A stretch of 64,000 nt of DNA, taken from the NCBI GenBank assembly GCA_039028635.1, contig JBCCHV010000001.1, positions 1 through 64,000 of the forward strand. Direction: 5' to 3'. Source of the stretch: Acidobacteriota bacterium (GTDB lineage: Bacteria > Acidobacteriota > Thermoanaerobaculia > Multivoradales > JBCCEF01). Positions 1 to 64,000 of this stretch are shown here, in pieces. Position numbers and translations under genes: made by a program. Under the pieces are notes generated by a model. That model made no database searches. It was not told where the DNA came from and worked only from the letters and a program-made list of their open reading frames with translations. Numbering within the stretch: the first letter of the stretch is position 1; the number at the start of each line of letters is the position of its first letter.

Positions 1-164
1 CGGCAACCTGCGACCGGGCCCGAGAGGGCCCGGCGGCGAAGCCGTGAGACGGGGTGAGCCCGAAAAATCGCACTTTTTCGGGCGAGGGGGCGCTTAGCCC
101 CCTGAAACAAACAGCTAGCAGCGCTGGAAAAGCCGCGAAGCGGACTTTTTCAGCAGCCTGCTAG
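1..164 (-). repeat. CTAG-bounded intergenic element, copy A (cut by window edge)
   Basis: Reverse complement of the element at 11506-11720, with near-identical sequence along its length. It has CTAG at 161-164 and an internal CTAG at 115-118. Between them lies a 42-bp module (119-160) whose arms AAAAGTC and GGCTTTT pair with one G-U wobble. The inner part carries GC-rich hairpins. One hairpin arm is shorter than in copy B, but both sides of that stem changed together, so folding is kept. The outer end lies beyond base 1. No reading frame was seen in it. Its CTAG supplies the TAG stop of the next gene. Confidence 0.8.
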
Positions 165-652
165 CCCTTGCCGTTGGCCGATCGTCGGTCGCTGCGCGCC
201 TCGCGGGCGGCTCGCCGAGCCTGCTCGAGGTGGAGATAGCGCAGCAGCTTGTGAAAGCCGCCGAGCATCTCCGTCAAGGCCAGCTCCTCGGCCGGCGGCA
301 GCGGATCCTGAACTCCCAGAACGCGGTAGACATCCGGATTCTCGGCGACCTCGAGGGCCGGCGCCGGCAGGCGGCGGTAGAGAGCTTCCGGTGAGGGCCG
401 GGGCGAGAGCAGGGCCTGATCCCGCTGCTCGGCGACCAGGGCGCGGTGGAGGTCGCCGAGGTCGGCTCCCAGGGCGTCGAGGAGATGGGCGAGGGTACCC
501 AGGGAGGGGCGTCGCTTGGCGGTTTCGTAGGCAGAGAGCATGGCCTTGGTGATGCCGGCCGCCTGAGCGGCCTCGAATTGCTTCAGCCCACGGTGAACCC
601 GTAGGCGGCGAAGCGCTTGCCCGATACCGTCGAAGTGCGTGCCCTGAACCAT
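161..652 (-). CDS. XRE-family helix-turn-helix regulator
   Basis: A 163-residue DNA-binding protein. Residues about 12-65 form a Cro/CI-type helix-turn-helix (QALRRLRVHRGL then ITKAMLSAYE and a leucine-rich last helix). The rest is helical, ends in a basic stretch and matches no domain I recognise. The ATG is preceded by a strong ribosome site, AAGGAGAAAGGG. A near-consensus promoter with three direct repeats lies upstream at 736-772, which suggests the protein may control its own gene. The stop codon TAG lies inside the CTAG edge of the repeat at 1-164, so the natural C-terminus may have been altered by that insertion. The gene runs in the same direction as the thioesterase and epmB upstream, 150 bp away. 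The target is unknown. Confidence 0.8.
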   Translation of the reverse strand: MVQGTHFDGIGQALRRLRVHRGLKQFEAAQAAGITKAMLSAYETAKRRPSLGTLAHLLDALGADLGDLHRALVAEQRDQALLSPRPSPEALYRRLPAPALEVAENPDVYRVLGVQDPLPPAEELALTEMLGGFHKLLRYLHLEQARRAAREARSDRRSANGKG

Positions 653-735
653 CCCTTTCTCCTTCTGCGACGGGCACCATGCCCGATTCCCTTTTTCCGG
701 CAGAGGCTGATCCGCCCACCTTGATTCTGGGTGAG

Positions 736-772
736 ATTGTAGGCGTAAACAAGGCGTAAGTCAAGGGCGTAA
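736..772 (-). promoter_or_regulatory. Promoter of the XRE gene with three TTACGCC repeats
   Basis: On the minus strand TTGACT (764-759) and TACAAT (741-736) are separated by exactly 17 bp, a near-perfect sigma-70 promoter. Three direct copies of TTACGCC (plus-strand GGCGTAA at 742-748, 753-759 and 766-772) start 11 and 13 bp apart, about one helical turn. They overlap the spacer and the -35 box, as an operator for the XRE protein would. The promoter is clear; the operator role is inferred. Confidence 0.7.
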
Positions 773-802
773 ACCGGCCGATGAAGGGACCAGGGCCGGG
801 CC

Positions 803-1564
803 TCAGGAGCTGGAGGGGAGCAGCGTTTCGACCACCAGCCGGCGCAGGTTGGCGCCCTCGGGGCCATGGAGAAAGAAATGATCCCCGGGGAACTGGCGGC
901 TGGAGAAGGCTCCCCGGGTATGTTGCCGCCAGGCCTCCAGATCATCGGCCGTGACGTCGCCGTCGGTGACGCCGCCGAAGGCCGACATGGGAATGTCGAG
1001 GGCCGCGTCGGGAGCGCAGCGATAGGTCTCGTTGAGGGCGAAGTCGGCCCGCAGGACGGGCTCCAGCAGCTCCATCAGCTCGGGATGCTGGAGGACTTCT
1101 TCGGGGGTGCCATTGAGGCGCCGCAGCCGATCCCGGAACTCCTCCGGAGGAAGATCGTGGATCGCTTCCTCGCGCAGCGGTTGGTGGGGGGCACGATGGG
1201 CCGACATGAACAGGTGCCGGGGAGCCGGCAGCTGCTGCCGTCGCAGCCAGCGGCTGAGCTCGAAGGCGATCAGCGTCCCCATGCTGTGGCCGAAGAAGGC
1301 GAAGGGCAGATCCGTGAACCAGGAGCGGTGGCGCTCGCCGAAGTCCTCCACCAGCGGCTCGACGCTGCGATAGGGGGACTCCTGGATGCGGTTCTCGCGC
1401 CCCGGAAGCTGAACCGGGCAGACATCGATCGCCGCCGGCAGCTCTTGGGGCCAGAGGCGAAAGATCGACGCTCCGCCGCCGGCGTAGGGGAAGCAGAACA
1501 GGCGAACCTCGGCCTGCGGCCGGGGCTGCCGGTGACTGAACCAAGAGGGTTTCGAGCGGGTCAT
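803..1564 (-). CDS. Type II thioesterase (GrsT/TesA-like alpha/beta hydrolase)
   Basis: Cytoplasmic hydrolase of 253 residues, the length of editing thioesterases that release stalled acyl groups from carrier proteins of non-ribosomal peptide or polyketide assembly lines. Seen: the family's N-terminal FPYAGGG (26-31), the nucleophile elbow GHSMG with Ser94, and a C-terminal PGDHFFLHG with the catalytic His near 229. The start chosen, ATG at 1564, overlaps the epmB stop as ATGA; longer versions would run back inside epmB. No peptide or polyketide synthase is in the window, so the partner carrier protein must be elsewhere. A housekeeping acyl-hydrolase role is the alternative. Confidence 0.85.
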   Translation of the reverse strand: MTRSKPSWFSHRQPRPQAEVRLFCFPYAGGGASIFRLWPQELPAAIDVCPVQLPGRENRIQESPYRSVEPLVEDFGERHRSWFTDLPFAFFGHSMGTLIAFELSRWLRRQQLPAPRHLFMSAHRAPHQPLREEAIHDLPPEEFRDRLRRLNGTPEEVLQHPELMELLEPVLRADFALNETYRCAPDAALDIPMSAFGGVTDGDVTADDLEAWRQHTRGAFSSRQFPGDHFFLHGPEGANLRRLVVETLLPSSS

Positions 1565-2589
1565 TGGGAGGGCTCCGCGCGGTAGGCGCTGCGTAGGTCG
1601 ACGGGTACTTTGGCGGCGGCTCCGGGCTCTTCTCGCACCAGCCGGGGTACCAGATAACCGGGCAGGCGAGCGGCGGTGGCGGCGAGCAGCTCCTGAGCGC
1701 GCCCCTCCGGAACGTCGAAGTGAGCCGCACCGGCAACCGGGTCGAGAAGATTGAGATAGTAGGGCAGGACGCGGTTGGCGAACAAGCTCTCGGAGAGCTC
1801 GCACAGGGTGTCGACCCGGTCGTTGACGCCCGCCAGCAGCACGGCCTGGTTGAGGACCGTCGTGCCGCCTGCCACCAGCCTTTGCAGTACGTCGCCGACC
1901 TGGTCGTCGATCTCGCGGGGGTGGTTGGCGTGGACCACCATCACGGTCTGGAAACGGGGCCCGCCGAGGATCTCGAGGAGCCCGGCGTCGACCCGCTCCG
2001 GCAGGACGATCGGTAGCCGGCTGTGAATGCGCAGCCGGCGCAGGTGGGGAATCGCGGCGAGCTCGGCGACGAGCTCACCGAAGGCGCGATTCGACAGCGA
2101 CAGGGGGTCGCCGCCGCTGAGGATGATCTCGCGGATCGAAGGATCCCCTTCGAGGGCCGCCAAGGCCTGGCGCCGAACCCGCTGCGTCGCGCTTTGCTCG
2201 CCGTAGGGAAAGTGGCGCCGGAAGCAGTAGCGGCAGTGCACGGCACAGGCCCCGGTGGCCACCAGCAGGGCGCGGCCGCGGTACTTGTGCAGCAGGCCCG
2301 GTGCTTTGATGGCCTGCTCTTCGGCGAGGGGATCATCGACGTAGTCCGGATGCCGCGACTCCTCGGCGCGGGTCGCCAACACCTGCAGCAGCAGAGGGTC
2401 GCGGGGATCGCGCGGCTGCATGCGGGCGACGAAGGACCGTGGCACCCGCAACGGGAAGTCGAGGTGCTCGTCCGGCAGCTCGACCTGGTCACTGGTCAGC
2501 TCCAGATGGTCGAGCAGGACACCGACGTCGGTGATCGCCTGGCGATAGGAAGATTGCCAGTCAAAGTCGCCCTCGCTTCGCGATATCAT
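1561..2589 (-). CDS. epmB: EF-P beta-lysylation protein, lysine 2,3-aminomutase
   Basis: Radical-SAM, PLP-dependent enzyme of 342 residues that turns L-lysine into (R)-beta-lysine for attachment to elongation factor P. The radical-SAM cysteines are C115, C119 and C122 in [14 protein letters not shown], followed by [11 protein letters not shown] typical of the lysine-aminomutase family. At this length it matches EpmB rather than the longer catabolic KamA. It is divergent from efp, 68 bp away, and epmA follows efp, so the whole modification set is together. The thioesterase downstream overlaps it by 4 bp and may share its transcript. I saw no epmC (hydroxylase), which many bacteria with this pathway lack. 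Confidence 0.93.
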
Positions 2590-2657
2590 CGCCAGAAGGT
2601 ACCCTTTCGGGTCGATCCTTTCAAGACAATTTCCAGTGGGTTTCGGGTGAGGAGAGT

Positions 2658-3227
2658 ATGCCGAGCTACAGCACCAACGAGTTCCGGTCGGGCCTGAAGA
2701 TTCTGATCGACGGGGACCCGTGCGCCATCATCGACAACGAGTTCGTCAAGCCCGGCAAGGGCCAGGCCTTCGTGCGCGTGAAGTACCGCAATCTGCTCAC
2801 CGGACGGGTGATCGAGAAGACCTTCAAGTCCGGCGAGAGTGTCGAGGCCGCGGACGTTCGCGAGACCGACATGCAGTACCTCTACAACGATGGCGAGACC
2901 TGGCACTTCATGGTGCCGGAAACCTACGAGCAGCACGAGGCCAACGCCGACGCCGTAGGCGATGCGGCGCAGTGGATCAAAGAGCAGGACATCTGCGCCG
3001 TCACCGTCTACAACGGCAGCCCGCTGTTCGTGGCGCCGCCGAACTTCGTCGTCCTCAAGGTCACCCAGACCGATCCCGGTCTGCGTGGCGACACCTCGAG
3101 CGGTGGCAACAAGCCGGCGACCCTCGAGACCGGCGCCGTCGTGCGAGTTCCCCTCTTCATCCAGGAAGGGGAGCTGCTCAGGGTCGACACGCGCACCGGC
3201 AACTACGTTTCACGCGCCAAGGAGTAG
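2658..3227 (+). CDS. efp: Translation elongation factor P
   Basis: Relieves ribosomes stalled on proline runs. At 189 residues it has the usual three OB-like domains. The modified tip loop is KPGKGQAF, and Lys34 is the residue expected to receive beta-lysine. This agrees with the neighbouring epmA and epmB. The C-terminal [15 protein letters not shown] is the standard EF-P ending. The ATG is preceded by GAGGAGAG. The Shine-Dalgarno of the next gene, AAGGAG, lies in its last codons, so efp and epmA are translationally coupled. Confidence 0.97.
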
Positions 3228-3235
3228 CCCCCATT
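3219..3235 (+). promoter_or_regulatory. Ribosome-binding site and probable ATT start of epmA
   Basis: AAGGAG at 3219-3224, overlapping the efp stop, sits 8 nt before an in-frame ATT at 3233. No ATG, GTG or TTG occurs in frame between here and the conserved EpmA N-terminus (W-x-P-T-A, then RAFFAAREVLEVETP), and the next CTG at 3284 falls inside it. An ATT start is therefore the simplest reading. Confidence 0.6.
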
Positions 3236-4198
3236 TCGCCTTCCGGAGGGCCCCAGTGGCGCCCCACGGCGGCGCCCGAGGCCCTGCGCCTGCGAGCGCG
3301 CCTGGCGGCTCGAGTGCGGGCTTTCTTCGCCGCCCGCGAAGTGCTCGAGGTGGAGACTCCGCTGCTCTGCGGGGCGACCGTCACGGATCTCCATCTCGCC
3401 AGCATTTCAGCGGCCGTCGGCGGCCGGGAGCACTTCCTCCAAACCTCGCCGGAGTACGCCATGAAGCGGCTTCTGGCGGCGGGTCTCGGGGCGATCTTTC
3501 AGCTCGGCAAGGCCTTTCGCGATGGCGAGTCGGGGCGACACCACAATCCCGAGTTCACCCTTCTCGAGTGGTACCGTCCGGGATTCGATCATCACGCCTT
3601 GATGGCTGAGGTCGAGTCGTTCTTCCGTGAGGTCGTGGCGGCGCCGGAAGCGGACTGGCTGTCCTATCGCGAGGCCTTCGAACGGGTCTTCGCGATCGAT
3701 CCCCACAGCGCGCCGGTGGCTGTCCTCGATGCCGTGATCGCCGCCCTGCCGACGTCCCCTCCTGCCTTCGCCGAGGACGATCGCGACGGTCGCCTCGACT
3801 ACCTCCTGACCCACGGCGTCGAGCCTTCCTTCGCCAGCGATCGGCCGACCCTGCTCTACGACTATCCGGCCTCCCAGGCGGCCCTGGCGCGGCTGCGACC
3901 GGGGGATCCGCCGGTCGCTGAGCGCTTCGAGGTCTACTGGGGCCGGATCGAGCTCGCCAACGGCTTCCACGAGCTCACCGATGCCGTCGAGCAGCGCCGG
4001 CGTTTCGCGGCGGATCTCAAGCGACGACGCGCTGCGGGCCTGCCGCCGGTCGCCCTCGACGAGCGCTTCCTCGCCGCCCTCGAGGCGGGCATGCCGGCGG
4101 CGTCCGGGGTGGCCCTGGGGTTCGATCGCCTGGCGATGATCGCCGCCGGCGCCGACCACCTCGACGAGGTGCTGGCTTTTCCCCTCGCGCGCGCTTGA
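3233..4198 (+). CDS. epmA: EF-P--(R)-beta-lysine ligase
   Basis: A class II lysyl-tRNA-synthetase-like enzyme without an anticodon-binding domain. It activates beta-lysine with ATP and transfers it to Lys34 of EF-P. At 321 residues it matches EpmA (PoxA/GenX/YjeA). Seen: VLEVETPLL and ATVTDLHL near the start, motif 2 as FQLGKAFRDGESGRHHNPEF, GFHELTD, and motif 3 as GVALGFDRLAMI. It lies 5 bp after efp. The start is odd: the only good candidate is ATT at 3233 behind a strong Shine-Dalgarno. EpmA from other bacteria begins about this far ahead of the W-x-P motif, which supports the choice. Confidence 0.93.
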   Translation: MSPSGGPQWRPTAAPEALRLRARLAARVRAFFAAREVLEVETPLLCGATVTDLHLASISAAVGGREHFLQTSPEYAMKRLLAAGLGAIFQLGKAFRDGESGRHHNPEFTLLEWYRPGFDHHALMAEVESFFREVVAAPEADWLSYREAFERVFAIDPHSAPVAVLDAVIAALPTSPPAFAEDDRDGRLDYLLTHGVEPSFASDRPTLLYDYPASQAALARLRPGDPPVAERFEVYWGRIELANGFHELTDAVEQRRRFAADLKRRRAAGLPPVALDERFLAALEAGMPAASGVALGFDRLAMIAAGADHLDEVLAFPLARA

Positions 4199-4253
4199 GA
4201 ATCAGCGGCCGAGTCTCGAAAACCGATCGCGCTGGAACCACGGAATCGTCATC

Positions 4254-5135
4254 ATGAAGCTCTACGCCATCGCCGACCTCCATCTGCGCCATCGCGAGAC
4301 CCGTGAGGCCCTCGAAGCTCTGCCCGCGATGCCCGACGATTGGCTGATCGTGGCCGGCGACGTCGGCGAATCGGCGAATCTGATGCGCTGGGCTTGGCAC
4401 ACCCTGACGCCGCGCTTCGCCCAGCTCATCTGGGTGCCTGGCAACCACGACCTCTGGACGCTGCCCAACGATCCCGACCCGCGGCGCGGCGTCGCCAAGT
4501 ACGAGCACCTGGTGTCGATCTGCCGCGACGCCGGAGTGTTGACGCCGGAGGATCCCTTCCCGCGCTGGACCGGCGAAGGGTCGCCGTGCACCCTGGCGCC
4601 GCTCTTCTTGCTCTACGACTACACCTTTCGGCCCGACGAGGTGGCGGTGGAGAAGGCGGTCGCCTGGGCCGCCGAGGCGGAGATCGTCTGCGCCGACGAA
4701 ATGCTCCTCTATCCGGATCCCTATCCCAGCCGGCAGGCCTGGTGCCGGGCCCGTTGTGACCAGGCCGAGGAACGGCTTTCGGCGGTGGAGGGGCCGACGG
4801 TGTTGATCAATCACTGGCCGCTGCGCCAGGACATCCTGACCTTGCGCAAGGTGCCGCGCTTCTCGATTTGGTGCGGTACCCGGCGTACCACCGACTGGCA
4901 CCTGCGTTTCGATGCACTGGCCGTGGTGCACGGTCATCTCCACGTCCGGGCGACCCATCGGCGCGATGGCATCGCCTTCGAGGAGAGCTCGCTGGGTTAC
5001 CCGCGAGACTGGGACCGGGATCTCGGCGTCGCCCCTTATCTGCGGCAGATCCTGCCCATCCCGCAGGGGTATCACGAGCTGCCAGAGCTGACCTTCCGGA
5101 CCCGACCGGATGGTGCTAGGCTGCCGCCGCCCTAG
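4254..5135 (+). CDS. Calcineurin-like metallophosphoesterase
   Basis: A 293-residue two-metal phosphoesterase with no signal peptide, so probably cytoplasmic. All five metal-site blocks are visible: ADLHL (Asp8, His10), AGDVGE (Asp36), PGNHDLW (Asn64, His65), INHWPLR, and VHGHLHV near the C-terminus. The substrate cannot be read from the sequence; relatives cleave phosphodiesters, nucleotides or phosphoproteins. It follows epmA by 55 bp and precedes speA by 84 bp on the same strand, with no shared pathway apparent. Confidence 0.85.
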   Translation: MKLYAIADLHLRHRETREALEALPAMPDDWLIVAGDVGESANLMRWAWHTLTPRFAQLIWVPGNHDLWTLPNDPDPRRGVAKYEHLVSICRDAGVLTPEDPFPRWTGEGSPCTLAPLFLLYDYTFRPDEVAVEKAVAWAAEAEIVCADEMLLYPDPYPSRQAWCRARCDQAEERLSAVEGPTVLINHWPLRQDILTLRKVPRFSIWCGTRRTTDWHLRFDALAVVHGHLHVRATHRRDGIAFEESSLGYPRDWDRDLGVAPYLRQILPIPQGYHELPELTFRTRPDGARLPPP

Positions 5136-5219
5136 GCGCTCCGGCGGCCGCCGCCCTGGGCGCCCCGACATCACGAACGGTAGATCGAAGGACTTCCGAG
5201 ACGCACAGGAGATCGCCCC

Positions 5220-7136
5220 ATGGCGCCCAAATCTCTCGCTTCGCGTTGGTCTTCCGAGGACTCGAGCGAGCTCTACAACATCGGAGGCTGGGCCAACGGT
5301 TACTTCTCGGCGACGCCGGCGGGAACCCTCGCCGTCCATCCGGAAGGCGAGGCTGGTCCCCGCATCGATCTCAAGGAGCTGGTCGACGAGGTCAGCGAGC
5401 GGGGCATCGGATTGCCCTTGTTGATCCGCTTCTCGGAGATCGTCAAGGCGCGGGTCGAGGAGCTCCACGCCGCCTTCGAAGGCGCCATCGACGCCTACGA
5501 CTACCGGGGCAGCTATCAGGGCGTCTATCCCATCAAAGTGAATCAGAACCGCTTCCTGGTGGAGAAGCTGGTCGAGTACGGGCGGCCGTACAACTACGGC
5601 CTCGAAGCCGGCTCGAAGCCCGAGCTGCTGGCGGTGATGGCGATGCTAGACGATCCCGCAGCCCTGATCATCTGCAATGGCTACAAGGACGAAGAGTACG
5701 TCGAGACCGCCCTGTTGGCCTCCAAGCTGGGCCTCAGGGTCGTGCTGGTGGTCGAAAAGCAAAGCGAGCTCGAGCTGGTCCGGCGGGTGGCGGAGCGCAC
5801 CAAGGTGCGACCGATGTTGGGGATTCGGGCTCGGCTCTCGGCCCGCGGCTCCGGCCATTGGGAAGAGTCCGGTGGCGACGGCTCCAAGTTCGGCCTCGGC
5901 AGCCGTGGCCTGGTGGCGGCGGTGCATTTTCTCGCCGCCGCCGACATGCTCGACTGCTTTCAGCTCCTGCACTTCCATATCGGTAGCCAGATCTCCGCCA
6001 TCCGCTCGGTCAAGGAGGCTCTGCGGGAAGCCAGCCGGCTCTATGTCAACCTGGTGCGCATGGGGGCGCCCCTCGGATTTCTCGATGTCGGCGGAGGTCT
6101 GGGGGTGGACTACGACGGCTCGGGAACCGATTTCGCGTCGTCCCTCAACTACACCCTGCAGGAGTACGCCAACGACGTCGTCTTCGGGGTCAAGGACGTC
6201 TGCGACTCCGCCGGCGTCGCCCATCCGGTGCTGGTCTCCGAGTCCGGCCGCGCCACCGTCGCCCACCACGCCGCCTTGGTGGTGGAGACCCTGGGCGTCG
6301 CCGAGTTCACCGTCGGCGAAATCCCCGAAGCCCTGCCGGACGACGTCGAGGCGCCGTTGCGCAACCTTCTCGACGGCCACCACGAGCTCAGCGAGGAGAA
6401 CTTCCTCGAGACTTTTCACGACGCCCTCTCCTACCGCGACGAGTGCCTCAGCCTGTTCAGCCTCGGCCACCTCTCCCTCGAGCATCGCGCCCTCGCCGAC
6501 GACATCTTCCTCGCCACCTGTCGGCGCATTCTCGACATCGCTCGGGCCCGTCGCCAGATGCCGGACGAGCTCGAAAGCCTCGAGCATCTGGCCGCCGACA
6601 CCTACTTCTGCAACTTCTCGATCTTCCAGTCGCTGCCCGATTCCTGGGCCATCGACCAGCTCTTTCCGGTGATGCCCATTCACCGCCTCGACGAGGAGCC
6701 GGAGCGGCGGGCGACGCTGGCCGACATCACCTGCGATTCGGACGGCAAGATCGACCGCTTCATCGATCGGCGCCAGGTCAAGCGGCTGCTCGAGCTCCAC
6801 CGGCTGCGGCCGGGCGAGCCCTACCTCCTGGGCGTCTTCCTGGTGGGGGCCTACCAGGAGTCCCTGGGCGATCTGCACAATCTCTTCGGCGACACCAACA
6901 CGGTGCAGGTCTCCCTCGACCGGGAGGGCGGCTACAGCATCGACGACGTCGTCGAGGGGGACACCGTCACCGAAGTGCTGCGCTACGTGCGCTACTCGCG
7001 CCGCGAGCTGCTGGCGCGGATTCGGCGTTCCGCCGAAGGTGCCTTGCGCCGTGGCATGATGAGCCGCCAAGAGGCCCGCGACCTGATCTCCCTCTACGAG
7101 ACCGGCCTGTCCGGATACACCTACCTGGAGCACTGA
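5220..7136 (+). CDS. speA: Biosynthetic arginine decarboxylase
   Basis: Decarboxylates arginine to agmatine, the first step of the agmatine route to putrescine. At 638 residues it is the SpeA-type, fold III PLP enzyme (E. coli SpeA is about 658). Seen: Lys106 in [11 protein letters not shown] as the PLP lysine, HFHIGSQI, the phosphate-binding [12 protein letters not shown], and ESGRA. A ribosome site CAGGAG precedes the ATG. The next enzyme, agmatinase, is in this window at 52229-53104 on the other strand, so the pair is complete but unlinked. Confidence 0.96.
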
Positions 7137-7203
7137 TTCTCGAGGAAGCGAGTGCGCCGGCGGTCGGCGTTGCCGGCCGTACGAGGCGTGGCGAGGGAAA
7201 GCG

Positions 7204-8088
7204 ATGAACACGAACCTGCTGACGATCTACACCGATGGCGGCGCCAGTCCCAATCCCGGCCCGGGAGGCTGGGGGGCGGTTCTCCTGGAAGGCTCCGAGG
7301 TCCGCGAGCTCTCCGGTGGCGAGGAGCGCACCACCAACAACCGCATGGAGCTGACGGCGGCGATCCGCGCCCTCGAGTCCCTCGGCGGGGAGCCGCGCGA
7401 GGTTCGGCTGATCACCGATTCGCAGTACCTGCGCCGCGGGGTGACCGAGTGGCTCGCCGGTTGGCAGGCCCGCGGCTGGCGCAAGAAGACCGGCGACGAG
7501 GTGCTCAATGCCGATCTCTGGAAGCGCCTGGCCGCGGTGATCTCGAGCCACCGCATCGAGTGGTCGTGGGTCAAGGGGCACTCCGGCGATCGCTGGAACG
7601 AGCGTGCCGACGAGCTGGCCACGGAGGCCGGGCGCAAGCTGCGCCCCAGCCCGCCGCCCCCGCCCGTGGCCGAAGGCGAGGTCTTTCTCAAGGTCTCCTG
7701 CTCGCGCGGCCGCGGAGGCTGGGCGGCGCTGATCCGCGATGCCGCCGGCGAGCGGGTCCTGCAGGGCCGCCGGCAGCGCACCACCGCCAACGAGCTCGAG
7801 GTTCTGGCGGCGGCGGAGGCTCTCGAAGCGGCCGCCGGGGACGGCTCGCTGTCGGTTTTCACCGGCTCCGACTATCTGCGCCTGGGGGCCACCCGCTGGT
7901 TGGCCGGCTGGCGTCGCAAGGGATGGCGAACGGCTACCGGCAAAGCGGTGCAGAATCGCGCCGCCTGGGAACGCCTGGCGGCGGCGATGAAGGGACGGAA
8001 GCTCTACTGGCCGGGTGCCGGCGATGATCCCGATGCGATGGCGAGGCTGGCGCAGGCGCTGGGTCGAGCCGCGGGAGGTGGGCGATGA
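7204..8088 (+). CDS. Ribonuclease HI with a second, degenerate RNase H domain
   Basis: Cuts the RNA strand of RNA-DNA hybrids. Residues 5-146 are a normal RNase HI with Asp11 (YTDGG), Glu49 (NNRMELTA), Asp72 (ITDSQYL), His126 (KGHSG) and Asp136 (NERADELA). A proline-rich linker (about 149-154) joins a second copy (159-294). Blocks such as [11 protein letters not shown] and ERLAAAM align closely with [11 protein letters not shown] and KRLAAVI in the first. The second copy keeps one Glu (199), but the first Asp is absent and TDSQYL has become TGSDYL. It should therefore be inactive and may bind hybrids or the partner domain. The protein is 294 residues against about 150 for ordinary RnhA. It overlaps rnd by 4 bp. 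Confidence 0.9.
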
Positions 8089-9263
8089 GCGCTTCCGGGG
8101 CGGTGATCGGCGATGCCTCGGCCCTCGAGCACCTGGTCGACGAGCTGCGCAGTGTCGGCCGCTTCGCCATCGACCTGGAGTTCGTTTCAGAGTCGCGCTA
8201 CGTCCCCGAGCTGTGCCTGGTGCAGGTGGGTTGGGGCGAGGTCGAGGACCCCCGGGTCGCGGCCGTCGATCCGTTGGCGGTGGACGTCGGTTCCCTGGCG
8301 CAGCTCGTGGCGGATCCCGCCGTCGAGAAGGTGCTGCATGCCGGCCAGGCGGATCTCGCCCTTCTCGGCCAGCGCTTCGCAGTCCGCGGTCGCAACGTCT
8401 TCGACACCCAGATCGCAGCGGCCTTCGTCGGCGTCGGCGATCAGATCGGCTATGGCCCGCTGGTCGGCCGGCTGCTCGACCTCGAGCTCGACAAGGGAGC
8501 CCAGTTCACCCACTGGGATCGTCGCCCGCTGGCGGCGGAGCAGCTGCGCTACGCCCTCGATGACGTGCGCTACCTGCCTCGGCTCCACCGCGAGCTGGTG
8601 CGGCGCCTCGAGGGCCGGCAGCGCCTCGCCTGGGTCGCCGAGGAGTCGAAACGACTGGCCGAGACCGCCGCCACTCGACCGGCGCCGGGCGATCGCTTCC
8701 TCAAGGTCAAGGGCTGGGACCGGCTGCGTCCGCCGGCGTTGGGTGCGCTGCGGGCGCTGGCCGCCTGGCGCGAAGAGCAGGCCCTCGAGCGCAATACACC
8801 GCCGCAGTGGATTTTGCAGGACCGGGTGCTGCTCGAGATCGCTCGCCGGTTGCCCAAGTCGACGCGTGACCTGGGCGCCATGCGTGGCATCAAGGACGGT
8901 CTGGTGCGCCGCCACGGCAGCGCGCTGGTGGAGATCCTGCAGTCCGGCGCCGGCAACCCCCCGAGCCTGCCGAAGCGCCCCAAGCCGCTGAGCGATCGCG
9001 GCAAGGTGTGGAGCGCCATGGCTTCGGCCATCGTTCAGGCCCTGGCGCGGAAGGCCGGCGTGGCGCCGCGATTCCTGGCGGCTCGTGACGATCTCGAGAG
9101 CCTGGTGCGCTGGTACCTGTCGGGCAATGACGTCGAGCCCGAGATTCCTCTGCTGCAAGGTTGGCGGCGGGAGCTGGCCGGTGCTGCGGTCTGTGATTGG
9201 CTGGCCGGAGGATCGGCGATCATCGCCAGCGAGCAGGGGATCGAGCTCGTCTCCCGTCGCTGA
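8085..9263 (+). CDS. rnd: Ribonuclease D
   Basis: 3'-5' exoribonuclease trimming tRNA and other RNA 3' ends. At 392 residues it has the DEDDy exonuclease domain first: FAIDLEF (Asp30, Glu32), [11 protein letters not shown], and [11 protein letters not shown] with the Tyr and last Asp. An HRDC-like helical region follows around 210-290 ([32 protein letters not shown]). The start ATG overlaps the RNase H stop as ATGA, so two RNA-processing nucleases are translationally coupled. E. coli RNase D is 375 residues, so the length fits. Confidence 0.93.
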
Positions 9264-9292
9264 ACCCAGGATCGGTGGCGACAGCCTCCGCC

Positions 9293-9325
9293 AAAATCAA
9301 AAAGAGGCCATCCGTGAGGATGGCC
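9293..9325 (-). terminator. Rho-independent terminator of the DUF4397 gene
   Basis: On the minus strand a perfect 8-bp stem GGCCATCC/GGATGGCC with loop TCAC is followed directly by a T-rich tract (TCTTTTTGATTTT). It lies about 95 bp past the stop of the gene at 9421. Confidence 0.85.
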
Positions 9326-9341
9326 GTGGGAGGGTTGAGAT

Positions 9342-9370
9342 GGAGGACCGTCGGGGCCGGACGGTCCTCC
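9342..9370. other. Perfect 11-bp hairpin between convergent genes
   Basis: GGAGGACCGTC (9342-9352) and GACGGTCCTCC (9360-9370) pair completely across a 7-nt loop. There is no T tract on either side. It may add to transcription stop or mRNA end protection for rnd and the convergent DUF4397 gene. Confidence 0.55.
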
Positions 9371-9420
9371 GTGAAACGGCGGCTGCGAAGGACCGCCGAT
9401 GCCATGATGGCGAAAGAACG

Positions 9421-10446
9421 TCAGTTGGCGCAGGCGAAGGCGGTGGTGTCGCCGAAGGAACCGAAGTTGCGCGCCTCGTTGCGGTAGACGCGGTTCTCGC
9501 CGGTGGCCGTGTAGGTCACCCGGATGTCGTACTCGACGTTGCTGAGGGCGCCGTAGAAGAACCAGAAGAAACCGTTCTCACTGCAGCCATCGAGGGACTT
9601 GATCACCAGCTCGATATTGTCGTCGTCGAAGAACCAGAAGAAGCCGCTCTCGGCGGTGCGGCCGACGGCGCGGCCGAAGCCGGAACGGTTCTCGAAGTCG
9701 GTCCAGTCGACCTCGACCCGGATCTGGTCGTTGGCCACGTAGAGGGTGCGGTCAGCGGCACCATCGGCCACCAGGCCGGTGGCGTAAGCGGTGTAGATGG
9801 TGTCAGCGTTGAGCATGATGCCGGGAAGCGTCAGGACCACCGTCTGGGTGCCGGCGACCCGCACCTCGAGATCATAGGTGTTGGCCGGCACGGAGATGTA
9901 GTCGCTCGCCTCCTGGAAGGAGATGTTCGGGAACAGCACCGCGCCGCCGTTCGCCAGCGCGATGTCGACCGCCGGCGCATCGGCCGAGCCGTGGAGGAAG
10001 CGCACCTTGGCCTCACCAGCCGCCGGAGCGGCGTTGTCGTCGACCAGCACCAGCGGCGTGATGTTGGCGAGGAGATCCGAAGCCACCACCGTGTAGTCGG
10101 TGCCGGCGGTGAGGGTCAGATTGGCGTCGATCACGAAGGGACCCGCGTTGTTGGCGCCGGCGGGCTCGACCTGCACCTGGTAGGTGCCGGCCGGCAGCAT
10201 GGCGTAGTCGGTCACCTGCTCGAAGGGAATGTTCTCGAAGGCCAGACCACCGTCGACGCGCACATCGACGTTGGGGGCGTCGGGCGAGGCGTGGACGACG
10301 CGAACCCGCACCATGCCGGCGCCGGGGCTGCCGCCGTCGACGCTGATAACGGCGTTGAGGGGCGCCGGCGAGGCGACGGCGGTGCCGGTGAACACGGTGG
10401 TGAGAAGAACTGCGAGAGCGGACAGAAGAGCAGTCTTGGACTTCAT
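9421..10446 (-). CDS. Secreted DUF4397-domain protein with paired GFFWFF tail
   Basis: A 341-residue exported protein. It has a Sec signal peptide ending near ...TAVASP. Two DUF4397-type beta domains follow (about 42-140 and 145-235), each with VRVVHASPDAP or VRFLHGSADAP and a D-x-Y-x-x-x-P-A block. These domains occur in anchored surface proteins; their ligand is unknown. The last ~110 residues are a separate domain with GFFWFF twice around FDDDNIELVIKSLDGC. The start at 10446 has GGAGG six bases upstream; the earlier ATG would sit inside that site. A terminator follows. Function unknown. Confidence 0.8.
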   Translation of the reverse strand: MKSKTALLSALAVLLTTVFTGTAVASPAPLNAVISVDGGSPGAGMVRVRVVHASPDAPNVDVRVDGGLAFENIPFEQVTDYAMLPAGTYQVQVEPAGANNAGPFVIDANLTLTAGTDYTVVASDLLANITPLVLVDDNAAPAAGEAKVRFLHGSADAPAVDIALANGGAVLFPNISFQEASDYISVPANTYDLEVRVAGTQTVVLTLPGIMLNADTIYTAYATGLVADGAADRTLYVANDQIRVEVDWTDFENRSGFGRAVGRTAESGFFWFFDDDNIELVIKSLDGCSENGFFWFFYGALSNVEYDIRVTYTATGENRVYRNEARNFGSFGDTTAFACAN

Positions 10447-10746
10447 GGGCATCCTCCAAGAGTTTTGAGAATCCTCGGCCGGCCGCGGTATTGCGGCCGG
10501 TCCTCTCGGGGGATCGGGGAAGAGGTTCGACCGACTCGGGACTGAGTCGAGCTCCTTCCTCGATCTCCTGCCTAGTCCTTTCGCCTAGGGCTGCTTTTTG
10601 GATGAAGACTTTTTTCGAATCGCTCCGGAGAAGGCACCGGCCAAGGTGGTTCTCAGTCCCGCCGAATGGCGATAAAGTTCTCGCCATCAGGGAGTTGAAC
10701 TGCCCGGTCGCGAGGGCGCCGGAGCGGTGAAATCGGAGGTGATGGG
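10447..10746. other. 300-bp divergent intergenic region
   Basis: Lies between the start of the DUF4397 gene (-) and the start of the hydrolase gene (+), so it must hold both promoters. I found no convincing -35/-10 pair. A short T/A-rich patch (10589-10618) is the most likely promoter zone for the minus gene. GCCTAG/CTAGG makes a weak small hairpin near 10568-10590. No coding signal seen. Confidence 0.4.
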
Positions 10747-11520
10747 ATGAAAGAAACGCGTCGAGCCGTGGGCGAGAACGGTGAAGAGATCGCTCTGCAG
10801 CTCGCTCTGCCGGAGATCGCCACCGACCGCGCCATCCTCTACATGCACGGCTTCGGCTCGAGCCAAGAGGGAGACAAGGCCGATTTCTTTCGCCACCGGG
10901 CGCTGGCTGCAGGGCTGGCTTTCTGCAGCTTCGACTTTCGCGCCCACGGACAATCGGACGGCTCCTTCCTCGATCTCTCCTTGGGGCGCAATCTCGAAGA
11001 CATCGCCGTCGCCGAGAGCTTCCTGGGCGAGCACGGCTTCTCCCGCCGGGTGCTCTTCGGCTCATCGATGGGCGGAGCCTCGGCGATCTGGTATGCCGCC
11101 CAGAATCCGGCGGCGGCGGAAGCCGGCTTGTTCATCGCGCCGGCCCTCGAGCTCGCTTCCGGCTTGCGGGCCTATGCCGGCGAAGAGGGCATGGAGCGGT
11201 GGCGGCGCGAGGGTCGCCTTCGCTTTGCCACCGAGCTGGTCGAGTGCGAGCTCGGCTGGCACCTGTATGAAGACCTGCTGCGCCATCCCACCGCTGACCT
11301 GCTCGGCCGCTATCGCCTGCCGAGCCTGATCTTCCAGGGCAAGCACGACCTTTCCGTCGACTGGCGCGACGTGCTGGCGTTCGTCCGCGACTGCGAGTTC
11401 GAAGAGCTCGAGCTCCATCTCTTCGCCGACGGCGATCATCGGTTGGTCGATCGCCTCGATCAGCTCTGGGATCAGGCCCTCGTCTTCCTGCGCTCGCGCA
11501 GCCTGCTAGCAGGCTGCTGA
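10747..11520 (+). CDS. Alpha/beta hydrolase
   Basis: A 257-residue serine hydrolase with no signal peptide. Seen: the oxyanion block YMHGFGSS (33-39), FDFRAHGQSDG, the nucleophile elbow GSSMGG with Ser107, an acidic residue in GKHDLSVD near 201, and His231 in GDHRLVD. It looks like a small esterase or acyl-peptidase-type hydrolase; the substrate cannot be told. The ribosome site CGGAGGTGATGGG precedes the ATG. The last residues (LLAGC) and the TGA stop come from the CTAG element at 11506-11720, so the original end of the protein has probably been replaced. Confidence 0.85.
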   Translation: MKETRRAVGENGEEIALQLALPEIATDRAILYMHGFGSSQEGDKADFFRHRALAAGLAFCSFDFRAHGQSDGSFLDLSLGRNLEDIAVAESFLGEHGFSRRVLFGSSMGGASAIWYAAQNPAAAEAGLFIAPALELASGLRAYAGEEGMERWRREGRLRFATELVECELGWHLYEDLLRHPTADLLGRYRLPSLIFQGKHDLSVDWRDVLAFVRDCEFEELELHLFADGDHRLVDRLDQLWDQALVFLRSRSLLAGC

Positions 11521-11720
11521 AAAAGTCCGCTTTGCGACTTTTCCAGCGCTGCTAGCTGTTTGTTTCAGGGGGCTAAGCGCCCCCTCGCCTGCGCGGCCCG
11601 GCCCGAAAAAGTGCGATTTTCGGCGGCCCGCGCAGGGGCTCACCCCGTCTCACGGCTTCGCCGCCGGGCCCTCTCGGGCCCGGTCGCAGGTTGCCGATGA
11701 CTTTTTCAGCAACCTGCTAG
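11506..11720 (+). repeat. CTAG-bounded intergenic element, copy B (complete)
   Basis: Complete copy: CTAG at 11506-11509 and 11717-11720 enclose 207 bp. The inner ends are an 18-bp inverted repeat, CAGGCTGCTGAAAAAGTC against CAGGTTGCTGAAAAAGTC, with one mismatch. An internal CTAG (11552-11555) splits off a 42-bp left module carrying an AAAAGTC/GACTTTT hairpin. The right part has strong stems (GGGGGC/GCCCCC, CCGGGCCC/GGGCCCGG and a GCGCGG-rich stem). No open frame of note. It sits between two convergent genes and gives a stop codon to each. Structure suggests a REP- or MITE-like non-autonomous element. Confidence 0.85.
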
Positions 11721-13993
11721 CGGACGACCGGTAGGGGCGGATCGCGGCGGAAGATGCGCTTGTGGGGCGGCAAGGCTCCGCGGCGGAAGAGCTCGGCCTC
11801 GGCGCCGCGCCGTTCGGCGCGCACTCGGCGACCGGTCTTGGGGTCGTAGTAGTGCTGTTCGACGGCGCGCGGCGCCTCGACCTGGCGCGGCGCCAGCGAG
11901 CCCGCCGCGCTGGCCACGAAGGACTGCCAGATGGGGGCCGCCGCGGCCGCCCCGGAGAGGCCGGCGCGACTGTTGTCGTCGACTCCCACCCAGACCACCA
12001 CCACCATCGAGCCGGCATCGCCGGCGAACCAGGCGTCCCGGCCATCGGAGGACGTACCGGTCTTTCCGGCGACATCGAAGCCGGCCACGGCGCCGCCGCG
12101 GGCGGTGCCCTCGCGGGCAGCGGTTCGCATCATGTCGCGCACCAGGTAGGCGCTCGCCGGTCGCACGACGCGTCGGGCGGCGCGGCCCGAGCGGGCCAAC
12201 AGGGAACGGCCGAGGCGGCGGCCCCCGGGGCGTTCGAGGCTCTCCACCGGGAAGGGGCGCAGGGCTTGACCGGGAGTCGCGAACACGGTGAAGGCCTCGG
12301 CCAGGCGCAGCGGGCTGGTCTCGACGGCGCCGAGGGCGAAGGACGGCGGTGGCTCGGCGGGTAGGGCGAGGCCGGATTTGCGCATGCGGGCCGCCGTCGG
12401 CCCCAGGCCGCACCAGCCGGCGATGCGGGCGAAGGGGACGTTGAGGGAGCTCGACAGGGCGTGCCGCAGGCTGACCACGCCACGGAACTCACCGTCGTTG
12501 TTGACCGGGCGCCAGGAACCCGAGGGCAAGTCGAGGGTCAAGGGCTCGTCGGCGATGCGCGCCGCGGGATAGAGCGGTCGCCGTTCGCCACAGCGCTCGA
12601 AGGCTTCGAGGAGGAGCAGGGGCTTGACCGTCGAGCCGGGCTGACGTTGCGCCTGGCGGACGCGGTCGAAGCGATCCTCCTCGCGGTCCGGGTCGCCGGC
12701 GACGTAGGCCAGCACCCGCCCATCGCGCACGTCGAGGGCGACGAGGGCCGCCGACAGGGGTCGGTTGCGCAGCCGTCGACGCTGCCGCTTCAGCCGCGAC
12801 AGGCCGTCGCGCACGGCGCCTTCGGCGAGGCGCTGGAGCTGGGGGTCGAGGGTGGTCGAAACCACCACGCCGCGACCCTTCTCGAGACGACCGGCGGCCG
12901 ACTCCCGGGCCACCTCTCCCACCCAGCGCACGAAATGGGAGGCGCTGCGGCGAGGCGGCGACGAAGGCCTCAACCCGAGCCCGCGAGCTTTGGCTCGGGC
13001 GATCTCTTGGGACGGGGCCCACTCGAGCTCTGCGAGGCGCGACAGAACCCAGTCCCGACGCGCCCGGGCGCGCTCCGGATGGCGCCGCGGGGAGAGCCGA
13101 TTGGGGCCTTGAACGATCGCCGCCAGAAGGGCGCTTTCAGCCCAATCGAGCTCTTCCGGGGGCTTCGAGAAGTAGGCCCGGGCACCGGCGCCCCAACCGT
13201 GAAGGGCCAGGCCGTCCACATGTCCGAGATAGACATGATCGAGGTAGGCCTCGAGAATCTCCTCCTTGTCGTACTCGGCTTCGAGGGTGAGGGAGCGCAC
13301 CGCCTCGGAGACCTTGCGGCCGAGGGACCGCTTGGGCGTCAGGTCGCGCATCTTGATCAGCTGCTGGGTGATCGTGCTGCCGCCTTGAGCGACGCCGCCG
13401 GCCTTGACATTGGCGAGGGCGGCGCGAGCGATGGAGCGGCCGTCGAGGCCGCGGTGGGTGAAGAAGCGGGCGTCTTCGGCGGCCAATAGGGGGCGCCATG
13501 CGCGCTCCGGAAGGTCCGCGAAGCGCAGCCGGTGGCGCGGCGCCCGGTCGCCGGCGAGGGACTCTGCCAGCACCTCCGCCTCGAGGGACCAAGAGTCGAT
13601 CGCCAGGGGTGTACCGGTGGCGTCGAGGAAGCCTTCGATGCGGCCGTCGGAGCGGCGCAGCTCGAGGCCGATCAGGCGAGCTTGTCGGTTTCGCGAGGCA
13701 TAGGGATCGGCCCGCTGGTAAATCCAGAAGACCTCGTAACCCCAAAAGAACTGGCCGACCTCGGTGGGCTTCCGCCGCACCCGCCGATAGCCCAAGGCCT
13801 CGAGCCGGTCCTCGAGTCCCAGGGCCGCCACCGTGGTCCCCGGAGTCAGCTCGTAGCGAGACGACAGGACCCGCACATCGCTACGCCCCAGGGTCTCCGT
13901 CAAGCGAAGTTCAGAGGCGCCGGCGGAGGCCCCGCCAAGGGCCAGCGTCAGCAGCACCAGGGCAAGGGAAAGGACGGGAATGATGGGGCGCAT
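11717..13993 (-). CDS. Bifunctional penicillin-binding protein (PBP1b-like)
   Basis: Polymerises and cross-links peptidoglycan at the inner membrane. At 758 residues it shows: an N-terminal hydrophobic segment (3-26) as signal anchor or signal peptide; a UB2H-like region (about 40-120); glycosyltransferase 51 with EDARFFTHRGLD (catalytic Glu173) and GGSTITQQ (205-211); and transpeptidase motifs S454-TVK, S516-L-N and K644-TGTS. The UB2H-like region makes PBP1b the closest match, with PBP1c as the alternative. The start has GGAG six bases upstream. The TAG stop lies in the CTAG border of the repeat at 11506-11720. The domain set is complete, so it is likely functional. Confidence 0.9.
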   Translation of the reverse strand: MRPIIPVLSLALVLLTLALGGASAGASELRLTETLGRSDVRVLSSRYELTPGTTVAALGLEDRLEALGYRRVRRKPTEVGQFFWGYEVFWIYQRADPYASRNRQARLIGLELRRSDGRIEGFLDATGTPLAIDSWSLEAEVLAESLAGDRAPRHRLRFADLPERAWRPLLAAEDARFFTHRGLDGRSIARAALANVKAGGVAQGGSTITQQLIKMRDLTPKRSLGRKVSEAVRSLTLEAEYDKEEILEAYLDHVYLGHVDGLALHGWGAGARAYFSKPPEELDWAESALLAAIVQGPNRLSPRRHPERARARRDWVLSRLAELEWAPSQEIARAKARGLGLRPSSPPRRSASHFVRWVGEVARESAAGRLEKGRGVVVSTTLDPQLQRLAEGAVRDGLSRLKRQRRRLRNRPLSAALVALDVRDGRVLAYVAGDPDREEDRFDRVRQAQRQPGSTVKPLLLLEAFERCGERRPLYPAARIADEPLTLDLPSGSWRPVNNDGEFRGVVSLRHALSSSLNVPFARIAGWCGLGPTAARMRKSGLALPAEPPPSFALGAVETSPLRLAEAFTVFATPGQALRPFPVESLERPGGRRLGRSLLARSGRAARRVVRPASAYLVRDMMRTAAREGTARGGAVAGFDVAGKTGTSSDGRDAWFAGDAGSMVVVVWVGVDDNSRAGLSGAAAAAPIWQSFVASAAGSLAPRQVEAPRAVEQHYYDPKTGRRVRAERRGAEAELFRRGALPPHKRIFRRDPPLPVVR

Positions 13994-14128
13994 TCAGCTC
14001 TCCGCGCGGGCTTTGCTACTGTATCTTCGATGCTGCCAGGGGCCTTCGTCCGCGGCAGCCCTCAGGCTGAAAAGACTGCGATTCTTGGGCACTCTCCGCG
14101 CGCGCTACCGTACCCCAAGTGGAGCCCC

Positions 14129-16639
14129 ATGGTGTCGACCGATCCCATCATGAGCCGCCGCAAGGGCAGAGAACTGAGCACCGACCTGCTCTGGCTCGGC
14201 CTGGCCTGCGCCCTGGCTCTCGGTCTCTCCTGGCGCACCCTGGCGCCACCGCCGGCGTCGGCGCCGCCACCGCCAGCGCAGGCCTTGGGGGCCGACCATT
14301 TGGGGGATGGCTTCGTCATCTGGGAGTCCTCGCGCGACGGCAGCTGGCGCTTGTGGCTGCGCCAGCTCGACGGCAGTGGCCTGCGACCGGTGACACCGCC
14401 GGAGCCAGGCCGGAGCCACTGCTGTCCTCACGTTTCGCCGTCGGGAAAGTTTCTCGCCTACCTGAGCTTTCTGCCGCAGGCGCCATCGCCCCGCAGCGGC
14501 GAGCTGCGGTTGCTCGAGCTCGCCGGCGGCGGTCAGCAGGTGATTGCGACGGCGCGGGTTCCTTCGGAGCACCGGGTGGCGGTTTGGCGCAGCGACGACG
14601 AGCTCATCTATATGGGACCCGAGGGCAGGGCCCGCCGCTGGCGGCGGGGCGGTGAGAGCGATGAGATCCTGACTCCGGAGCCGCCGCCCGACGACGGCTG
14701 GTTGCTCGATGCCACCCTCTCCTACGGCACCACCGGCTATCCCACCTTTTCGCCCTTCGACGAGCGGACCCGACGCATCACGCCGCGCCCGACGCGCGCC
14801 GGGTGCCAGCCCTATTTCGCCCGCGATGGACAATGGGGCTTTTGGGTCGCCGGCGCCGGCGGTCCCATCAAGCGCCTCGATCTGGCCTCCGGTGCCGTCA
14901 GCACGCTGCTCGACAAGGGCGACGATCGCTTGCCGCGGGATCGGGGCTACCTGTACTTCCCGATGGTCTCCGGCGATCAGTCGCTGTTGGCATGGGGAGC
15001 CTCCGGCGGGGACCATGCCTTCCACCGGGCCGACTACGACATCTTCGTCGCCGAGCTCGCCGCCGGCGGCCAGCGAATTCGTGGTGAGCCGATTCGCCTG
15101 ACCCGCCACCCGGCTCCGGACCGCTATCCGGAGATCTTCCGTCGCCCCCTCGAGCTCGGGCGCCACCGCGGTGAGGCGCCTTGGACGATCGCCTTCGGCC
15201 AGGCTGGGGAAGAGGTCTGGGAGTGGGATTTCGGCGATGGCCAAGGGCAGCGCGATGCCCTCGGTCGGCATCGCTACGAAGCTCCCGGGGTCTACCAGGT
15301 GGTGGCCCGCCGAGAGGGCGAGGAAAGGCGAGGGGTGGTCGAGATCGTTCCGGCAGCGCCGCCGCGGGTTCTGGCCCTCGAGCAGCGCTCCGATCGCCGC
15401 CTCCGGGTGCGCTTCGACGAGCCGGTGAAGCTGTCTCCCGAAGTGCGGGTCGAGCTGGCTTCGGGAAGGGCGATCGCCGAGCTGAAGGTGACGGGGGAAG
15501 ACCACGTTTTGGAGATCACGCTGGTCGATCCTCTCGAGTCGGCCGATCGGCTGCGCCTCGTCGGCGTCGAGGACCTGGCGTCCCCGAGTAACCGTCTGGC
15601 GGAGACCCGGCTGGTGATTCCGGCTCCCCGTTGGCCCGCCACCGACCGCGGGCTGCAGTTCCTCTGGGAGTCCTCGCGAGCTTCCAATCGCGTCCCTGAT
15701 CCCGCAGGCGGTCCGGATCGCAGCTTCGAGCTCGAAGCTCGCGGCCTGGCGCGACTCGATCATGGCGGCACGTTGCGCCCGAGCGGTGGCTTCTTCGCCT
15801 CCGCGAACGCCGGACGGGAGTTGCGCCGCGCCCTGCAGCGCACGCAGCGGTTCACCGTCGAGCTCACCTTCGAGCCGCCGCCGGCGGCGCCGCAGCGAGA
15901 AGGCGTACTGTTGGCTCTCGGGGAGGGCGGCCGCGCCGGCAATCTCGCGCTGCGTCAGCGGGGGGATGAGCTCTTCTTCGAGCTGCGCACCGGCCGGCGA
16001 GACCGGCCGCCTTCGCGGGTTGCCCTGGGAGCCGTGGCGGCAGGGACCGCTAGTCATCTCGCCGTCACCTTCGAGCCCGGGCGGCTGCAGGTCTTTCGCG
16101 ACGGTCGTTTCGTCGAGGCTTGGCCGATCGAGGGCGATTTCTTTCACTGGCGGGACCGATCGCTTCAGGTCGGCCAAGGATGGGGCGGGAGCGAGCCTTG
16201 GCGCGGCCGCCTGTGGGGAGTCGCTTTCTGGGATCGGGTGTTGTCCGCCGAGGAGGTGACGGAGAATTGGCGCCGTCGGCCGCGGCCGGAGAAGGTGTCG
16301 GGGACCTGGGTGACGGCCGAGCTGATGGCGCGGTCGACCCTGCCGACCCTGGCCGAGATCGCGCCCTACGATCGCGCGCTAGCGGTCTTTCGCTATCGCC
16401 CGCTGGAGCCGACCGCCCTCGGCTCGCCGCTACGCGTCGCCCATTGGGTCCTGCTCGATGGCGAGGAGACCCCCGAGGCGGCCTGGCTGCCGGGTCGGCG
16501 AGTGCGCTTGTGGCTCGAGCGTTGGCCGGACAATTCCCAGCTCGAGGGGCGGTTTCTCGCCGACACGCTGACACCAGGAGAGCTCTTCTTCGCCGCACCG
16601 GAGCCCCTCGTGAGCTCCCCGGCGGGGCTCGCACCCTGA
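14129..16639 (+). CDS. Membrane-anchored beta-propeller/PKD/LamG protein
   Basis: An 836-residue envelope protein of unknown role. Residues about 17-37 are an N-terminal membrane anchor (LLWLGLACALALGLS). Residues about 55-340 look like a TolB/WD40-type propeller with blades such as WRLWLRQLDGSGLRPVT and PHVSPSGKFLAYLSF. A PKD domain lies at about 360-410 (WEWDFGDGQG, HRYEAPGVYQV). Residues about 540-715 resemble LamG/concanavalin folds (HLAVTFEPGRLQVFRDG, WGVAFWDRVLSAEEV). The last ~120 residues are unassigned. One base separates it from the MBOAT gene, so it belongs to the O-acetylation operon and may bind the glycan being modified. ATG at 14129 or 14150 are both possible starts. Confidence 0.75.
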   Translation: MVSTDPIMSRRKGRELSTDLLWLGLACALALGLSWRTLAPPPASAPPPPAQALGADHLGDGFVIWESSRDGSWRLWLRQLDGSGLRPVTPPEPGRSHCCPHVSPSGKFLAYLSFLPQAPSPRSGELRLLELAGGGQQVIATARVPSEHRVAVWRSDDELIYMGPEGRARRWRRGGESDEILTPEPPPDDGWLLDATLSYGTTGYPTFSPFDERTRRITPRPTRAGCQPYFARDGQWGFWVAGAGGPIKRLDLASGAVSTLLDKGDDRLPRDRGYLYFPMVSGDQSLLAWGASGGDHAFHRADYDIFVAELAAGGQRIRGEPIRLTRHPAPDRYPEIFRRPLELGRHRGEAPWTIAFGQAGEEVWEWDFGDGQGQRDALGRHRYEAPGVYQVVARREGEERRGVVEIVPAAPPRVLALEQRSDRRLRVRFDEPVKLSPEVRVELASGRAIAELKVTGEDHVLEITLVDPLESADRLRLVGVEDLASPSNRLAETRLVIPAPRWPATDRGLQFLWESSRASNRVPDPAGGPDRSFELEARGLARLDHGGTLRPSGGFFASANAGRELRRALQRTQRFTVELTFEPPPAAPQREGVLLALGEGGRAGNLALRQRGDELFFELRTGRRDRPPSRVALGAVAAGTASHLAVTFEPGRLQVFRDGRFVEAWPIEGDFFHWRDRSLQVGQGWGGSEPWRGRLWGVAFWDRVLSAEEVTENWRRRPRPEKVSGTWVTAELMARSTLPTLAEIAPYDRALAVFRYRPLEPTALGSPLRVAHWVLLDGEETPEAAWLPGRRVRLWLERWPDNSQLEGRFLADTLTPGELFFAAPEPLVSSPAGLAP

Positions 16640-16640
16640 G

Positions 16641-18050
16641 ATGGTCTTCAGCTCCCATCTCTTCGTCTTTTACTTTCTGCCGCTGGTCCTGGCGGCCTAC
16701 TGGCTGCTGCCTTCGCTGCGCTGGCGCAACCGTTTCCTGGCCATCGCCAGCTATGGCTTCTACGGCTGGGCCAACCCGGTTTTCTTGCCCTTGATGCTGG
16801 CCTCGACGGTGCTCGACTACGGCTGTGGTCGAGTCGTCTCCGGCGACCATCCGCGCCGTTTGCGCCGCCTGGCGGTGGCGGCCTCGGTGGTGGGCAACCT
16901 CTCCCTACTGGCCTACTTCAAGTACGCCGGATTCCTCAGTGCCAGCGCCCGCGGGGCGCTCCAGGCGATGGGCTGGGACGCTGTTTGGGAACCGGTCCTC
17001 GAGGTCACTCTGCCGGTGGGGATCAGCTTCTACACCTTCCAGTCGATGAGCTACACCCTCGACCTCTATCGCGGTCGCGGCGCGCCCCAGAAGAGCTTCG
17101 GCGACTTCGCTTGCTACGTGGCGATGTTTCCCCAGCTCGTGGCCGGGCCGATCCTGCGCTACCGCGAGGTCGCCGAGCAGCTCCGCAGCCGCAGCGGCAG
17201 TCTGCCGGCGGCGGCCCGCGGCGCTTCCTTCTTCTGTCTCGGGATGGCGAAAAAAGTGCTGCTGGCGAATCCCTGCGGCGAGATCGCGGACCTCTGTTTC
17301 GCGGCCAGCTCGCTACGTCCCTTCGACGCCTGGATCGGTGCCTTCGCCTACGGCTTCCAGATCTACTTCGATTTCTCCGGCTACAGCGACATGGCCATCG
17401 GGCTGGGGCTGCTCCTGGGATTCCGCTTCCCCAAGAACTTCGACTCGCCCTATCGCGCCGTCTCGATCACCGACTTTTGGCGCCGCTGGCACATCTCCCT
17501 GTCGGCCTGGTTGCGGGACTACCTCTACATCCCCCTCGGCGGGAGCCGGCAGGGGCGCTGGCGCACCTATCGCAACCTGGCGGTGGTCATGCTCCTCGGT
17601 GGGCTATGGCACGGCGCCGCCTGGAACTTCGTCGCCTGGGGCGCCTTTCACGGTGGGCTGCTCGCGGTCGAGCGCTGGCTCGGCATCGGCCAGGTCACCT
17701 CATCGCGCTGGCGCCCGCTTCGCGCTGCCGTCACCTTCCTGTTGGTGACCATCGGCTGGGTGCTGTTCCGGGCCGATGACCTGCCGGCGGCGGGGCGTTA
17801 TCTGGGGGCCATGTTCGCTCTGCAGGGAGCTCCCTTGGCGGCCGGTCTCCTCGAGGGCATGCTCTATGTGCCTTACTTCACTCTCACTCTGGCGATCGCC
17901 GCGCTGGTGACCTGGCGGGCGCCGCAAACTTGGGACTGGACCCGCAGCCTGAGCCCGTGGCGCGCCGGCGTCGCCCTGGTCCTGTTCGCTTCCGCCCTCT
18001 CCTTCCTTTCGACCCAAGGGCACAACCCCTTCATCTACTTCCGCTTCTGA
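16641..18050 (+). CDS. MBOAT-family O-acyltransferase (AlgI/DltB-like)
   Basis: Multi-pass membrane enzyme, 469 residues, that passes acyl groups across the inner membrane for O-acetylation of an exported polymer. Many hydrophobic segments are visible. Family blocks seen: LPVGISFYTFQSMSY, MFPQLVAGPILRY, FQIYFDFSGYSDMAIG, FWRRWHISLSAWLRDYLY IPLGGSRQG and LLGGLWHGAAWNFVAWG, which holds the conserved His near 324. Alginate AlgI is the best-known relative, but no alginate synthesis genes are here, so the acceptor is unknown. It overlaps the next gene, and both downstream and upstream partners are typical of a surface-polysaccharide acetylation set. Confidence 0.92.
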   Translation: MVFSSHLFVFYFLPLVLAAYWLLPSLRWRNRFLAIASYGFYGWANPVFLPLMLASTVLDYGCGRVVSGDHPRRLRRLAVAASVVGNLSLLAYFKYAGFLSASARGALQAMGWDAVWEPVLEVTLPVGISFYTFQSMSYTLDLYRGRGAPQKSFGDFACYVAMFPQLVAGPILRYREVAEQLRSRSGSLPAAARGASFFCLGMAKKVLLANPCGEIADLCFAASSLRPFDAWIGAFAYGFQIYFDFSGYSDMAIGLGLLLGFRFPKNFDSPYRAVSITDFWRRWHISLSAWLRDYLYIPLGGSRQGRWRTYRNLAVVMLLGGLWHGAAWNFVAWGAFHGGLLAVERWLGIGQVTSSRWRPLRAAVTFLLVTIGWVLFRADDLPAAGRYLGAMFALQGAPLAAGLLEGMLYVPYFTLTLAIAALVTWRAPQTWDWTRSLSPWRAGVALVLFASALSFLSTQGHNPFIYFRF

Positions 18051-19204
18051 TGGCGCGCACCCTCTCTCCGACCGAAGTCTCCGCCGGCACCGCTCGCGGC
18101 CTGTTGGTCGTCTTTGTCCTGCTTTTGCTGATCGCACCGCTGTGGGATCAGCTCGCTGGCGACGTGCCCTGGCGGGTCTGGCGCACCTTCGGCGAGCAGC
18201 CGAGGATCGCCACCCTGAGCACCGCCATGGAGCGCTTCGAGGACGATCTGGTGGCCGCGAGCCCGGCCGCCCGCTGGGCCCGTCGGCCGGCCCAGTGGAG
18301 TCGCTCTCACCTGGAAGGAGGCAATTCTCAAGTGGCGGTGGGGCGGCAGGGATGGTTGTTCCTCCGCCCCGGCACCTTGTCGCTGCTGCAGCCCACCGCC
18401 GACGACTCGCCGCAGCGCGCCACGGTGGCCTTCGCGAAGCTGCTGGCCCGCCAGGGCATCGATCTCGTGGTGGTTCCCGCGCCGTCGAAGGCGGCGCTGG
18501 TTCCGCAACGCTTGGCGCCGCGGCTGGCGGCACCGCAGCAGCCCCTCATGGGGCCCGCCGAGCGGGTTTGGCGATCCGCCCTGTGGGAAGCGGGAGTCGA
18601 GCTCTACGATCCGGCTCCGGACCTGCTCCAGCGGCTCGGCGAGGGGGCCTTTCTGAAGTCCGACAGTCACTGGAGCCCGGCGGCCGTCGAGTTGGTGGCG
18701 GCTCGCCTTGCCGAGCGCCTGGCGCCGCGGCTCTCGTCCGCGGAGGCAGCCGCCACCTGGACCCGCCGACCGGTCGAGGTGGTTGGACGGGGCGATCTGA
18801 GGGATTCCCTCGGCGGCGAGCCGGGAGCCGAGGAAAGGGTGATGGTGCAGCAGGTCACCGCGCCGCAGGGCGAGCTCTGGGGCCCGCAACCGGGAGCTCC
18901 GGTGCTGCTCCTCGGCGACAGCTTCAGCAACGTATTCTCGGACGAGCGCCTGGGCTGGGGGCGGGGCGCCGGCCTCGCCGAACAGCTCGCCTTTCGCTTG
19001 CAGGTGGCCGTTGATCGCCTGGCGATCGATGCCGGCGGCGCCAACGGCGCACGTCAGCGGCTGCGGGCCCGCTCGGCAGCCGGAGACGATGTCCTGACCG
19101 CGACGCGGGTGGTGGTGTGGCAGGTCGCCGGGCGCGAGATCGCCGCCGGCGGCTGGGAGGTGATGGCGAGTCTCGAAGGCCCGGAGACCGTGGTTGAGCC
19201 CTAG
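18050..19204 (+). CDS. AlgX/AlgJ-like SGNH O-acetylation protein
   Basis: A 384-residue periplasmic protein anchored by one N-terminal segment (residues about 16-33, LLVVFVLLLLIAP). It has the AlgX/AlgJ-type features: VGRQGWLFL, VPAPSKA, SDSHWSP with the Asp-x-His pair, and LLGDSFSN with the candidate nucleophile Ser. Such proteins receive acetyl from the MBOAT partner and transfer it to the glycan outside the membrane. The ATG overlaps the MBOAT stop. A strong hairpin follows the stop. Confidence in the fold is high, in the substrate low. Confidence 0.85.
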   Translation: MARTLSPTEVSAGTARGLLVVFVLLLLIAPLWDQLAGDVPWRVWRTFGEQPRIATLSTAMERFEDDLVAASPAARWARRPAQWSRSHLEGGNSQVAVGRQGWLFLRPGTLSLLQPTADDSPQRATVAFAKLLARQGIDLVVVPAPSKAALVPQRLAPRLAAPQQPLMGPAERVWRSALWEAGVELYDPAPDLLQRLGEGAFLKSDSHWSPAAVELVAARLAERLAPRLSSAEAAATWTRRPVEVVGRGDLRDSLGGEPGAEERVMVQQVTAPQGELWGPQPGAPVLLLGDSFSNVFSDERLGWGRGAGLAEQLAFRLQVAVDRLAIDAGGANGARQRLRARSAAGDDVLTATRVVVWQVAGREIAAGGWEVMASLEGPETVVEP

Positions 19205-19245
19205 CCCGCGCTTCTCGCGAGGAGACCTCGTGAGAAAGGCGGGCT
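19203..19245. terminator. Bidirectional terminator hairpin between convergent genes
   Basis: A long stem with symmetrical small bulges: AGCCCGC, TTCTC and GAGG pair with CCTC, GAGAA and GCGGGCT across an AGA loop. It begins in the stop codon of the AlgX/AlgJ-like gene and ends 7 bp before the stop of the convergent exonuclease gene. No clear T tract, so it may work with Rho or as a 3' end block. Confidence 0.7.
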
Positions 19246-19251
19246 GATTCG

Positions 19252-20142
19252 TCAGTCGTCGGCCCAGTGCGGGATGCGCTCCCGGATGGTGCCGAAGCCG
19301 AGGCTTTCGAACAGCGGGTCGATGAGCTCTCGCCGGGCGCCGCGTAGCTCGAGATCGTCGAGGCTGGCGGACACCGGGCCCTGATCGAGAATGGTCGCCA
19401 GCCGCAGGGACAGCTCGGCCTGGTCGCGGTGCTCGCGCAGCTTGCGCTCGAGGGAGGCGGCTCCGCGCAGGGGCAAGGACGGCACCTCGTCGAGGCGGCG
19501 ATAGATCTCTTCGACGCCGCCGAGGGCCTGAATCAGCGCCGCCGCCGACTTCTTGCCGATCCCCGGCACGCCGGGAATGTTGTCCACCGTGTCGCCGGCG
19601 AGGGCCAGAAAGTCCTGAATGTGCTGGGGCGGTACGCCGAACTTCTCCTCGACCTCGGCGGGTCCATAACGCTGGCCCTTGGCGAAATCGAACAGCTCGA
19701 CCTGATCGTCGACCAGTTGGGCGAGGTCCTTGTCGGAGGTCACCACCACGGCGCGGTGGCCGGCGGCGGTCATCTGGCGGGCCAGGATGCCGCACAGGTC
19801 GTCGGCCTCGAGGGAGTTGTCGATGAAGGTCTTGACGCCCAGCGCCTCGGCGATCTCGCGACAGCGCGCGACCTGGGCTTTCAGGGACTCCGGCGGGGCG
19901 TCGCGCTGCGCCTTGTAGGGCGGGTAGATCTCACTGCGGAAGCTCGCCGACAGGCGGCCGTCGAAGTTGCAGGCCAGGTGGCTGGGCTCTTCCTCGGTGA
20001 ACAGCCGGAGCAAGAAAGAGGCGAAGCCGTAGATCGCGTTGACCGGCTGGCCGTCGCGATCGGTCATCGACTCGGGCAGGGAGAAAAATGCCCGGAAGAT
20101 GTAGGGGCTGGCGTCGATCAGGTAGACCGTGCGCTCAGCCAT
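19252..20142 (-). CDS. 5'-3' exonuclease (Pol I N-domain/ExoIX-like)
   Basis: A stand-alone 296-residue flap-type nuclease like the 5' domain of DNA polymerase I. Metal-binding acidic blocks are seen: VYLIDASPYIFRAFF near the start, NSLEADDLCG, VTSDKDLAQLV, and the helix-hairpin-helix DTVDNIPGVPGIGKKSAAAL. It probably removes RNA primers or flaps; no polymerase domain follows. The start is ATG at 20142, overlapping the end of the DUF885 gene by 8 bp, so the two are coupled. Upstream extension would run through that gene and is not supported. Confidence 0.9.
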   Translation of the reverse strand: MAERTVYLIDASPYIFRAFFSLPESMTDRDGQPVNAIYGFASFLLRLFTEEEPSHLACNFDGRLSASFRSEIYPPYKAQRDAPPESLKAQVARCREIAEALGVKTFIDNSLEADDLCGILARQMTAAGHRAVVVTSDKDLAQLVDDQVELFDFAKGQRYGPAEVEEKFGVPPQHIQDFLALAGDTVDNIPGVPGIGKKSAAALIQALGGVEEIYRRLDEVPSLPLRGAASLERKLREHRDQAELSLRLATILDQGPVSASLDDLELRGARRELIDPLFESLGFGTIRERIPHWADD

Positions 20143-21469
20143 GGGCCGAGGCCACCGGCAGCAGGGCGGAGGCGGTGCGAGGCGAGTTGAGGAGCGACTC
20201 GAAGACCTCCCAGCGGCGCTCCGGCGCCTCGACGGTGCCGCCCTGGGACTCGACGAACTGGCGCACCAGGTCGCGTCCCAGGTTGTAGTTGATGACATAG
20301 CTGCGATAGCGGTCGACAAAGCGCACCCGCTGCTCGGCGCGCGGCCGGTCGTACATCGCGAAGCGCTCCAGCCAGTCGGCGGCGCCGGCGGCGTCGATCT
20401 CGCCGTCGAGATAGCGGCGCGCCGCTTCGTTGCCGGCGTAGGACAGGCCAGACACCAGCTCGGCGACCTCCGCGAACTCGCCGGCACGCTCCGGATCGAG
20501 GCCGGCGAGGGGGTAGAGCACGTCGCGCTCGAAGGCGGTTCGCTCGGCGCCCGGGAAGGCCACCTCGATGCCGAAGTTGGCCGTCCCTTCGGCGATCAGG
20601 GACATCGGCGAGAACAGCGGATAGACCGACAGCTCGCGCCAGCCGCGGGCGATCACCAGATCGCGCTCGAGCAGCAGGTTGTAGACGTGATGGCCGGGGT
20701 AGCCCTCGTGGCAGGCCAGGTCGACGGCGCGGTCGATGGTGATCGGCAGGTCGGTATTGACCTGGATCAGGCTCTTGAAGCCGCCCTGGTACCAGTTGTA
20801 GGCGCTCCACGGCTGGTCCGACACGTACTCGACCTCGAAGCTCTCGCCGGCCGGCAGCTCGAGGTACTGGGCGGTGCGCCGACGACACTCCTGGATGGCG
20901 GCATCGAACACCGCCGGAAGCTTCTCCGGGGGAATCTCGAAGGCCTTGCGCCAGGCGGCGAAACGCTCCGTCAGGCTGCCGGCGCCCGGCAGGCGGCCCT
21001 CGAGCTGGGTCAGGATCTCGGCGAAGTGGGCTTCTTCGTGATGGGGCGCGACGGCATCGTAGAGCAGCTCCGACTCCTGGTCGAAGCTCTTCCGCTCGCC
21101 GGCGAGCATGGCGATGCGGGTCTCGATGGCGCGCAGTTGGAGATCGAAAAAGCTCTGCCGGCGCTGATCCACTTCCTCGGAGGGGGCAGGGAGCCGTCGG
21201 ACCTCGTCGCGCAGTGCCCGAGCCGTGTCGGCGAGCTCGGTGAGAGGTCGAGGCTCGCCCTGGTCCGCCTCCTGGCGCCACTCGCTGGGTCCGTAATAGG
21301 CATCGACGAAGTCGGCATCATGGCGACCGACGGCGAGCACCAGGCGGACATAGCCTTCGGCGATTTCGTTCATGGTGGTGGTTCCTTCGGAGGCAGGGGG
21401 CGTTCCCGGGCCGCAGGCGGCGAGCAGGCCCAGAAGCGTCAGCGCGGCGAGCAGTGGTCGAAGGCTCAT
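20135..21469 (-). CDS. DUF885-family lipoprotein, probable metallopeptidase-like
   Basis: A 444-residue envelope protein. The N-terminus is a lipoprotein signal with lipobox LLAAC (Cys19). The family hallmark CHEGYPGHH (about 250-258) resembles a zinc-peptidase HExxH helix, and EGTANFGIEVAFPG follows. DUF885 members are usually 550-600 residues, so this is a short form. No substrate is established for most members. Ten bases separate it from the HMG-CoA synthase gene upstream, and it overlaps the exonuclease gene by 8 bp, so three functionally unrelated genes appear co-transcribed. Confidence 0.8.
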   Translation of the reverse strand: MSLRPLLAALTLLGLLAACGPGTPPASEGTTTMNEIAEGYVRLVLAVGRHDADFVDAYYGPSEWRQEADQGEPRPLTELADTARALRDEVRRLPAPSEEVDQRRQSFFDLQLRAIETRIAMLAGERKSFDQESELLYDAVAPHHEEAHFAEILTQLEGRLPGAGSLTERFAAWRKAFEIPPEKLPAVFDAAIQECRRRTAQYLELPAGESFEVEYVSDQPWSAYNWYQGGFKSLIQVNTDLPITIDRAVDLACHEGYPGHHVYNLLLERDLVIARGWRELSVYPLFSPMSLIAEGTANFGIEVAFPGAERTAFERDVLYPLAGLDPERAGEFAEVAELVSGLSYAGNEAARRYLDGEIDAAGAADWLERFAMYDRPRAEQRVRFVDRYRSYVINYNLGRDLVRQFVESQGGTVEAPERRWEVFESLLNSPRTASALLPVASAHG

Positions 21470-21478
21470 GGTCTTTTC

Positions 21479-22582
21479 TCAGGCGCGCAGTCGGGTGTAT
21501 TCGTCGGCATCGATGTGGCGTCGCTGGGCGAGGTCCGCCGTGATGTCCTGCCGCCAGGCGCCTTCCGCCGCCGCCGGGCCGGCGACCAGCGTCAGGAGCT
21601 CGGCACCGAAGCCGGAGCCATAGGAGAAGGCAGCGATGCGTTTCCCCGGATCGAGGCCGGCGAGGGCTTCGGCGACGGCGATCCACAGGCTCGCCGTGTA
21701 GGCGTTGCCGCAGGCGCGATTCCAGCCCATCGTGGGATCGACCTTGTCGCGGAAGAGCTGCTCCGTCTCGGTTTCCGAAAGACCGAGCGCTTCGCCGATC
21801 TGGGCCACCGCCTTCTTGACCATCTTGGGGAACGGCACGTGGAAGCATAGCGCGTCGAGATCCCCGAGGGCCTGGCGCGCTTCGCCGTCACCGATGTAGG
21901 CGCGGAAGCAGGCTTCGGCGGCGCGCCGGTAGCAGTCGAGGCTCAACGGCCCTTCGACATTGGGAAAGGCCTGTCCCACCGGACGCCAGAAGTCGAAGGC
22001 CGGCTCGCTGTAGGGAAAGGAAGCGGTTTCGATGGCGGCGACACGGGGCTCGTCGATCACCATCGCGACGGCGCCGGCGCCCTGGGTGGGCTCGCCGGGG
22101 TCGCCCGGTGCGTAGAGGGCGATGTCGGCGGCGATCACCAGCGCCGCCTTGCCGCCGGAGGCACCGGAGAGGCGCCACTCGGTTCCCTGACGCAGGGCGA
22201 GAGTGCCGCCGTAGCAGGCGTGCTTGACTTCGTAGGACCGTACCGCCCCGGAAAGGCCGAGGCCATCGGCCACCCAGGCGCTCAGGGGACGGCTCATGTC
22301 CATCGCGGTCTCGGTGCCCACCGCCAACAGAGCGATTTCGGCCGGGTCGCCGCCCCAGCGCTCGAGGGCGCGGCGAGCGGCGGTGGTGGCGAGGTCGACG
22401 ACTCCGTAGTCGGTCGGACACAGGGCCATTTCCCGGCAGCCGAGGCCGAGGGTGTACTTGTTCGGGTCGACATTGCGCAGCCGCGCCAGCTCCTCGACCG
22501 GCAAGGCGAGTGGTGGTAGGCAGAGTCCGATCGCGGCGATGCCGGTGGCCCCCGGAGCTCCCTGATCGTTCTGTTGGCTCAT
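21479..22582 (-). CDS. Hydroxymethylglutaryl-CoA synthase
   Basis: Condenses acetyl-CoA with acetoacetyl-CoA (mevalonate pathway) or, in the PksG/HCS subgroup, adds a beta-branch to a carrier-bound polyketide. The 367-residue protein shows the catalytic triad: Glu91 in VGTETAMDMSR, Cys123 in KHACYGGT, and His248 in CFHVPFPKM. Other blocks are PTQGAGAVAMV and YGSGFGAELL. The start ATG at 22582 follows an open stretch with no better candidate. No other mevalonate gene and no polyketide synthase occur in the window, so the pathway is unresolved. Sequence alone favours neither strongly. Confidence 0.88.
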   Translation of the reverse strand: MSQQNDQGAPGATGIAAIGLCLPPLALPVEELARLRNVDPNKYTLGLGCREMALCPTDYGVVDLATTAARRALERWGGDPAEIALLAVGTETAMDMSRPLSAWVADGLGLSGAVRSYEVKHACYGGTLALRQGTEWRLSGASGGKAALVIAADIALYAPGDPGEPTQGAGAVAMVIDEPRVAAIETASFPYSEPAFDFWRPVGQAFPNVEGPLSLDCYRRAAEACFRAYIGDGEARQALGDLDALCFHVPFPKMVKKAVAQIGEALGLSETETEQLFRDKVDPTMGWNRACGNAYTASLWIAVAEALAGLDPGKRIAAFSYGSGFGAELLTLVAGPAAAEGAWRQDITADLAQRRHIDADEYTRLRA

Positions 22583-22663
22583 AAGTCGGGGAGTGTACCG
22601 ACGCCGGGCGGCGAGTGTCCAATGGTGTTTTCGAGACCATCGACACAGTAGAATTCGTTCACC

Positions 22664-23872
22664 ATGAAGACATTCGCGTCGCTCTCTCTGACGCTCTCGC
22701 TGCTGGTCGTCGCCTGTGCCGGTTCGGATTCGACGGAGGAGGCTGCGGTGGTCGATTCGCCGGCGGTTCCGATTCGCGTCGCCCTGTTCAATATCAAGGA
22801 GCTGTCGACGCAAGCCCTCGCCGACGCCAGCGGCGAGCAACTGCGCGCCGCGGCGGAGATCATCGGGCGGATCCAGCCGGACATTTTGGTGCTGCAGGAG
22901 ATCGACCACGATCTGTCCCGGCCGGACGACCTGGCCGCCAACGCCCGGCGCTTCGCCGAGGCCTTTCTGGGCGAGCAGGTCTCGCTGCCCTACGCCTATG
23001 CGGCGCCCTGCAATACCGGTCGCCTCTCCGGCATCGATCTCGATGGCGACGGCCAGGTCGCCACCGCCGAGGATGTCGGTACGCGCCAGCACGGCGGCGA
23101 CAGCTACGGCTTCGGCACCTATCCAGGGCAGTACTCGATGGCGGTTTTGTCGCGCTACCCGATCGCCGGCGACGATGCGCGCACCTTCCAGAATTTCCCC
23201 TGGCGCTATCTTCCCGGGAACCACCTGCCGAAGGACTTCTACTCGGCGCCAGCGGTCGAGCGCCTGCGGCTGTCGAGCAAGTCCCATTGGGATTTACCGA
23301 TCGAGGTCGGCGAGAAGCGCTTGCATCTCTGGATCAGTCACCCAACGCCGCCGGCCTTCGATGGCGACGAGGATCGCAACGGTCGCCGAAACTTCGACGA
23401 GATCAAGCTCTGGGTGGATTACCTGGAAGGGGTCGAAGCCCTGGTCGACGACCAGGGACGGAGCGGCGGTTTCGCCTCCGCGGCGCCGTTCGTGATCGTG
23501 GGCGACCTCAACGCCCGGCCCAACGAAGAAACCTCGCTCTATGACGGCCGCACCGCAATCTCCCAGCTCCTCGACCACCGCGACATCATCGATCCGGTGG
23601 AGCATCTGGTTAGCTCCGGAGCGCGCGCCCACCTCGCCGCTTACCTGCGCGAAGGCGGCCCCAAGGCTCGTCCTCCCTCGGGACCTCCGGGGATGGCGAC
23701 GGCGACCTTCCTCGGCGGCTCGCGGGTCGACTATCTGCTGCCGCGCCAAAACCTGGGAGTGATCGACGGTGGGGTCTTCTGGCCCTCCGAGGAGGAAGAT
23801 GCGACCGGCTACCGGCTGGCGGAAGAAGCCTCCGATCATCGCCTCGTCTGGCTCGACCTGGTGATGCCATGA
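22664..23872 (+). CDS. Endonuclease/exonuclease/phosphatase-family lipoprotein
   Basis: A 402-residue exported protein with a lipoprotein signal (VVACAGS, Cys near 18). The DNase I-like fold is seen from LFNIKELS through VLQEIDHDL (metal-binding Glu), GDLNARPNEE, RVDYLLP, and the C-terminal SDHRLVWLDL with the Asp-His pair. Residues about 95-180 hold an insert with DLDGDGQVATAEDVGTR, an EF-hand-like calcium loop. Members cut phosphodiesters in nucleic acids, lipids or inositol phosphates; which one is unknown. It overlaps the HAD gene downstream by 4 bp, suggesting a secreted phosphorus-related pair. Confidence 0.82.
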   Translation: MKTFASLSLTLSLLVVACAGSDSTEEAAVVDSPAVPIRVALFNIKELSTQALADASGEQLRAAAEIIGRIQPDILVLQEIDHDLSRPDDLAANARRFAEAFLGEQVSLPYAYAAPCNTGRLSGIDLDGDGQVATAEDVGTRQHGGDSYGFGTYPGQYSMAVLSRYPIAGDDARTFQNFPWRYLPGNHLPKDFYSAPAVERLRLSSKSHWDLPIEVGEKRLHLWISHPTPPAFDGDEDRNGRRNFDEIKLWVDYLEGVEALVDDQGRSGGFASAAPFVIVGDLNARPNEETSLYDGRTAISQLLDHRDIIDPVEHLVSSGARAHLAAYLREGGPKARPPSGPPGMATATFLGGSRVDYLLPRQNLGVIDGGVFWPSEEEDATGYRLAEEASDHRLVWLDLVMP

Positions 23873-24522
23873 GGGCGGCGCGAAGATCGCTGCGGCCGGT
23901 CCACGCTCTGGGACTGCTCTTCGCCATCCTGGTGACGCTACCCGCAATCGGCGATCCGATCGATGCCGTGTTCTTCGATCTCGGCAATACGCTGGTCGAG
24001 GATCGCGGCGACGGCGTGTTCGTCGTGCGCGACGGGGCCGCGGCCACCGTCGCCGGGCTCCAGGGCCTCGGCATCGGCCTGGGCATCATCACCAATGTGC
24101 CGGCTGGCTGGGACCTCGATGACCTGCGAGCCCTGCTCGAGGAGCCCGAGTTCCTCGACCAGTTCGATCCCGTGGTGCTGTCCTCGCAAGCGCCGGCTCC
24201 GAAGCCCGATCCACGCATCTACACCCACGCCCATGGCCTGCTGACGCCCGCCGTGGCGATCACGGCGACGGCATTCGTCGGCGAGACCCTCGCTGAGATC
24301 GCCGATGCCGAGGTCGATCCGACCAGCGGCGCTCGCTCCGTCGGCATGATCGGCATCCACCTGTCGGCCGGGCCGCCGAGTCCGCTGGCGGACGAAACCG
24401 TGGCGCCGGACGACCTGCCCGCGATCGTCGACCTGGTGCGTGCCTCGCGCGGCATCTTCGGCGACGGCTTCGAAACCGGCGATACCTCCGCCTGGGACGG
24501 CACCAGCTCCGTCACCCGCTGA
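23869..24522 (+). CDS. Secreted HAD-like protein with DGFE..W C-terminal tail
   Basis: A 217-residue protein with a basic N-terminus and hydrophobic signal (HALGLLFAILVTLPAIG). The HAD-like part begins with FFDLGNTLVE, where the nucleophile Asp is kept and the second acid position is Gly. It continues with IITNVP, then KPDPRIY and VGETLAEI; an acid triad at the end is weak. HAD enzymes are normally cytoplasmic, so export is unusual. The last 22 residues contain IFGDGFETGDTSAWDG, which aligns without gaps to the tail of the beta-helix protein at 33749 and to an orphan tail at 35245. It overlaps the EEP gene and is probably co-translated. Activity uncertain. Confidence 0.72.
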   Translation: MRAARRSLRPVHALGLLFAILVTLPAIGDPIDAVFFDLGNTLVEDRGDGVFVVRDGAAATVAGLQGLGIGLGIITNVPAGWDLDDLRALLEEPEFLDQFDPVVLSSQAPAPKPDPRIYTHAHGLLTPAVAITATAFVGETLAEIADAEVDPTSGARSVGMIGIHLSAGPPSPLADETVAPDDLPAIVDLVRASRGIFGDGFETGDTSAWDGTSSVTR

Positions 24523-24684
24523 GCTCCTCTCCGCTCGCCACTTCGCCGCGCTTGGCTGTCTCGGTCCAAGCGCCGAACGGCACTATTCAGGTGCAATCGG
24601 AGTCATGCTCAAGTTTGGATTATTAGGGGCCGCGTCAAGGCCGCGGATCGCCCCCTTTTACGAGCTCCCAGTTCTTTTCTTTCG

Positions 24685-24725
24685 GCCCTCTCTCGCGACG
24701 GCAAACGTGGGGGAGGGCTCTTTTT
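24685..24725 (+). terminator. Probable Rho-independent terminator
   Basis: GCCCTC (24685-24690) pairs with GAGGGC (24713-24718) and is followed by TCTTTTT. The loop is long (22 nt). It lies about 160 bp past the HAD gene and just before the convergent hrpB stop. Confidence 0.5.
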
Positions 24726-27267
24726 ATCTCGACGAGCGTCGCCGACGGATCGGTGTCGCCTCGGCGCTCCAGGGGTCGGCCGGCCAGGCGTGCTTGGGAT
24801 AGCGCCCCTGGAGCTCCTTGCGCACCTCGGCGTAGGTGCTGTTCCAGAATCCGGCGAGGTCGCGAGTGACCTGCTGGGGACGGAAATTCGGCGCCAGCAG
24901 GTGCAAGAGCAGAGGCACCCGGCCAGCGGCGACGGTGGGCGTTTCGTGCCAGCCGAAGAGCTCCTGGATACGGGCTTCGAGGATCGGCGGCTCGTCCACG
25001 CGATAACGAATCGCGGCGCGTCGACCGCTCGGCACCTCGATGCGCGCCGGCACCTCGCGATCGAGCACCGTCATGGCATCGAAGGGCAGAGCGCCCCGCA
25101 AGATGTCCAGGATCGGTCGGCGGGCGACAGCGCCGAGGTCTCGGCAACCTTGACAAAGGGACGGCAATAGCGGCTCCCAGAAGCCTTCGTCGATGGCCGG
25201 CAGGTCGAGCTCCGGGCGCCAGCGGCGCAGGCAGGCCCAGCGGGCGAGAAAGGACTCCAGGGGGTCGCGATCGAGCCCGAGGCTGCCCGTCAGATCATCT
25301 CGGACCGTCGTCACCAGCGCCTCCTGCGCTTGCTCCGGAGTCACCGCGATCTCGACCTCGGAGAGCGGCAGACCGAGGAAGAGGCGCTGTCGAAATGCCC
25401 TGGCGCGTCCGGCCTCTGCATCCCAGGCGACGCGCTCTTGCTCATCGATCAGGCGAGCGTCGATCAGACCCTCCGGGATCGGCTCGTAGAGCCACAGTCG
25501 GTCATCCCTCCCGGCTCGCGACTGGACCTCGAGAGCGAGAATCAGGCCCTGCGGGACGTGATCTTCGATCTCGACCGCTCTGCCGCCGACGCGCCGGCCG
25601 CGAGCGGCGCCGGGGCTGGCGCGCCGAACGGCGGTGAGGCGGTCCGGAAAGGCTGCCAGGAGGGCGCGGCGGAGGGCATCGGCCTCCCGGCCGGTCGGGC
25701 TCGATGGTTGGGACCCCGCACCTTCGACCTCGCTTTCATCCTGGGACAGGGTGCGGCAGAGCTGATCCCTCACCTGGAGCAGGTAGCGGGCGGCGCCGGG
25801 CCGAAATCCCGCCGAGGGCACCGAACCGCCTTCCGCGAAGTCTTCGAGGGCTTCGAGACGGGGCAGGAGAGCCGCGGCGCGCGCCCCCCTGGCGAAGGGA
25901 CTGCGCTCCGCCAGGAGAGCGGCGGCGAGAGCCCCGCGCCGACCGCAGCCGCCTCGCTCGGCGGTGATCAAGAGCGCTGCCAGGCGCGGCGACAGGGGCA
26001 GCTTCGCCATCCGCCGGCCGAGGGCGGTGAGACCGATGGCGGAGTGGGCTCCCAACTGGCCGAGGAGCTCGAGGGCCTGTCCGACACTGGAGGAGCGTGG
26101 GGCCTCGAACCATGGGAAACCTGCGGGATCCGGCTCTCCCCAGGCGAGGAGCTGGAGCACCGGACCGCTGAGGTCGATGCGTCGTACCTCCGGCGCGTCC
26201 CGTTCGCGCCGGCCACGCTGGTCGTGCTCGCTCCACAGGCGCAGGCAGCGGCCCGGACCGAGGCGGCCAGCCCGGCCCGTCCGTTGATCCGCCGCGGCTC
26301 GACTGATACGCACCAGCTCGAGACGGTTGAGGCCGGTGGCCGGGTCGAAGCGCAATTGCCGGGCCCAGCCCGAGTCGACCACCGTGGTGATGCCTTCGAC
26401 GGTCACCGAGGTTTCCGCCACGTTGGTGGCCAGTACGACCCGGCGCAGCGGTCCGGCGCGCAGGGCGCGATCCTGATCGCGCGGCGAGAGATTGCCGAAC
26501 AGCGGCACCAGATCGACCGAGGGGAGGTCTGCGAGGTGGCCGCGAGTGCGCTCGATCTCGCCGACTCCCGGCAGAAAGGCCAACACGTCGCCGCCGTTCG
26601 GGTCGTCGGCCAGGACACGCCGAATCGCCCGCGCGGTGCGGGCAGCGATCTCCCGCGGCGAGGGCGAGAGCTCGTCGGTGCCGGTGTCGTACTCGACCGC
26701 CACCGGATGCAGGAAACCCTCGCTTTCGACCGCCGGGCAGTCGCCGAGGAAGGTGGTGATGGGCTGCGGATCGAGGGTCGCCGACATCACCACCAGGCGC
26801 AGCTCGGGCCGGATCTCGCACTGCACCCGGCGCGCCAGGGCGAGGGCGAGATCGCTGTCCAGGCGGCGCTCGTGAAACTCGTCGAAGATCAGCGCGCCGA
26901 CCCCCTCCAGGAAGGGGTCCGCCTGCAGGCGCTGTAGCAGGATGCCCTCGGTCATCACCACCAGCCGGGAGTCTGCGCCGGCGCGGTGATCGAAGCGCAC
27001 CCGGTAGCCGACCTCTGCGCCGAGCTTGGCGCCGCGCTCGTCGGCGATGCGCCGGGCCGCGGCGCGGGCCGCCAAACGGCGCGGCTGAACCATCCAGACG
27101 GCGCCGAGGCCGGCATCGAGCAGCGCTGGCGGAACCCGAGTGGTCTTGCCGGCACCGGTGGGGGCGCGCAGCACCAGGGACGAGCCGTCTTGCAAGTGGC
27201 CGAGAATCTCGGGCAAGACGCCATCGATCGGCAGCGGGGCCGAGGGCGGAGGTCGCTTTGGGCTCAC
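24724..27267 (-). CDS. hrpB: ATP-dependent RNA helicase HrpB
   Basis: DEAH-family helicase of 847 residues, about the usual HrpB length. Seen: Walker A APTGAGKTT (about 35-43), Q-P-R-R-L-A-A-R, the DEFHERRLD box (a DEAH variant usual in HrpB), SATLD, and motif VI-type QRTGRAGRLGPG. The HA2/OB-like region and the HrpB C-terminal domain (LLLHLLAPNFRPQQVTRDL) close the protein. It starts at GTG 27267, overlapping the stop of the metallo-beta-lactamase-like gene as GTGA. HrpB's cellular role is poorly known; it is usually linked to RNA or ribosome handling. Confidence 0.93.
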   Translation of the reverse strand: MSPKRPPPSAPLPIDGVLPEILGHLQDGSSLVLRAPTGAGKTTRVPPALLDAGLGAVWMVQPRRLAARAAARRIADERGAKLGAEVGYRVRFDHRAGADSRLVVMTEGILLQRLQADPFLEGVGALIFDEFHERRLDSDLALALARRVQCEIRPELRLVVMSATLDPQPITTFLGDCPAVESEGFLHPVAVEYDTGTDELSPSPREIAARTARAIRRVLADDPNGGDVLAFLPGVGEIERTRGHLADLPSVDLVPLFGNLSPRDQDRALRAGPLRRVVLATNVAETSVTVEGITTVVDSGWARQLRFDPATGLNRLELVRISRAAADQRTGRAGRLGPGRCLRLWSEHDQRGRRERDAPEVRRIDLSGPVLQLLAWGEPDPAGFPWFEAPRSSSVGQALELLGQLGAHSAIGLTALGRRMAKLPLSPRLAALLITAERGGCGRRGALAAALLAERSPFARGARAAALLPRLEALEDFAEGGSVPSAGFRPGAARYLLQVRDQLCRTLSQDESEVEGAGSQPSSPTGREADALRRALLAAFPDRLTAVRRASPGAARGRRVGGRAVEIEDHVPQGLILALEVQSRAGRDDRLWLYEPIPEGLIDARLIDEQERVAWDAEAGRARAFRQRLFLGLPLSEVEIAVTPEQAQEALVTTVRDDLTGSLGLDRDPLESFLARWACLRRWRPELDLPAIDEGFWEPLLPSLCQGCRDLGAVARRPILDILRGALPFDAMTVLDREVPARIEVPSGRRAAIRYRVDEPPILEARIQELFGWHETPTVAAGRVPLLLHLLAPNFRPQQVTRDLAGFWNSTYAEVRKELQGRYPKHAWPADPWSAEATPIRRRRSSR

Positions 27268-28013
27268 GGGGAGGAGTGGTCTTCGGCCAAACGGCGGGTC
27301 GCGGGCAAGAGCTCGAAGTCGCCCGGCGGGCCATGTCCCGGCACGACGATGCGGGCCTGGGGGTAGCGCCGCTCGAGGCGGGCGATGGTGGCGGCCCAGC
27401 CCTCCGGCACCGCGTCTTCGAGATTGCCCAGACCCTTGGCGCCAGCCCTTCTCACCAGGCAGCCCCCGAATAGCACCCTGGCCTCCGCGAGCCAGACGAC
27501 GGCGTTGTCGGGAGTATGCCCGGGGCCGGGGTAGAAGATCTCGCCAGCCACTCCCCAGCCGTTGAGGGAGGCGCGGCGGAAGACCCGGTGGAGGGGCCGC
27601 GGCCAGCCACCGGCGACGGCGAGTCGGGCGGTGGAGCGCAGGCTCAGGGTTGGAATGCCGCGGTCGTGAACTTCGGCGATGCCGCCGAGCCGATCGTCGT
27701 GGAAGTGGGTCACCACGACGAGCTCGATGCGGCCGAAGCGCTCCGTCACGCGGTCGAGCAGCTCAACGGTCGCTGGCAGGCCCCAGGCGGTGTCGATCAG
27801 GATGACGCCGCGCTCAGAGCGCACGATCAGGCCATTGGAGGGAAAGGGTCCGATTCCCTCGAGCTCCTGATACGAGATGTGGCGCCAGACGCCGGGTGCG
27901 AGTTCCTCGATGCGCAGCTCGTCGGCGGTGAGCGATGCCGGCGGGACGAAGACCAGCAGAAGGACAAGTAGAGGCCATCGCGACAAGGCTGCCATGGGGC
28001 GATTATTCCCCAT
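27264..28013 (-). CDS. Predicted subclass B1 metallo-beta-lactamase
   Basis: A 249-residue exported zinc hydrolase. After a signal peptide (about 8-30) it carries all six zinc ligands in B1 order: H103-x-H105-x-D107 in THFHDDRLGG, H166 in GPGHTPDN, C185 in LFGGCLVR and H227 in VPGHG. B1 neighbours GLGNLEDA and NAVVWL are also present, so it looks like a real B1 enzyme rather than a glyoxalase-type MBL protein. The usual Lys after GGCLV is Arg188. That may change substrate binding, so beta-lactam hydrolysis is inferred. It is translationally coupled to hrpB, with no resistance genes or mobile elements nearby, and is probably intrinsic. Either ATG 28013 or 27995 may start it. Confidence 0.85.
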   Translation of the reverse strand: MGNNRPMAALSRWPLLVLLLVFVPPASLTADELRIEELAPGVWRHISYQELEGIGPFPSNGLIVRSERGVILIDTAWGLPATVELLDRVTERFGRIELVVVTHFHDDRLGGIAEVHDRGIPTLSLRSTARLAVAGGWPRPLHRVFRRASLNGWGVAGEIFYPGPGHTPDNAVVWLAEARVLFGGCLVRRAGAKGLGNLEDAVPEGWAATIARLERRYPQARIVVPGHGPPGDFELLPATRRLAEDHSSP

Positions 28014-28033
28014 GGCGCGCCGTCACGACAGCT

Positions 28034-28642
28034 TCAGCGAGCCGTCCAGGGGAAGGTCGCCTCGCGACCGCCACCGTAGCGCCGATTCGCCTCGTCGACG
28101 GTCAGGCGGTCGAGCTTCATCTCGGCCTGATGGCTTTCATCGCCGAGGCGGTAGCTCAGGGTGAAGGCCAAGCTGGTGGCGTAGCTGAAGATCGGAACCT
28201 GGGCAGGCTCCCATTTGGCGATGCCGCTCGCCGGTACCGTCACCAGATGGTCGAGCTCCGCGCTGTGGCGACCGAGAGTCACCGACTCCACCACGATCTC
28301 CATCGACTCGGGCTGCAGGTTGTGGAAATAGAGCGTGATCAGGCCACCGGCGCTGAGATCGTCGGGGCCGAGCAGGCCCATCGCTCGGCGAAAGTCGTAA
28401 ACGCCGGGAACGCGCTTCTTGATCTGGTCGACGACGGCGTGGAGGCCGACGGTCTCCCCGGCCAGGTACTGGGCGGTCTCGAAGTACTTGGAGTAGCGGG
28501 TGGTGGTGACCTTGCCGGTATCGCCGTCGACGGTGGTGACGGCGAGGCCGCCGGCGGAGCAGCCGGCCTGCAGCAGGCAGAGGGCCAGCAGGACAGAGAC
28601 CGGGCAGGGACGAAGACGGAGGATCGAGCTTCGAGCGGTCAT
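28034..28642 (-). CDS. Lipoprotein of unknown function
   Basis: A 202-residue protein. The N-terminus has a charged end, a hydrophobic stretch and lipobox LLQAGC (Cys28), so it should be a lipid-anchored envelope protein. The body is a soluble mixed fold with a beta-rich part (LITLYFHNLQPESMEIVVESVTLG) and no catalytic motif that I recognise. GGGAG-like sequence precedes the ATG. It lies 21 bp upstream of the metallo-beta-lactamase-like gene on the same strand and may be transcribed with it. No assigned family. Confidence 0.7.
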   Translation of the reverse strand: MTARSSILRLRPCPVSVLLALCLLQAGCSAGGLAVTTVDGDTGKVTTTRYSKYFETAQYLAGETVGLHAVVDQIKKRVPGVYDFRRAMGLLGPDDLSAGGLITLYFHNLQPESMEIVVESVTLGRHSAELDHLVTVPASGIAKWEPAQVPIFSYATSLAFTLSYRLGDESHQAEMKLDRLTVDEANRRYGGGREATFPWTAR

Positions 28643-28750
28643 GGGAAATCTCCCAGGGAAAGCTCACGGCGGCGGGCGTCGAGCCGGTGTCAATACGTGA
28701 TCGCGACTCGACCTTAGCATCCGTCCGCCGTCGGCCGAAGAGGGAGAAAT

Positions 28751-29167
28751 TCAGCGCGAGCCGCGCAGCTCTTTGCGAATCACCAGCTTCAGCCCCGACC
28801 ACACCTCGTCGACGGCGCACACCTTGACATCCACCAATCCGAGCGGCAGGGCGACCGCTCGCACCACATCCTCGGTGACGTCCGTCGGCACCTTCGAGGC
28901 CTTCTTCGGCCACGAGACCCAGAGGGCGCCATCAGGCCGAATACTTGCGAGGCACTGCGGAACCCGTCGTTCCAACACCCGGCGTTGGTCGCTGAACAGA
29001 TGCACCAGGTCGAGATCCCTACCCAGCCGACTGAGAATCCGAACCCTCGGCGGCAGCGGCGCCACCAGCTCCCGGTAGTGCTCCGGAGCATTCAGCAGCG
29101 CGACCCGAAAGCCCTCCTTGTAGCCGAGCTTGCGAGCCAGGGGAGTGGCGGAATATCCGGCAGGCAT
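28751..29167 (-). CDS. DUF3052-type protein
   Basis: A 138-residue cytoplasmic protein starting MPAGYSATPLARKLG, the hallmark opening of DUF3052 proteins. The middle has VDLVHLFSDQR and GALWVSWPKK-type blocks, and the end VCAVDEVWSGLKLVIRK matches the family's closing strand. The function is not known. A longer start at 29212 would overlap the tRNA gene, so ATG 29167 was chosen. Lies 34 bp downstream of tRNA-Glu on the same strand. Confidence 0.82.
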   Translation of the reverse strand: MPAGYSATPLARKLGYKEGFRVALLNAPEHYRELVAPLPPRVRILSRLGRDLDLVHLFSDQRRVLERRVPQCLASIRPDGALWVSWPKKASKVPTDVTEDVVRAVALPLGLVDVKVCAVDEVWSGLKLVIRKELRGSR

Positions 29168-29200
29168 GGGCGGGCGATGAGAATGGGTGGAAGAGAGAAA

Positions 29201-29275
29201 TGGTGTCCCCAACGGGATTCGAACCCGTGTTGCCGCCTTGAAAGGGCGGTGTCCTAACCCCTAGACGATGGGGAC
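29201..29275 (-). tRNA. tRNA-Glu (anticodon TTC)
   Basis: A 75-nt cloverleaf with acceptor GTCCCC/GGGGAC and discriminator A with encoded CCA. The anticodon stem CCGCC/GGCGG holds loop CTTTCAA (anticodon TTC), and the T arm is GGGTTCGAATCCC. No integrase or attachment duplication lies next to it. Confidence 0.97.
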
Positions 29276-29385
29276 ACGTAGATGCCGGCACCGGACGGTG
29301 TCGGCAGGAGAAACTGTAGCATGATTTAGGACGTAAGGAGGACCCTCGGCGGGGTGGTCAATGGACTCTCGATGGGAGGCATGGG

Positions 29386-29787
29386 ATGAGCAAGGGGACG
29401 CCTGAGGAGTTGGTTCGCCGGCTGAACGAGACTTGGCTGGCGGGGGATCTCGTGGAGTTGGCGGCCTGCTTCGATTCGGCGGCGGTTTTGCTGCCGCCGG
29501 GAGGTGGTGAGGCGATCGTGGGCCGCGATGGGATCATCGATGGCTATCGCCAGTACCTCGCCGCGGCGACGACCCATGAATTCGAGGTGCGGTCTGTCGA
29601 GACCTTCTCCTTCGGAGAGACCGCGGTGGTTCACCTGCGCTTCGAGGTCGAGTATTCGTTCGGCGAGGAGCGCTCCCGCGAGAGCGGTCTCGAGATCTAT
29701 GTGCTGCGCCGCGACGACGCTGGGTGGCGGGTGGTGTGGCGCGCTCAGAAGCCGCTGCCCGGCGATGCCGAGGGCGGGGAGGCATGA
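29386..29787 (+). CDS. NTF2-like (SnoaL/DUF4440-type) protein
   Basis: A 133-residue protein of the cone-shaped NTF2-like fold: PEELVRRLNETWLAGDLVELAACF, then GREG-like VGRDGIIDGYRQYL and beta strands ending YVLRRDDAGWRVVW. Members act as small isomerases, hydrolases or ligand-binding domains, and the few residues visible here do not decide. It overlaps the next gene by 4 bp, so the two are coupled. No signal peptide. Confidence 0.75.
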   Translation: MSKGTPEELVRRLNETWLAGDLVELAACFDSAAVLLPPGGGEAIVGRDGIIDGYRQYLAAATTHEFEVRSVETFSFGETAVVHLRFEVEYSFGEERSRESGLEIYVLRRDDAGWRVVWRAQKPLPGDAEGGEA

Positions 29788-30683
29788 TCACCAAGGGACG
29801 TCTGCTCGCCGTGGTGGTCGGTCTCGCCCTGTTGGTGCTGGGCTCTTACTGGCTCTTGGGCTGGAGCCGACTGGAGAGCTATCAGCCGGGTGATGTCGGC
29901 GCGTTTCAGGCTCCCTTTCGCACCATGGCGGAGCACAATCAGGTGATGCGGGGGAGGGAGTGGCCCTACATCCTGGAGCTCGAGGCAGCCTCGGGCGCTC
30001 TGCTCTACTTCGGTTCGCGCCATACGGACGATCCGACGGATCCCCAGATCGCCCAGATGGCGGCGCGCTGGGATGCCTTCAGTCCCACCGTTGCGCTCAC
30101 CGAGAACCGCCTCGGCCTGTTCATCGGGACGCCGGCGATGGGGATTTCGGCCTTCGGCGAGTTCGCCCAGGCGGCGGCCCTGGGGCGGCGCGACGATCTG
30201 CCGGTCTATAGCCTCGAGCCGACCTGGGAGGTGGAAGTGGCGGAGATGAAGGCCGCCTTTCCGGTGGCGGAGGTGACTCTCTTCTACACCCTGCGAGTGT
30301 TCATGAGCGAGCGTGGAAGCGAGCGCGACCGCGCCGCCCTCGACCGGCTGGCGAGCCACCTTCTCGAGAAGCGCGGCTCGCGTCCCGGTCTCGAAGGCTC
30401 GCTGCCGGATCTCGCTGCCTTCGATCGCCTGTGGGACGAGCGCTTCGGTGACCTCGGGCCTTGGCGCGAGCTGCCTCGCGAGGCCTGCGACCCGAGCGCC
30501 GAGCCGACCCGGCTGCAGGCCCTGGCGGTGCTCGCCAACGAGGTGAGGGATCGCCACGCTGCCCGGGTTCTGATCGACCTGGTGTCCCGCGGCGAGCGCG
30601 TCTTCGCCATCGCCGGCGGCAGTCACGTCGTCAAGCAGGAACCTGTGCTGCGGGCGGCCCTCGGGCTGTCGCAGGTCGACTGA
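29784..30683 (+). CDS. Membrane-anchored TraB/GumN-like protein (tentative)
   Basis: A 299-residue protein with one N-terminal membrane segment (about 8-26) and the rest probably periplasmic. Blocks LLYFGSRHTDD, TVALTENR and the C-terminal IAGGSHVVKQ resemble the G-x-x-H, Glu and G-x-x-H pattern of TraB/GumN/Tiki-type putative metalloproteases. The match is by pattern only. The start ATG at 29784 overlaps the NTF2-like stop. A hairpin terminator follows. What it cleaves, if anything, is unknown. Confidence 0.6.
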   Translation: MITKGRLLAVVVGLALLVLGSYWLLGWSRLESYQPGDVGAFQAPFRTMAEHNQVMRGREWPYILELEAASGALLYFGSRHTDDPTDPQIAQMAARWDAFSPTVALTENRLGLFIGTPAMGISAFGEFAQAAALGRRDDLPVYSLEPTWEVEVAEMKAAFPVAEVTLFYTLRVFMSERGSERDRAALDRLASHLLEKRGSRPGLEGSLPDLAAFDRLWDERFGDLGPWRELPREACDPSAEPTRLQALAVLANEVRDRHAARVLIDLVSRGERVFAIAGGSHVVKQEPVLRAALGLSQVD

Positions 30684-30723
30684 GGGCGCAGCCTTCGGTG
30701 ACCAGGTCGGGCGAAGGCCCTCA
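30681..30723. terminator. Hairpin between convergent genes
   Basis: TGAGG then GCCTTCG (30691-30697) pair with CGAAGGC (30712-30718) then CCTCA. The outer arm spans the TraB-like stop and touches the sigma-factor stop on the other strand. No T tract. Probably a shared 3' end. Confidence 0.6.
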
Positions 30724-31277
30724 GGGCAGGAGCTCGGAGCGCAGCCAGGCGCGCGCCGCCAGCCAATCGCGCTGCACCGTTTTGGTGGAGAGGCCGAGGG
30801 TGGAGGCTGTTTCGGCGAGGGACAACCCGGCAAAGAAGCGCAGCTCGACCACCTGGTGAGCCCGGGCGCTCGAGGCGCGCAGGCGTTCGAGGGCTTCGTC
30901 GAGGGCGACCAACTCGACATCCGCGCCCGGTGCCTGCAGCCAGGGCAGGACTTCCTCGATCGGCTCGCGTTTCTGCTCGCCGCCGCGCTTGGCGGCGAGG
31001 CGCTGGCGGGCGGCATCGACCAGAATCCGCCGCATGGTGACGGCGGCGGCGGCGAGAAAGTCCTGACGGTCGGCGGGTAGCAGCCGATGTTGATCGCTGA
31101 GCCGCACGTAAGCCTCGTGGACCAATGCGGTGGTCGACAGGGTGCGCTCCGGGCGCTCGCCGCGCACCTGGCGCCGGGCCACCGCCCGCAGCTCCTGGTA
31201 GAGCAGGGGAACGAGCTGGTCGAGGGCTTGGTCGTCGCCCTGGCGCAGGCGGGCGAGCCAGTGGGTGATGCCGGCGG

Positions 31278-31281
<4 letters not shown>
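30721..31281 (-). CDS. ECF-type RNA polymerase sigma factor
   Basis: A 186-residue sigma factor of the ECF group found beside Ser/Thr kinases. Region 2 contains YQELRAVARRQV and TTALVHEAYVRL. Region 4 is a helix-turn-helix, VVELRFFAGLSLAETASTLGLSTKTVQRDW. No anti-sigma gene is near. Instead the gene overlaps the TPR kinase by 4 bp (kinase first), which fits ECF groups whose activity is set by kinase phosphorylation. Target promoters cannot be read from here. Confidence 0.88.
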
Positions 31282-33668
<2,387 letters not shown>

Positions 33669-33748
33669 ACCTATGCCTGTAAAAGTCTACCGCTCGAATG
33701 TCCACTCTTCGCTGCCTTTTCCGCCATCACCGGAAAAGGAGGTTCTCA

Positions 33749-35173
33749 ATGCTCGGACGTTACGCAGTGCTCTTGGCTCTCATCGCTGTCCTGTGGAGTA
33801 GCGCCCCGATCTCCGGGGCGATTCTGGAGGTCACCACCGATGTGGATATGGATGCCGCGGATGGAAAATGCTCGCTCCGCGAGGCGATCCTGGCGGCGAA
33901 CCTGGACGCCACTTACCAGGAGTGCGATGCCGGCTCGGGTGTCGACCGTATCGGCTTCGCTCTCGAGCTCCCGGCCACCATCGTTCTGACCGACTCGCTA
34001 CCGGCGATCACCGGTCCGCTTCGCATCGACGGACCTGGTCGCGACCTCCTGACGATCGACGGCGACGACCAATTCCGCCCCTTCGAGCTCGATTCGCCGA
34101 CCGACGATGCCCTGCTGGTGGTGCGCGACCTCAAGTTGACGAACGGCCGGTCTTCGACCAGCGATTTCGGCGGAGCGGTTCGCATTGCGCCGCGCGAATC
34201 GGCGATCTTTCGGCGTGTCGACTTCGTCGCCAACCGCGCTGCCAACGGTGGCGGCGCGGTTTTTGTCGCCGCCACCAGCGGCACCACCGACCTGTCGACC
34301 TTCGTCACCTTCGAGGACTGCTACTTCCTCAAGAACCTTGCCGAAGGGCCTTCCGGCGGCGGAGCCATCCAGGCCTCGACGGTGTCGGAGGTGCGCCTCT
34401 TCGATAGCACTCTGGCCGGCAATCAGGCCCAGGCCGGCGCCGGCGGCGGGCTCGCCTGTCAGCGCTGCAGCGCCGTCATCGAGCGCAGCACCCTGAGCAG
34501 CAATATCGCCGACCAGTCCGGAGGTGGTGTCTTCGTGCTGGCCAACTCTGGGATCGAGGTCTCGCTCACCCTGCGTCACTCGACCATCTTCCGCAATATG
34601 GCGGGCGACCCGATCAACAACGGTGGTGGTGGCCTCAGTCTCTCTGGCAGTCAGACCACCCATCTGACCCTGGAGAACACCGTCGTGGCCGAGAATGTCG
34701 ACAGCACCTTTCCGGAGGATCCCGACGTCGCGTGCGGCTCGGCGGTCCAGCTGGTCGCGACCGGCTTCTCGTTTCTGGGCGCCAACGATGGATGCTCGTC
34801 CCTTTTTCCGGCGGCCAATCCGAACGGCGACGACAACTACGTCGGCACCGTGGCCGTCCCGCTGGTGCCGTTGCTCGGAGATCTCGTCTTCGACAGTGGT
34901 CTCGCGGTGCCGGTCCATTTGCCGTCGCTGGGGCCCATCTCACCGCTTCTCGACCAAGGCGACTGCCGAGGCGAGCGCACCGACCAGCGGGGCTTCGGCA
35001 ACCCGGTCACCGGCGGACGCATCGTCGACCTCATCCCGGTGTCCAATGCCGCCAACGGCGATGGCTGTGACATCGGTGCCATCGAGCGCAGCGCCGAGCC
35101 GATGCCGGCGGAGATCTTCAGCGACGGCTTCGAGAGTGCCGACCTCTCCGCCTGGACGGGGATCGAGAGCTAG
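33749..35173 (+). CDS. Secreted CSLREA/parallel beta-helix protein with DGFE..W tail
   Basis: A 474-residue secreted protein. The start at 33749 has AAGGAGG six bases upstream and a clean signal peptide (MLGRYAVLLALIAVLWSS); an earlier ATG at 33698 lacks a ribosome site. The CSLREA domain is visible as DGKCSLREAILAAN. The middle shows repeated short turns with Gly/Asn/Ala (RRVDFVANRAANGGGAVFV, STLSSNIADQSGGGVF), typical of right-handed parallel beta-helices of the choice-of-anchor type. The end is IFSDGFESADLSAWTG, the tail shared with the HAD protein. The TAG stop is part of the CTAG border of repeat copy C. Binding role unknown. Confidence 0.82.
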   Translation: MLGRYAVLLALIAVLWSSAPISGAILEVTTDVDMDAADGKCSLREAILAANLDATYQECDAGSGVDRIGFALELPATIVLTDSLPAITGPLRIDGPGRDLLTIDGDDQFRPFELDSPTDDALLVVRDLKLTNGRSSTSDFGGAVRIAPRESAIFRRVDFVANRAANGGGAVFVAATSGTTDLSTFVTFEDCYFLKNLAEGPSGGGAIQASTVSEVRLFDSTLAGNQAQAGAGGGLACQRCSAVIERSTLSSNIADQSGGGVFVLANSGIEVSLTLRHSTIFRNMAGDPINNGGGGLSLSGSQTTHLTLENTVVAENVDSTFPEDPDVACGSAVQLVATGFSFLGANDGCSSLFPAANPNGDDNYVGTVAVPLVPLLGDLVFDSGLAVPVHLPSLGPISPLLDQGDCRGERTDQRGFGNPVTGGRIVDLIPVSNAANGDGCDIGAIERSAEPMPAEIFSDGFESADLSAWTGIES

Positions 35174-35219
35174 CAGGCTGCCGAAAAAGTCCGCTTCGCG
35201 ACTTTTCCAGCGCTGCTAG
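35170..35219 (+). repeat. Solo 42-bp CTAG module, copy C
   Basis: CTAG at 35170-35173 and 35216-35219 bound exactly 42 bp, the same length as the left module of copies A and B, with few substitutions. It forms a hairpin AAAAGTC/GACTTTT and carries no right part. This shows the 42-bp unit can stand alone. Its left CTAG provides the TAG stop of the beta-helix gene. Confidence 0.85.
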
Positions 35220-35229
35220 GGACGAATCA

Positions 35230-35304
35230 GTGGTTCCGGCGGCCCTCTTCATCGACGGCTTCGAGTCCGGCACCAATCTGTCGTGGACCGGGCGGGTCCT
35301 GTAG
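35230..35304 (+). pseudogene. Orphan DGFE..W tail remnant
   Basis: A 24-codon open stretch starting at GTG 35230 and ending TAG. It codes for LFIDGFESGTNLSWTG, aligning without gaps to the tails at 24454 and 35114, but there is no domain in front of it. It is out of frame with the beta-helix gene. The frame stays open backward through the solo CTAG module. It looks like the last piece of a lost secreted protein, cut off by deletion or insertion of the module. Confidence 0.6.
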
Positions 35305-35319
35305 GCTGCGGCGCGGCTC

Positions 35320-36630
35320 CTACGGTGTCGCCCCACGCAGGTAATCGAGCAGCAGATTGGACATCACCCGCATGCCGACGGCGACGGAGCTGTCGTCGGC
35401 GCGGAAGGTCGGAGTGTGGTGCGAGCCCGAGGTGGTTCCCGGCTTGACCATGCCGAGGCGGTAGTAGAAGCCCGGGACCTCATTGGCGAAGTACGCGAAG
35501 TCCTCGCCGCCCATGGTGGGCGGAATGACTTCGACGTTCTCCGCGCCGAGCACTCGATGGAGAGTGGGCGCCATGCGCGCGGTGAGGTCGCGATCATTGA
35601 GGGTGGCCGGGGTGACCCGCACGTACTCGAGGTCGTAGCTGCCGCCGGCAGCGGTGGTCAGCCCGCGGAGGATCTCGTTCATTCGCTGCTCGACCTGGTT
35701 CTGGGCCTCGGCGCTGTAGGTTCGGACGGTGCCTTCGAGGTGGACGCTTCCGGGAATGATGTTGAAGCGCGTGCCGCCCTGTACCATCCCGACCGTCACG
35801 ACGCTCGGCTCCAGCGGGTCGAGGGTGCGCGAACGGATGGTCTGGAAGGCGCTGATCACCTGGGCCGCCAGCACCACCGTGTCGATGCCCTGGTGGGGGG
35901 CCGCCCCGTGGCTCTGCTTGCCATGGAGGTCGATACGAAAGTGATCGACGGCGGCAAAGGCCGGCCCCGGCGTGTAGCCCGCCTTGCCGACCTCCATCGA
36001 GGCGAAGGTGTGGAGGCCGAACACCGCCTCCGGCCGGGGGTCGGCGAAGGCTCCCTCTTCGACCATCATGATGGCGCCCCCTTCTTCCCCCTCCGGAGGG
36101 CCTTCCTCCGCCGGCTGAAAGATGAACAGGACCGTTCCGGGGATCTCGTCCTTGAGGGAGGCGAGCACCGAGGCGACGCCGAGCTGCACGGCGGTGTGAA
36201 TGTCGTGGCCGCAGGCGTGGCTGACGCCGACCTCTTGTCCGAGGTACTCGGTGCGCACCGTCGAGCGGAAAGGCAGATCGGTGTCTTCCGTCACCGGCAG
36301 GGCGTCCATGTCCGCCCGTACCGCCACCACCGGCCCCGGCTTGCCGCCTTCGAGGACGGCCACCACGCCGGTGTGGGCGACGCCGGTGCGCAGGCCGGTG
36401 AAGCCGAGCTTCTCGAGGTGGCTCTGGACCAGCTCGGCGGTCTTGAACTCGCGGTTGCCGAGCTCCGGGTACTGATGGATCCGGTGTCGCAGCTCGATGA
36501 TCTCCGGCTCGAAGCGGTCGACTGCGGCCTCGACGGCGGTGTCGAAGGGGCCCGCCGGCTCTGCCAGGGCGCTGGCGGTCGGGATCAGGGCGAGGAGCAG
36601 GGCGATGGCGAGGAGGCGGGAGATTCGCAT
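35320..36630 (-). CDS. Secreted M20-family amidohydrolase
   Basis: A 436-residue peptidase M20D-type hydrolase with a signal peptide (ISRLLAIALLLALIPTASALA). Metal-site blocks are HRIHQYPELG, VRADMDALPV, HACGHDIHTA, FQPAEEG, and GGEDFAYF near the end; a lid/dimerisation domain with KQSHGAAPHQG is present. Relatives include hippurate hydrolases and amide-cleaving enzymes of indole-acyl or N-acyl amino acids; export suggests scavenging of N-acyl amino acids or peptides. GGAGAG precedes the ATG. It is convergent with the beta-helix gene and divergent from the ZIP-like gene. Confidence 0.88.
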   Translation of the reverse strand: MRISRLLAIALLLALIPTASALAEPAGPFDTAVEAAVDRFEPEIIELRHRIHQYPELGNREFKTAELVQSHLEKLGFTGLRTGVAHTGVVAVLEGGKPGPVVAVRADMDALPVTEDTDLPFRSTVRTEYLGQEVGVSHACGHDIHTAVQLGVASVLASLKDEIPGTVLFIFQPAEEGPPEGEEGGAIMMVEEGAFADPRPEAVFGLHTFASMEVGKAGYTPGPAFAAVDHFRIDLHGKQSHGAAPHQGIDTVVLAAQVISAFQTIRSRTLDPLEPSVVTVGMVQGGTRFNIIPGSVHLEGTVRTYSAEAQNQVEQRMNEILRGLTTAAGGSYDLEYVRVTPATLNDRDLTARMAPTLHRVLGAENVEVIPPTMGGEDFAYFANEVPGFYYRLGMVKPGTTSGSHHTPTFRADDSSVAVGMRVMSNLLLDYLRGATP

Positions 36631-36848
36631 GGGGCTCTCCGGGAAGCGAGTTCGAAATGCGCACGGACATTGGAAAACGGCCCCATTCTAGCGGCCACGC
36701 GGGCGCCGCGAGGATTCCGGTCTGTGATCGATTCCGGGGAGTTGAGCGGCGTCGCCCTCGGGATCTTCCGCAGTGGCGGATCTGCACCGTTTTTATTGTT
36801 GAGAATGGGTTACCCTTATCGAATGGCTGGGACTCTGGAGACGCGTTG

Positions 36849-38441
36849 ATGGGGGAGGGATGGATCCTGCTGGCGGGACTGCTGCCGCTCGCCGTCGGCC
36901 CGCTGTTGGCGATGTGGTTCGACCAGCGTCCGGTCGCTCGCGGCGCCCTCGACAGCTTCGTGGCGATCACCCTCGGCGGGCTGGTGCTGCTCCATCTCTG
37001 GCCCCATGCCTTCGAGGCCGCTGGCTGGCTCGGAGTGGTCGCCGGCATCGCCGGGCTGGCGCTGCCCTACCTGTTCCACGGCATTCTTCATGCCGGTGAG
37101 GAGAAGGCTTTTGCCGGCTTGATCGGCATCGCCTTTCTGGGTTTGGCCCTGCACGCCATGATCGACGGTGCCGCCTTGGTGGAGCGAGATCCGGCACCGC
37201 AGGGCGGAGAAACGGTTCTCGAGGGCTTGGCGTCGGACCATGACGAGGAGGATCATCACCACCTCGAGGAAGCGTCTGCGGATCATCACCACGGCGATGG
37301 CGAGCCCAGGCTGCTGGCAACGGCGGTGCTGTTGCATCGTTTGCCGATGGCCCTGGCCATCTGGTGGCTGGTGGTGCCGGCCCTTGGGCGGCGGTTGGCG
37401 GTGCTCATTCTGGTGACCTTGGCGGCAGGAACGATCCTGGGATTCAGCATCGCGGGACGATTTCTCGTCGGCCTCTCGACGCCGGCAGCGGCGGTCTTCG
37501 AGGCCACCGTCGGCGGCATGTTGCTGCACGTTCTGTTCGGCCACGAGCACCGCCACGAACCCGGCGAGGCGGGCTCCGATACGGCCGCCTCAGCCCGGCG
37601 TGCACGCTGGATCTCGGCGGCCAGTGCGCTGGTCGGGGTCGCCCTGCTGGTCGGGCTGACGGCGCTGCATCCCCTCGCCCGCCGTCTGCCGGAGGCGTTG
37701 GGAGCGGGAGAGACCTTCCTGCGGATGAGTCTGGTGCTGGCTCCATGGTGGCTGGTAGCGGCGTTCTTGGCTGCGCTGCTGTCCGCCCTCGGAGTCGGGC
37801 GCCCGAAGCTCGAGCCCCTGTTGACCTGGGTGATCGCTCTGCCCCTGCTCGGTCCGCTGCTCAGTGCCCTGGCCGGCATCGTTGCCGGACTCGCCGGGGC
37901 GCCCATCGGCGCCGAGTCCGAGGGGCCTTCGCGGGGGCAGTTCGGAAGTACCCTGCGCGGCCTGGTGCAGCGGGACTTTCCCTGGCTGCTGACCGGAATC
38001 GGGCTGGTCGCCTGGACCGAGCCGATGCTCCGCCTCGACCTACCGTGGTTCGCCCAGGTGCCGCTGGCGCTGGCTCTCGGCCTGCTGGGCTCGCGGTCCC
38101 TGATGTTGGCGCTGCCTCTGGCTCACCTGCTCCTGTTGAAGGGATGGTTACCCCCGTGGGCACTGCTCCTGGTGCTCACCGCCGTGGTGCTGTCGTCGCG
38201 CTTCCGAGCCCGCGCCTTGGCGCTGGCCATCGTCGCCCTGGCGCTGGCCTTCTGGCTGTCTCTCCAGGACTGGGCTCCGACCCTGGCCGTCGACCTGACG
38301 GCCGGGCGCCCGACCGCCTGGTGGGCCTGGGGCGGTCTATTGGCGGCGACGGGCCTCGGCCTCGATGCCCTGTTCCGCCTCGGCTTTCGCGGCTTCGTGT
38401 CGCCCGTCCAGGGAGCACTCGTCGGCAAGCATCGGCACTGA
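36849..38441 (+). CDS. ZIP-like metal transporter with fused C-terminal permease-like half
   Basis: A 530-residue multi-pass membrane protein. The first half follows ZIP architecture: LHLWPHAFE, HAMIDGAAL and LLHRLPMALAIW fall where ZIP proteins place their metal-site His residues. A His/Asp-rich loop (HDEEDHHHLEEASADHHH, about 133-150) lies between, as in zinc and iron ZIPs. The second half (about 275-530) adds roughly eight hydrophobic segments (LAPWWLVAAFLAALLSALG and onward) resembling a permease. No ZIP I know is this long, so it is a fusion or a new family. No metal regulator or binding site was identified. A GGAG lies 9 bp before the ATG. Confidence 0.65.
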   Translation: MGEGWILLAGLLPLAVGPLLAMWFDQRPVARGALDSFVAITLGGLVLLHLWPHAFEAAGWLGVVAGIAGLALPYLFHGILHAGEEKAFAGLIGIAFLGLALHAMIDGAALVERDPAPQGGETVLEGLASDHDEEDHHHLEEASADHHHGDGEPRLLATAVLLHRLPMALAIWWLVVPALGRRLAVLILVTLAAGTILGFSIAGRFLVGLSTPAAAVFEATVGGMLLHVLFGHEHRHEPGEAGSDTAASARRARWISAASALVGVALLVGLTALHPLARRLPEALGAGETFLRMSLVLAPWWLVAAFLAALLSALGVGRPKLEPLLTWVIALPLLGPLLSALAGIVAGLAGAPIGAESEGPSRGQFGSTLRGLVQRDFPWLLTGIGLVAWTEPMLRLDLPWFAQVPLALALGLLGSRSLMLALPLAHLLLLKGWLPPWALLLVLTAVVLSSRFRARALALAIVALALAFWLSLQDWAPTLAVDLTAGRPTAWWAWGGLLAATGLGLDALFRLGFRGFVSPVQGALVGKHRH

Positions 38442-38461
38442 CCGGAGCGAGCCACGGGCCG

Positions 38462-39202
38462 TCAGGGATCGGCGACTTCCGGCGGCAGGGCGAACAGCTC
38501 CGCCGATAGCTCTGGGTTGGAGGTGATCTCTCGAACTTCGAAGGTGCGAACGTGCTGGCGATCTTCGCGCTCGAACAGCTCCGGCACCAGCACGCCGTCG
38601 TGGCGACGGTAGGCTTCGAAGTACCAGGTGCGCTGATAATCGCCACGGCGACCCGCCTGAGTGGAGGTTCGACGCACCACCGTGTGGTCGCCGGCGTCGA
38701 GATACCAGTCTTCGATACCGCCACTGGCGTGGGTCAGTCGGAGATGGTCGCAGAGGCGGCCATCGAGGTCTTCGCGAGCGATCCAGGTGACCTGGTTGGC
38801 CGAGCTCAGGAGCGGGCTTGTGAAGTCGCCCCACTCCTCGCGCAACAGGCGAGCCCGATCCCCTTCCAGACGGCGCGTCTCTCCGCCCCGGCGCGAGGAG
38901 AAGGCCCACGCTCCATCGGGGCCATGGGCCTCGATGCTCTTGCGCTCGCCGAGCTCGATCTCGAGACGAAAAGCATCGGGGCGCTGGCGGTAGAGCACGA
39001 ACCGGCCGGCCTCACCGTTGAAGGTGTAGGTCCCGGAGATCTCCAGACTGTCGAGGGCCGCAAGGGCTTTGGGACCGCCCAGGCTGCTCAAATGCCCCGC
39101 GAGGACGGCGTCGACGGGGTCGTCGGTGGCGGAGACGACCGCTGACGGGCCCGCCAAGGCACCGAGGGCGAGGGTGAGGATGGCAAGTCGGGTGATTCTC
39201 AC
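38462..39202 (-). CDS. LolA-like outer-membrane lipoprotein-sorting-type protein
   Basis: A 246-residue exported protein with a signal peptide (ITRLAILTLALGALAG). The rest is a run of beta strands and loops (FVLYRQRPDAFRLEIELGE, SLEISGTYTFNGE) like LolA/LolB or DUF-type relatives that hold lipid tails. It starts at GTG 39202, overlapping the PQQ-propeller stop as GTGA, and lies on the same transcript. No cysteine lipobox. The match is to the fold only; a true LolA would be shorter (about 200 residues) and would be followed by other envelope genes. Confidence 0.6.
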   Translation of the reverse strand: MRITRLAILTLALGALAGPSAVVSATDDPVDAVLAGHLSSLGGPKALAALDSLEISGTYTFNGEAGRFVLYRQRPDAFRLEIELGERKSIEAHGPDGAWAFSSRRGGETRRLEGDRARLLREEWGDFTSPLLSSANQVTWIAREDLDGRLCDHLRLTHASGGIEDWYLDAGDHTVVRRTSTQAGRRGDYQRTWYFEAYRRHDGVLVPELFEREDRQHVRTFEVREITSNPELSAELFALPPEVADP

Positions 39203-40443
39203 GATTCACCTCCGGACGCCTGCCGTAGGTCGTAGGCGACGATCTCGGCGACGTTGCGGACGATCAGATGTCCGCGGTAGAGGGTCGGCGAGGTCCAACT
39301 GCGACCGGAAAGGGCCTGCACTCGGCCGAGCTCGCGGTAGGCCTCGGGGTCGGCCGCGACCAGCCGCAGCTCGCCGGTCTCGGTGAGCACGATCAGCCGG
39401 CCGTCGGCATAGATCAAGGATCCCTTGCCGAGGCCGCCCCGCTTGGCCCAGGCGGTGGAAGCGTCGGCGACCTTCAGGCACTTCAGGGTGGCGTTGTCGA
39501 AGCCGTAGAGGAAGCCGTCGATCTCGACCGAGGCGTTGAAGTGGTTGCGCATGGCGCGACTGGTCCAGACTTCCTCGACCCGGCGCTCGGCGCCCTCACC
39601 GATCTCCCGCAGGAGGAGACCACCGAGGTCGTAAGAGGCCGAAAAGAAGAATTGATCTGGCGCCACCTGCACCGGAATCGCCGGCTTGACGCCGATGTCC
39701 GGGCCGAACTCGTGCCTCCAGAGGACCTTTCCCGCCGGGGTCACGGCCAGCGCATGGGTCGGGCTGAGAACGATGGCGCGCCGTTCCTTGCCCGCGCCGA
39801 CGAGTAGCGGCGTGGAGTAGCCGGTGGCGTCCTCGCCGGTGGTCCAGCGGACCTCGCCGCTGGTCTTGTCGACGCCGGCCAGGGAGCGGCCGCCGGGGCC
39901 TCCGGGCTGGAGGATCAGGAGGTCGTCCGCCAGGACGATCGAGCCGGAGAAGCCGCGCCGCGGAATCTCCACTCCGAAGGCCTCTTTGAAGTCGACACTC
40001 CACTGAACAGCGCCGTCCTTGCGCCCCAGGGCATGGAGGTCGCCGCGGGAGACGAGCACGAAGACGCGATCTCCGTCGATCGCCGGCGTGCTGCGCGGGC
40101 CGTTGCCGAAGGATTCCTCGAACTGGCCGCCGACGCGGGTTCTCCAGACCTCCCGTCCGGTGGCGAGGTCGAGGCTGACGGCGTACTCGCCGTCGGCATC
40201 GGAGGTCATCGTGAAGAGGTGGTCGCCGGCGGCCGTGATGCCGGAGAAGGCGGGGCCGAGATCGAGGCGCCAGAGCTCCGGAGGGCCGTCCGCGGGCCAG
40301 CTCTCGAGCAGGCCTTTCTCGGCCGAAAGACCGTCGCCGGCAGGGCCGCGGAACTGGTTCCAAGGGCTTTCCGCCAGGGCGGTGGTACCGAGTGACACGA
40401 CCACGGCGAGGCCGAGTATCGAGAGGGTGGTGATCGACTTCAT
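39199..40443 (-). CDS. Secreted PQQ-type beta-propeller protein
   Basis: A 414-residue exported protein with signal peptide (TTLSILGLAVVVSLGTTALA). It is made of PQQ/quinoprotein-like propeller blades: WNQFRGPAGDG, VSLDLATGREVWRTRV, HALGRKDGAVQWSVDF, AGVDKTSGEVRWTTG. Such blades hold either cofactor or only scaffolding; the cofactor acids of a methanol-dehydrogenase type enzyme were not found, so scaffold or BamB-like is more likely. GAGGAG lies 8 bp before the ATG. It overlaps the LolA-like gene downstream, giving a two-gene envelope operon. Confidence 0.78.
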   Translation of the reverse strand: MKSITTLSILGLAVVVSLGTTALAESPWNQFRGPAGDGLSAEKGLLESWPADGPPELWRLDLGPAFSGITAAGDHLFTMTSDADGEYAVSLDLATGREVWRTRVGGQFEESFGNGPRSTPAIDGDRVFVLVSRGDLHALGRKDGAVQWSVDFKEAFGVEIPRRGFSGSIVLADDLLILQPGGPGGRSLAGVDKTSGEVRWTTGEDATGYSTPLLVGAGKERRAIVLSPTHALAVTPAGKVLWRHEFGPDIGVKPAIPVQVAPDQFFFSASYDLGGLLLREIGEGAERRVEEVWTSRAMRNHFNASVEIDGFLYGFDNATLKCLKVADASTAWAKRGGLGKGSLIYADGRLIVLTETGELRLVAADPEAYRELGRVQALSGRSWTSPTLYRGHLIVRNVAEIVAYDLRQASGGES

Positions 40444-40734
40444 GGGCGCTGCTCCTCGCGAGCCAAGGTGGACGAAGTGGGTCGGAGGAATTGTATCGGC
40501 TGGCGGTGACGGGGCCGTCGTCGCGGCTTTCGTCGGTGAATTGCAAAACATGGAAATACCTGTCGATGGCCCCGGGTTGTCTCCCGTGGCCGGTGACCAA
40601 GCCGGCTTTTCAGGTTCACATTGCCGCGTCCTTTGCGCACCGAGGCCGTCCACCCTCGGCAGGGATCCGTGTGCTCTTCGGAGCGCCCGGCGCAGCCTGC
40701 CCGATGGAGGCCGTCGCTGATGGAGCAACCCAAG
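40444..40734. other. 291-bp divergent intergenic region
   Basis: Between the start of the PQQ-propeller gene (-) and the DUF3187 gene (+). It must contain both promoters. I looked for riboswitch cores and clear -35/-10 pairs and found none. No coding signal seen. Confidence 0.4.
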
Positions 40735-41829
40735 ATGGCACGTCTCCCTTTCTTCGCCGTAGTCCTCTTCTCGCTGGTGGTCCTGCCGCTCCCGGCGGCT
40801 TCCCAAGAGCCGTCGCCCTATCTCATCGATACAGGACCGCTGAGAATTCGTGACCAGTTTCCTCTTTCGATGGGCTATCTGGCCTTCGATCCGGTGAGTG
40901 CCGTCGTGCTCGACCGGGGAGAGTGGCAGATCGACGTCGTCACGACGCTGACCAACACCTGGGCGCAGTCGGACGTAGTCGAGGGCTTTCTCGAAGACCG
41001 GGACGGGCGACTGCCCCTGACTCGAGCCGACCTGACACGTCTCGATGGCCTCGATCCCAATCAGGGGTTGGTCTTCGTCGATGCCGAGCTGGTGCGTTCG
41101 GCGCTGGCCGTTCGCCGCGGCTTCGGGGATGGCGTTCAACTCGAGCTGGTGCTGCCGGTGCTCAACTACTCGGGAGGATTTCTCGATTCCACCATCGAGG
41201 GTTTCCACGACTCCTTCAGCTTTTCGCAGGCCGGTCGGTTGGGTGTCGAGCGAGACGATTTCCGCGCCTTCGTGTCCCATCCGGGAGGAACCTACGAGCT
41301 CGATGGAGATCCCGGAGCGCGCTTCGGTGATCTCGTGGTCGGGGCCAAGTTCCGGCTCTTCGAGCCCAACGGTGAGCGGCGATACCATCTCGCCCTCGAA
41401 ACCGTGCTGGAGCTGCCCACCGGTTCCGCGAGCCAGCTGGGCTCCAACGGCGCCGTCGATGGCGGCGCTCAGCTTCTGTTCACCCGCTACTTCGAACATG
41501 CCTGCCTTCACCTGTCGGCGGGAGTGCTCTATCTCGGCGCTTGGGACGAGCTGTCGATCGGGGAGCAGGTGATGCCTTCGGCGATGGTGGCTTGGGAGCA
41601 GGGGCTGGGACCCAAGACCTCGGCCTTGGCCCAGCTGACGGTCGGCTTCAGCCCTCTCGACGACCTCGAGATCGACGAGCTCTCGGGCACCACCCTTCAG
41701 CTCACGGTTGGAGTGAAGCGGGTGGTGTTCGCCGACAAAGTGCTGTTCCTGGGGATCACTGAGAATCTCCTGCGCTTCGACAGTACGTCCGATGTCGGAG
41801 CCCATTTCGGCATCACGACGACCTTCTGA
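40735..41829 (+). CDS. DUF3187-family outer membrane protein
   Basis: A 364-residue exported protein: signal peptide LPFFAVVLFSLVVLPLPAASQ, then a run of alternating beta strands (VQLELVLPVLNYSGG, HLALETVLELPTGS) ending in an aromatic residue (GITTTF). This is the pattern of DUF3187, thought to be an outer-membrane beta-barrel. Function unknown. Several Met codons precede 40735; this one has GGAG nine bases upstream and leads straight into the signal peptide. It stands alone in its orientation. Confidence 0.72.
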   Translation: MARLPFFAVVLFSLVVLPLPAASQEPSPYLIDTGPLRIRDQFPLSMGYLAFDPVSAVVLDRGEWQIDVVTTLTNTWAQSDVVEGFLEDRDGRLPLTRADLTRLDGLDPNQGLVFVDAELVRSALAVRRGFGDGVQLELVLPVLNYSGGFLDSTIEGFHDSFSFSQAGRLGVERDDFRAFVSHPGGTYELDGDPGARFGDLVVGAKFRLFEPNGERRYHLALETVLELPTGSASQLGSNGAVDGGAQLLFTRYFEHACLHLSAGVLYLGAWDELSIGEQVMPSAMVAWEQGLGPKTSALAQLTVGFSPLDDLEIDELSGTTLQLTVGVKRVVFADKVLFLGITENLLRFDSTSDVGAHFGITTTF

Positions 41830-42169
41830 GGGTTCGGGCGAGCGCGGGTGAGCCCGGTGGGCAGGCCGAAAACAGTCGGGCAGGGCAAAAAAAGTGCCGA
41901 CGCGGCGGAACACGTCGGCAAGAAAGCTTGCGGCGGAGCGAAACCTGATCCGAGGACTGCAGGCCTTGGAAGGCCCGCCCGGTTCAGGTCCGTTCCTTCC
42001 TCGACGAGTCGAGGGAGTGGTCAGATTGCTGGCTGGCCGTGGATCCGAAGGCGGGGGCGACGCCGTCGGCGGCTGTTAGCGAGCACACCGTCCACATGAT
42101 GGTAGGTGCTTGACGGTTCGAAAGTGTGACAGTCGTTGGTTGAATCGCTGTCGAGCGATATGCGCGAGC
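41830..42169. other. 340-bp region between convergent genes with structured RNA and a terminator
   Basis: No coding signal above a few dozen codons. On the minus strand a perfect 8-bp hairpin (TGCCGACG/CGTCGGCA, 41895-41902 with 41913-41920) is followed by CTTTTTTT, an intrinsic terminator about 250 nt past the stop of the TPR gene. A second two-tier stem (CCTGATCCG 41944-41952 with CGGTTCAGG 41980-41988, around palindrome GGCCTTGGAAGGCC) lies within that stretch. It may be a long 3' UTR or a small RNA. Confidence 0.55.
41887..41920 (-). terminator. Rho-independent terminator
   Basis: On the minus strand TGCCGACG, a 10-nt loop, CGTCGGCA, C, then seven T. Stem is perfect. It ends the transcript coming from the TPR gene at 42170-43585 or from a small RNA in the gap. 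Confidence 0.8.
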
Positions 42170-43585
42170 TCAGGAAGGGGTCCGGCTCGGTGCCGCCGGA
42201 CCGCTCGGCAGGCGCGACATGCGAGCCTGGATTTCCTGCACCCAGCGCAGGGTGGCGGTTTCCATCTCGAGCGCTCGCTGCAGCATCAGCAGGGCCATGG
42301 TGGCGTCGTCGTGGAGGCCGCTCAATCCGAGCAGGGGCAGCATCTCACTGGCCAGGTGGCGGGCTTCTCGTCCGCGGCCCTCTTGCAGATAGAGGGCGAC
42401 GATGTCGAGACATACCAGGGCGGCCTCGTAGCCGATGTCTTCCGCGATGAAGCCGTTGCGGGCTCGCCGCAGCAGCTCTTCACCGCGTCGCGATTCACCG
42501 ATGGTGATCAAGGCCATGCCTTCGAGCCAGTAGAGGCGCAGCAGGTCGAGGGCGCCACCGTGATCTTCGGCGAGGCGTTGCACCTTGGGTAGCAACTCCA
42601 GGAGCTGTGGGATCAGCTCGCAGTCCCGCAGGTAGGTCGCCAGGTTGTGGTACGCGACCAGCAGCAGGCGGGGCTCGCGCTCGCCATCGATCAGCTCGAG
42701 AGCTCGTTCGACCACCGGGATCGCGCCCTCCGGGTCGTCGGCATAGGACAACGTCATGGCCTTGTAGAGCAGAATTCGGCCTTCGCCGTGACGGTCTTGG
42801 AGCCAGCGATGAATGGCGGCGGCTTGGGCCAGCAGGCGGTGGGCGTCATCGAAGCGCGACTGCAGACGGCGCAGGCTGGCCAGGAAGCCGAGTAGCTCGG
42901 CGCGGGCGCGGGGGTCCTTGCTGCCCTGGGCGAGCAGTCGGTCGGCTTCGGCGAAGCTGACATCGGCGGCGCGAAAGTTCCCCAGGATGCGCGAAACGTT
43001 GCCTTGGTAGGTATGGGCCTGGGCTTTGAGGTCGAGCACCCGGGTGACTCCGTAGGTCTCCGGATCCAGCTCCTGAACCAGTCTGACGGCCCAGGCGACG
43101 AGGTTCTCGGCCCGTTTCGGGTTGTCCGACCAGCAACCCTTGATGGTGCGCAGCAGCAGGGCGACGAAGCCGGCGGAATTGAAGCGCCGAGGAAGGTCCG
43201 GACCGGTAGGATCGGCGAGGGAGTACTCGAGCTCGCGCAGTAGCTGGCGAGCCGTCGTTTGCTCTTCGACTCGGCGGTGGCGGATCTCCGTCAGGCGGTC
43301 TCCGGCGAGGAGAAAGGCGTTGTCGTAGCGGTCCTGATCGGTCACCGCTGGGAGGACCGAAGCCTTCGAACGACGGCACGAGGTGCGCAGCGTCTTGAGC
43401 CACTGGGAAGATGCCGAAGGGACCATTCCAAAGGGCGATTCGACGCTCAGCAGGGCCTCGACGAGGAGCTGCGGCGCGAGGCTCGCCTCGACCCCGGAGG
43501 CGCGGAGAATCTCGTTCGCCTCGGCGCGCTGCTCGCTGAGCAGCGCGGCCATTCGACGGTGGGCCTTGCCTTTGGATTGATCCAT
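42170..43585 (-). CDS. Tetratricopeptide-repeat protein
   Basis: A 471-residue helical protein. No signal peptide; the N-terminus MDQSKGKAHRR is basic. Repeats such as AELLGFLASLRRLQSRFDDAHRLLAQAA and ALELIDGEREPRLLLVAYHNLATYLRD fit TPR-like helical pairs of 34-40 residues, covering about 110-430. Proteins of this layout are common next to signalling genes and usually act as scaffolds. The start is unclear: ATG 43585 has no good ribosome site, and an ATG at 43609 is possible. Followed by a long gap and a terminator. Confidence 0.68.
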   Translation of the reverse strand: MDQSKGKAHRRMAALLSEQRAEANEILRASGVEASLAPQLLVEALLSVESPFGMVPSASSQWLKTLRTSCRRSKASVLPAVTDQDRYDNAFLLAGDRLTEIRHRRVEEQTTARQLLRELEYSLADPTGPDLPRRFNSAGFVALLLRTIKGCWSDNPKRAENLVAWAVRLVQELDPETYGVTRVLDLKAQAHTYQGNVSRILGNFRAADVSFAEADRLLAQGSKDPRARAELLGFLASLRRLQSRFDDAHRLLAQAAAIHRWLQDRHGEGRILLYKAMTLSYADDPEGAIPVVERALELIDGEREPRLLLVAYHNLATYLRDCELIPQLLELLPKVQRLAEDHGGALDLLRLYWLEGMALITIGESRRGEELLRRARNGFIAEDIGYEAALVCLDIVALYLQEGRGREARHLASEMLPLLGLSGLHDDATMALLMLQRALEMETATLRWVQEIQARMSRLPSGPAAPSRTPS

Positions 43586-43822
43586 TGCTTGGATTATGTA
43601 CCTTCGCATCTTCTGAAACAAGGGTGCGGGCTCGAAGCGAATTCGGGACAAAGATCGTGGCGCACGCCTTCCAGCCGGCGCCTCGAGACCGCAATCCCTC
43701 GACATTTTACTGATCTTCCGAAGGCCTTCCGACCGGCCGGTGCGGCTGGCCGAGCCGGTGACCGGAGACCGCGCCAAGCTTCTCCGACGGTCCCGTTCGT
43801 ACTCTTCGCGGGGGTGTCCGAC

Positions 43823-44086
43823 TCATCCCTGTCGACCGCCCGGATCGAGCTGGCCGCGCCGGTCCTGGGGCCCATCTTGCTGGTTGTTCCGAGGCCGCTG
43901 CGGCCGGTTGTCCTGGCCTTCAGCCGAGAACTGGAGAACCAGACTTCGGACCCACGAGAAGTCGAGCCAGGCGTCACGGGCTTGGTGCTTGGGGGCTTCC
44001 ACCGCGGCTTGCGAGGGAGCGGCGAGGAGGGTGGGGGAGGAGAGGGCGGAAATCAGGGCCAGGGCGATGAGTATCTTGAGCTTCAC
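43823..44086 (-). CDS. Small secreted Gln/Arg-rich protein
   Basis: An 87-residue protein starting at GTG with AAAGGAG five bases upstream. A signal peptide is clear (LKILIALALISALSSPTLLAA). The mature part is short and low in complexity, with Gln, Arg, Asn and Pro (DNRPQRPRNNQQDGPQDRR). No family recognised. An AT-rich promoter-like stretch precedes it at 44176-44203 on the same strand. Its position beside the signalling operon may be coincidence. Confidence 0.65.
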   Translation of the reverse strand: MKLKILIALALISALSSPTLLAAPSQAAVEAPKHQARDAWLDFSWVRSLVLQFSAEGQDNRPQRPRNNQQDGPQDRRGQLDPGGRQG

Positions 44087-44391
44087 GGAGACTCCTTTGG
44101 TTTTCTTCGATGGGGCGAACCCCGGATGGGGTGGGCCGACCGGCTGCCCGAGCAGCCATTTCGTGCAAACTCTAAATTAACGTAAGTAATAAAGCAACCA
44201 AATAAGCTCCGGAACCGGGATATACAGGATGGGGGATTTGCGACTTTGGCGATTTCTCTGACCAGGGCTTGGATCGGACCCTGGCAAAGGTTGGGGTCGC
44301 GGCTGGTCGCAGGGCAGGCAAAAGAGGGCGCCGCGTGCCTTATAATTCGGAAAAGCCGACGAACCGTGTTTTTGCTTTGGGGGGTCATCGA
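44087..44391. promoter_or_regulatory. 305-bp divergent promoter region
   Basis: Separates the small secreted-protein gene (-) from the five-gene signalling operon (+). It has an AT-rich island (about 44170-44205) in an otherwise GC-rich window. On the minus strand TTGGTT and TAATTT lie 16 bp apart, a possible promoter for the small gene. On the plus strand TATAAT at 44341-44346 is a good -10 box 46 bp before the operon start, but I saw no strong -35 at 17 bp. Nothing else was identified. Confidence 0.55.
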
Positions 44392-45741
44392 GTGCGCTTC
44401 GCCTTAAGTCGGGCTACGGTGTGGATTGCCGTGGGCTTGTTGAGTGGCTCCGGAATCGCGGCGCAGGAGGAGCGGCGGTTCGATTTCGAGGTCGAGGTCA
44501 AGACCCACTATCGCGACTCGGAGCCATTGCGCCTGCAGCTTCCTCTGCTGCGACTCCCGGACGGCACGCCCCTGCTGCCGGAGGCGCCGGCCCTCGAGAC
44601 GGTCGATCCCGGAACTCATCTCGAGGTGTCGACGGCCACCCTCTATGTCGATGCCGAGTGGGGTGACAGCCTCGCCGCTCACCTCAAGATCGACGTCATC
44701 GATCTCTACGACCGCAATCCCACGTCGACGGATCAGGACGTCGACGTCGACGAGGCATGGATTCGACTGGGTCGCGAGAGCGAGCCGGCGATCCTGCCGG
44801 AGCGCTCCGGGGGTTACGTCAAGATCGGCAAGTTCCCGCACTTCGAGCGCCAGGACGATCGCCATCTGGAGAGCTACGGTCTGGTATCGACGGCCTTCAA
44901 TCGCTTCGAGGATCTCGGTCTCGAGGCCGGCGTCGATCTCGGCCGCCACGTTTACCTGAAGGCCTCGGCGACGCAGGGAAACCCGGTCTTTATGCGCGAC
45001 CCCAATGCGCTGGCCGGAGACAACGGCACCCGCGACCAGGTGGTCCTCGGCCGGGCGCCGCGGCTCAACAGCGGAATCGTGATCCCCTACGACGCCGAGG
45101 TCGAAGACATCAATGGAGAAACCGACCTTGAGATCGGCCTCGGCCTCGGAGTGCGCTTCGGCGGCGCCGCCGGCGACGACGGCGTCGACGCCCTGGTCTG
45201 GGGCTATCGCCGTGATCTGGCCGAGACGGTGGTTCTCGAGGGCACCGAGTACGGCGGTGACCTCGACCTGCTGGGCGGACCCCTCAATCTGTTCCCGTTC
45301 CCCACCACCGGCGATGAGAAGGAAGAGTTCGGGGTCAACCTGTGGGCTTATTGGGGCGGCTTCACGGGCTTTCTGCAGGCCGTCGATCAGGATCTCGCCG
45401 GCCTCGAGCGTACCGGCCTGGAAGTCGAGCTGGCGTGGCGCTTCGATCTTCCGGTGCGCTGGGCCGTCGGAGGACGCCAGCTCTTTCCCTATATCGCTCC
45501 AGCGGTTCGCTATTCGCGTCTCGAGCCGGACTTCGGCAATCCCGCCGGTGGCCCGACGCCGAGCTTCACCTGGGAGTGGGAGAAGGTCGACCTCGGCTTG
45601 CGTTTGGGGTTGGTTCCGGGCGCCGACCTGACGATCGAGCATGCCGACAACGAGTTCATCCTCGCCTCCGGGGCGTCCGTCGGCAACGACGAGCTCTTGA
45701 CGACGGTCCGTTGGCGTTTCGGGCGGGGGAGCGGTTCTTGA
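44392..45741 (+). CDS. Porin-like outer membrane beta protein, first gene of signalling operon
   Basis: A 449-residue exported protein. GTG at 44392 begins a signal peptide (RFALSRATVWIAVGLLSGSGIAA); earlier TTG codons give no signal peptide. The mature protein is a series of amphipathic strands such as YVKIGKFPHFERQDDRH and FDLPVRWAVGGRQLF ending in VRWRFGRGSGS, with regularly placed Asp/Tyr/Trp. That is an outer-membrane barrel, probably a porin-type channel; no exact family. It overlaps the cupredoxin gene by 4 bp. What it imports is unknown, but copper or an electron carrier would fit the neighbour. Confidence 0.7.
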   Translation: MRFALSRATVWIAVGLLSGSGIAAQEERRFDFEVEVKTHYRDSEPLRLQLPLLRLPDGTPLLPEAPALETVDPGTHLEVSTATLYVDAEWGDSLAAHLKIDVIDLYDRNPTSTDQDVDVDEAWIRLGRESEPAILPERSGGYVKIGKFPHFERQDDRHLESYGLVSTAFNRFEDLGLEAGVDLGRHVYLKASATQGNPVFMRDPNALAGDNGTRDQVVLGRAPRLNSGIVIPYDAEVEDINGETDLEIGLGLGVRFGGAAGDDGVDALVWGYRRDLAETVVLEGTEYGGDLDLLGGPLNLFPFPTTGDEKEEFGVNLWAYWGGFTGFLQAVDQDLAGLERTGLEVELAWRFDLPVRWAVGGRQLFPYIAPAVRYSRLEPDFGNPAGGPTPSFTWEWEKVDLGLRLGLVPGADLTIEHADNEFILASGASVGNDELLTTVRWRFGRGSGS

Positions 45742-46418
45742 TCCGACGTTTCGGGGCCTGCCATGCCCTGATCCTGCTGGCCGCGGTGCTGGCGCCGGCC
45801 TCGGTGGCTTCGGCCGCGGTGCTGTCGGGACAGGTGCAGCTCGTCACTCGCAGCGGTCGACCGATCACGACCAGCGGTGACGTGGTGGTGATCTATCAGC
45901 CAGACCAAGGGCTGGAGAATCTGCAGCCCCTCGAGCTCGAGATCGAAACCCGCAAAAAGAAGTTCACCCCGCGGGTCACGGTGCTGCCGGTCGGCAGCTC
46001 GGTGCGATTCCCGAATCGCGATCCCATCCTGCACAACGTCTTTTCGGTGTCGAAGGGCAATGCCTTCGACCTCGGTCTCTACCGCGCCGGTGCCGGCGAG
46101 ACGGCGGTCTTCGAAACGGCCGGTCTGGTGAGGGTCTACTGCAACGTTCACCAGGAGATGGTGGCCTACGTCTGGGTGGTCGAGACGCCGCACACCACGA
46201 TCGCCGACGGCAAGGGGCAGTTTCGTCTCGAAGGTCTCCCGGACGGCCCTGGAACCTTGACCGTCTGGCATGAACGAAGCGACGTCAAGGTGGTTGAGCT
46301 GGCCGCGCCGCGAGCGCTTCGGGAACCGCTGCGCCTGCGGGCCTATCGACCGCGGGTGCCGAAACACCTCAACAAGTTCGGGAGATCCTACGGGCGTTCG
46401 CGACGTGACCGCTACTAA
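45738..46418 (+). CDS. Exported cupredoxin-domain protein
   Basis: A 226-residue periplasmic protein starting at TTG (45738) with GGGGAG six bases upstream. Signal peptide: ACHALILLAAVLAPASVASA. A plastocyanin-like fold is seen with a complete type 1 copper set: His99 (PILHNVFS), Cys135, His138 and Met141 in YCNVHQEM. The C-terminal stretch LEGLPDGPGTLTVWHE is a short Ig-like/carboxypeptidase-regulatory-type loop. Related proteins are labelled methylamine utilization protein, but no such pathway is here. TTGA overlap with the porin gene. Likely an electron or copper carrier; the sensor behind it suggests it could report copper or redox state. Confidence 0.82.
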   Translation: MIRRFGACHALILLAAVLAPASVASAAVLSGQVQLVTRSGRPITTSGDVVVIYQPDQGLENLQPLELEIETRKKKFTPRVTVLPVGSSVRFPNRDPILHNVFSVSKGNAFDLGLYRAGAGETAVFETAGLVRVYCNVHQEMVAYVWVVETPHTTIADGKGQFRLEGLPDGPGTLTVWHERSDVKVVELAAPRALREPLRLRAYRPRVPKHLNKFGRSYGRSRRDRY

Positions 46419-49008
46419 ATCGAAGGGCTGGTCTCCGGGCCTGGGGGCTCGGATCTTCCTGATGACCGGGCTGTTCATCGCCCTGGCCGTCGGAGCGGCC
46501 TTGCTCTATGCCTTTCTGGAGGCGCGCGGTATTGCCGGCGAGAGCGTCGCGGAGGACTTGAGGGAGAGCTCCGCAGCCCTCGCCGAGCTGCGCGAGGTGC
46601 GCCTCGATCGCCTCGATTTCGATGCCCGCCAGCTCGCCGGCGACCCCTATGTCGCGGCCCTCTTCGCCGAGGCCGCTGATTCCGGCGACAGCCTCTCGAT
46701 TCGCGACCTGCTCGAGGAGCGGCAAGGGGATGTCGGCTACGACTTCGCGACCGTCGTGACCCTGGACGGTGTGGTGGCGGCCTGGACCGGTCGTCCCGAT
46801 GCCGCCGGCACCGATCTCTCGCGGCGGCCGCTGTTGGCGACCGCCCTCGACGAGGGGGCGGCGGCCGGCTTCTGGCGAGACCAAGACTCTCTCTACGACG
46901 CCGTCGCGGTGCCCGTGGGGCGGGGTTTCGAGCTGCTGGGTTATCTGGTCACCGGCTACCGCTCCGCCGGCGGCGTCGAAGAGACCGCCGCCCTGAGCAG
47001 CTCCCAGCTGGCCTATGCCGCCCCTGCCGCGAGCGCCCTCGAGCTGCGCGGCACGACCCTCGGCGACGATGTCCACCGGGCCCTGATCGCCTCCCTGGCG
47101 CGACACCAGGCCGAGGTCGAGCGGGTACTGGAGAGCGGTGACACCGTCGAAGGGTTGGAGCTCGACCTCGCCGGTGCCCCTTGGCTGGCGCAGCTCGATC
47201 CTCTGCGGGACGCCTCCGGAGAGCCCGTCGCCCTGGCCGTCACCCTCGACTCCCTCGACCGTCGGATGGCTCCCTTCCGCGCCATCAGCCGCGCCCTGCT
47301 GTGGGCGGGCATCGGGTCGGTGTTGTTGGCCCTGGCGCTGAGCTACTGGTTCGCCCACCGCACGCTGCAGCCGGTGCGGCGCCTGGTGACAGCGGCGACC
47401 GCGGCCCGTTCCGGCGACTACGACCAGGAGATCGCCGTCGAGCGCGGTGACGAGGTCGGAGAGCTGGCCGGGTCGTTCAACGCCTTGATGAGCGATCTGC
47501 GCGAAAAACGTGACATGGAGAGCTATCTCTCGGAGCTCTCGCGCAGCTTGCCGGAGGGTGGTTTGGCGCCGACCGCGCGCCAGGTGTCGGCCTTGCGCGG
47601 CCTCGATGGGGTGCTGGTGGCGATCGAGTTCCGCGGCCTCGCCCGGGGAACTTCCGATGCCGCCAAGGCGGCCCGCCAATGGGACGCCTCGGTGCGCATC
47701 GTCGAGCAGGTGGTCGAGCGCCGCGGCGGCGCCATCGACGCCCTCGCCGGCCATCGCCTGTGGGCACGATTCGAGGGCGAGGATCGCGGGCCGCGGGCTC
47801 TCGCCGCCGCCGCCGAGATCCTGCAGGGCTTCGAAGAGGGCGATCTGCCGGTGCTCGCCCTCACCCGCGGCCGTTGTACGGTGGGCTCCTCTTCCGGCGA
47901 CGGACGACCCCGCGCCCTGCTGGTGGGGCCGGCGGTGCAACAGCTCGAAGGCCTGGTGCGGGAGGCCAGTCCCGGCGAGATCATTTTCGGTCGGCCGATC
48001 TTCGAAGAGCTCTCGGATTACCTCCAGAAGGCTGGCTTTTCGCTCGCCGAGCGGCGCGGTGTGTTGATTCCCCAGCCGCTCTACATCCTGTCCGGCCGCT
48101 TGGCTTCGCGCCTGACGGCGACGGTGCCGCGGGTGACCACCACCACGCCCACGGCAGCGATGCCGGTGCGGCCGACGCTCTCGGACATTGGCCCGGGCAG
48201 TCTGGTGGGGGGGCGCTTCGAGATCCTCTCGGTGCTCGGCGCCGGCGGCATGGGGGTGGTCTACAAGGCGCGCGATCGCGAGCTCGAAGATCTGGTGGCG
48301 GTGAAGATGCTGCGGTCGGATCGTTGGCGCGACACGGCCCTGGTCGAGCGCTTGAAGGAAGAGCTCAAGCTGGCGCGCAAGATCACCCATCCCAACGTCT
48401 TGCGGACCTTCGACCTGGGCGAGATCGACGGCACGCCGTTCATCTCGATGGAGTACGTCCGCGGCGTCACCCTCCGCTTCCTGCTCGATCGCACCGATCG
48501 TCTGCCCTATTCCGCCGGCCTGCGCCTGGCGCGGCAGCTCTGTCTGGGGCTCGAGGCGGCGCACCAGGTCGGCGTGGTGCATCGCGACATCAAGCCCGAG
48601 AACCTGATCCTCGAGCCCAACGGCAACGCCAAGCTGATGGACTTCGGAATCGCCCGGCCGGTCGATCGGATGACCCCGGGGCAAACCACCGACGGCTCGA
48701 TCGTCGGCACGCCGCAGTACCTGGCGCCGGAGGTGCTCGAAGGCAACGAGGCGGATCCGCGCTCCGATCTCTATGCCGTCGGCGTGGTTCTCTACGAGAT
48801 GTTCACCGGGGCGCTGCCCTTCGCCGGCACGCCCCTCGAGGTCATCGCGGCGACGGTGCGCGAGGAGCCGAGACCGCCGCGCGACCTGTGGCCCGAGATC
48901 CCGCCCTCCTTGGCGGACCTGATTCAAGACTGTCTGCACAAGCAGCCGGAAGAGCGACCGTCGTCGGCCGGTGCACTGATCGCGCGCCTCGACGGGTTGC
49001 GAGCCTGA
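46405..49008 (+). CDS. Membrane sensor Ser/Thr kinase with HAMP and degenerate cyclase domain
   Basis: An 867-residue protein. Two membrane segments (about 15-37 and 297-316) bracket a periplasmic sensor of roughly 260 residues (cache-like). A HAMP domain follows (about 318-375, RTLQPVRRLVTAATAA). Residues about 395-560 resemble a class III cyclase (VAIEFRG, RRGGAIDALAGHRLWARFEG, ASPGEIIFG) but lack its catalytic Asps. The Hanks-type kinase is at about 603-860, with LGAGGMGVVYKAR, HRDIKPENL and DFGIARP intact, and faces the cytoplasm. GTG at 46405 overlaps the cupredoxin end by 14 bp; the true start may be later. It joins the two halves of the operon: envelope sensing and cytoplasmic signalling. 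Confidence 0.85.
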   Translation: MTATKSKGWSPGLGARIFLMTGLFIALAVGAALLYAFLEARGIAGESVAEDLRESSAALAELREVRLDRLDFDARQLAGDPYVAALFAEAADSGDSLSIRDLLEERQGDVGYDFATVVTLDGVVAAWTGRPDAAGTDLSRRPLLATALDEGAAAGFWRDQDSLYDAVAVPVGRGFELLGYLVTGYRSAGGVEETAALSSSQLAYAAPAASALELRGTTLGDDVHRALIASLARHQAEVERVLESGDTVEGLELDLAGAPWLAQLDPLRDASGEPVALAVTLDSLDRRMAPFRAISRALLWAGIGSVLLALALSYWFAHRTLQPVRRLVTAATAARSGDYDQEIAVERGDEVGELAGSFNALMSDLREKRDMESYLSELSRSLPEGGLAPTARQVSALRGLDGVLVAIEFRGLARGTSDAAKAARQWDASVRIVEQVVERRGGAIDALAGHRLWARFEGEDRGPRALAAAAEILQGFEEGDLPVLALTRGRCTVGSSSGDGRPRALLVGPAVQQLEGLVREASPGEIIFGRPIFEELSDYLQKAGFSLAERRGVLIPQPLYILSGRLASRLTATVPRVTTTTPTAAMPVRPTLSDIGPGSLVGGRFEILSVLGAGGMGVVYKARDRELEDLVAVKMLRSDRWRDTALVERLKEELKLARKITHPNVLRTFDLGEIDGTPFISMEYVRGVTLRFLLDRTDRLPYSAGLRLARQLCLGLEAAHQVGVVHRDIKPENLILEPNGNAKLMDFGIARPVDRMTPGQTTDGSIVGTPQYLAPEVLEGNEADPRSDLYAVGVVLYEMFTGALPFAGTPLEVIAATVREEPRPPRDLWPEIPPSLADLIQDCLHKQPEERPSSAGALIARLDGLRA

Positions 49009-49009
49009 G

Positions 49010-50218
49010 ATGATCGAGCCGCGCCTCAACCTGCAGCTCGGCCTCCCGTCGGCACTGCCCAAGGACGGCGAGATCGAGGATCTCCGCCGTCGCCTGTCGG
49101 AGGTCGAGAAGCTCCTCGAGATCAGCGGTGAGATCGGTCGCACCCTCGACCTCGACCGGCTCCTCGACCTCGCCCTGGTGCGAGCCGAGGAAGTGTGCCA
49201 CGCCGAAACCAGCTCTATCTGGGAGCTCGACGAGGAGCGCCAGGAGCTCTTCTTCCGGGTGGTGCGCGGCAAGGCGGCCCCCGGCATTCGGGGACTGCGG
49301 GTGCCGGTCGGGGAAGGCATCGTCGGGGCGGTGGCGGCGAGCGGTCAGCCGGAGATCGTCAACGACGTGTCTTCCGATTCGCGCTGGCGCGGCGAGCCCC
49401 TGCAGGGCTTCGAAACCCGCTCCCTGCTGACCGTGCCGTTGGGCGTTCAGCGGCGCGTGGTCGGCGTCATGCAGCTACTCAATCCGGTGGATGCGGAAGG
49501 CTTCACCCTTGGCGACCTGTGGCGCATGAACGTCTTCGCCGGTCCTCTCGCCCAGGCGATCGACAACGCCCGTCTGTTCGCCGAGCGCAAACGCCAGTTC
49601 TTCGACACGGTGACGGCCCTGGCGGAAGCGACGGAGCTGCGGGATCCCTATACCGGCGGCCATTCGAATCGCGTCACCGCCTACTCGCTGCTGTTGGGAA
49701 GCGAGCTGGGCTTGGGGGTCACGGAGCTCGAAGAGCTGATGCTGACCGCCACGCTGCACGATGTCGGCAAGCTGGCGACGCCGGACTCGATTCTGCGCAA
49801 GCCGGCGCCGCTGTCGACGCAGGAGAAGGAGGTCATGCGGCGACACCCCGCCGATGGCGCCGAAATGCTCGCCAAGATCCACGGCCTGCGGCACGTCGTC
49901 CCGGCGGTGCGCGCCCACCACGAGCACATCGATGGCGGGGGCTATCCGGACGGCTTGCGCGACCAGGAGATCCCCTACTCGGCGCGCATCCTGGCGGTCG
50001 CCGATGCCTTCGACGCGATGGTGACGGAACGTCCCTACCGCCAGGGGCTGGCGCCGGTGGAGGCGGCGCGGCGAATCGTCTCCGGCGCCGGCACGCAGTT
50101 CTGGGAGCCGGCCGTCGAGGCCTTTGACCAGCTCTTCGACGGTGATCGCTGGGTCCTCGACCACGGTCGTCGGCTCGGGCGCGGCTTCCTCGGTCTCTCC
50201 ACCGGCCGCGAACTCTGA
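49010..50218 (+). CDS. GAF and HD-GYP phosphodiesterase
   Basis: A 402-residue cytoplasmic protein: a short coiled region, GAF domain (about 35-180, with LLTVPLGVQRRVVGVMQLLN) and an HD-GYP domain (about 195-385). All its hallmarks are there: HSNRVTAYS, LHDVGK, RRHPADGAEML, AHHEHIDGGGYPDGL and VADAFDAMVTERPYR. HD-GYP enzymes degrade cyclic-di-GMP. One base separates it from the kinase gene and two from the cyclase gene, so all three should be made together. The GAF ligand is unknown. Confidence 0.92.
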   Translation: MIEPRLNLQLGLPSALPKDGEIEDLRRRLSEVEKLLEISGEIGRTLDLDRLLDLALVRAEEVCHAETSSIWELDEERQELFFRVVRGKAAPGIRGLRVPVGEGIVGAVAASGQPEIVNDVSSDSRWRGEPLQGFETRSLLTVPLGVQRRVVGVMQLLNPVDAEGFTLGDLWRMNVFAGPLAQAIDNARLFAERKRQFFDTVTALAEATELRDPYTGGHSNRVTAYSLLLGSELGLGVTELEELMLTATLHDVGKLATPDSILRKPAPLSTQEKEVMRRHPADGAEMLAKIHGLRHVVPAVRAHHEHIDGGGYPDGLRDQEIPYSARILAVADAFDAMVTERPYRQGLAPVEAARRIVSGAGTQFWEPAVEAFDQLFDGDRWVLDHGRRLGRGFLGLSTGREL

Positions 50219-50220
50219 CC

Positions 50221-51777
50221 ATGCTGCGGTTGCGAATCTCCTCGCCGGCGGGGGAGCAAACCTTCGATCTCGGCGACGAGCAGGTCACCATCGGGCGCGG
50301 GCGCGACAACTCCATCGTCCTGGCGGATCCCTCCGTGTCCCGTCGTCACTGCGAGATCCACCGCCAGCCGACCGGCTGGGAAGTGGTCGATCTGGGAAGC
50401 ACCAACGGCGTGTTGCTCGACGACACGCTGGTTTCCAGGGGGCCGATCGAGGCCGGCACGCGCCTCACCCTCGGGACCTTCGACGTGCTGGTCGAGGATC
50501 GGGGGCCGACGGTGAGTACGGTGGACGACGAGGCGCAGGTCATCGTCCGCCTCGACAACCTCAAGTCGGTGCTCGAAGACAAGGGCCAGGAAACGCAGAT
50601 TCTGGCCGCCCTGGTACAGCTCGCCGAAAAGCTGCTGCGCGCCGACCGGGTCGAAGATGCCGCCCGCGCCGTCATGGACGCGGTCTTCGCGGCGGTGTCG
50701 GTGGATCGCGGTTTCCTGTTCCTCAAGCAGGACAGCCACCTGGTGTGTGAGCTGGCGCGCTTTGGCGATCAGGTGGTGATGGCACCCTCCGGCGTGGTGC
50801 CGGTGTCGACCACCATTCTCAATACGGTGATCGAGCAGGAGGTGGCCCTGGTCACCACCGATGCCCGCGCCGACCATCGCCTCACCGGTGGTGAGTCGAT
50901 CCGCCTGCATCAGATTCGCGCCGCCCTGTGTGTGCCGATCTGGTCCGAGGGCGGAGTGATCGGTGCCGTTCATCTCGATTCGCCGATCCGATCCGAGATC
51001 TTCGGCGAGCGCGATCTCGAGATCGCCACCGCCCTGGCGAGCTACGCCGCGATGGCCATCGAAGGGCTGCGCAACGTCCATCGCCTGGAGGTCGAGCGGC
51101 GTTCTCGGGAGCGGCTGGCGCGCTATCACTCGCCGGCGGTGGTCGACGAGATCCTGCAGGGCGAGGCGCAGCGCCAGCATCCGCTACGCACCATGGAGAC
51201 GACGGTGCTGTTCGCCGATCTGGTGGGGTTCACGCCGGTGGCGGAAAACGCCGGCCCGAAGGCGGTGGCGGACTTCCTCGGCCAGTACTTCGACCGCGCC
51301 GTCGAAGCGATCTTCGAGTTCGGCGGCACCCTCGACAAGTTCATCGGTGATTCGGTGATGGCCTTCTTCGGCGCGCCGGTGGCGCAGCCGGATCATGCCG
51401 CCCGAGGCGTGCGGGCGGCCCTCGCCATTCAGCGGGCCGTCGCCGAGTGGAGCGTCGAGCGAGAGAGCAAGGGCGAGCAGCCGATCTACGTGCGGGTGGC
51501 TCTCAACAGTGGACCGGTGGTGGTGGGCGAGATCGGCAGCGAGAAGCGCGTCGAGTACACGGTGTTGGGCAACACGGTGAATGTCGCCGCGCGGCTCGAG
51601 GATGCCGTCGCGGGTCCGGGAGAGATCGTCATCGGACCCCACACCAAGGCCCAGCTACCGGGCGCGTTTCTCTGCGAGGGCCTCGGCGAGACGCAGCTCA
51701 AGGGGTTGAGTCGGCCGGTGCGGGCTTACCGCGTCGAAGGTGAGTTCGCCGAGCTCGCGGAGCCCGACGATGCCTGA
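50221..51777 (+). CDS. FHA-GAF-adenylate/guanylate cyclase
   Basis: A 518-residue cytoplasmic protein. FHA domain (1-95) with GRGRDNSIVL, SVSRRHC and GSTNGV, which binds phosphothreonine and would read a kinase's output. GAF domain (about 125-280). Class III cyclase at about 320-500: LFADLVGFTPVAE with the metal Asp, GGTLDKFIGDSVMAFFGAP with the second Asp, and EYTVLGNTVNVAARLE; the Lys in DKFIGD and the Asp-type pattern suggest adenylate cyclase. The FHA domain beside a Ser/Thr kinase gene suggests phosphorylation could control cAMP production. The last 52 bp overlap the 3' end of trmL on the other strand. Confidence 0.92.
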   Translation: MLRLRISSPAGEQTFDLGDEQVTIGRGRDNSIVLADPSVSRRHCEIHRQPTGWEVVDLGSTNGVLLDDTLVSRGPIEAGTRLTLGTFDVLVEDRGPTVSTVDDEAQVIVRLDNLKSVLEDKGQETQILAALVQLAEKLLRADRVEDAARAVMDAVFAAVSVDRGFLFLKQDSHLVCELARFGDQVVMAPSGVVPVSTTILNTVIEQEVALVTTDARADHRLTGGESIRLHQIRAALCVPIWSEGGVIGAVHLDSPIRSEIFGERDLEIATALASYAAMAIEGLRNVHRLEVERRSRERLARYHSPAVVDEILQGEAQRQHPLRTMETTVLFADLVGFTPVAENAGPKAVADFLGQYFDRAVEAIFEFGGTLDKFIGDSVMAFFGAPVAQPDHAARGVRAALAIQRAVAEWSVERESKGEQPIYVRVALNSGPVVVGEIGSEKRVEYTVLGNTVNVAARLEDAVAGPGEIVIGPHTKAQLPGAFLCEGLGETQLKGLSRPVRAYRVEGEFAELAEPDDA

Positions 51778-52232
51778 CGCTGGCGCAGCACTTCGTAGAG
51801 AGCCAGGGCCACGGTGGTGGAAAGATTGAGCGAGCGCAGCTCCGGATCGGCCATCGGCACCGCGACGGTGCGCTCAGCGAAGCGCTCCAACAGTGGGCGG
51901 GGCAAGCCGGTGCTCTCGCGGCCGAAGATCAGGACCGGGTTCCGGCCGTAGTCGGCACTCCACAAATCCCGCCGTCCCTCGGGGGCGAAGAAGAAGAGCT
52001 CGCCGAGATCCTCAGTGGCGGTGTGGAACTCCTCCCAGCAGGACCACAGGTGCGGCTGGACCCGCGGCCAGTAGTCGAGGCCGGCGCGGCGCACCCGCCG
52101 ATCCGAGAGCTCGAAACCGAGGGGCTCCACCAGGTGGAGCTGCGCGCCGGCGGCGAGACAGGTGCGACCGACGTTGCCGGCGTTCCAGTGGATTTCCGGT
52201 TCCACCAGCACGGCGTGAATGGTTGGGCTCAC
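51726..52232 (-). CDS. trmL: tRNA (cytidine/uridine-34 2'-O)-methyltransferase
   Basis: A 168-residue SPOUT-fold enzyme that 2'-O-methylates wobble base 34 of certain tRNA-Leu. Seen: VLVEPEIHWNAGNVGRTC near the start, LIFGRESTGLP and SLNLSTTVALALYEVLRQ, the knot that binds S-adenosylmethionine. The chosen GTG at 52232 overlaps the agmatinase stop as GTGA. The last 52 bp overlap the convergent cyclase gene, unusual in this otherwise cleanly spaced window. Confidence 0.92.
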   Translation of the reverse strand: MSPTIHAVLVEPEIHWNAGNVGRTCLAAGAQLHLVEPLGFELSDRRVRRAGLDYWPRVQPHLWSCWEEFHTATEDLGELFFFAPEGRRDLWSADYGRNPVLIFGRESTGLPRPLLERFAERTVAVPMADPELRSLNLSTTVALALYEVLRQRQASSGSASSANSPSTR

Positions 52233-53104
52233 GACGCCTTCTGCTGCAGGTAGCCGAGGCACTTGTAGACCAGCTTGGCGGCCAAGAAATCGGGTGCCGT
52301 GAGGCCGCCGATGGGGGCGAGCTCGACGACATCCATGGCGACGACCCGCTTATTCTCGAACAACAGACGAAGCAGCTCGAGGGTGGGGTACCAGAGGCCA
52401 CCGCCGGGTTCCGGCGTGCCGGTGGCGGGGACCAGGGAAGGATCGAAATAGTCGAGGTCGAAGGTCAGGTAGACCGTCTCTGGGAGGTCCGCGAGGAGGT
52501 CCGCGAAGCGCTCGGCGAGGTCCCGCCGAGGCAGGTCGTGGCCCCACAACACCGGCATCCGGAGCTGGCGCACCAGGGACGCTTCCGGCACCGAGAGGGA
52601 GCGCACTCCGACCGCCAGGGAGGGGAATCCCTGCTCGACGAGGCGGCGCATCACCGAGGCATGGCTGTAGCGGGTACCGTCGTAGGAATCGCGCAGATCG
52701 GCATGAGCGTCGAACTGCACGATGCCGATGGCTTCGCTGCAGGTCCTGGCTGCGGCCCGCACCGCCGCCTGACTCAAGCTGTGCTCACCGCCGAGGGTGA
52801 CCAAGAAGCGGCCGGCTTGCAGGGGAGCGAGGCAGGCTTCCTCGATCTCTGCCAGGGCGGTCTCCAGATCGAAAGCTTCCGGCAGGAAGGCCGGCAGGGT
52901 CTCGATGCCTTGCAGCCAGGGCTCTGACTCGAGCTCCTCGTCGTAGAGCTCGAGGGCCTGGGAGGCGCGCAGGATGGCGGCCGGGCCTTCGCTCGTCCCC
53001 TTGCCGTAGGAAGTGGTGCGCTCGAAGGGCAGCGGAAGGATGGCGATTCGCGGCTCTTCGGTCGGCTTTGCGAGCTGGCCGAAGGCGTGGGGCAGATGGG
53101 GCAC
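52229..53104 (-). CDS. speB: Agmatinase
   Basis: Hydrolyses agmatine to putrescine and urea, the step after SpeA (5220-7136). A 291-residue ureohydrolase with the two-manganese motifs: GGEHSLSQ, FDAHADLRD and LTFDLDYFDPS, then a Glu in GTPEPGGGLW. It is coupled to trmL downstream (4-bp overlap); the reason is not obvious. The ATG is upstream of PHAFGQLAKP with no strong ribosome site visible. Confidence 0.93.
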   Translation of the reverse strand: MPHLPHAFGQLAKPTEEPRIAILPLPFERTTSYGKGTSEGPAAILRASQALELYDEELESEPWLQGIETLPAFLPEAFDLETALAEIEEACLAPLQAGRFLVTLGGEHSLSQAAVRAAARTCSEAIGIVQFDAHADLRDSYDGTRYSHASVMRRLVEQGFPSLAVGVRSLSVPEASLVRQLRMPVLWGHDLPRRDLAERFADLLADLPETVYLTFDLDYFDPSLVPATGTPEPGGGLWYPTLELLRLLFENKRVVAMDVVELAPIGGLTAPDFLAAKLVYKCLGYLQQKAS

Positions 53105-53242
53105 GGAGGAGATCTCTCAAAACTGCGAGGAGCGGCCGCTCCCGCGGAGCGCAAGCCTACTCAATTTCGCGCCATTGTTGCATTGGCGAGCGATGCCGGG
53201 GCCGATTCCGCGTTCTCGATCCCGAAGGAGAGAAGAACGTCG

Positions 53243-53932
53243 ATGGCGATCATGGATCTTGCGATGCGGCAGCTCCCGGATGGTGAACGGCCGCGGGAAC
53301 GACTGCTGGCGCAGGGGGCGGGAAGCTTGTCCGATGCGGAGCTGGTGGCGGTCTTGCTGCGCTCCGGCCGCCGGGGCCAGTCGGCGCTGGCTCTGGCCGG
53401 CGCTGTGCTGCGCGACATGCGTGGCCTCGAGGGCCTCCTCGGTGCCGATGGCCGCAGCCTGCGCCGCCCGGGTCTGGGGCCGGCGAAAGTGGCGAGTCTG
53501 CTCGCCGCCGTCGAGATCGGCCGGCGATTGGCGCGCGCCGAGATGCCGACCCGCCAGCCGCTCGACCGGCCGAAGGCGGTGGCGCGCTACCTCAATCTGC
53601 GCTACGGCCTACACGACCAGGAGGTCATGGGGGCGCTCTTCCTCGATACCCGCAACCGCTTGATGATCGATCGCGAGCTCTTCCGGGGAACTCTGCGGCG
53701 GGCGGCGGCGGAGCCGCGAGAGGTGCTGCGCGAAGCCCTGCTGCAGGGGGCGGCCGGGGTCCTGCTCTTCCACACCCATCCCAGCGGCGATCCGACGCCG
53801 AGCGCCGAAGACCTCCTCTTCACCCGCCGCATGGCCGACGCCGGAGACCTCGTCGGGGTGCCGATGATCGACCACCTGATCATCGGGAGAGGAGGCCGCT
53901 GGACCTCACTTCGGAGCCATGGTGCGTGGTAG
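53243..53932 (+). CDS. radC: DNA repair protein RadC-family (JAB/MPN)
   Basis: A 229-residue RadC homologue. N-terminal helix-hairpin-helix-like part (LSDAELVAVLLRSG, LGPAKVASLLAAVEIGRR), then the JAB/MPN metal site LFHTHPSGDPTPSAEDL. The family is widely called DNA repair although direct evidence is thin. The start ATG at 53243 lies behind AAGGAGAGAAG. It precedes larC by 11 bp, and divergent speB lies upstream. Confidence 0.9.
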   Translation: MAIMDLAMRQLPDGERPRERLLAQGAGSLSDAELVAVLLRSGRRGQSALALAGAVLRDMRGLEGLLGADGRSLRRPGLGPAKVASLLAAVEIGRRLARAEMPTRQPLDRPKAVARYLNLRYGLHDQEVMGALFLDTRNRLMIDRELFRGTLRRAAAEPREVLREALLQGAAGVLLFHTHPSGDPTPSAEDLLFTRRMADAGDLVGVPMIDHLIIGRGGRWTSLRSHGAW

Positions 53933-53943
53933 CTTAGGCCGCT

Positions 53944-55437
53944 ATGAAACGGGCGCAGATGCTTCATTTCGAGTGCTTCAGCGGCATTGCCGGCGACATG
54001 TTTCTCGGTGCTTGTCTGGACCTCGGTATGCCGTTGTCGGTGGTCGAGGAGGCGGTTACGGCCCTCGATCTTCCCGGCCTTGCGGTGAGGGCTCCAACGG
54101 CCCTCCGCGGGGGAGTCTCGGGGCGGCGTTTCCGAGTCCTCCTGGACGGCGAGCCGGTGGATGGTGGTGGACCTCTGGAGGAGGAGGCCGGCGGACGCCG
54201 GTCGGCCCATCACCATTCCCATGATCACCACGGCCACGATCACCACGGGCATAGTCACCACGGCCATGTTCACCACGGGCATAGTCACCACGGCCATGTT
54301 CACCACGGGCATAGTCACCACGGCCACGATCACCACCCTTCCCATGGCTCGGCTCCAGGATCCGCGGCCGAGCCGGCCGCAAATCGAGGCGGCGAACCGG
54401 ACGTCGACGCTGAGCCCGACGTCCACGTCCATCATCACGGCTCCCATCGCGACCTCGCAGCGATTCTCGAGCTGCTCGCCGCAAGCCGTCTTTCGCCGAC
54501 CGTTCGCGAGCGTGCCGAGAGCTTGTTTCTGCGGCTCGGGGCAGCTGAGGCCAAAGTTCACGCAGTGCCGCTGGAGCGAGTTCACTTCCACGAGGTCGGT
54601 GCCCTCGACTCGATCGTCGATCTGGTGGCGGCGGCGGCGGCCTTCGAGTACCTGGCGCCAGAACGCGTGACCTGTGGTCCGGTACACGTTGGCAGCGGCC
54701 AGGTGATGACGGCCCATGGCCTGCTGCCGGTGCCGGCGCCGGCGACGGCGGAGTTGTTGGCGGGGATCCCGATCGTCGGCGACGGAACCGGCGAGCTGGT
54801 GACGCCGACCGGCGCCGTGCTGCTGGCCGAGCTGGTGGACGAGTTCGTGACCGGAGCACCGGAGATGGTGCTTTCGGGAACCGGCTACGGCTTGGGCAGC
54901 CGGGATTCGAAAGACCGACCGAACGTCTTTCGTCTGTTGCTCGGCCGGACTGCCGAGACATCGGACCCGGCGCCGCGAGTCACGGTGGTCGAAGCCCAGG
55001 TCGACGACCTCACCGGCGAAGGTCTCGGCTTGGTGGTCGAGCGCCTGCTCGAGCGCGGCGCTCTCGACGTTACCCTGACGCCGGTGCAGATGAAGAAGAG
55101 TCGTCCCGGGAGCTTGATCACGATGCTGACGCGGCCGGCCGATCGCGCGACCTTGGCCGAAGTGCTGCTCGAGGAGTCCGGGTCCCTCGGGTGCCGCTGG
55201 TATGAGGCCGAGCGTCTCGAGGCGGAGCGCTCGTCGCACGCCGTGACCACGGCCTATGGTGAGGTGCGGGTCAAGGTGGGCCGCTTGCCCGGGCGGCGGC
55301 CGATCCTGGCTCCGGAGTTCGACGACTGCCGACGGCGGGCGGAAGCCGCTGAGGTGCCCTGGCGGGTGGTTTGGCAGGCCGCCCTCGGCGCAGCCGACAA
55401 GGAGCTCGCGGAAGCCGAGGAGAAGACCCTTGCCTAG
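53944..55437 (+). CDS. larC: Nickel-pincer nucleotide nickel chelatase LarC with His-rich insert
   Basis: Inserts nickel into the pincer cofactor of lactate racemase and related enzymes. A 497-residue protein: the family start LHFECFSGIAGDMFLGACLDLG, then HFHEVGALDSIVDLV and the C-terminal EAQVDDLTGEGLG. The insert at about 80-140 contains dozens of His in HHGHSHHGHVHHGH units encoded by a 30-bp tandem repeat; such runs are typical of nickel-storing LarC but vary in length. No larA, larB or larE is in the window. It overlaps hslO by 8 bp. Confidence 0.92.
   Translation: MKRAQMLHFECFSGIAGDMFLGACLDLGMPLSVVEEAVTALDLPGLAVRAPTALRGGVSGRRFRVLLDGEPVDGGGPLEEEAGGRRSAHHHSHDHHGHDHHGHSHHGHVHHGHSHHGHVHHGHSHHGHDHHPSHGSAPGSAAEPAANRGGEPDVDAEPDVHVHHHGSHRDLAAILELLAASRLSPTVRERAESLFLRLGAAEAKVHAVPLERVHFHEVGALDSIVDLVAAAAAFEYLAPERVTCGPVHVGSGQVMTAHGLLPVPAPATAELLAGIPIVGDGTGELVTPTGAVLLAELVDEFVTGAPEMVLSGTGYGLGSRDSKDRPNVFRLLLGRTAETSDPAPRVTVVEAQVDDLTGEGLGLVVERLLERGALDVTLTPVQMKKSRPGSLITMLTRPADRATLAEVLLEESGSLGCRWYEAERLEAERSSHAVTTAYGEVRVKVGRLPGRRPILAPEFDDCRRRAEAAEVPWRVVWQAALGAADKELAEAEEKTLA
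54241..54330 (+). repeat. 30-bp tandem repeat in larC
   Basis: Three head-to-tail 30-bp units coding His-Gly-His-Ser-His-His-Gly-His-Val-type residues. The first two are identical; the third differs in its final codons. Identity at DNA level points to recent slippage. Confidence 0.9.
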
Positions 55438-56314
55438 CGATGGAAAGCCCTTTGCGGAAGGACGTTTGCGCCTCGGGCTGGCGGGCCGCGACGGTCTGCG
55501 CTGGGCGATGGTCGACCTGACCTCAATCCTGGAGACCTATCGTCGACGGCTCGATCTCTCGCCGGTCGCCAGCGCTGCCCTCGGGCGGGCCATGGCCGGT
55601 GCCGCCCTGTTGGTTCGAATGGCGGAGAAGACCCCCACCCGCCTGATGCTGGAGGTGCGCGGTGATGGTCCCCTGGGCCAGGTGCTGGTCGAGGCCGATG
55701 GCGAAGGCAATCTCCGCGGCCTGGTCGGCAACCGGCTGGTCGACGTGCCGCGGACTCCTGCCAACAAGCTCGACGTCGGTCGGGCCGTCGGCGATGGCCT
55801 GCTGCGGGTGGCCCGGGAAGTGGCCGGCCGGCGTTATCAGAGTCAGGTGGAGCTGGTGAGCGGTGAGATCGGCGACGATCTCGCCCACTACCTGGATCAG
55901 AGCGAGCAGACCCGGTCCGCGGTGTTGGTGGGCGTCCTGACCCGTCAGCACGGCATCGCCGCCGCCGGCGGACTGATGATCGAGGCCTTACCGGAGGCGG
56001 CGCCGGAGGTGGTGAGTCGCCTCGAAGAAAACCTCTCGGCGACGGTCGGCGTCAGCCGCCTGCTGGAGGACGGTGGTGCCGACCAGGTCTTGGGCCAGCT
56101 CCTCGCCGGCCTCGAGCCGAGGTCCCTCGATCAGCGGGAGGTCTTCTATCGCTGCCGCTGTAGCCGGGAGAAGCTCCTCGGTCATCTTTCGACCTTGTCC
56201 GCTGAAGAGGCGGAGTCGCTGGTCGCCGAGTCCGGCGAGATCGAGGCCGATTGTGTTTTCTGCGGCAGTCAGTACCGATTCGTGACCGCGGAGCTCCAGT
56301 CGGTCGCGAATTGA
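55430..56314 (+). CDS. hslO: Redox-regulated chaperone Hsp33
   Basis: A 294-residue holdase chaperone switched on by oxidation. The C-terminal zinc/redox centre CRC and CVFC is present (YRCRCSREK, DCVFCGSQYR). The body has LEVRGDGPLGQVLVEAD and the conserved glycine-rich GEGNLRGLVGN. The start is TTG at 55430 with GAGGAG seven bases upstream, overlapping larC. No heat-shock gene is nearby. Confidence 0.92.
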   Translation: MPSDGKPFAEGRLRLGLAGRDGLRWAMVDLTSILETYRRRLDLSPVASAALGRAMAGAALLVRMAEKTPTRLMLEVRGDGPLGQVLVEADGEGNLRGLVGNRLVDVPRTPANKLDVGRAVGDGLLRVAREVAGRRYQSQVELVSGEIGDDLAHYLDQSEQTRSAVLVGVLTRQHGIAAAGGLMIEALPEAAPEVVSRLEENLSATVGVSRLLEDGGADQVLGQLLAGLEPRSLDQREVFYRCRCSREKLLGHLSTLSAEEAESLVAESGEIEADCVFCGSQYRFVTAELQSVAN

Positions 56315-56394
56315 ATCGCGCGGGCGCCGGTGGAGACGGGTCCACTGCCGGAGCGCGATTCCCTGCTACGATTCGCCGCCTGGAGGAGGAGCGA

Positions 56395-58344
56395 ATGAAC
56401 CGGTTTTACGTCACGACCCCGATTTACTACGTCAACGGAATGCCCCACATCGGGCATATCTTCACCACCGTCGTCGGCGACACGCTGGCGCGCTATCGGC
56501 GGCTTCAGGGGGAGGACGTTCGCTTCCTCACCGGTACCGACGAGCACGGCCAGAACATCGAGCGGGCGGCGGCCCGCGAGGGCCTGGCACCGATCGAGCT
56601 CGCCGATCGCATCGTGGCGCGCTATCACCAGCTCTGGGAGCTTCTCGACATCTCCCACGACGACTTCGTCCGCACCACCGAGCCGCGTCACGCCCTCGGC
56701 GTCGCGGAGATCATCGAGCGGATCGCGGCCTCCGGCGACCTCTACACGGCGAGCCACGAGGGCTGGTACTGCGCCTCCTGCGAGCTCTTTTACACCGAGA
56801 AGGAGCTGCTGCCGGAGAACCGCTGCCCGGTCCACGAAAGCGCCGCCGAATGGCATTCCGAAGACAACCTCTTCTTCCGCCTCTCGAAGTACCAGCAGCC
56901 GCTGCTCGAGCTCTACGACTCACACCCCGAGTTCGTGCGCCCCAAGAGCCGCCTCAACGAGGTGCGCTCCTTTGTCGACTCGGGCCTGAGGGACCTTTCC
57001 GTCAGCCGCGCCAATCTCGACTGGGGAATCCCCTTCCCGGGCCATGAAGGACAGACGGTCTATGTTTGGCTCGACGCCTTGACCAACTACATCAGCGCCC
57101 TCGGCTATGGCCGGCAGGGCGACGAACGGCAGCGCTATGGCCATTTCTGGGAGGGCGGCGACGAGCGCCTGCATCTGGTCGGCAAGGACATTCTGCGTTT
57201 CCATGCGATCTACTGGCCGGCCTTCCTGATGAGCGCCGGATTGCCCCTCCCGACCACCGTTTGGGCTCATGGTTGGTGGCTGTTGGACAAGAAGAAGGTC
57301 TCGAAATCGGTCGGCAACGTGGTCCGCCCGGACGAGCTGATGGAGCGCTTCGGTACCGACAGCCTGCGCTACTTCCTGCTGCGGGAGATGATCTTCGGCC
57401 AGGATGCGCAGTTCTCCGACGAGGCCTTTGTCGATCGCTACAACGGCGACCTGGCCAACGATCTCGGCAACACCGTGAGCCGCGTCGTGACGCTGGCGCG
57501 ACGCGCCTTCGACGGCAAGACGCCGCCCCTCTCGTGCGACGACAATCCCCTCGTCGGGGCGTCCGCCGAGGCGGTGGCGGGTTATCACCAGGCGATGGGC
57601 GATCTGGCCTTCAGTCGCGCTCTGGAAAGCTTGTGGAAGCTGCTCTCCCAGGCCAACCAGTACCTGGTCGAGCGCGAGCCCTGGAAGCTGCTCAAGGATC
57701 CCGCAGCGCGCGACCGGGTGAGCCGGATTCTGTGGAACGGCCTGGAGGCGACGCGCATCGTCGCCACCGGTCTGCTGCCCTTCATGCCGAAGGTCGCGCC
57801 GCAGGTCTTGTCCGCCCTTGGCTGCGACCCCCAGGGCGGCTCTCTCGAGTGGGGCGGGGCGCCGACCTCGGCCGATTTGCCGAAGCCGGACCCGCTCTTC
57901 CCCCGCATCGACAAGAAGGCCTACCTCGCCGAAGCTACCGCCGAGGCGGATGGGCCGGAAAAGAAGCCGGAGAAGAAGCCCGAAAAGAAGCCCGCGAAGG
58001 GCACCGCCGATGAGGTCGCCGAGATCGACATCCAGCAGTTTTTCGACACCGAGCTCAAGGTCGGCACGGTGCGCCTGGCGGAGCCGGTGCCGAAGTCGAA
58101 CAAGCTGCTGCGGTTGGAGGTCGACCTGGGGGAGGAGGCGCTGCGACAGGTGGTCGCCGGCATCGCCAAGCACTATGCGCCGGAGGACCTCGTCGGCACC
58201 CAGGTGGTGGTGGTGGCGAACCTCGCCAGCGCCAAGCTGATGGGAGTCGAATCGCGCGGCATGGTGCTGGCCGCCTCCGTCGATGGCGTACCGGTGGTGG
58301 TGCGGCCGGAGAAGCCGGTCGAAAACGGGACTCGCGTGCGGTGA
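56395..58344 (+). CDS. metG: Methionyl-tRNA synthetase
   Basis: A 649-residue class I synthetase charging tRNA-Met. Seen: HIGH box as PHIGHI near the start, DEHGQ, a Cys-rich knuckle (YCASCELFYTEKELLPENRCPVH), WAHGWW, KMSKS as KKVSKS, and an anticodon-binding helical part. A Lys/Glu/Pro linker (KPEKKPEKKPAKG) leads to a C-terminal OB-fold tRNA-binding domain (about 540-649, FDTELKVGTVRLAEPVPKSNKLL). GGAGGAGG precedes the ATG. It overlaps the TatD gene by 4 bp. Confidence 0.96.
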   Translation: MNRFYVTTPIYYVNGMPHIGHIFTTVVGDTLARYRRLQGEDVRFLTGTDEHGQNIERAAAREGLAPIELADRIVARYHQLWELLDISHDDFVRTTEPRHALGVAEIIERIAASGDLYTASHEGWYCASCELFYTEKELLPENRCPVHESAAEWHSEDNLFFRLSKYQQPLLELYDSHPEFVRPKSRLNEVRSFVDSGLRDLSVSRANLDWGIPFPGHEGQTVYVWLDALTNYISALGYGRQGDERQRYGHFWEGGDERLHLVGKDILRFHAIYWPAFLMSAGLPLPTTVWAHGWWLLDKKKVSKSVGNVVRPDELMERFGTDSLRYFLLREMIFGQDAQFSDEAFVDRYNGDLANDLGNTVSRVVTLARRAFDGKTPPLSCDDNPLVGASAEAVAGYHQAMGDLAFSRALESLWKLLSQANQYLVEREPWKLLKDPAARDRVSRILWNGLEATRIVATGLLPFMPKVAPQVLSALGCDPQGGSLEWGGAPTSADLPKPDPLFPRIDKKAYLAEATAEADGPEKKPEKKPEKKPAKGTADEVAEIDIQQFFDTELKVGTVRLAEPVPKSNKLLRLEVDLGEEALRQVVAGIAKHYAPEDLVGTQVVVVANLASAKLMGVESRGMVLAASVDGVPVVVRPEKPVENGTRVR

Positions 58345-59123
58345 CCCGCGGCCTGATCGATTCCCACTGCCACCTTCAGTCGCTGTCGCCGGAGGAGCGG
58401 GAGCGCGCCCTCGACGAAGCGCGCGAGCGCGGCGTGGAGGGCTTCCTGGTGCCGGCCATTCGCCTCGACGAGGCCGAGGTCCTGCTCGATCTCTGTCGCC
58501 GTCATCAAGACGTTTGGTGCGCTCTCGGCACCCACCCCCACGAGGCCAGCTCGTGGCAAACCGGGGATTCGGCGCGTCTACGGTCCCTGCTCGCGGAACC
58601 GGGCGTGGTGGCGGTCGGGGAGTGCGGCCTCGACTTCTTCTACGACAACTCGCCGCGGGAGCAGCAGGAGCAGGCGATGCGGGAGCAGTGGGAGCTCGCC
58701 ATCGACGTCGGCCTGCCGGTGATCGTTCACAACCGCGATTCCAACCAACGCATGCTCGAGATCGTGCGCGAGCCGGCCTTCGACCGCCTGCAGGCCGATT
58801 TTCACTCCTTCGCCGGTGGCCTGGAGATGGCTCGCGAGCTGATCGCGCGGGACTTCTACCTCGGCCTCTCGGGAATGATCACTTTTCGCCGCGCCGACAA
58901 TGTGCGCGAGGTGATCCCAGAGCTGCCGAAAGACCGCGAGCTGGTGGAAACCGATTCACCCTACCTGGCACCGGTGCCCCATCGCGGGCAGCGCAACCAG
59001 CCGGCTTACGTGGTCGAGATCGCCCAACGTCTGGCGGACGAGCGCGGTGAGACCATGGCGACGATTTGTGAGCGCACCGGAAGGAACTTCTTCTCCCTCT
59101 TCTCTCGCGCGGCCGGTACCTGA
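58341..59123 (+). CDS. TatD-family metal-dependent deoxyribonuclease
   Basis: A 260-residue TIM-barrel hydrolase: IDSHCHLQ near the start, GTHPHEAS, VGECGLDFFYDN, VIVHNRDS, and the late ETDSPYLAP. Metal-binding His, Glu and Asp are intact. Starts at GTG overlapping the metG stop as GTGA, a frequent metG-tatD arrangement in bacteria. Probably a 3'-5' DNA exonuclease as in E. coli TatD. Confidence 0.92.
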   Translation: MTRGLIDSHCHLQSLSPEERERALDEARERGVEGFLVPAIRLDEAEVLLDLCRRHQDVWCALGTHPHEASSWQTGDSARLRSLLAEPGVVAVGECGLDFFYDNSPREQQEQAMREQWELAIDVGLPVIVHNRDSNQRMLEIVREPAFDRLQADFHSFAGGLEMARELIARDFYLGLSGMITFRRADNVREVIPELPKDRELVETDSPYLAPVPHRGQRNQPAYVVEIAQRLADERGETMATICERTGRNFFSLFSRAAGT

Positions 59124-59171
59124 GTCCCGAGTCCCCTACCAAAGCTGGCTCGGCCCGAGCGGGCTCGCCGG

Positions 59172-59936
59172 TCAGACCGGGTTCGGCACGTCGATGTACT
59201 CGACCTCGATCCCGAAGCGCTCGGCGACCCACTCCCCGAGGGCCTTGATCCCGAGCACTTCGCTCGCATGGTGGCCGACGGAAAGGTAGTGGATGCCGGC
59301 TTCGCGGGCCAGGTTCATCACCCACTCGCTGATCTCGCCGGTGATGAAGACATCGAGGCCGGCAGCGATCGCCTGGTAGATATCCTTCTGAGCACCGCCG
59401 CTGACGATGCCGACGGTCGAGATCTGTTCGGGACCGGATCCTTGGGCCAAGGGCTGCTGGCCGAAGAGCTGGGCGCAGCGCGCCAAAAGCTCGGAGAAGG
59501 GGAGGGGGGCCGTGAAGCGCCCCCGGTAGCCGATCGGAAAACCGAGGTTGACGGCGAAGGGCTCGAGCTCGGCGAGGCCGAGGGCCTGAGCCGCCAGCAC
59601 GTTGTTGCCGACCTCGCCATGGCGGTCGAGCGGCAGATGATAGGCGATGAGGTTGAGGTCGGCACGCATCAGCGCGGCGACGCGCCCATGCATGACGCCG
59701 GTGAGCTGGGACGGCATGCCGTCCCAGAACAGGCCGTGGTGGACCAGGACTGCCTGCGCCCCGGCGTCGGCGGCGCGCTCGAACAGCTCGCGGCTCGCGG
59801 AGACGCCGGTCACCACCTTGCGGATCTCGCGAGCGCCTTGCACCTGGAGGCCGTTGGGGCCGTAGTCGCGGCCTTGATCGGCCTCCAAGTACTGGTGGAG
59901 CTCAGCGACCAGCCGGTCTCGGTCGACGGCAGTCAT
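59172..59936 (-). CDS. Nif3-like dinuclear metal-centre protein
   Basis: A 254-residue protein of the Nif3/YbgI family: YGPNGLQVQG near the start, AVLVHHGLFWDG, LIAYHLPLDRHGEVGNN, TGEISEWVM, SVGHHASEVLGI. These supply the His, Asp and Glu of the two-metal centre. Members form hexameric rings; some bind GTP-cyclohydrolase-like substrates, and the function is mostly unknown. It is convergent with the TatD gene. Alone in its operon as far as seen. Confidence 0.92.
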   Translation of the reverse strand: MTAVDRDRLVAELHQYLEADQGRDYGPNGLQVQGAREIRKVVTGVSASRELFERAADAGAQAVLVHHGLFWDGMPSQLTGVMHGRVAALMRADLNLIAYHLPLDRHGEVGNNVLAAQALGLAELEPFAVNLGFPIGYRGRFTAPLPFSELLARCAQLFGQQPLAQGSGPEQISTVGIVSGGAQKDIYQAIAAGLDVFITGEISEWVMNLAREAGIHYLSVGHHASEVLGIKALGEWVAERFGIEVEYIDVPNPV

Positions 59937-60118
59937 CGGCCAACCCGCCTTTCTCTCCGGATTTCTCGGCGAGAGAGCGAAGGTTTCTGCAGAGGCCAGG
60001 CCTCCGGTCGCGGCGCGACCCCGCGCAGCTCGACGTCCTGCGAGCAGCCGGGGTTCGAATTACGCCGCAAAATCAGAAACATACGCCCTCGTCGCTGAAA
60101 GTTGGTGAGCCGGTCGGG

Positions 60119-62425
60119 CTAGCTGCGTCCGCGACCGCCTCCGCGACCACCGCGGCCGCCACGTCCACCAGCACCGCCGCGGCCACCACGACCGCCGCCG
60201 CCACCGCGACCGCCGCCGCCACCGCGACCACCGCGGCCGCCACGTCCACCGTCGCGGCTGCCACCGCGTCCTCCGCCGTCACGGCCACCGCCACCACCGC
60301 TGGCCTCCTGCAGGTGGGCGTACTCGGCGGGATCGTAGTCCGGCGCTTCCATGATCACGGCTTTGCGCGACAAACGCACCTTGCCGGTGTCGTCGATGTT
60401 GATCACCTTGACGGTGAGCTCATCGCCTTCGGAGACGACGTCCCCGATCTCGCGCACGTGGTAGGGCGCCATCTCGCTGATGTGCACCAGGCCATCGGTG
60501 CCGGGCATGATCTCGACGAAGGCACCGTAGGGCTCGACGCGGCGCACCTGGCCGGTGTACTGCTTGCCGACCTCGGGCATCTCCGTCAGGCGCTCGATGA
60601 GCTCCATGGCGTGCTTGGCGGCCGGCTCGTCCGGCGACGCGATGACCACCTTGCCGTCGTCCTGGATGTCGATCTCGCAACCGGTCTCCTCGACGATCGA
60701 ACGGATGGTCTTGCCGCCCGGGCCGATGATGTCGCGGATCTTCTCGCGCGGAACCTCGACGGTGTAGAGGCGCGGCGCGTAGCGCGACAGCTCTTCCCGC
60801 GGCGCCGGCAGCGCCGACTCCATCTTGTCGAGGAGGAACATGCGGCCGGCGTGCGCCTGCTCGAGGGCGCGGGCCATGATCTGCCGGCTGACGCCGGTGA
60901 TCTTGATGTCCATCTGCAGCGCCGTGATGCCCTCACGGGTGCCGGCGACCTTGAAGTCCATGTCGCCGAAGTGGTCTTCCTGGCCGGCGATGTCGGAGAG
61001 CACGGCGAAACGGTCGTCGCGCTTGATCAGGCCCATCGCGACTCCCGCCACCGGCGCCTCGATGGGAACGCCGGCGTCGTACATCGCCAGCGAGCCGCCG
61101 CACACCGTCGCCATCGACGAGGAGCCATTGGACTCCAGGATGTCGGAGACGACACGCACCGTGTAGGCGAAGTCCTCATCGTCCGGCAGGACCGCCGTGA
61201 GGGCGCGGCGCGCCAGCACGCCGTGGCCGATCTCACGCCGACCGGGACCGCGCAGGAAGCGCACCTCGCCGACGGAGAAGGGCGGGAAGTTGTAGTGCAG
61301 GAGGAACTTCTGCCGGCTCTCGCCCTCGTACTCCTCGACGATCTGAGCGTCACGGCTGGTTCCGAGGGTGGCGGTGACCATCGCCTGGGTCTCGCCCCGG
61401 GTGAAGAGTGCCGAGCCGTGGGTGCGAGGCAGCACGCCGGTATCGATGGAGATGGTCCGGATCTCGTCGAGGTCGCGGCCGTCGAGACGCTTGTTCTCGT
61501 TCAGCACGACATCGGCGAGGATCTCTTCTTCGAGGGTCTTGAGGACCGGACCGAACATCGCCCGGGTCTCTTCGTCGTCCTCCGGAATGCGCTCCAGGTA
61601 CTGGCCGGTGACCTCGTTGATGCGGTCCTTCTGCTCGAACTTCCCGACCGTCTTCATCGCGTCCTTGAGGGGCCCGTAGAGCTCCGCCTTGACCTGGTCG
61701 AAGAACTCCTGGGTGTACTTTTCGGGAGCCTCCCAAGAGGGCTTGGTGAGGCCGGCCTCGCGGAACATCTGATGTTGCGCCCGAATCACCTTCTGGAGCT
61801 CGTCGTGGCCCTTGAAGATGCAGTCCAGGAGAACCTGCTCGGAAACCTGATTGGCCGCCGCTTCGACCATCACCACGGCTTCTTCGGTGCCGACGACGAT
61901 CAGATCGAGGTCGGCGACGTCGCGTTGGGAACTGGTGGGATTGAACACCACGTCGTCGTCGATGATGCCGACGCGCACCGCTCCCACCGGGTGGTAGAAG
62001 GGGATCTCGGACAGCACCAGGGCGGTGGAGGCGCCGTTGATGGCCAGGATGTCGGGATCGTTTTCACCGTCCGCCGACATCACGAAGGAGATGATCTGCG
62101 TCTCGTGGGTGTAGCCCTCCGGGAACAGCGGGCGCAGCGGCCGATCGGTGAGGCGGCAGGTGATGATCTCCTTCTCCGAGGGCCGCCCCTCGCGCTTGAA
62201 GAAGCCCCCCGGGATGCGTCCCGCCGCTGCCGTGTTCTCGCGATATTCGACGGTCAAAGGCAGGAAATCCCGCGGCCGATCGTTGCGCTTGTCCATGCAG
62301 GCGGTGGTCAGGACGACGGTGTCCCCGCAGCGCACGGTGACGGAGCCGTCGGCTTGACGAGCGATACGACCGGTCTCGATGGTGATGGGTTGGGGGCCTA
62401 GATCGATTTCTTTACTGATGATCAT
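60119..62425 (-). CDS. pnp: Polynucleotide phosphorylase with long RGG-rich tail
   Basis: A 768-residue 3'-5' exoribonuclease and polymerase, core of mRNA decay. Two RNase PH domains are separated by a helical linker, then a KH domain (about 560-620, IRDIIGPGGKTIRSI) and an S1 domain (about 630-700, YTGQVRRVEPYGAFVEI). The last ~60 residues contain almost only Gly and Arg with few Asp, Ser and Ala (RGGRGGRGGGG type), far longer than a usual tail; such RGG runs bind RNA. The ATG has only a weak ribosome site. It lies in the classical rpsO-pnp order. Confidence 0.96.
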   Translation of the reverse strand: MIISKEIDLGPQPITIETGRIARQADGSVTVRCGDTVVLTTACMDKRNDRPRDFLPLTVEYRENTAAAGRIPGGFFKREGRPSEKEIITCRLTDRPLRPLFPEGYTHETQIISFVMSADGENDPDILAINGASTALVLSEIPFYHPVGAVRVGIIDDDVVFNPTSSQRDVADLDLIVVGTEEAVVMVEAAANQVSEQVLLDCIFKGHDELQKVIRAQHQMFREAGLTKPSWEAPEKYTQEFFDQVKAELYGPLKDAMKTVGKFEQKDRINEVTGQYLERIPEDDEETRAMFGPVLKTLEEEILADVVLNENKRLDGRDLDEIRTISIDTGVLPRTHGSALFTRGETQAMVTATLGTSRDAQIVEEYEGESRQKFLLHYNFPPFSVGEVRFLRGPGRREIGHGVLARRALTAVLPDDEDFAYTVRVVSDILESNGSSSMATVCGGSLAMYDAGVPIEAPVAGVAMGLIKRDDRFAVLSDIAGQEDHFGDMDFKVAGTREGITALQMDIKITGVSRQIMARALEQAHAGRMFLLDKMESALPAPREELSRYAPRLYTVEVPREKIRDIIGPGGKTIRSIVEETGCEIDIQDDGKVVIASPDEPAAKHAMELIERLTEMPEVGKQYTGQVRRVEPYGAFVEIMPGTDGLVHISEMAPYHVREIGDVVSEGDELTVKVINIDDTGKVRLSRKAVIMEAPDYDPAEYAHLQEASGGGGGRDGGGRGGSRDGGRGGRGGRGGGGGRGGGGGRGGRGGAGGRGGRGGRGGGRGRS

Positions 62426-62571
62426 CTTTTCTCTTTTCTCTTTTGCTTACCTTGACGGGGCGGAGAGGTCCGCTCCCGGGCGCGCACCAGCGCGCAGGGC
62501 TGCGCGGGAAGGCCGCGCCCAGCGGGCGCGGCTCGCGAAGCCGATGATTTCCCTGGAAACAGGGAGGGGGA
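62426..62571 (-). other. Leader between rpsO and pnp
   Basis: 146 bp with a small stem TCCCTG/CAGGGA just after rpsO and GC-rich pairing segments nearer pnp. In other bacteria this leader is cut by RNase III and used for PNPase autoregulation; here it is seen only as hairpin-rich sequence, and the regulation is inferred. Confidence 0.5.
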
Positions 62572-62841
62572 CTATTTGCGCAGTCCGAGTCGCTGAATGA
62601 TGGTGCGGTAGCGCTCGACGTCCTTACCCTTCATGTAGTCGAGCAGCCGCCGCCGCCGGCCGACGAGCTTGAGCAGCCCGCGCCGACTGTGGTGGTCCAG
62701 CTTGTGGGATTTGAAGTGCTCCGTGAGCTCCACGATGCGCTGGGTGAGCAGCGCGACCTGTACCTCTGGAGATCCGGTGTCGTGGTCGTGGAGCTTGTAC
62801 TCCGCGATGATTTCGGCTTTCTTTTCTGCTGTTTGAGCCAC
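62572..62841 (-). CDS. rpsO: 30S ribosomal protein S15
   Basis: An 89-residue protein, standard S15 length: [61 protein letters not shown]. It binds 16S rRNA and often its own leader. Starts at GTG with AAGGAGGAG nine bases upstream. Precedes pnp in the usual order. Confidence 0.97.
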
Positions 62842-63007
62842 CTTTGACTCCTCCTTCTTTCACTCTCTTTCAATCAACCGCGCGACCTTACCATAAGCCC
62901 TAAGCCCGCGTACGGAGCCGCCGTTTGGCTCTGCCGTCGTGCGTCGAGGCGGTCTCGCCGTTGGGTTTCGTCCTGAGCTTTGGATTTGTCCGCTGGTCGC
63001 GGAATCT

Positions 63008-63925
63008 CTATCCTTTGAAAACGATTTTGGGCTGGATAATGGCGACGCCGCGCTCGCCGATGCGTTCGGCGACGGTCCCGACGGCAAGAAATTCTTGGCG
63101 CGCGTTCATCAGCTTGATCCAGTCACCTTCGGCCTCACCGCGGTTGCGCAGCAAGACCGTCTGGCCGTGCAGGATGCGCCGCTCCTGCTGAACGTCGAGG
63201 GCGACCTCTTCGAAGGGCAGGCGGATCTGGTCGAAGGGTATCCAGGCGGCGCCGAAGTCGGTGCCCGCATCGCAGCGCTCGGCGAGCTCACCGAGGGTGA
63301 GGCCGTCGGCGAGGGCGAAGGGGCCGACCTGTAGCCGGCGCAGCCGCGCCAGGTGGGCGCCGCAGCCCACCGCCTGACCGGTGTCGTGGGCCAGGGTGCG
63401 GGCGTAGGTGCCGGAGGAGCAGCGCAGCACGAACTCGAGGCGATCGTCGAGGATCTCGCCCTGCGGCGACCACTCGTAGACCGTCACCCGCTTGGGCTCC
63501 TGCGGCACTTCCTGTCCTTCCCGGGCGAGCTCGTAGTACTTCTTCCCCTTGTGCTTCTTGGCCGAGTAGGGAGGGGGAAGATGATCGAGCTCACCCTCGA
63601 GGGCGGCCATCGCTTCGTGCACCGCCGCCAGCGTCAAGTCGGCCGTCGAGTGCTCGGCGACCACCTGTCCGGCGGCATCGTAGGTGTCCGTGACCTGACC
63701 GAAATGAAGCGTTCCCTCGTAGACCTTCGGGGCCCGGATCAGAAAGCGCGTCAGGCGGGTGGCAGCGCCGACCGTCAGCACCAGCAGGCCGGTGGCCTCT
63801 GGATCGAGGGTGCCGCAGTGCCCGATCTTGCGGGTGCCGAGGATGCGACGCGCCTTCTGCACCACGTCGTGGGAAGTGCCGCCGGCTTCTTTGTCGACCA
63901 GCAGGAGTCCTTGCTTCTGGTTCAT
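63008..63925 (-). CDS. truB: tRNA pseudouridine(55) synthase
   Basis: A 305-residue enzyme making pseudouridine 55 in the T loop. Seen: GLLLVDKEAGGTSHDVV at the start, IGHCGTLDPEATGLL with the catalytic Asp, LRCSSGTYARTLAHD, and a C-terminal PUA-like domain (ILHGQTVLLRNRGEAEG). The ATG lies 7 bp after the stop of a partial gene at the window edge. The PUA domain and length fit TruB. Confidence 0.96.
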   Translation of the reverse strand: MNQKQGLLLVDKEAGGTSHDVVQKARRILGTRKIGHCGTLDPEATGLLVLTVGAATRLTRFLIRAPKVYEGTLHFGQVTDTYDAAGQVVAEHSTADLTLAAVHEAMAALEGELDHLPPPYSAKKHKGKKYYELAREGQEVPQEPKRVTVYEWSPQGEILDDRLEFVLRCSSGTYARTLAHDTGQAVGCGAHLARLRRLQVGPFALADGLTLGELAERCDAGTDFGAAWIPFDQIRLPFEEVALDVQQERRILHGQTVLLRNRGEAEGDWIKLMNARQEFLAVGTVAERIGERGVAIIQPKIVFKG

Positions 63926-63932
63926 GGCCGCT

Positions 63933-64000
63933 TCAGAGGGCCGCTTCGAGGGCGGCGATGAGTTGATGGCGAACGCTGTCGGCGGTGCCGGTGAGCACCA
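63933..64000 (-). CDS. C-terminal end of an unidentified gene upstream of truB (partial)
   Basis: The last 21 codons of a minus-strand gene, ending LTGTADSVRHQLIAALEAAL then TGA. The bulk lies beyond base 64000. In many genomes rbfA or an NrnA-type DHH gene precedes truB; the short fragment fits either loosely and cannot be decided. Seven bases separate its stop from the truB start, so they are likely one transcript. Confidence 0.55.
   Translation of the reverse strand, partial: VLTGTADSVRHQLIAALEAAL

What the first reader, a model, noticed from the sequence alone, without database searches (positions are those of the whole stretch)
44392..51777. Five-gene envelope-to-second-messenger operon
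Porin-like barrel, cupredoxin, periplasmic sensor-HAMP-kinase, GAF/HD-GYP and FHA/GAF/cyclase genes overlap or sit 1-2 bp apart. The cupredoxin has a complete copper ligand set, the kinase has a large periplasmic domain, and the FHA domain is the natural reader of a Ser/Thr kinase. I infer a relay in which copper, redox state or a ligand reaching the cupredoxin and sensor changes kinase activity, which controls a cAMP cyclase through its FHA domain while HD-GYP lowers cyclic-di-GMP. I know of no described system with this layout. This is my main candidate for the undescribed system.
Basis: partly seen in the sequence, partly recalled or inferred. Interest (0 to 1): 0.75.

Follow-up and report, generated by a model that had tools for sequence, protein, structure and literature searches.

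The report
Copper-protein-coupled membrane kinase signalling operon
An acidobacterium carries an operon in which a copper-binding envelope protein sits next to a membrane kinase and two second-messenger enzymes; the copper-protein/receptor pair recurs across several bacterial groups with interchangeable outputs, so it looks like a widespread, undescribed way of sensing conditions outside the cell.

Summary
Five same-strand genes overlap or sit 1-2 bp apart: barrel-like protein, cupredoxin, dCache_3-HAMP-kinase, GAF-HD-GYP, FHA-GAF-cyclase. The cupredoxin is confirmed by sequence profile and predicted fold, with amicyanin-type copper ligands.

Conservation is layered. All five genes contiguous: three genomes (window, G001, L078). 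Four genes: L080, L083. The pair cupredoxin + dCache-HAMP receptor is much wider: 107 of 112 fetched relatives in Acidobacteriota, Gammaproteobacteria and Gemmatimonadota have a receptor within 4.5 kb, 96 a Ser/Thr kinase. Outputs swap: kinase, intact cyclase, histidine kinase-receiver, GGDEF-EAL in beta/alphaproteobacteria. FHA genes recur downstream of the kinase in 20 of 46 gammaproteobacterial loci, supporting the FHA-reader idea.

Best reading: a cupredoxin-coupled transmembrane receptor module, here driving a Ser/Thr kinase that probably addresses the FHA-cyclase. Docking, signal identity (copper, redox, NO/O2 or a solute) and kinase-to-cyclase signalling are inferred, not shown. No description was found in the open-access library.

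The parts
44392..45741 (+). Barrel-like outer-membrane protein (449 aa, GTG start), probably a porin
   Evidence: ORF; homologues at 54-64% identity in Acidobacteriota and, directly upstream of the cupredoxin, in gammaproteobacterial loci L134/L142/L147; no Pfam family
45738..46418 (+). Periplasmic cupredoxin with a C-terminal CarboxypepD_reg-like domain and conserved tail (226 aa, TTG start)
   Evidence: PDB profile hits; AlphaFold/Foldseek cupredoxin fold; ligands invariant 41/41
46032..46160 (+). Type 1 copper ligand set: H99, C135-x2-H138-x2-M141 (amicyanin-type short loop)
   Evidence: alignments
46365..46418 (+). Conserved C-terminal tail HxNKxGxxY...Y, candidate docking segment
   Evidence: nearly invariant in 38 receptor-family relatives, absent in the 3 CarbopepD-type paralogue sequences; 67/74 in the named scan; low-confidence end of the model
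46405..49008 (+). Transmembrane Ser/Thr kinase: dCache_3 - HAMP - dead class III cyclase - Pkinase (867 aa, GTG start)
   Evidence: Pfam; relatives
46552..47241 (+). Periplasmic dCache_3 sensor domain (no Cys; two His and one Met in residues 38-300)
   Evidence: Pfam E=1.6e-7; composition
47347..47505 (+). HAMP domain
   Evidence: Pfam E=3.9e-14
47542..48120 (+). Degenerate (catalytically dead) class III nucleotidyl cyclase domain
   Evidence: profile vs PDB cyclases E=6e-10; hhalign vs the operon's own cyclase E=8e-14; fold of adenylyl cyclases CyaB/CyaC; catalytic residues lost
48220..48969 (+). Ser/Thr kinase domain; glycine loop, VAVK, HRDIKPEN, DFG, APE all intact
   Evidence: Pfam E=2e-54; motifs
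49010..50218 (+). Soluble GAF-HD-GYP protein, probable cyclic-di-GMP phosphodiesterase; HD and HHExxDGGGYP motifs intact
   Evidence: Pfam; motifs; follows the kinase in L035, L078, L080, L083
50221..51777 (+). FHA-GAF-class III cyclase; pThr-reading residues and catalytic residues (D, K, D, T, N, R) intact, predicted adenylate cyclase
   Evidence: Pfam; alignment with L078 and L065; motifs

Best explanation
The operon is one version of a cupredoxin-coupled receptor module. Step 1 (inferred): the outer-membrane barrel admits a solute to the periplasm. Step 2 (copper site shown by sequence and fold; docking inferred): a periplasmic blue-copper protein, through its metal or redox state, docks on the dCache domain of the membrane kinase, perhaps by its conserved C-terminal tail. 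Step 3 (architecture shown): HAMP passes the change through a catalytically dead cyclase domain, kept probably as a dimer or regulatory element, to an intact Ser/Thr kinase. Step 4 (inferred): phospho-threonine on the kinase or a target recruits the FHA domain of the FHA-GAF-cyclase and sets cAMP synthesis, while the co-expressed GAF-HD-GYP lowers cyclic-di-GMP. The constant part in evolution is cupredoxin + dCache-HAMP; the cytoplasmic output is swapped between lineages.
For: Gene order and junctions. Cupredoxin confirmed with invariant ligands. Receptor gene within 4.5 kb in 107/112 distinct loci of Acidobacteriota, Gammaproteobacteria and Gemmatimonadota, co-directional or divergent. Output swaps beside the same cupredoxin: kinase, intact cyclase (L065), histidine kinase-receiver (L055, L072), dCache_3-HAMP-GGDEF-EAL in Caballeronia, Comamonas, Novosphingobium; the receptor N-termini are homologous across outputs (E=1e-15). 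The kinase's own periplasmic domain has no Cys, two His and one Met, so it is an unlikely copper site itself. FHA genes recur: 42 FHA domains in the 2.0-5.6 kb downstream of the cupredoxin against 9 in the other 1,284 kb of the loci. Dead cyclase domain. Host has GGDEF and cNMP-binding proteins. Accessory periplasmic proteins that activate receptors, including Ser/Thr kinases, are an established principle for solute-binding proteins (PMC9602780).
Against: No direct evidence of docking: a tree-comparison test showed strong co-inheritance but no excess of cupredoxin-sensor over cupredoxin-kinase correlation. The tail motif is missing in some Wenzhouxiangella-type and in the betaproteobacterial cupredoxins. 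Five relatives lack the receptor nearby. FHA-GAF-cyclase and HD-GYP are not part of the conserved core, and FHA-cyclase relatives are usually unlinked. The named-genome set was seeded with copper-ligand motifs and kept only the best 80, so its counts favour close relatives.
Confidence: 0.5

Rival explanations
1. The dCache domain binds a small solute directly; the barrel and cupredoxin are the regulated output (uptake of, or electron transfer to, that solute or copper), co-transcribed with their regulator.
For: dCache domains are thought to bind small ligands (abstract of PMC12889525; general knowledge). A barrel gene adjoins the pair in several lineages, with unrelated barrel families in the window and in Lysobacterales.
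Against: The cupredoxin, not the barrel, is the constant partner of the receptor; no oxidase, reductase or copper exporter recurs beside it among the neighbour clusters that were scanned.
Confidence: 0.25
2. Same module, but the real signal is NO, O2 or another redox cue rather than copper; the cupredoxin works with a periplasmic globin in the branches that have one.
For: Signal-sequence-bearing truncated haemoglobins and DUF3034 proteins neighbour the cupredoxin in beta/alphaproteobacteria and in 9-10 gammaproteobacterial loci, including kinase-type ones.
Against: No globin is linked in the window or in the acidobacterial loci examined.
Confidence: 0.15
3. Five independently acting regulators share a promoter; HD-GYP and FHA-cyclase sense their own ligands through their GAF domains and are not kinase targets.
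For: The last two genes are joined contiguously to the pair only in three genomes; FHA-GAF-cyclase relatives stand alone elsewhere in the order.
Against: Independent FHA genes next to the kinase in Lysobacterales; the tight spacing is kept in L078.
Confidence: 0.1

Closest known systems
Solute-binding-protein-coupled receptors (accessory periplasmic protein activates a membrane receptor; PMC9602780)
   Same: Small periplasmic protein encoded beside a receptor with a periplasmic ligand domain; outputs include sensor kinases, diguanylate cyclases/phosphodiesterases and Ser/Thr kinases
   Different: Here the accessory protein is a blue-copper cupredoxin, not a member of a solute-binding family; interaction not demonstrated
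'Methylamine utilization protein' cupredoxins next to dCache_3-HAMP-GGDEF-EAL proteins in Burkholderiales/Sphingomonadales (annotation only)
   Same: Homologous cupredoxin with the same ligand motif and homologous receptor N-terminus
   Different: Output is a cyclic-di-GMP enzyme, often with DUF3034 and a periplasmic globin; no C-terminal tail; no described function found
PknB-type bacterial Ser/Thr kinases with FHA partner proteins
   Same: Kinase domain best matched by the PknB_PASTA model (below its cut-off); FHA protein encoded beside it
   Different: dCache-HAMP input plus a dead cyclase domain instead of PASTA repeats
Amicyanin/plastocyanin/pseudoazurin (electron-transfer cupredoxins)
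   Same: Fold and C-x2-H-x2-M copper loop
   Different: Extra C-terminal domain and tail; linked to receptors rather than to an electron-transfer partner
RegB/PrrB with SenC/PrrC (from memory, a lead only)
   Same: Periplasmic copper protein tied to a redox-responsive membrane kinase
   Different: Different protein folds and histidine-kinase chemistry; not tested here

Membership tests
Type 1 copper cupredoxins | cupredoxin fold | tested here: met
   AlphaFold pLDDT 91.6; Foldseek amicyanin E=1.2e-5, plastocyanin TMt 0.78; profile E=1.4e-8
Type 1 copper cupredoxins | His-Cys-His-Met ligand set | tested here: met
   41/41; 74/74 but seeded by motif
Type 1 copper cupredoxins | copper binding and blue spectrum | not testable with these tools
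   needs purified protein
dCache_3-HAMP transmembrane receptors | dCache_3 domain flanked by membrane segments, then HAMP | tested here: met
   Pfam above gathering cut-offs; N-terminal hydrophobic segment; the second segment (~297-315) was judged by eye and did not pass the hydropathy threshold used
Hanks-type Ser/Thr kinases | intact catalytic motifs | tested here: met
PASTA-type PknB | PASTA repeats / NCBIfam cut-off 450 bits | tested here: not met
   298 bits over the kinase domain only
Active class III cyclase (kinase-internal domain) | two metal Asp and Lys/Asn/Arg catalytic residues | tested here: not met
   lost in the kinase fusions aligned; kept in the kinase-less L065
Active class III adenylate cyclase (FHA protein) | metal Asp x2, Lys and Thr/Asp for adenine, Asn, Arg | tested here: met
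   LFADLVGFT, LDKFIGD, YTVLGNTVNVAAR; activity not tested
HD-GYP phosphodiesterase | HD and HHExxDGxGYP motifs | tested here: met
   activity not tested
Accessory-protein-coupled receptor (SBP type) | direct binding of the accessory protein to the ligand domain | not testable with these tools
   no complex prediction available; tree test inconclusive
Accessory-protein-coupled receptor (SBP type) | accessory protein belongs to a solute-binding-protein family | tested here: not met
   cupredoxin fold
Outer-membrane porin | recognised porin family or barrel structure | tested here: inconclusive
   no Pfam/PDB hit; structure not predicted

The most novel reading that the evidence does not exclude
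A general class of cupredoxin-coupled receptors: a periplasmic blue-copper protein whose metal or redox state is read by a dCache-HAMP receptor, with cytoplasmic outputs (Ser/Thr kinase, histidine kinase, cyclase, GGDEF-EAL) swapped across Acidobacteriota, Pseudomonadota and Gemmatimonadota; in the kinase branch a former cyclase receptor gained a kinase and kept its cyclase domain as a dead relay.
Probability: 0.42. Interest if true: 0.8.

Novelty: new variant of a known kind. Interest (0 to 1): 0.66.

Why it matters
It would make a blue-copper protein a signalling input rather than an electron carrier, and would explain a set of genes that databases name 'methylamine utilization protein' although they sit beside signalling receptors. 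It also offers a kinase with its periplasmic partner, FHA protein and second-messenger enzymes in one operon, so cross-talk between Ser/Thr phosphorylation, cAMP and cyclic-di-GMP becomes directly testable.

Tried and rejected
Window barrel and the Lysobacterales Porin_5-like barrel as one family: not supported (hhalign probability 1.5%). Tree-correlation test for docking: strong co-inheritance (rank correlation 0.81 with sensor, 0.84 with kinase) but no sensor-specific excess, inconclusive. cNMP-binding NKFDE motif in the two GAF domains: not seen on reading the sequences. Kinase as direct copper sensor: unlikely, its periplasmic part has no Cys. Active cyclase inside the kinase: rejected. 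Sigma-70 promoter and terminator scan around the operon: nothing clearly above chance. Literature: nine library searches found no description; only open-access papers are held.
Full report
OBSERVATION. The five genes are real and tightly packed on the + strand: barrel-like protein 44392-45741, cupredoxin 45738-46418, kinase 46405-49008, GAF-HD-GYP 49010-50218, FHA-GAF-cyclase 50221-51777, with overlaps of 4 and 14 bp and gaps of 1 and 2 bp. Pfam identifies dCache_3, HAMP and Pkinase; GAF and HD_5; FHA, GAF and Guanylate_cyc. The genome is 6.3 Mb. Its closest named relatives are Thermoanaerobaculia/Acidobacteriota metagenome bins, so the host is most likely an uncultured member of that group (inference).

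CUPREDOXIN. Pfam sees only a weak carboxypeptidase-regulatory-like domain. A profile of ten relatives finds blue-copper domain 5fc9 (E=1.4e-8), amicyanins and plastocyanins among PDB sequences. The AlphaFold model (mean pLDDT 91.6) matches amicyanin, pseudoazurin and plastocyanin. The ligand set H99/C135/H138/M141 is invariant in 41 of 41 relatives found without motif seeding. A C-terminal tail HxNKxGxxY is nearly invariant in 38 of these and absent in the three CarbopepD-type paralogue sequences; in the named set 67 of 74 have it. The tail lies in the low-confidence end of the model, as a flexible docking segment would (inference).

KINASE. Between HAMP and the kinase domain lies a region Pfam does not name. 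Its profile hits class III cyclases in PDB (E=6e-10), aligns with the operon's own cyclase (hhalign E=8e-14), and its model folds like CyaB/CyaC. The catalytic residues are gone in the window and in the kinase fusions aligned, whereas the kinase-less relative L065 keeps them. The simplest history is a dCache-HAMP-cyclase receptor that gained a kinase and then lost cyclase activity (inference). In several lineages the domain is absent and HAMP runs almost directly into the kinase. The kinase motifs are intact.

CONSERVATION. Contiguous five-gene sets: window, same-genus G001 (L035) and Holophagales UBA5704 (L078). L080 and L083 have barrel-cupredoxin-kinase-HD-GYP; in L080 an FHA-GAF-cyclase follows several kb downstream on the same strand (L180 is the same contig). 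FHA-GAF-cyclase relatives at roughly 50-55% identity occur across the order but mostly elsewhere in the genome. The conserved core is smaller and far wider: among 112 distinct loci a dCache-HAMP-type receptor lies within 4.5 kb of the cupredoxin in 107 and a Ser/Thr kinase in 96, in Acidobacteriota, Gammaproteobacteria and Gemmatimonadota, sometimes divergently transcribed. Caveat: these are the best-scoring relatives, and the named set was seeded with ligand motifs.

OUTPUT SWAPPING. Beside the same cupredoxin, the receptor ends in a kinase, an intact cyclase (L065), a histidine kinase with receiver (L055, L072), or GGDEF-EAL in Caballeronia, Comamonas and Novosphingobium, where the cupredoxin is annotated 'methylamine utilization protein' or as carboxypeptidase regulatory-like. 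The receptor N-termini are homologous across outputs (E=1e-15). One locus (L042) has a GAF-sigma54 regulator in the place of the receptor. Genes after the kinase also vary: HD-GYP and FHA-cyclase here, ECF sigma and anti-sigma-like genes in other Acidobacteriota, a Porin_5-like barrel and a tandem-FHA protein with a C-terminal hydrophobic segment in Lysobacterales. FHA domains are concentrated there: 42 in the 2.0-5.6 kb downstream stretch against 9 in the remaining 1,284 kb; 20 of 46 gammaproteobacterial loci with enough sequence. In Wenzhouxiangella-type loci (L134, L142, L147) a homologue of the window's barrel sits directly upstream of the cupredoxin.

MECHANISM. Shown by sequence: a copper site in an exported-looking protein, a transmembrane receptor kinase, and intact cyclase, FHA and HD-GYP motifs. 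Inferred: docking of the cupredoxin on dCache, transmission through HAMP and the dead cyclase domain, FHA recognition of phospho-threonine made by the kinase, and paired control of cAMP and cyclic-di-GMP. The kinase's periplasmic part has no Cys, two His and one Met, so the metal chemistry is more likely in the cupredoxin. The signal is open: copper, redox state, a solute, or NO/O2; the last is suggested by apparently exported truncated haemoglobins next to related cupredoxins. A tree-based coevolution test did not single out the sensor domain. The host has targets for both messengers: 11 GGDEF and about 10 cNMP-binding matches.

KNOWN OR NEW. The nearest principle is receptor activation by solute-binding proteins, which is reported to reach Ser/Thr kinases and cyclic-di-GMP enzymes as well (PMC9602780). 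The cupredoxin is not of those families, so this would be a new variant of that kind. Nine searches of the open-access library found no description; subscription papers are not held, so prior description cannot be excluded.

VERDICT. Observation confirmed; interpretation partly supported and relocated: the interesting unit is the cupredoxin-receptor pair, of which the window's five-gene operon is an elaborate local version.

Noticed in passing
L086, L089, L040, L079, L038 (about 3.3-4.5 kb downstream of the cupredoxin): In several Acidobacteriota the gene after the cupredoxin-coupled kinase is an ECF sigma factor followed by a small anti-sigma-like membrane protein, suggesting the kinase may control a sigma factor there.
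   Followed up: partly
L036, L040, L081, L086, L089, L103 upstream of the cupredoxin: LuxE-like acyl-protein synthetase and/or LuxC-like acyl-CoA reductase genes recur near the cupredoxin-kinase pair in Acidobacteriota.
   Followed up: no
L155 4486-4926, L157 3363-3926, L149 about 8259-8756: Truncated haemoglobins with apparent signal or lipoprotein sequences sit with DUF3034 proteins beside the cupredoxin in proteobacteria, which hints at NO or O2 chemistry in the periplasm.
   Followed up: partly
L042 7494-9774 (-) (= L110): A cupredoxin of this family overlaps a GAF-sigma54 activator gene, with no dCache receptor nearby; its upstream neighbour clusters with LuxE-like proteins.
   Followed up: no
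window 51726-52262 (-): A SpoU-type methyltransferase gene is convergent with the FHA-cyclase gene and overlaps its 3' end by about 52 bp.
   Followed up: no
window 42170-43777 (-): A TPR protein upstream on the opposite strand; a homologue lies at the same place in the same-genus genome (L035), so it may belong to the neighbourhood.
   Followed up: no
L180 9013-9774 and 12597-12863: A second soluble kinase-TPR protein and another FHA domain lie between the HD-GYP and the FHA-GAF-cyclase in this relative.
   Followed up: no
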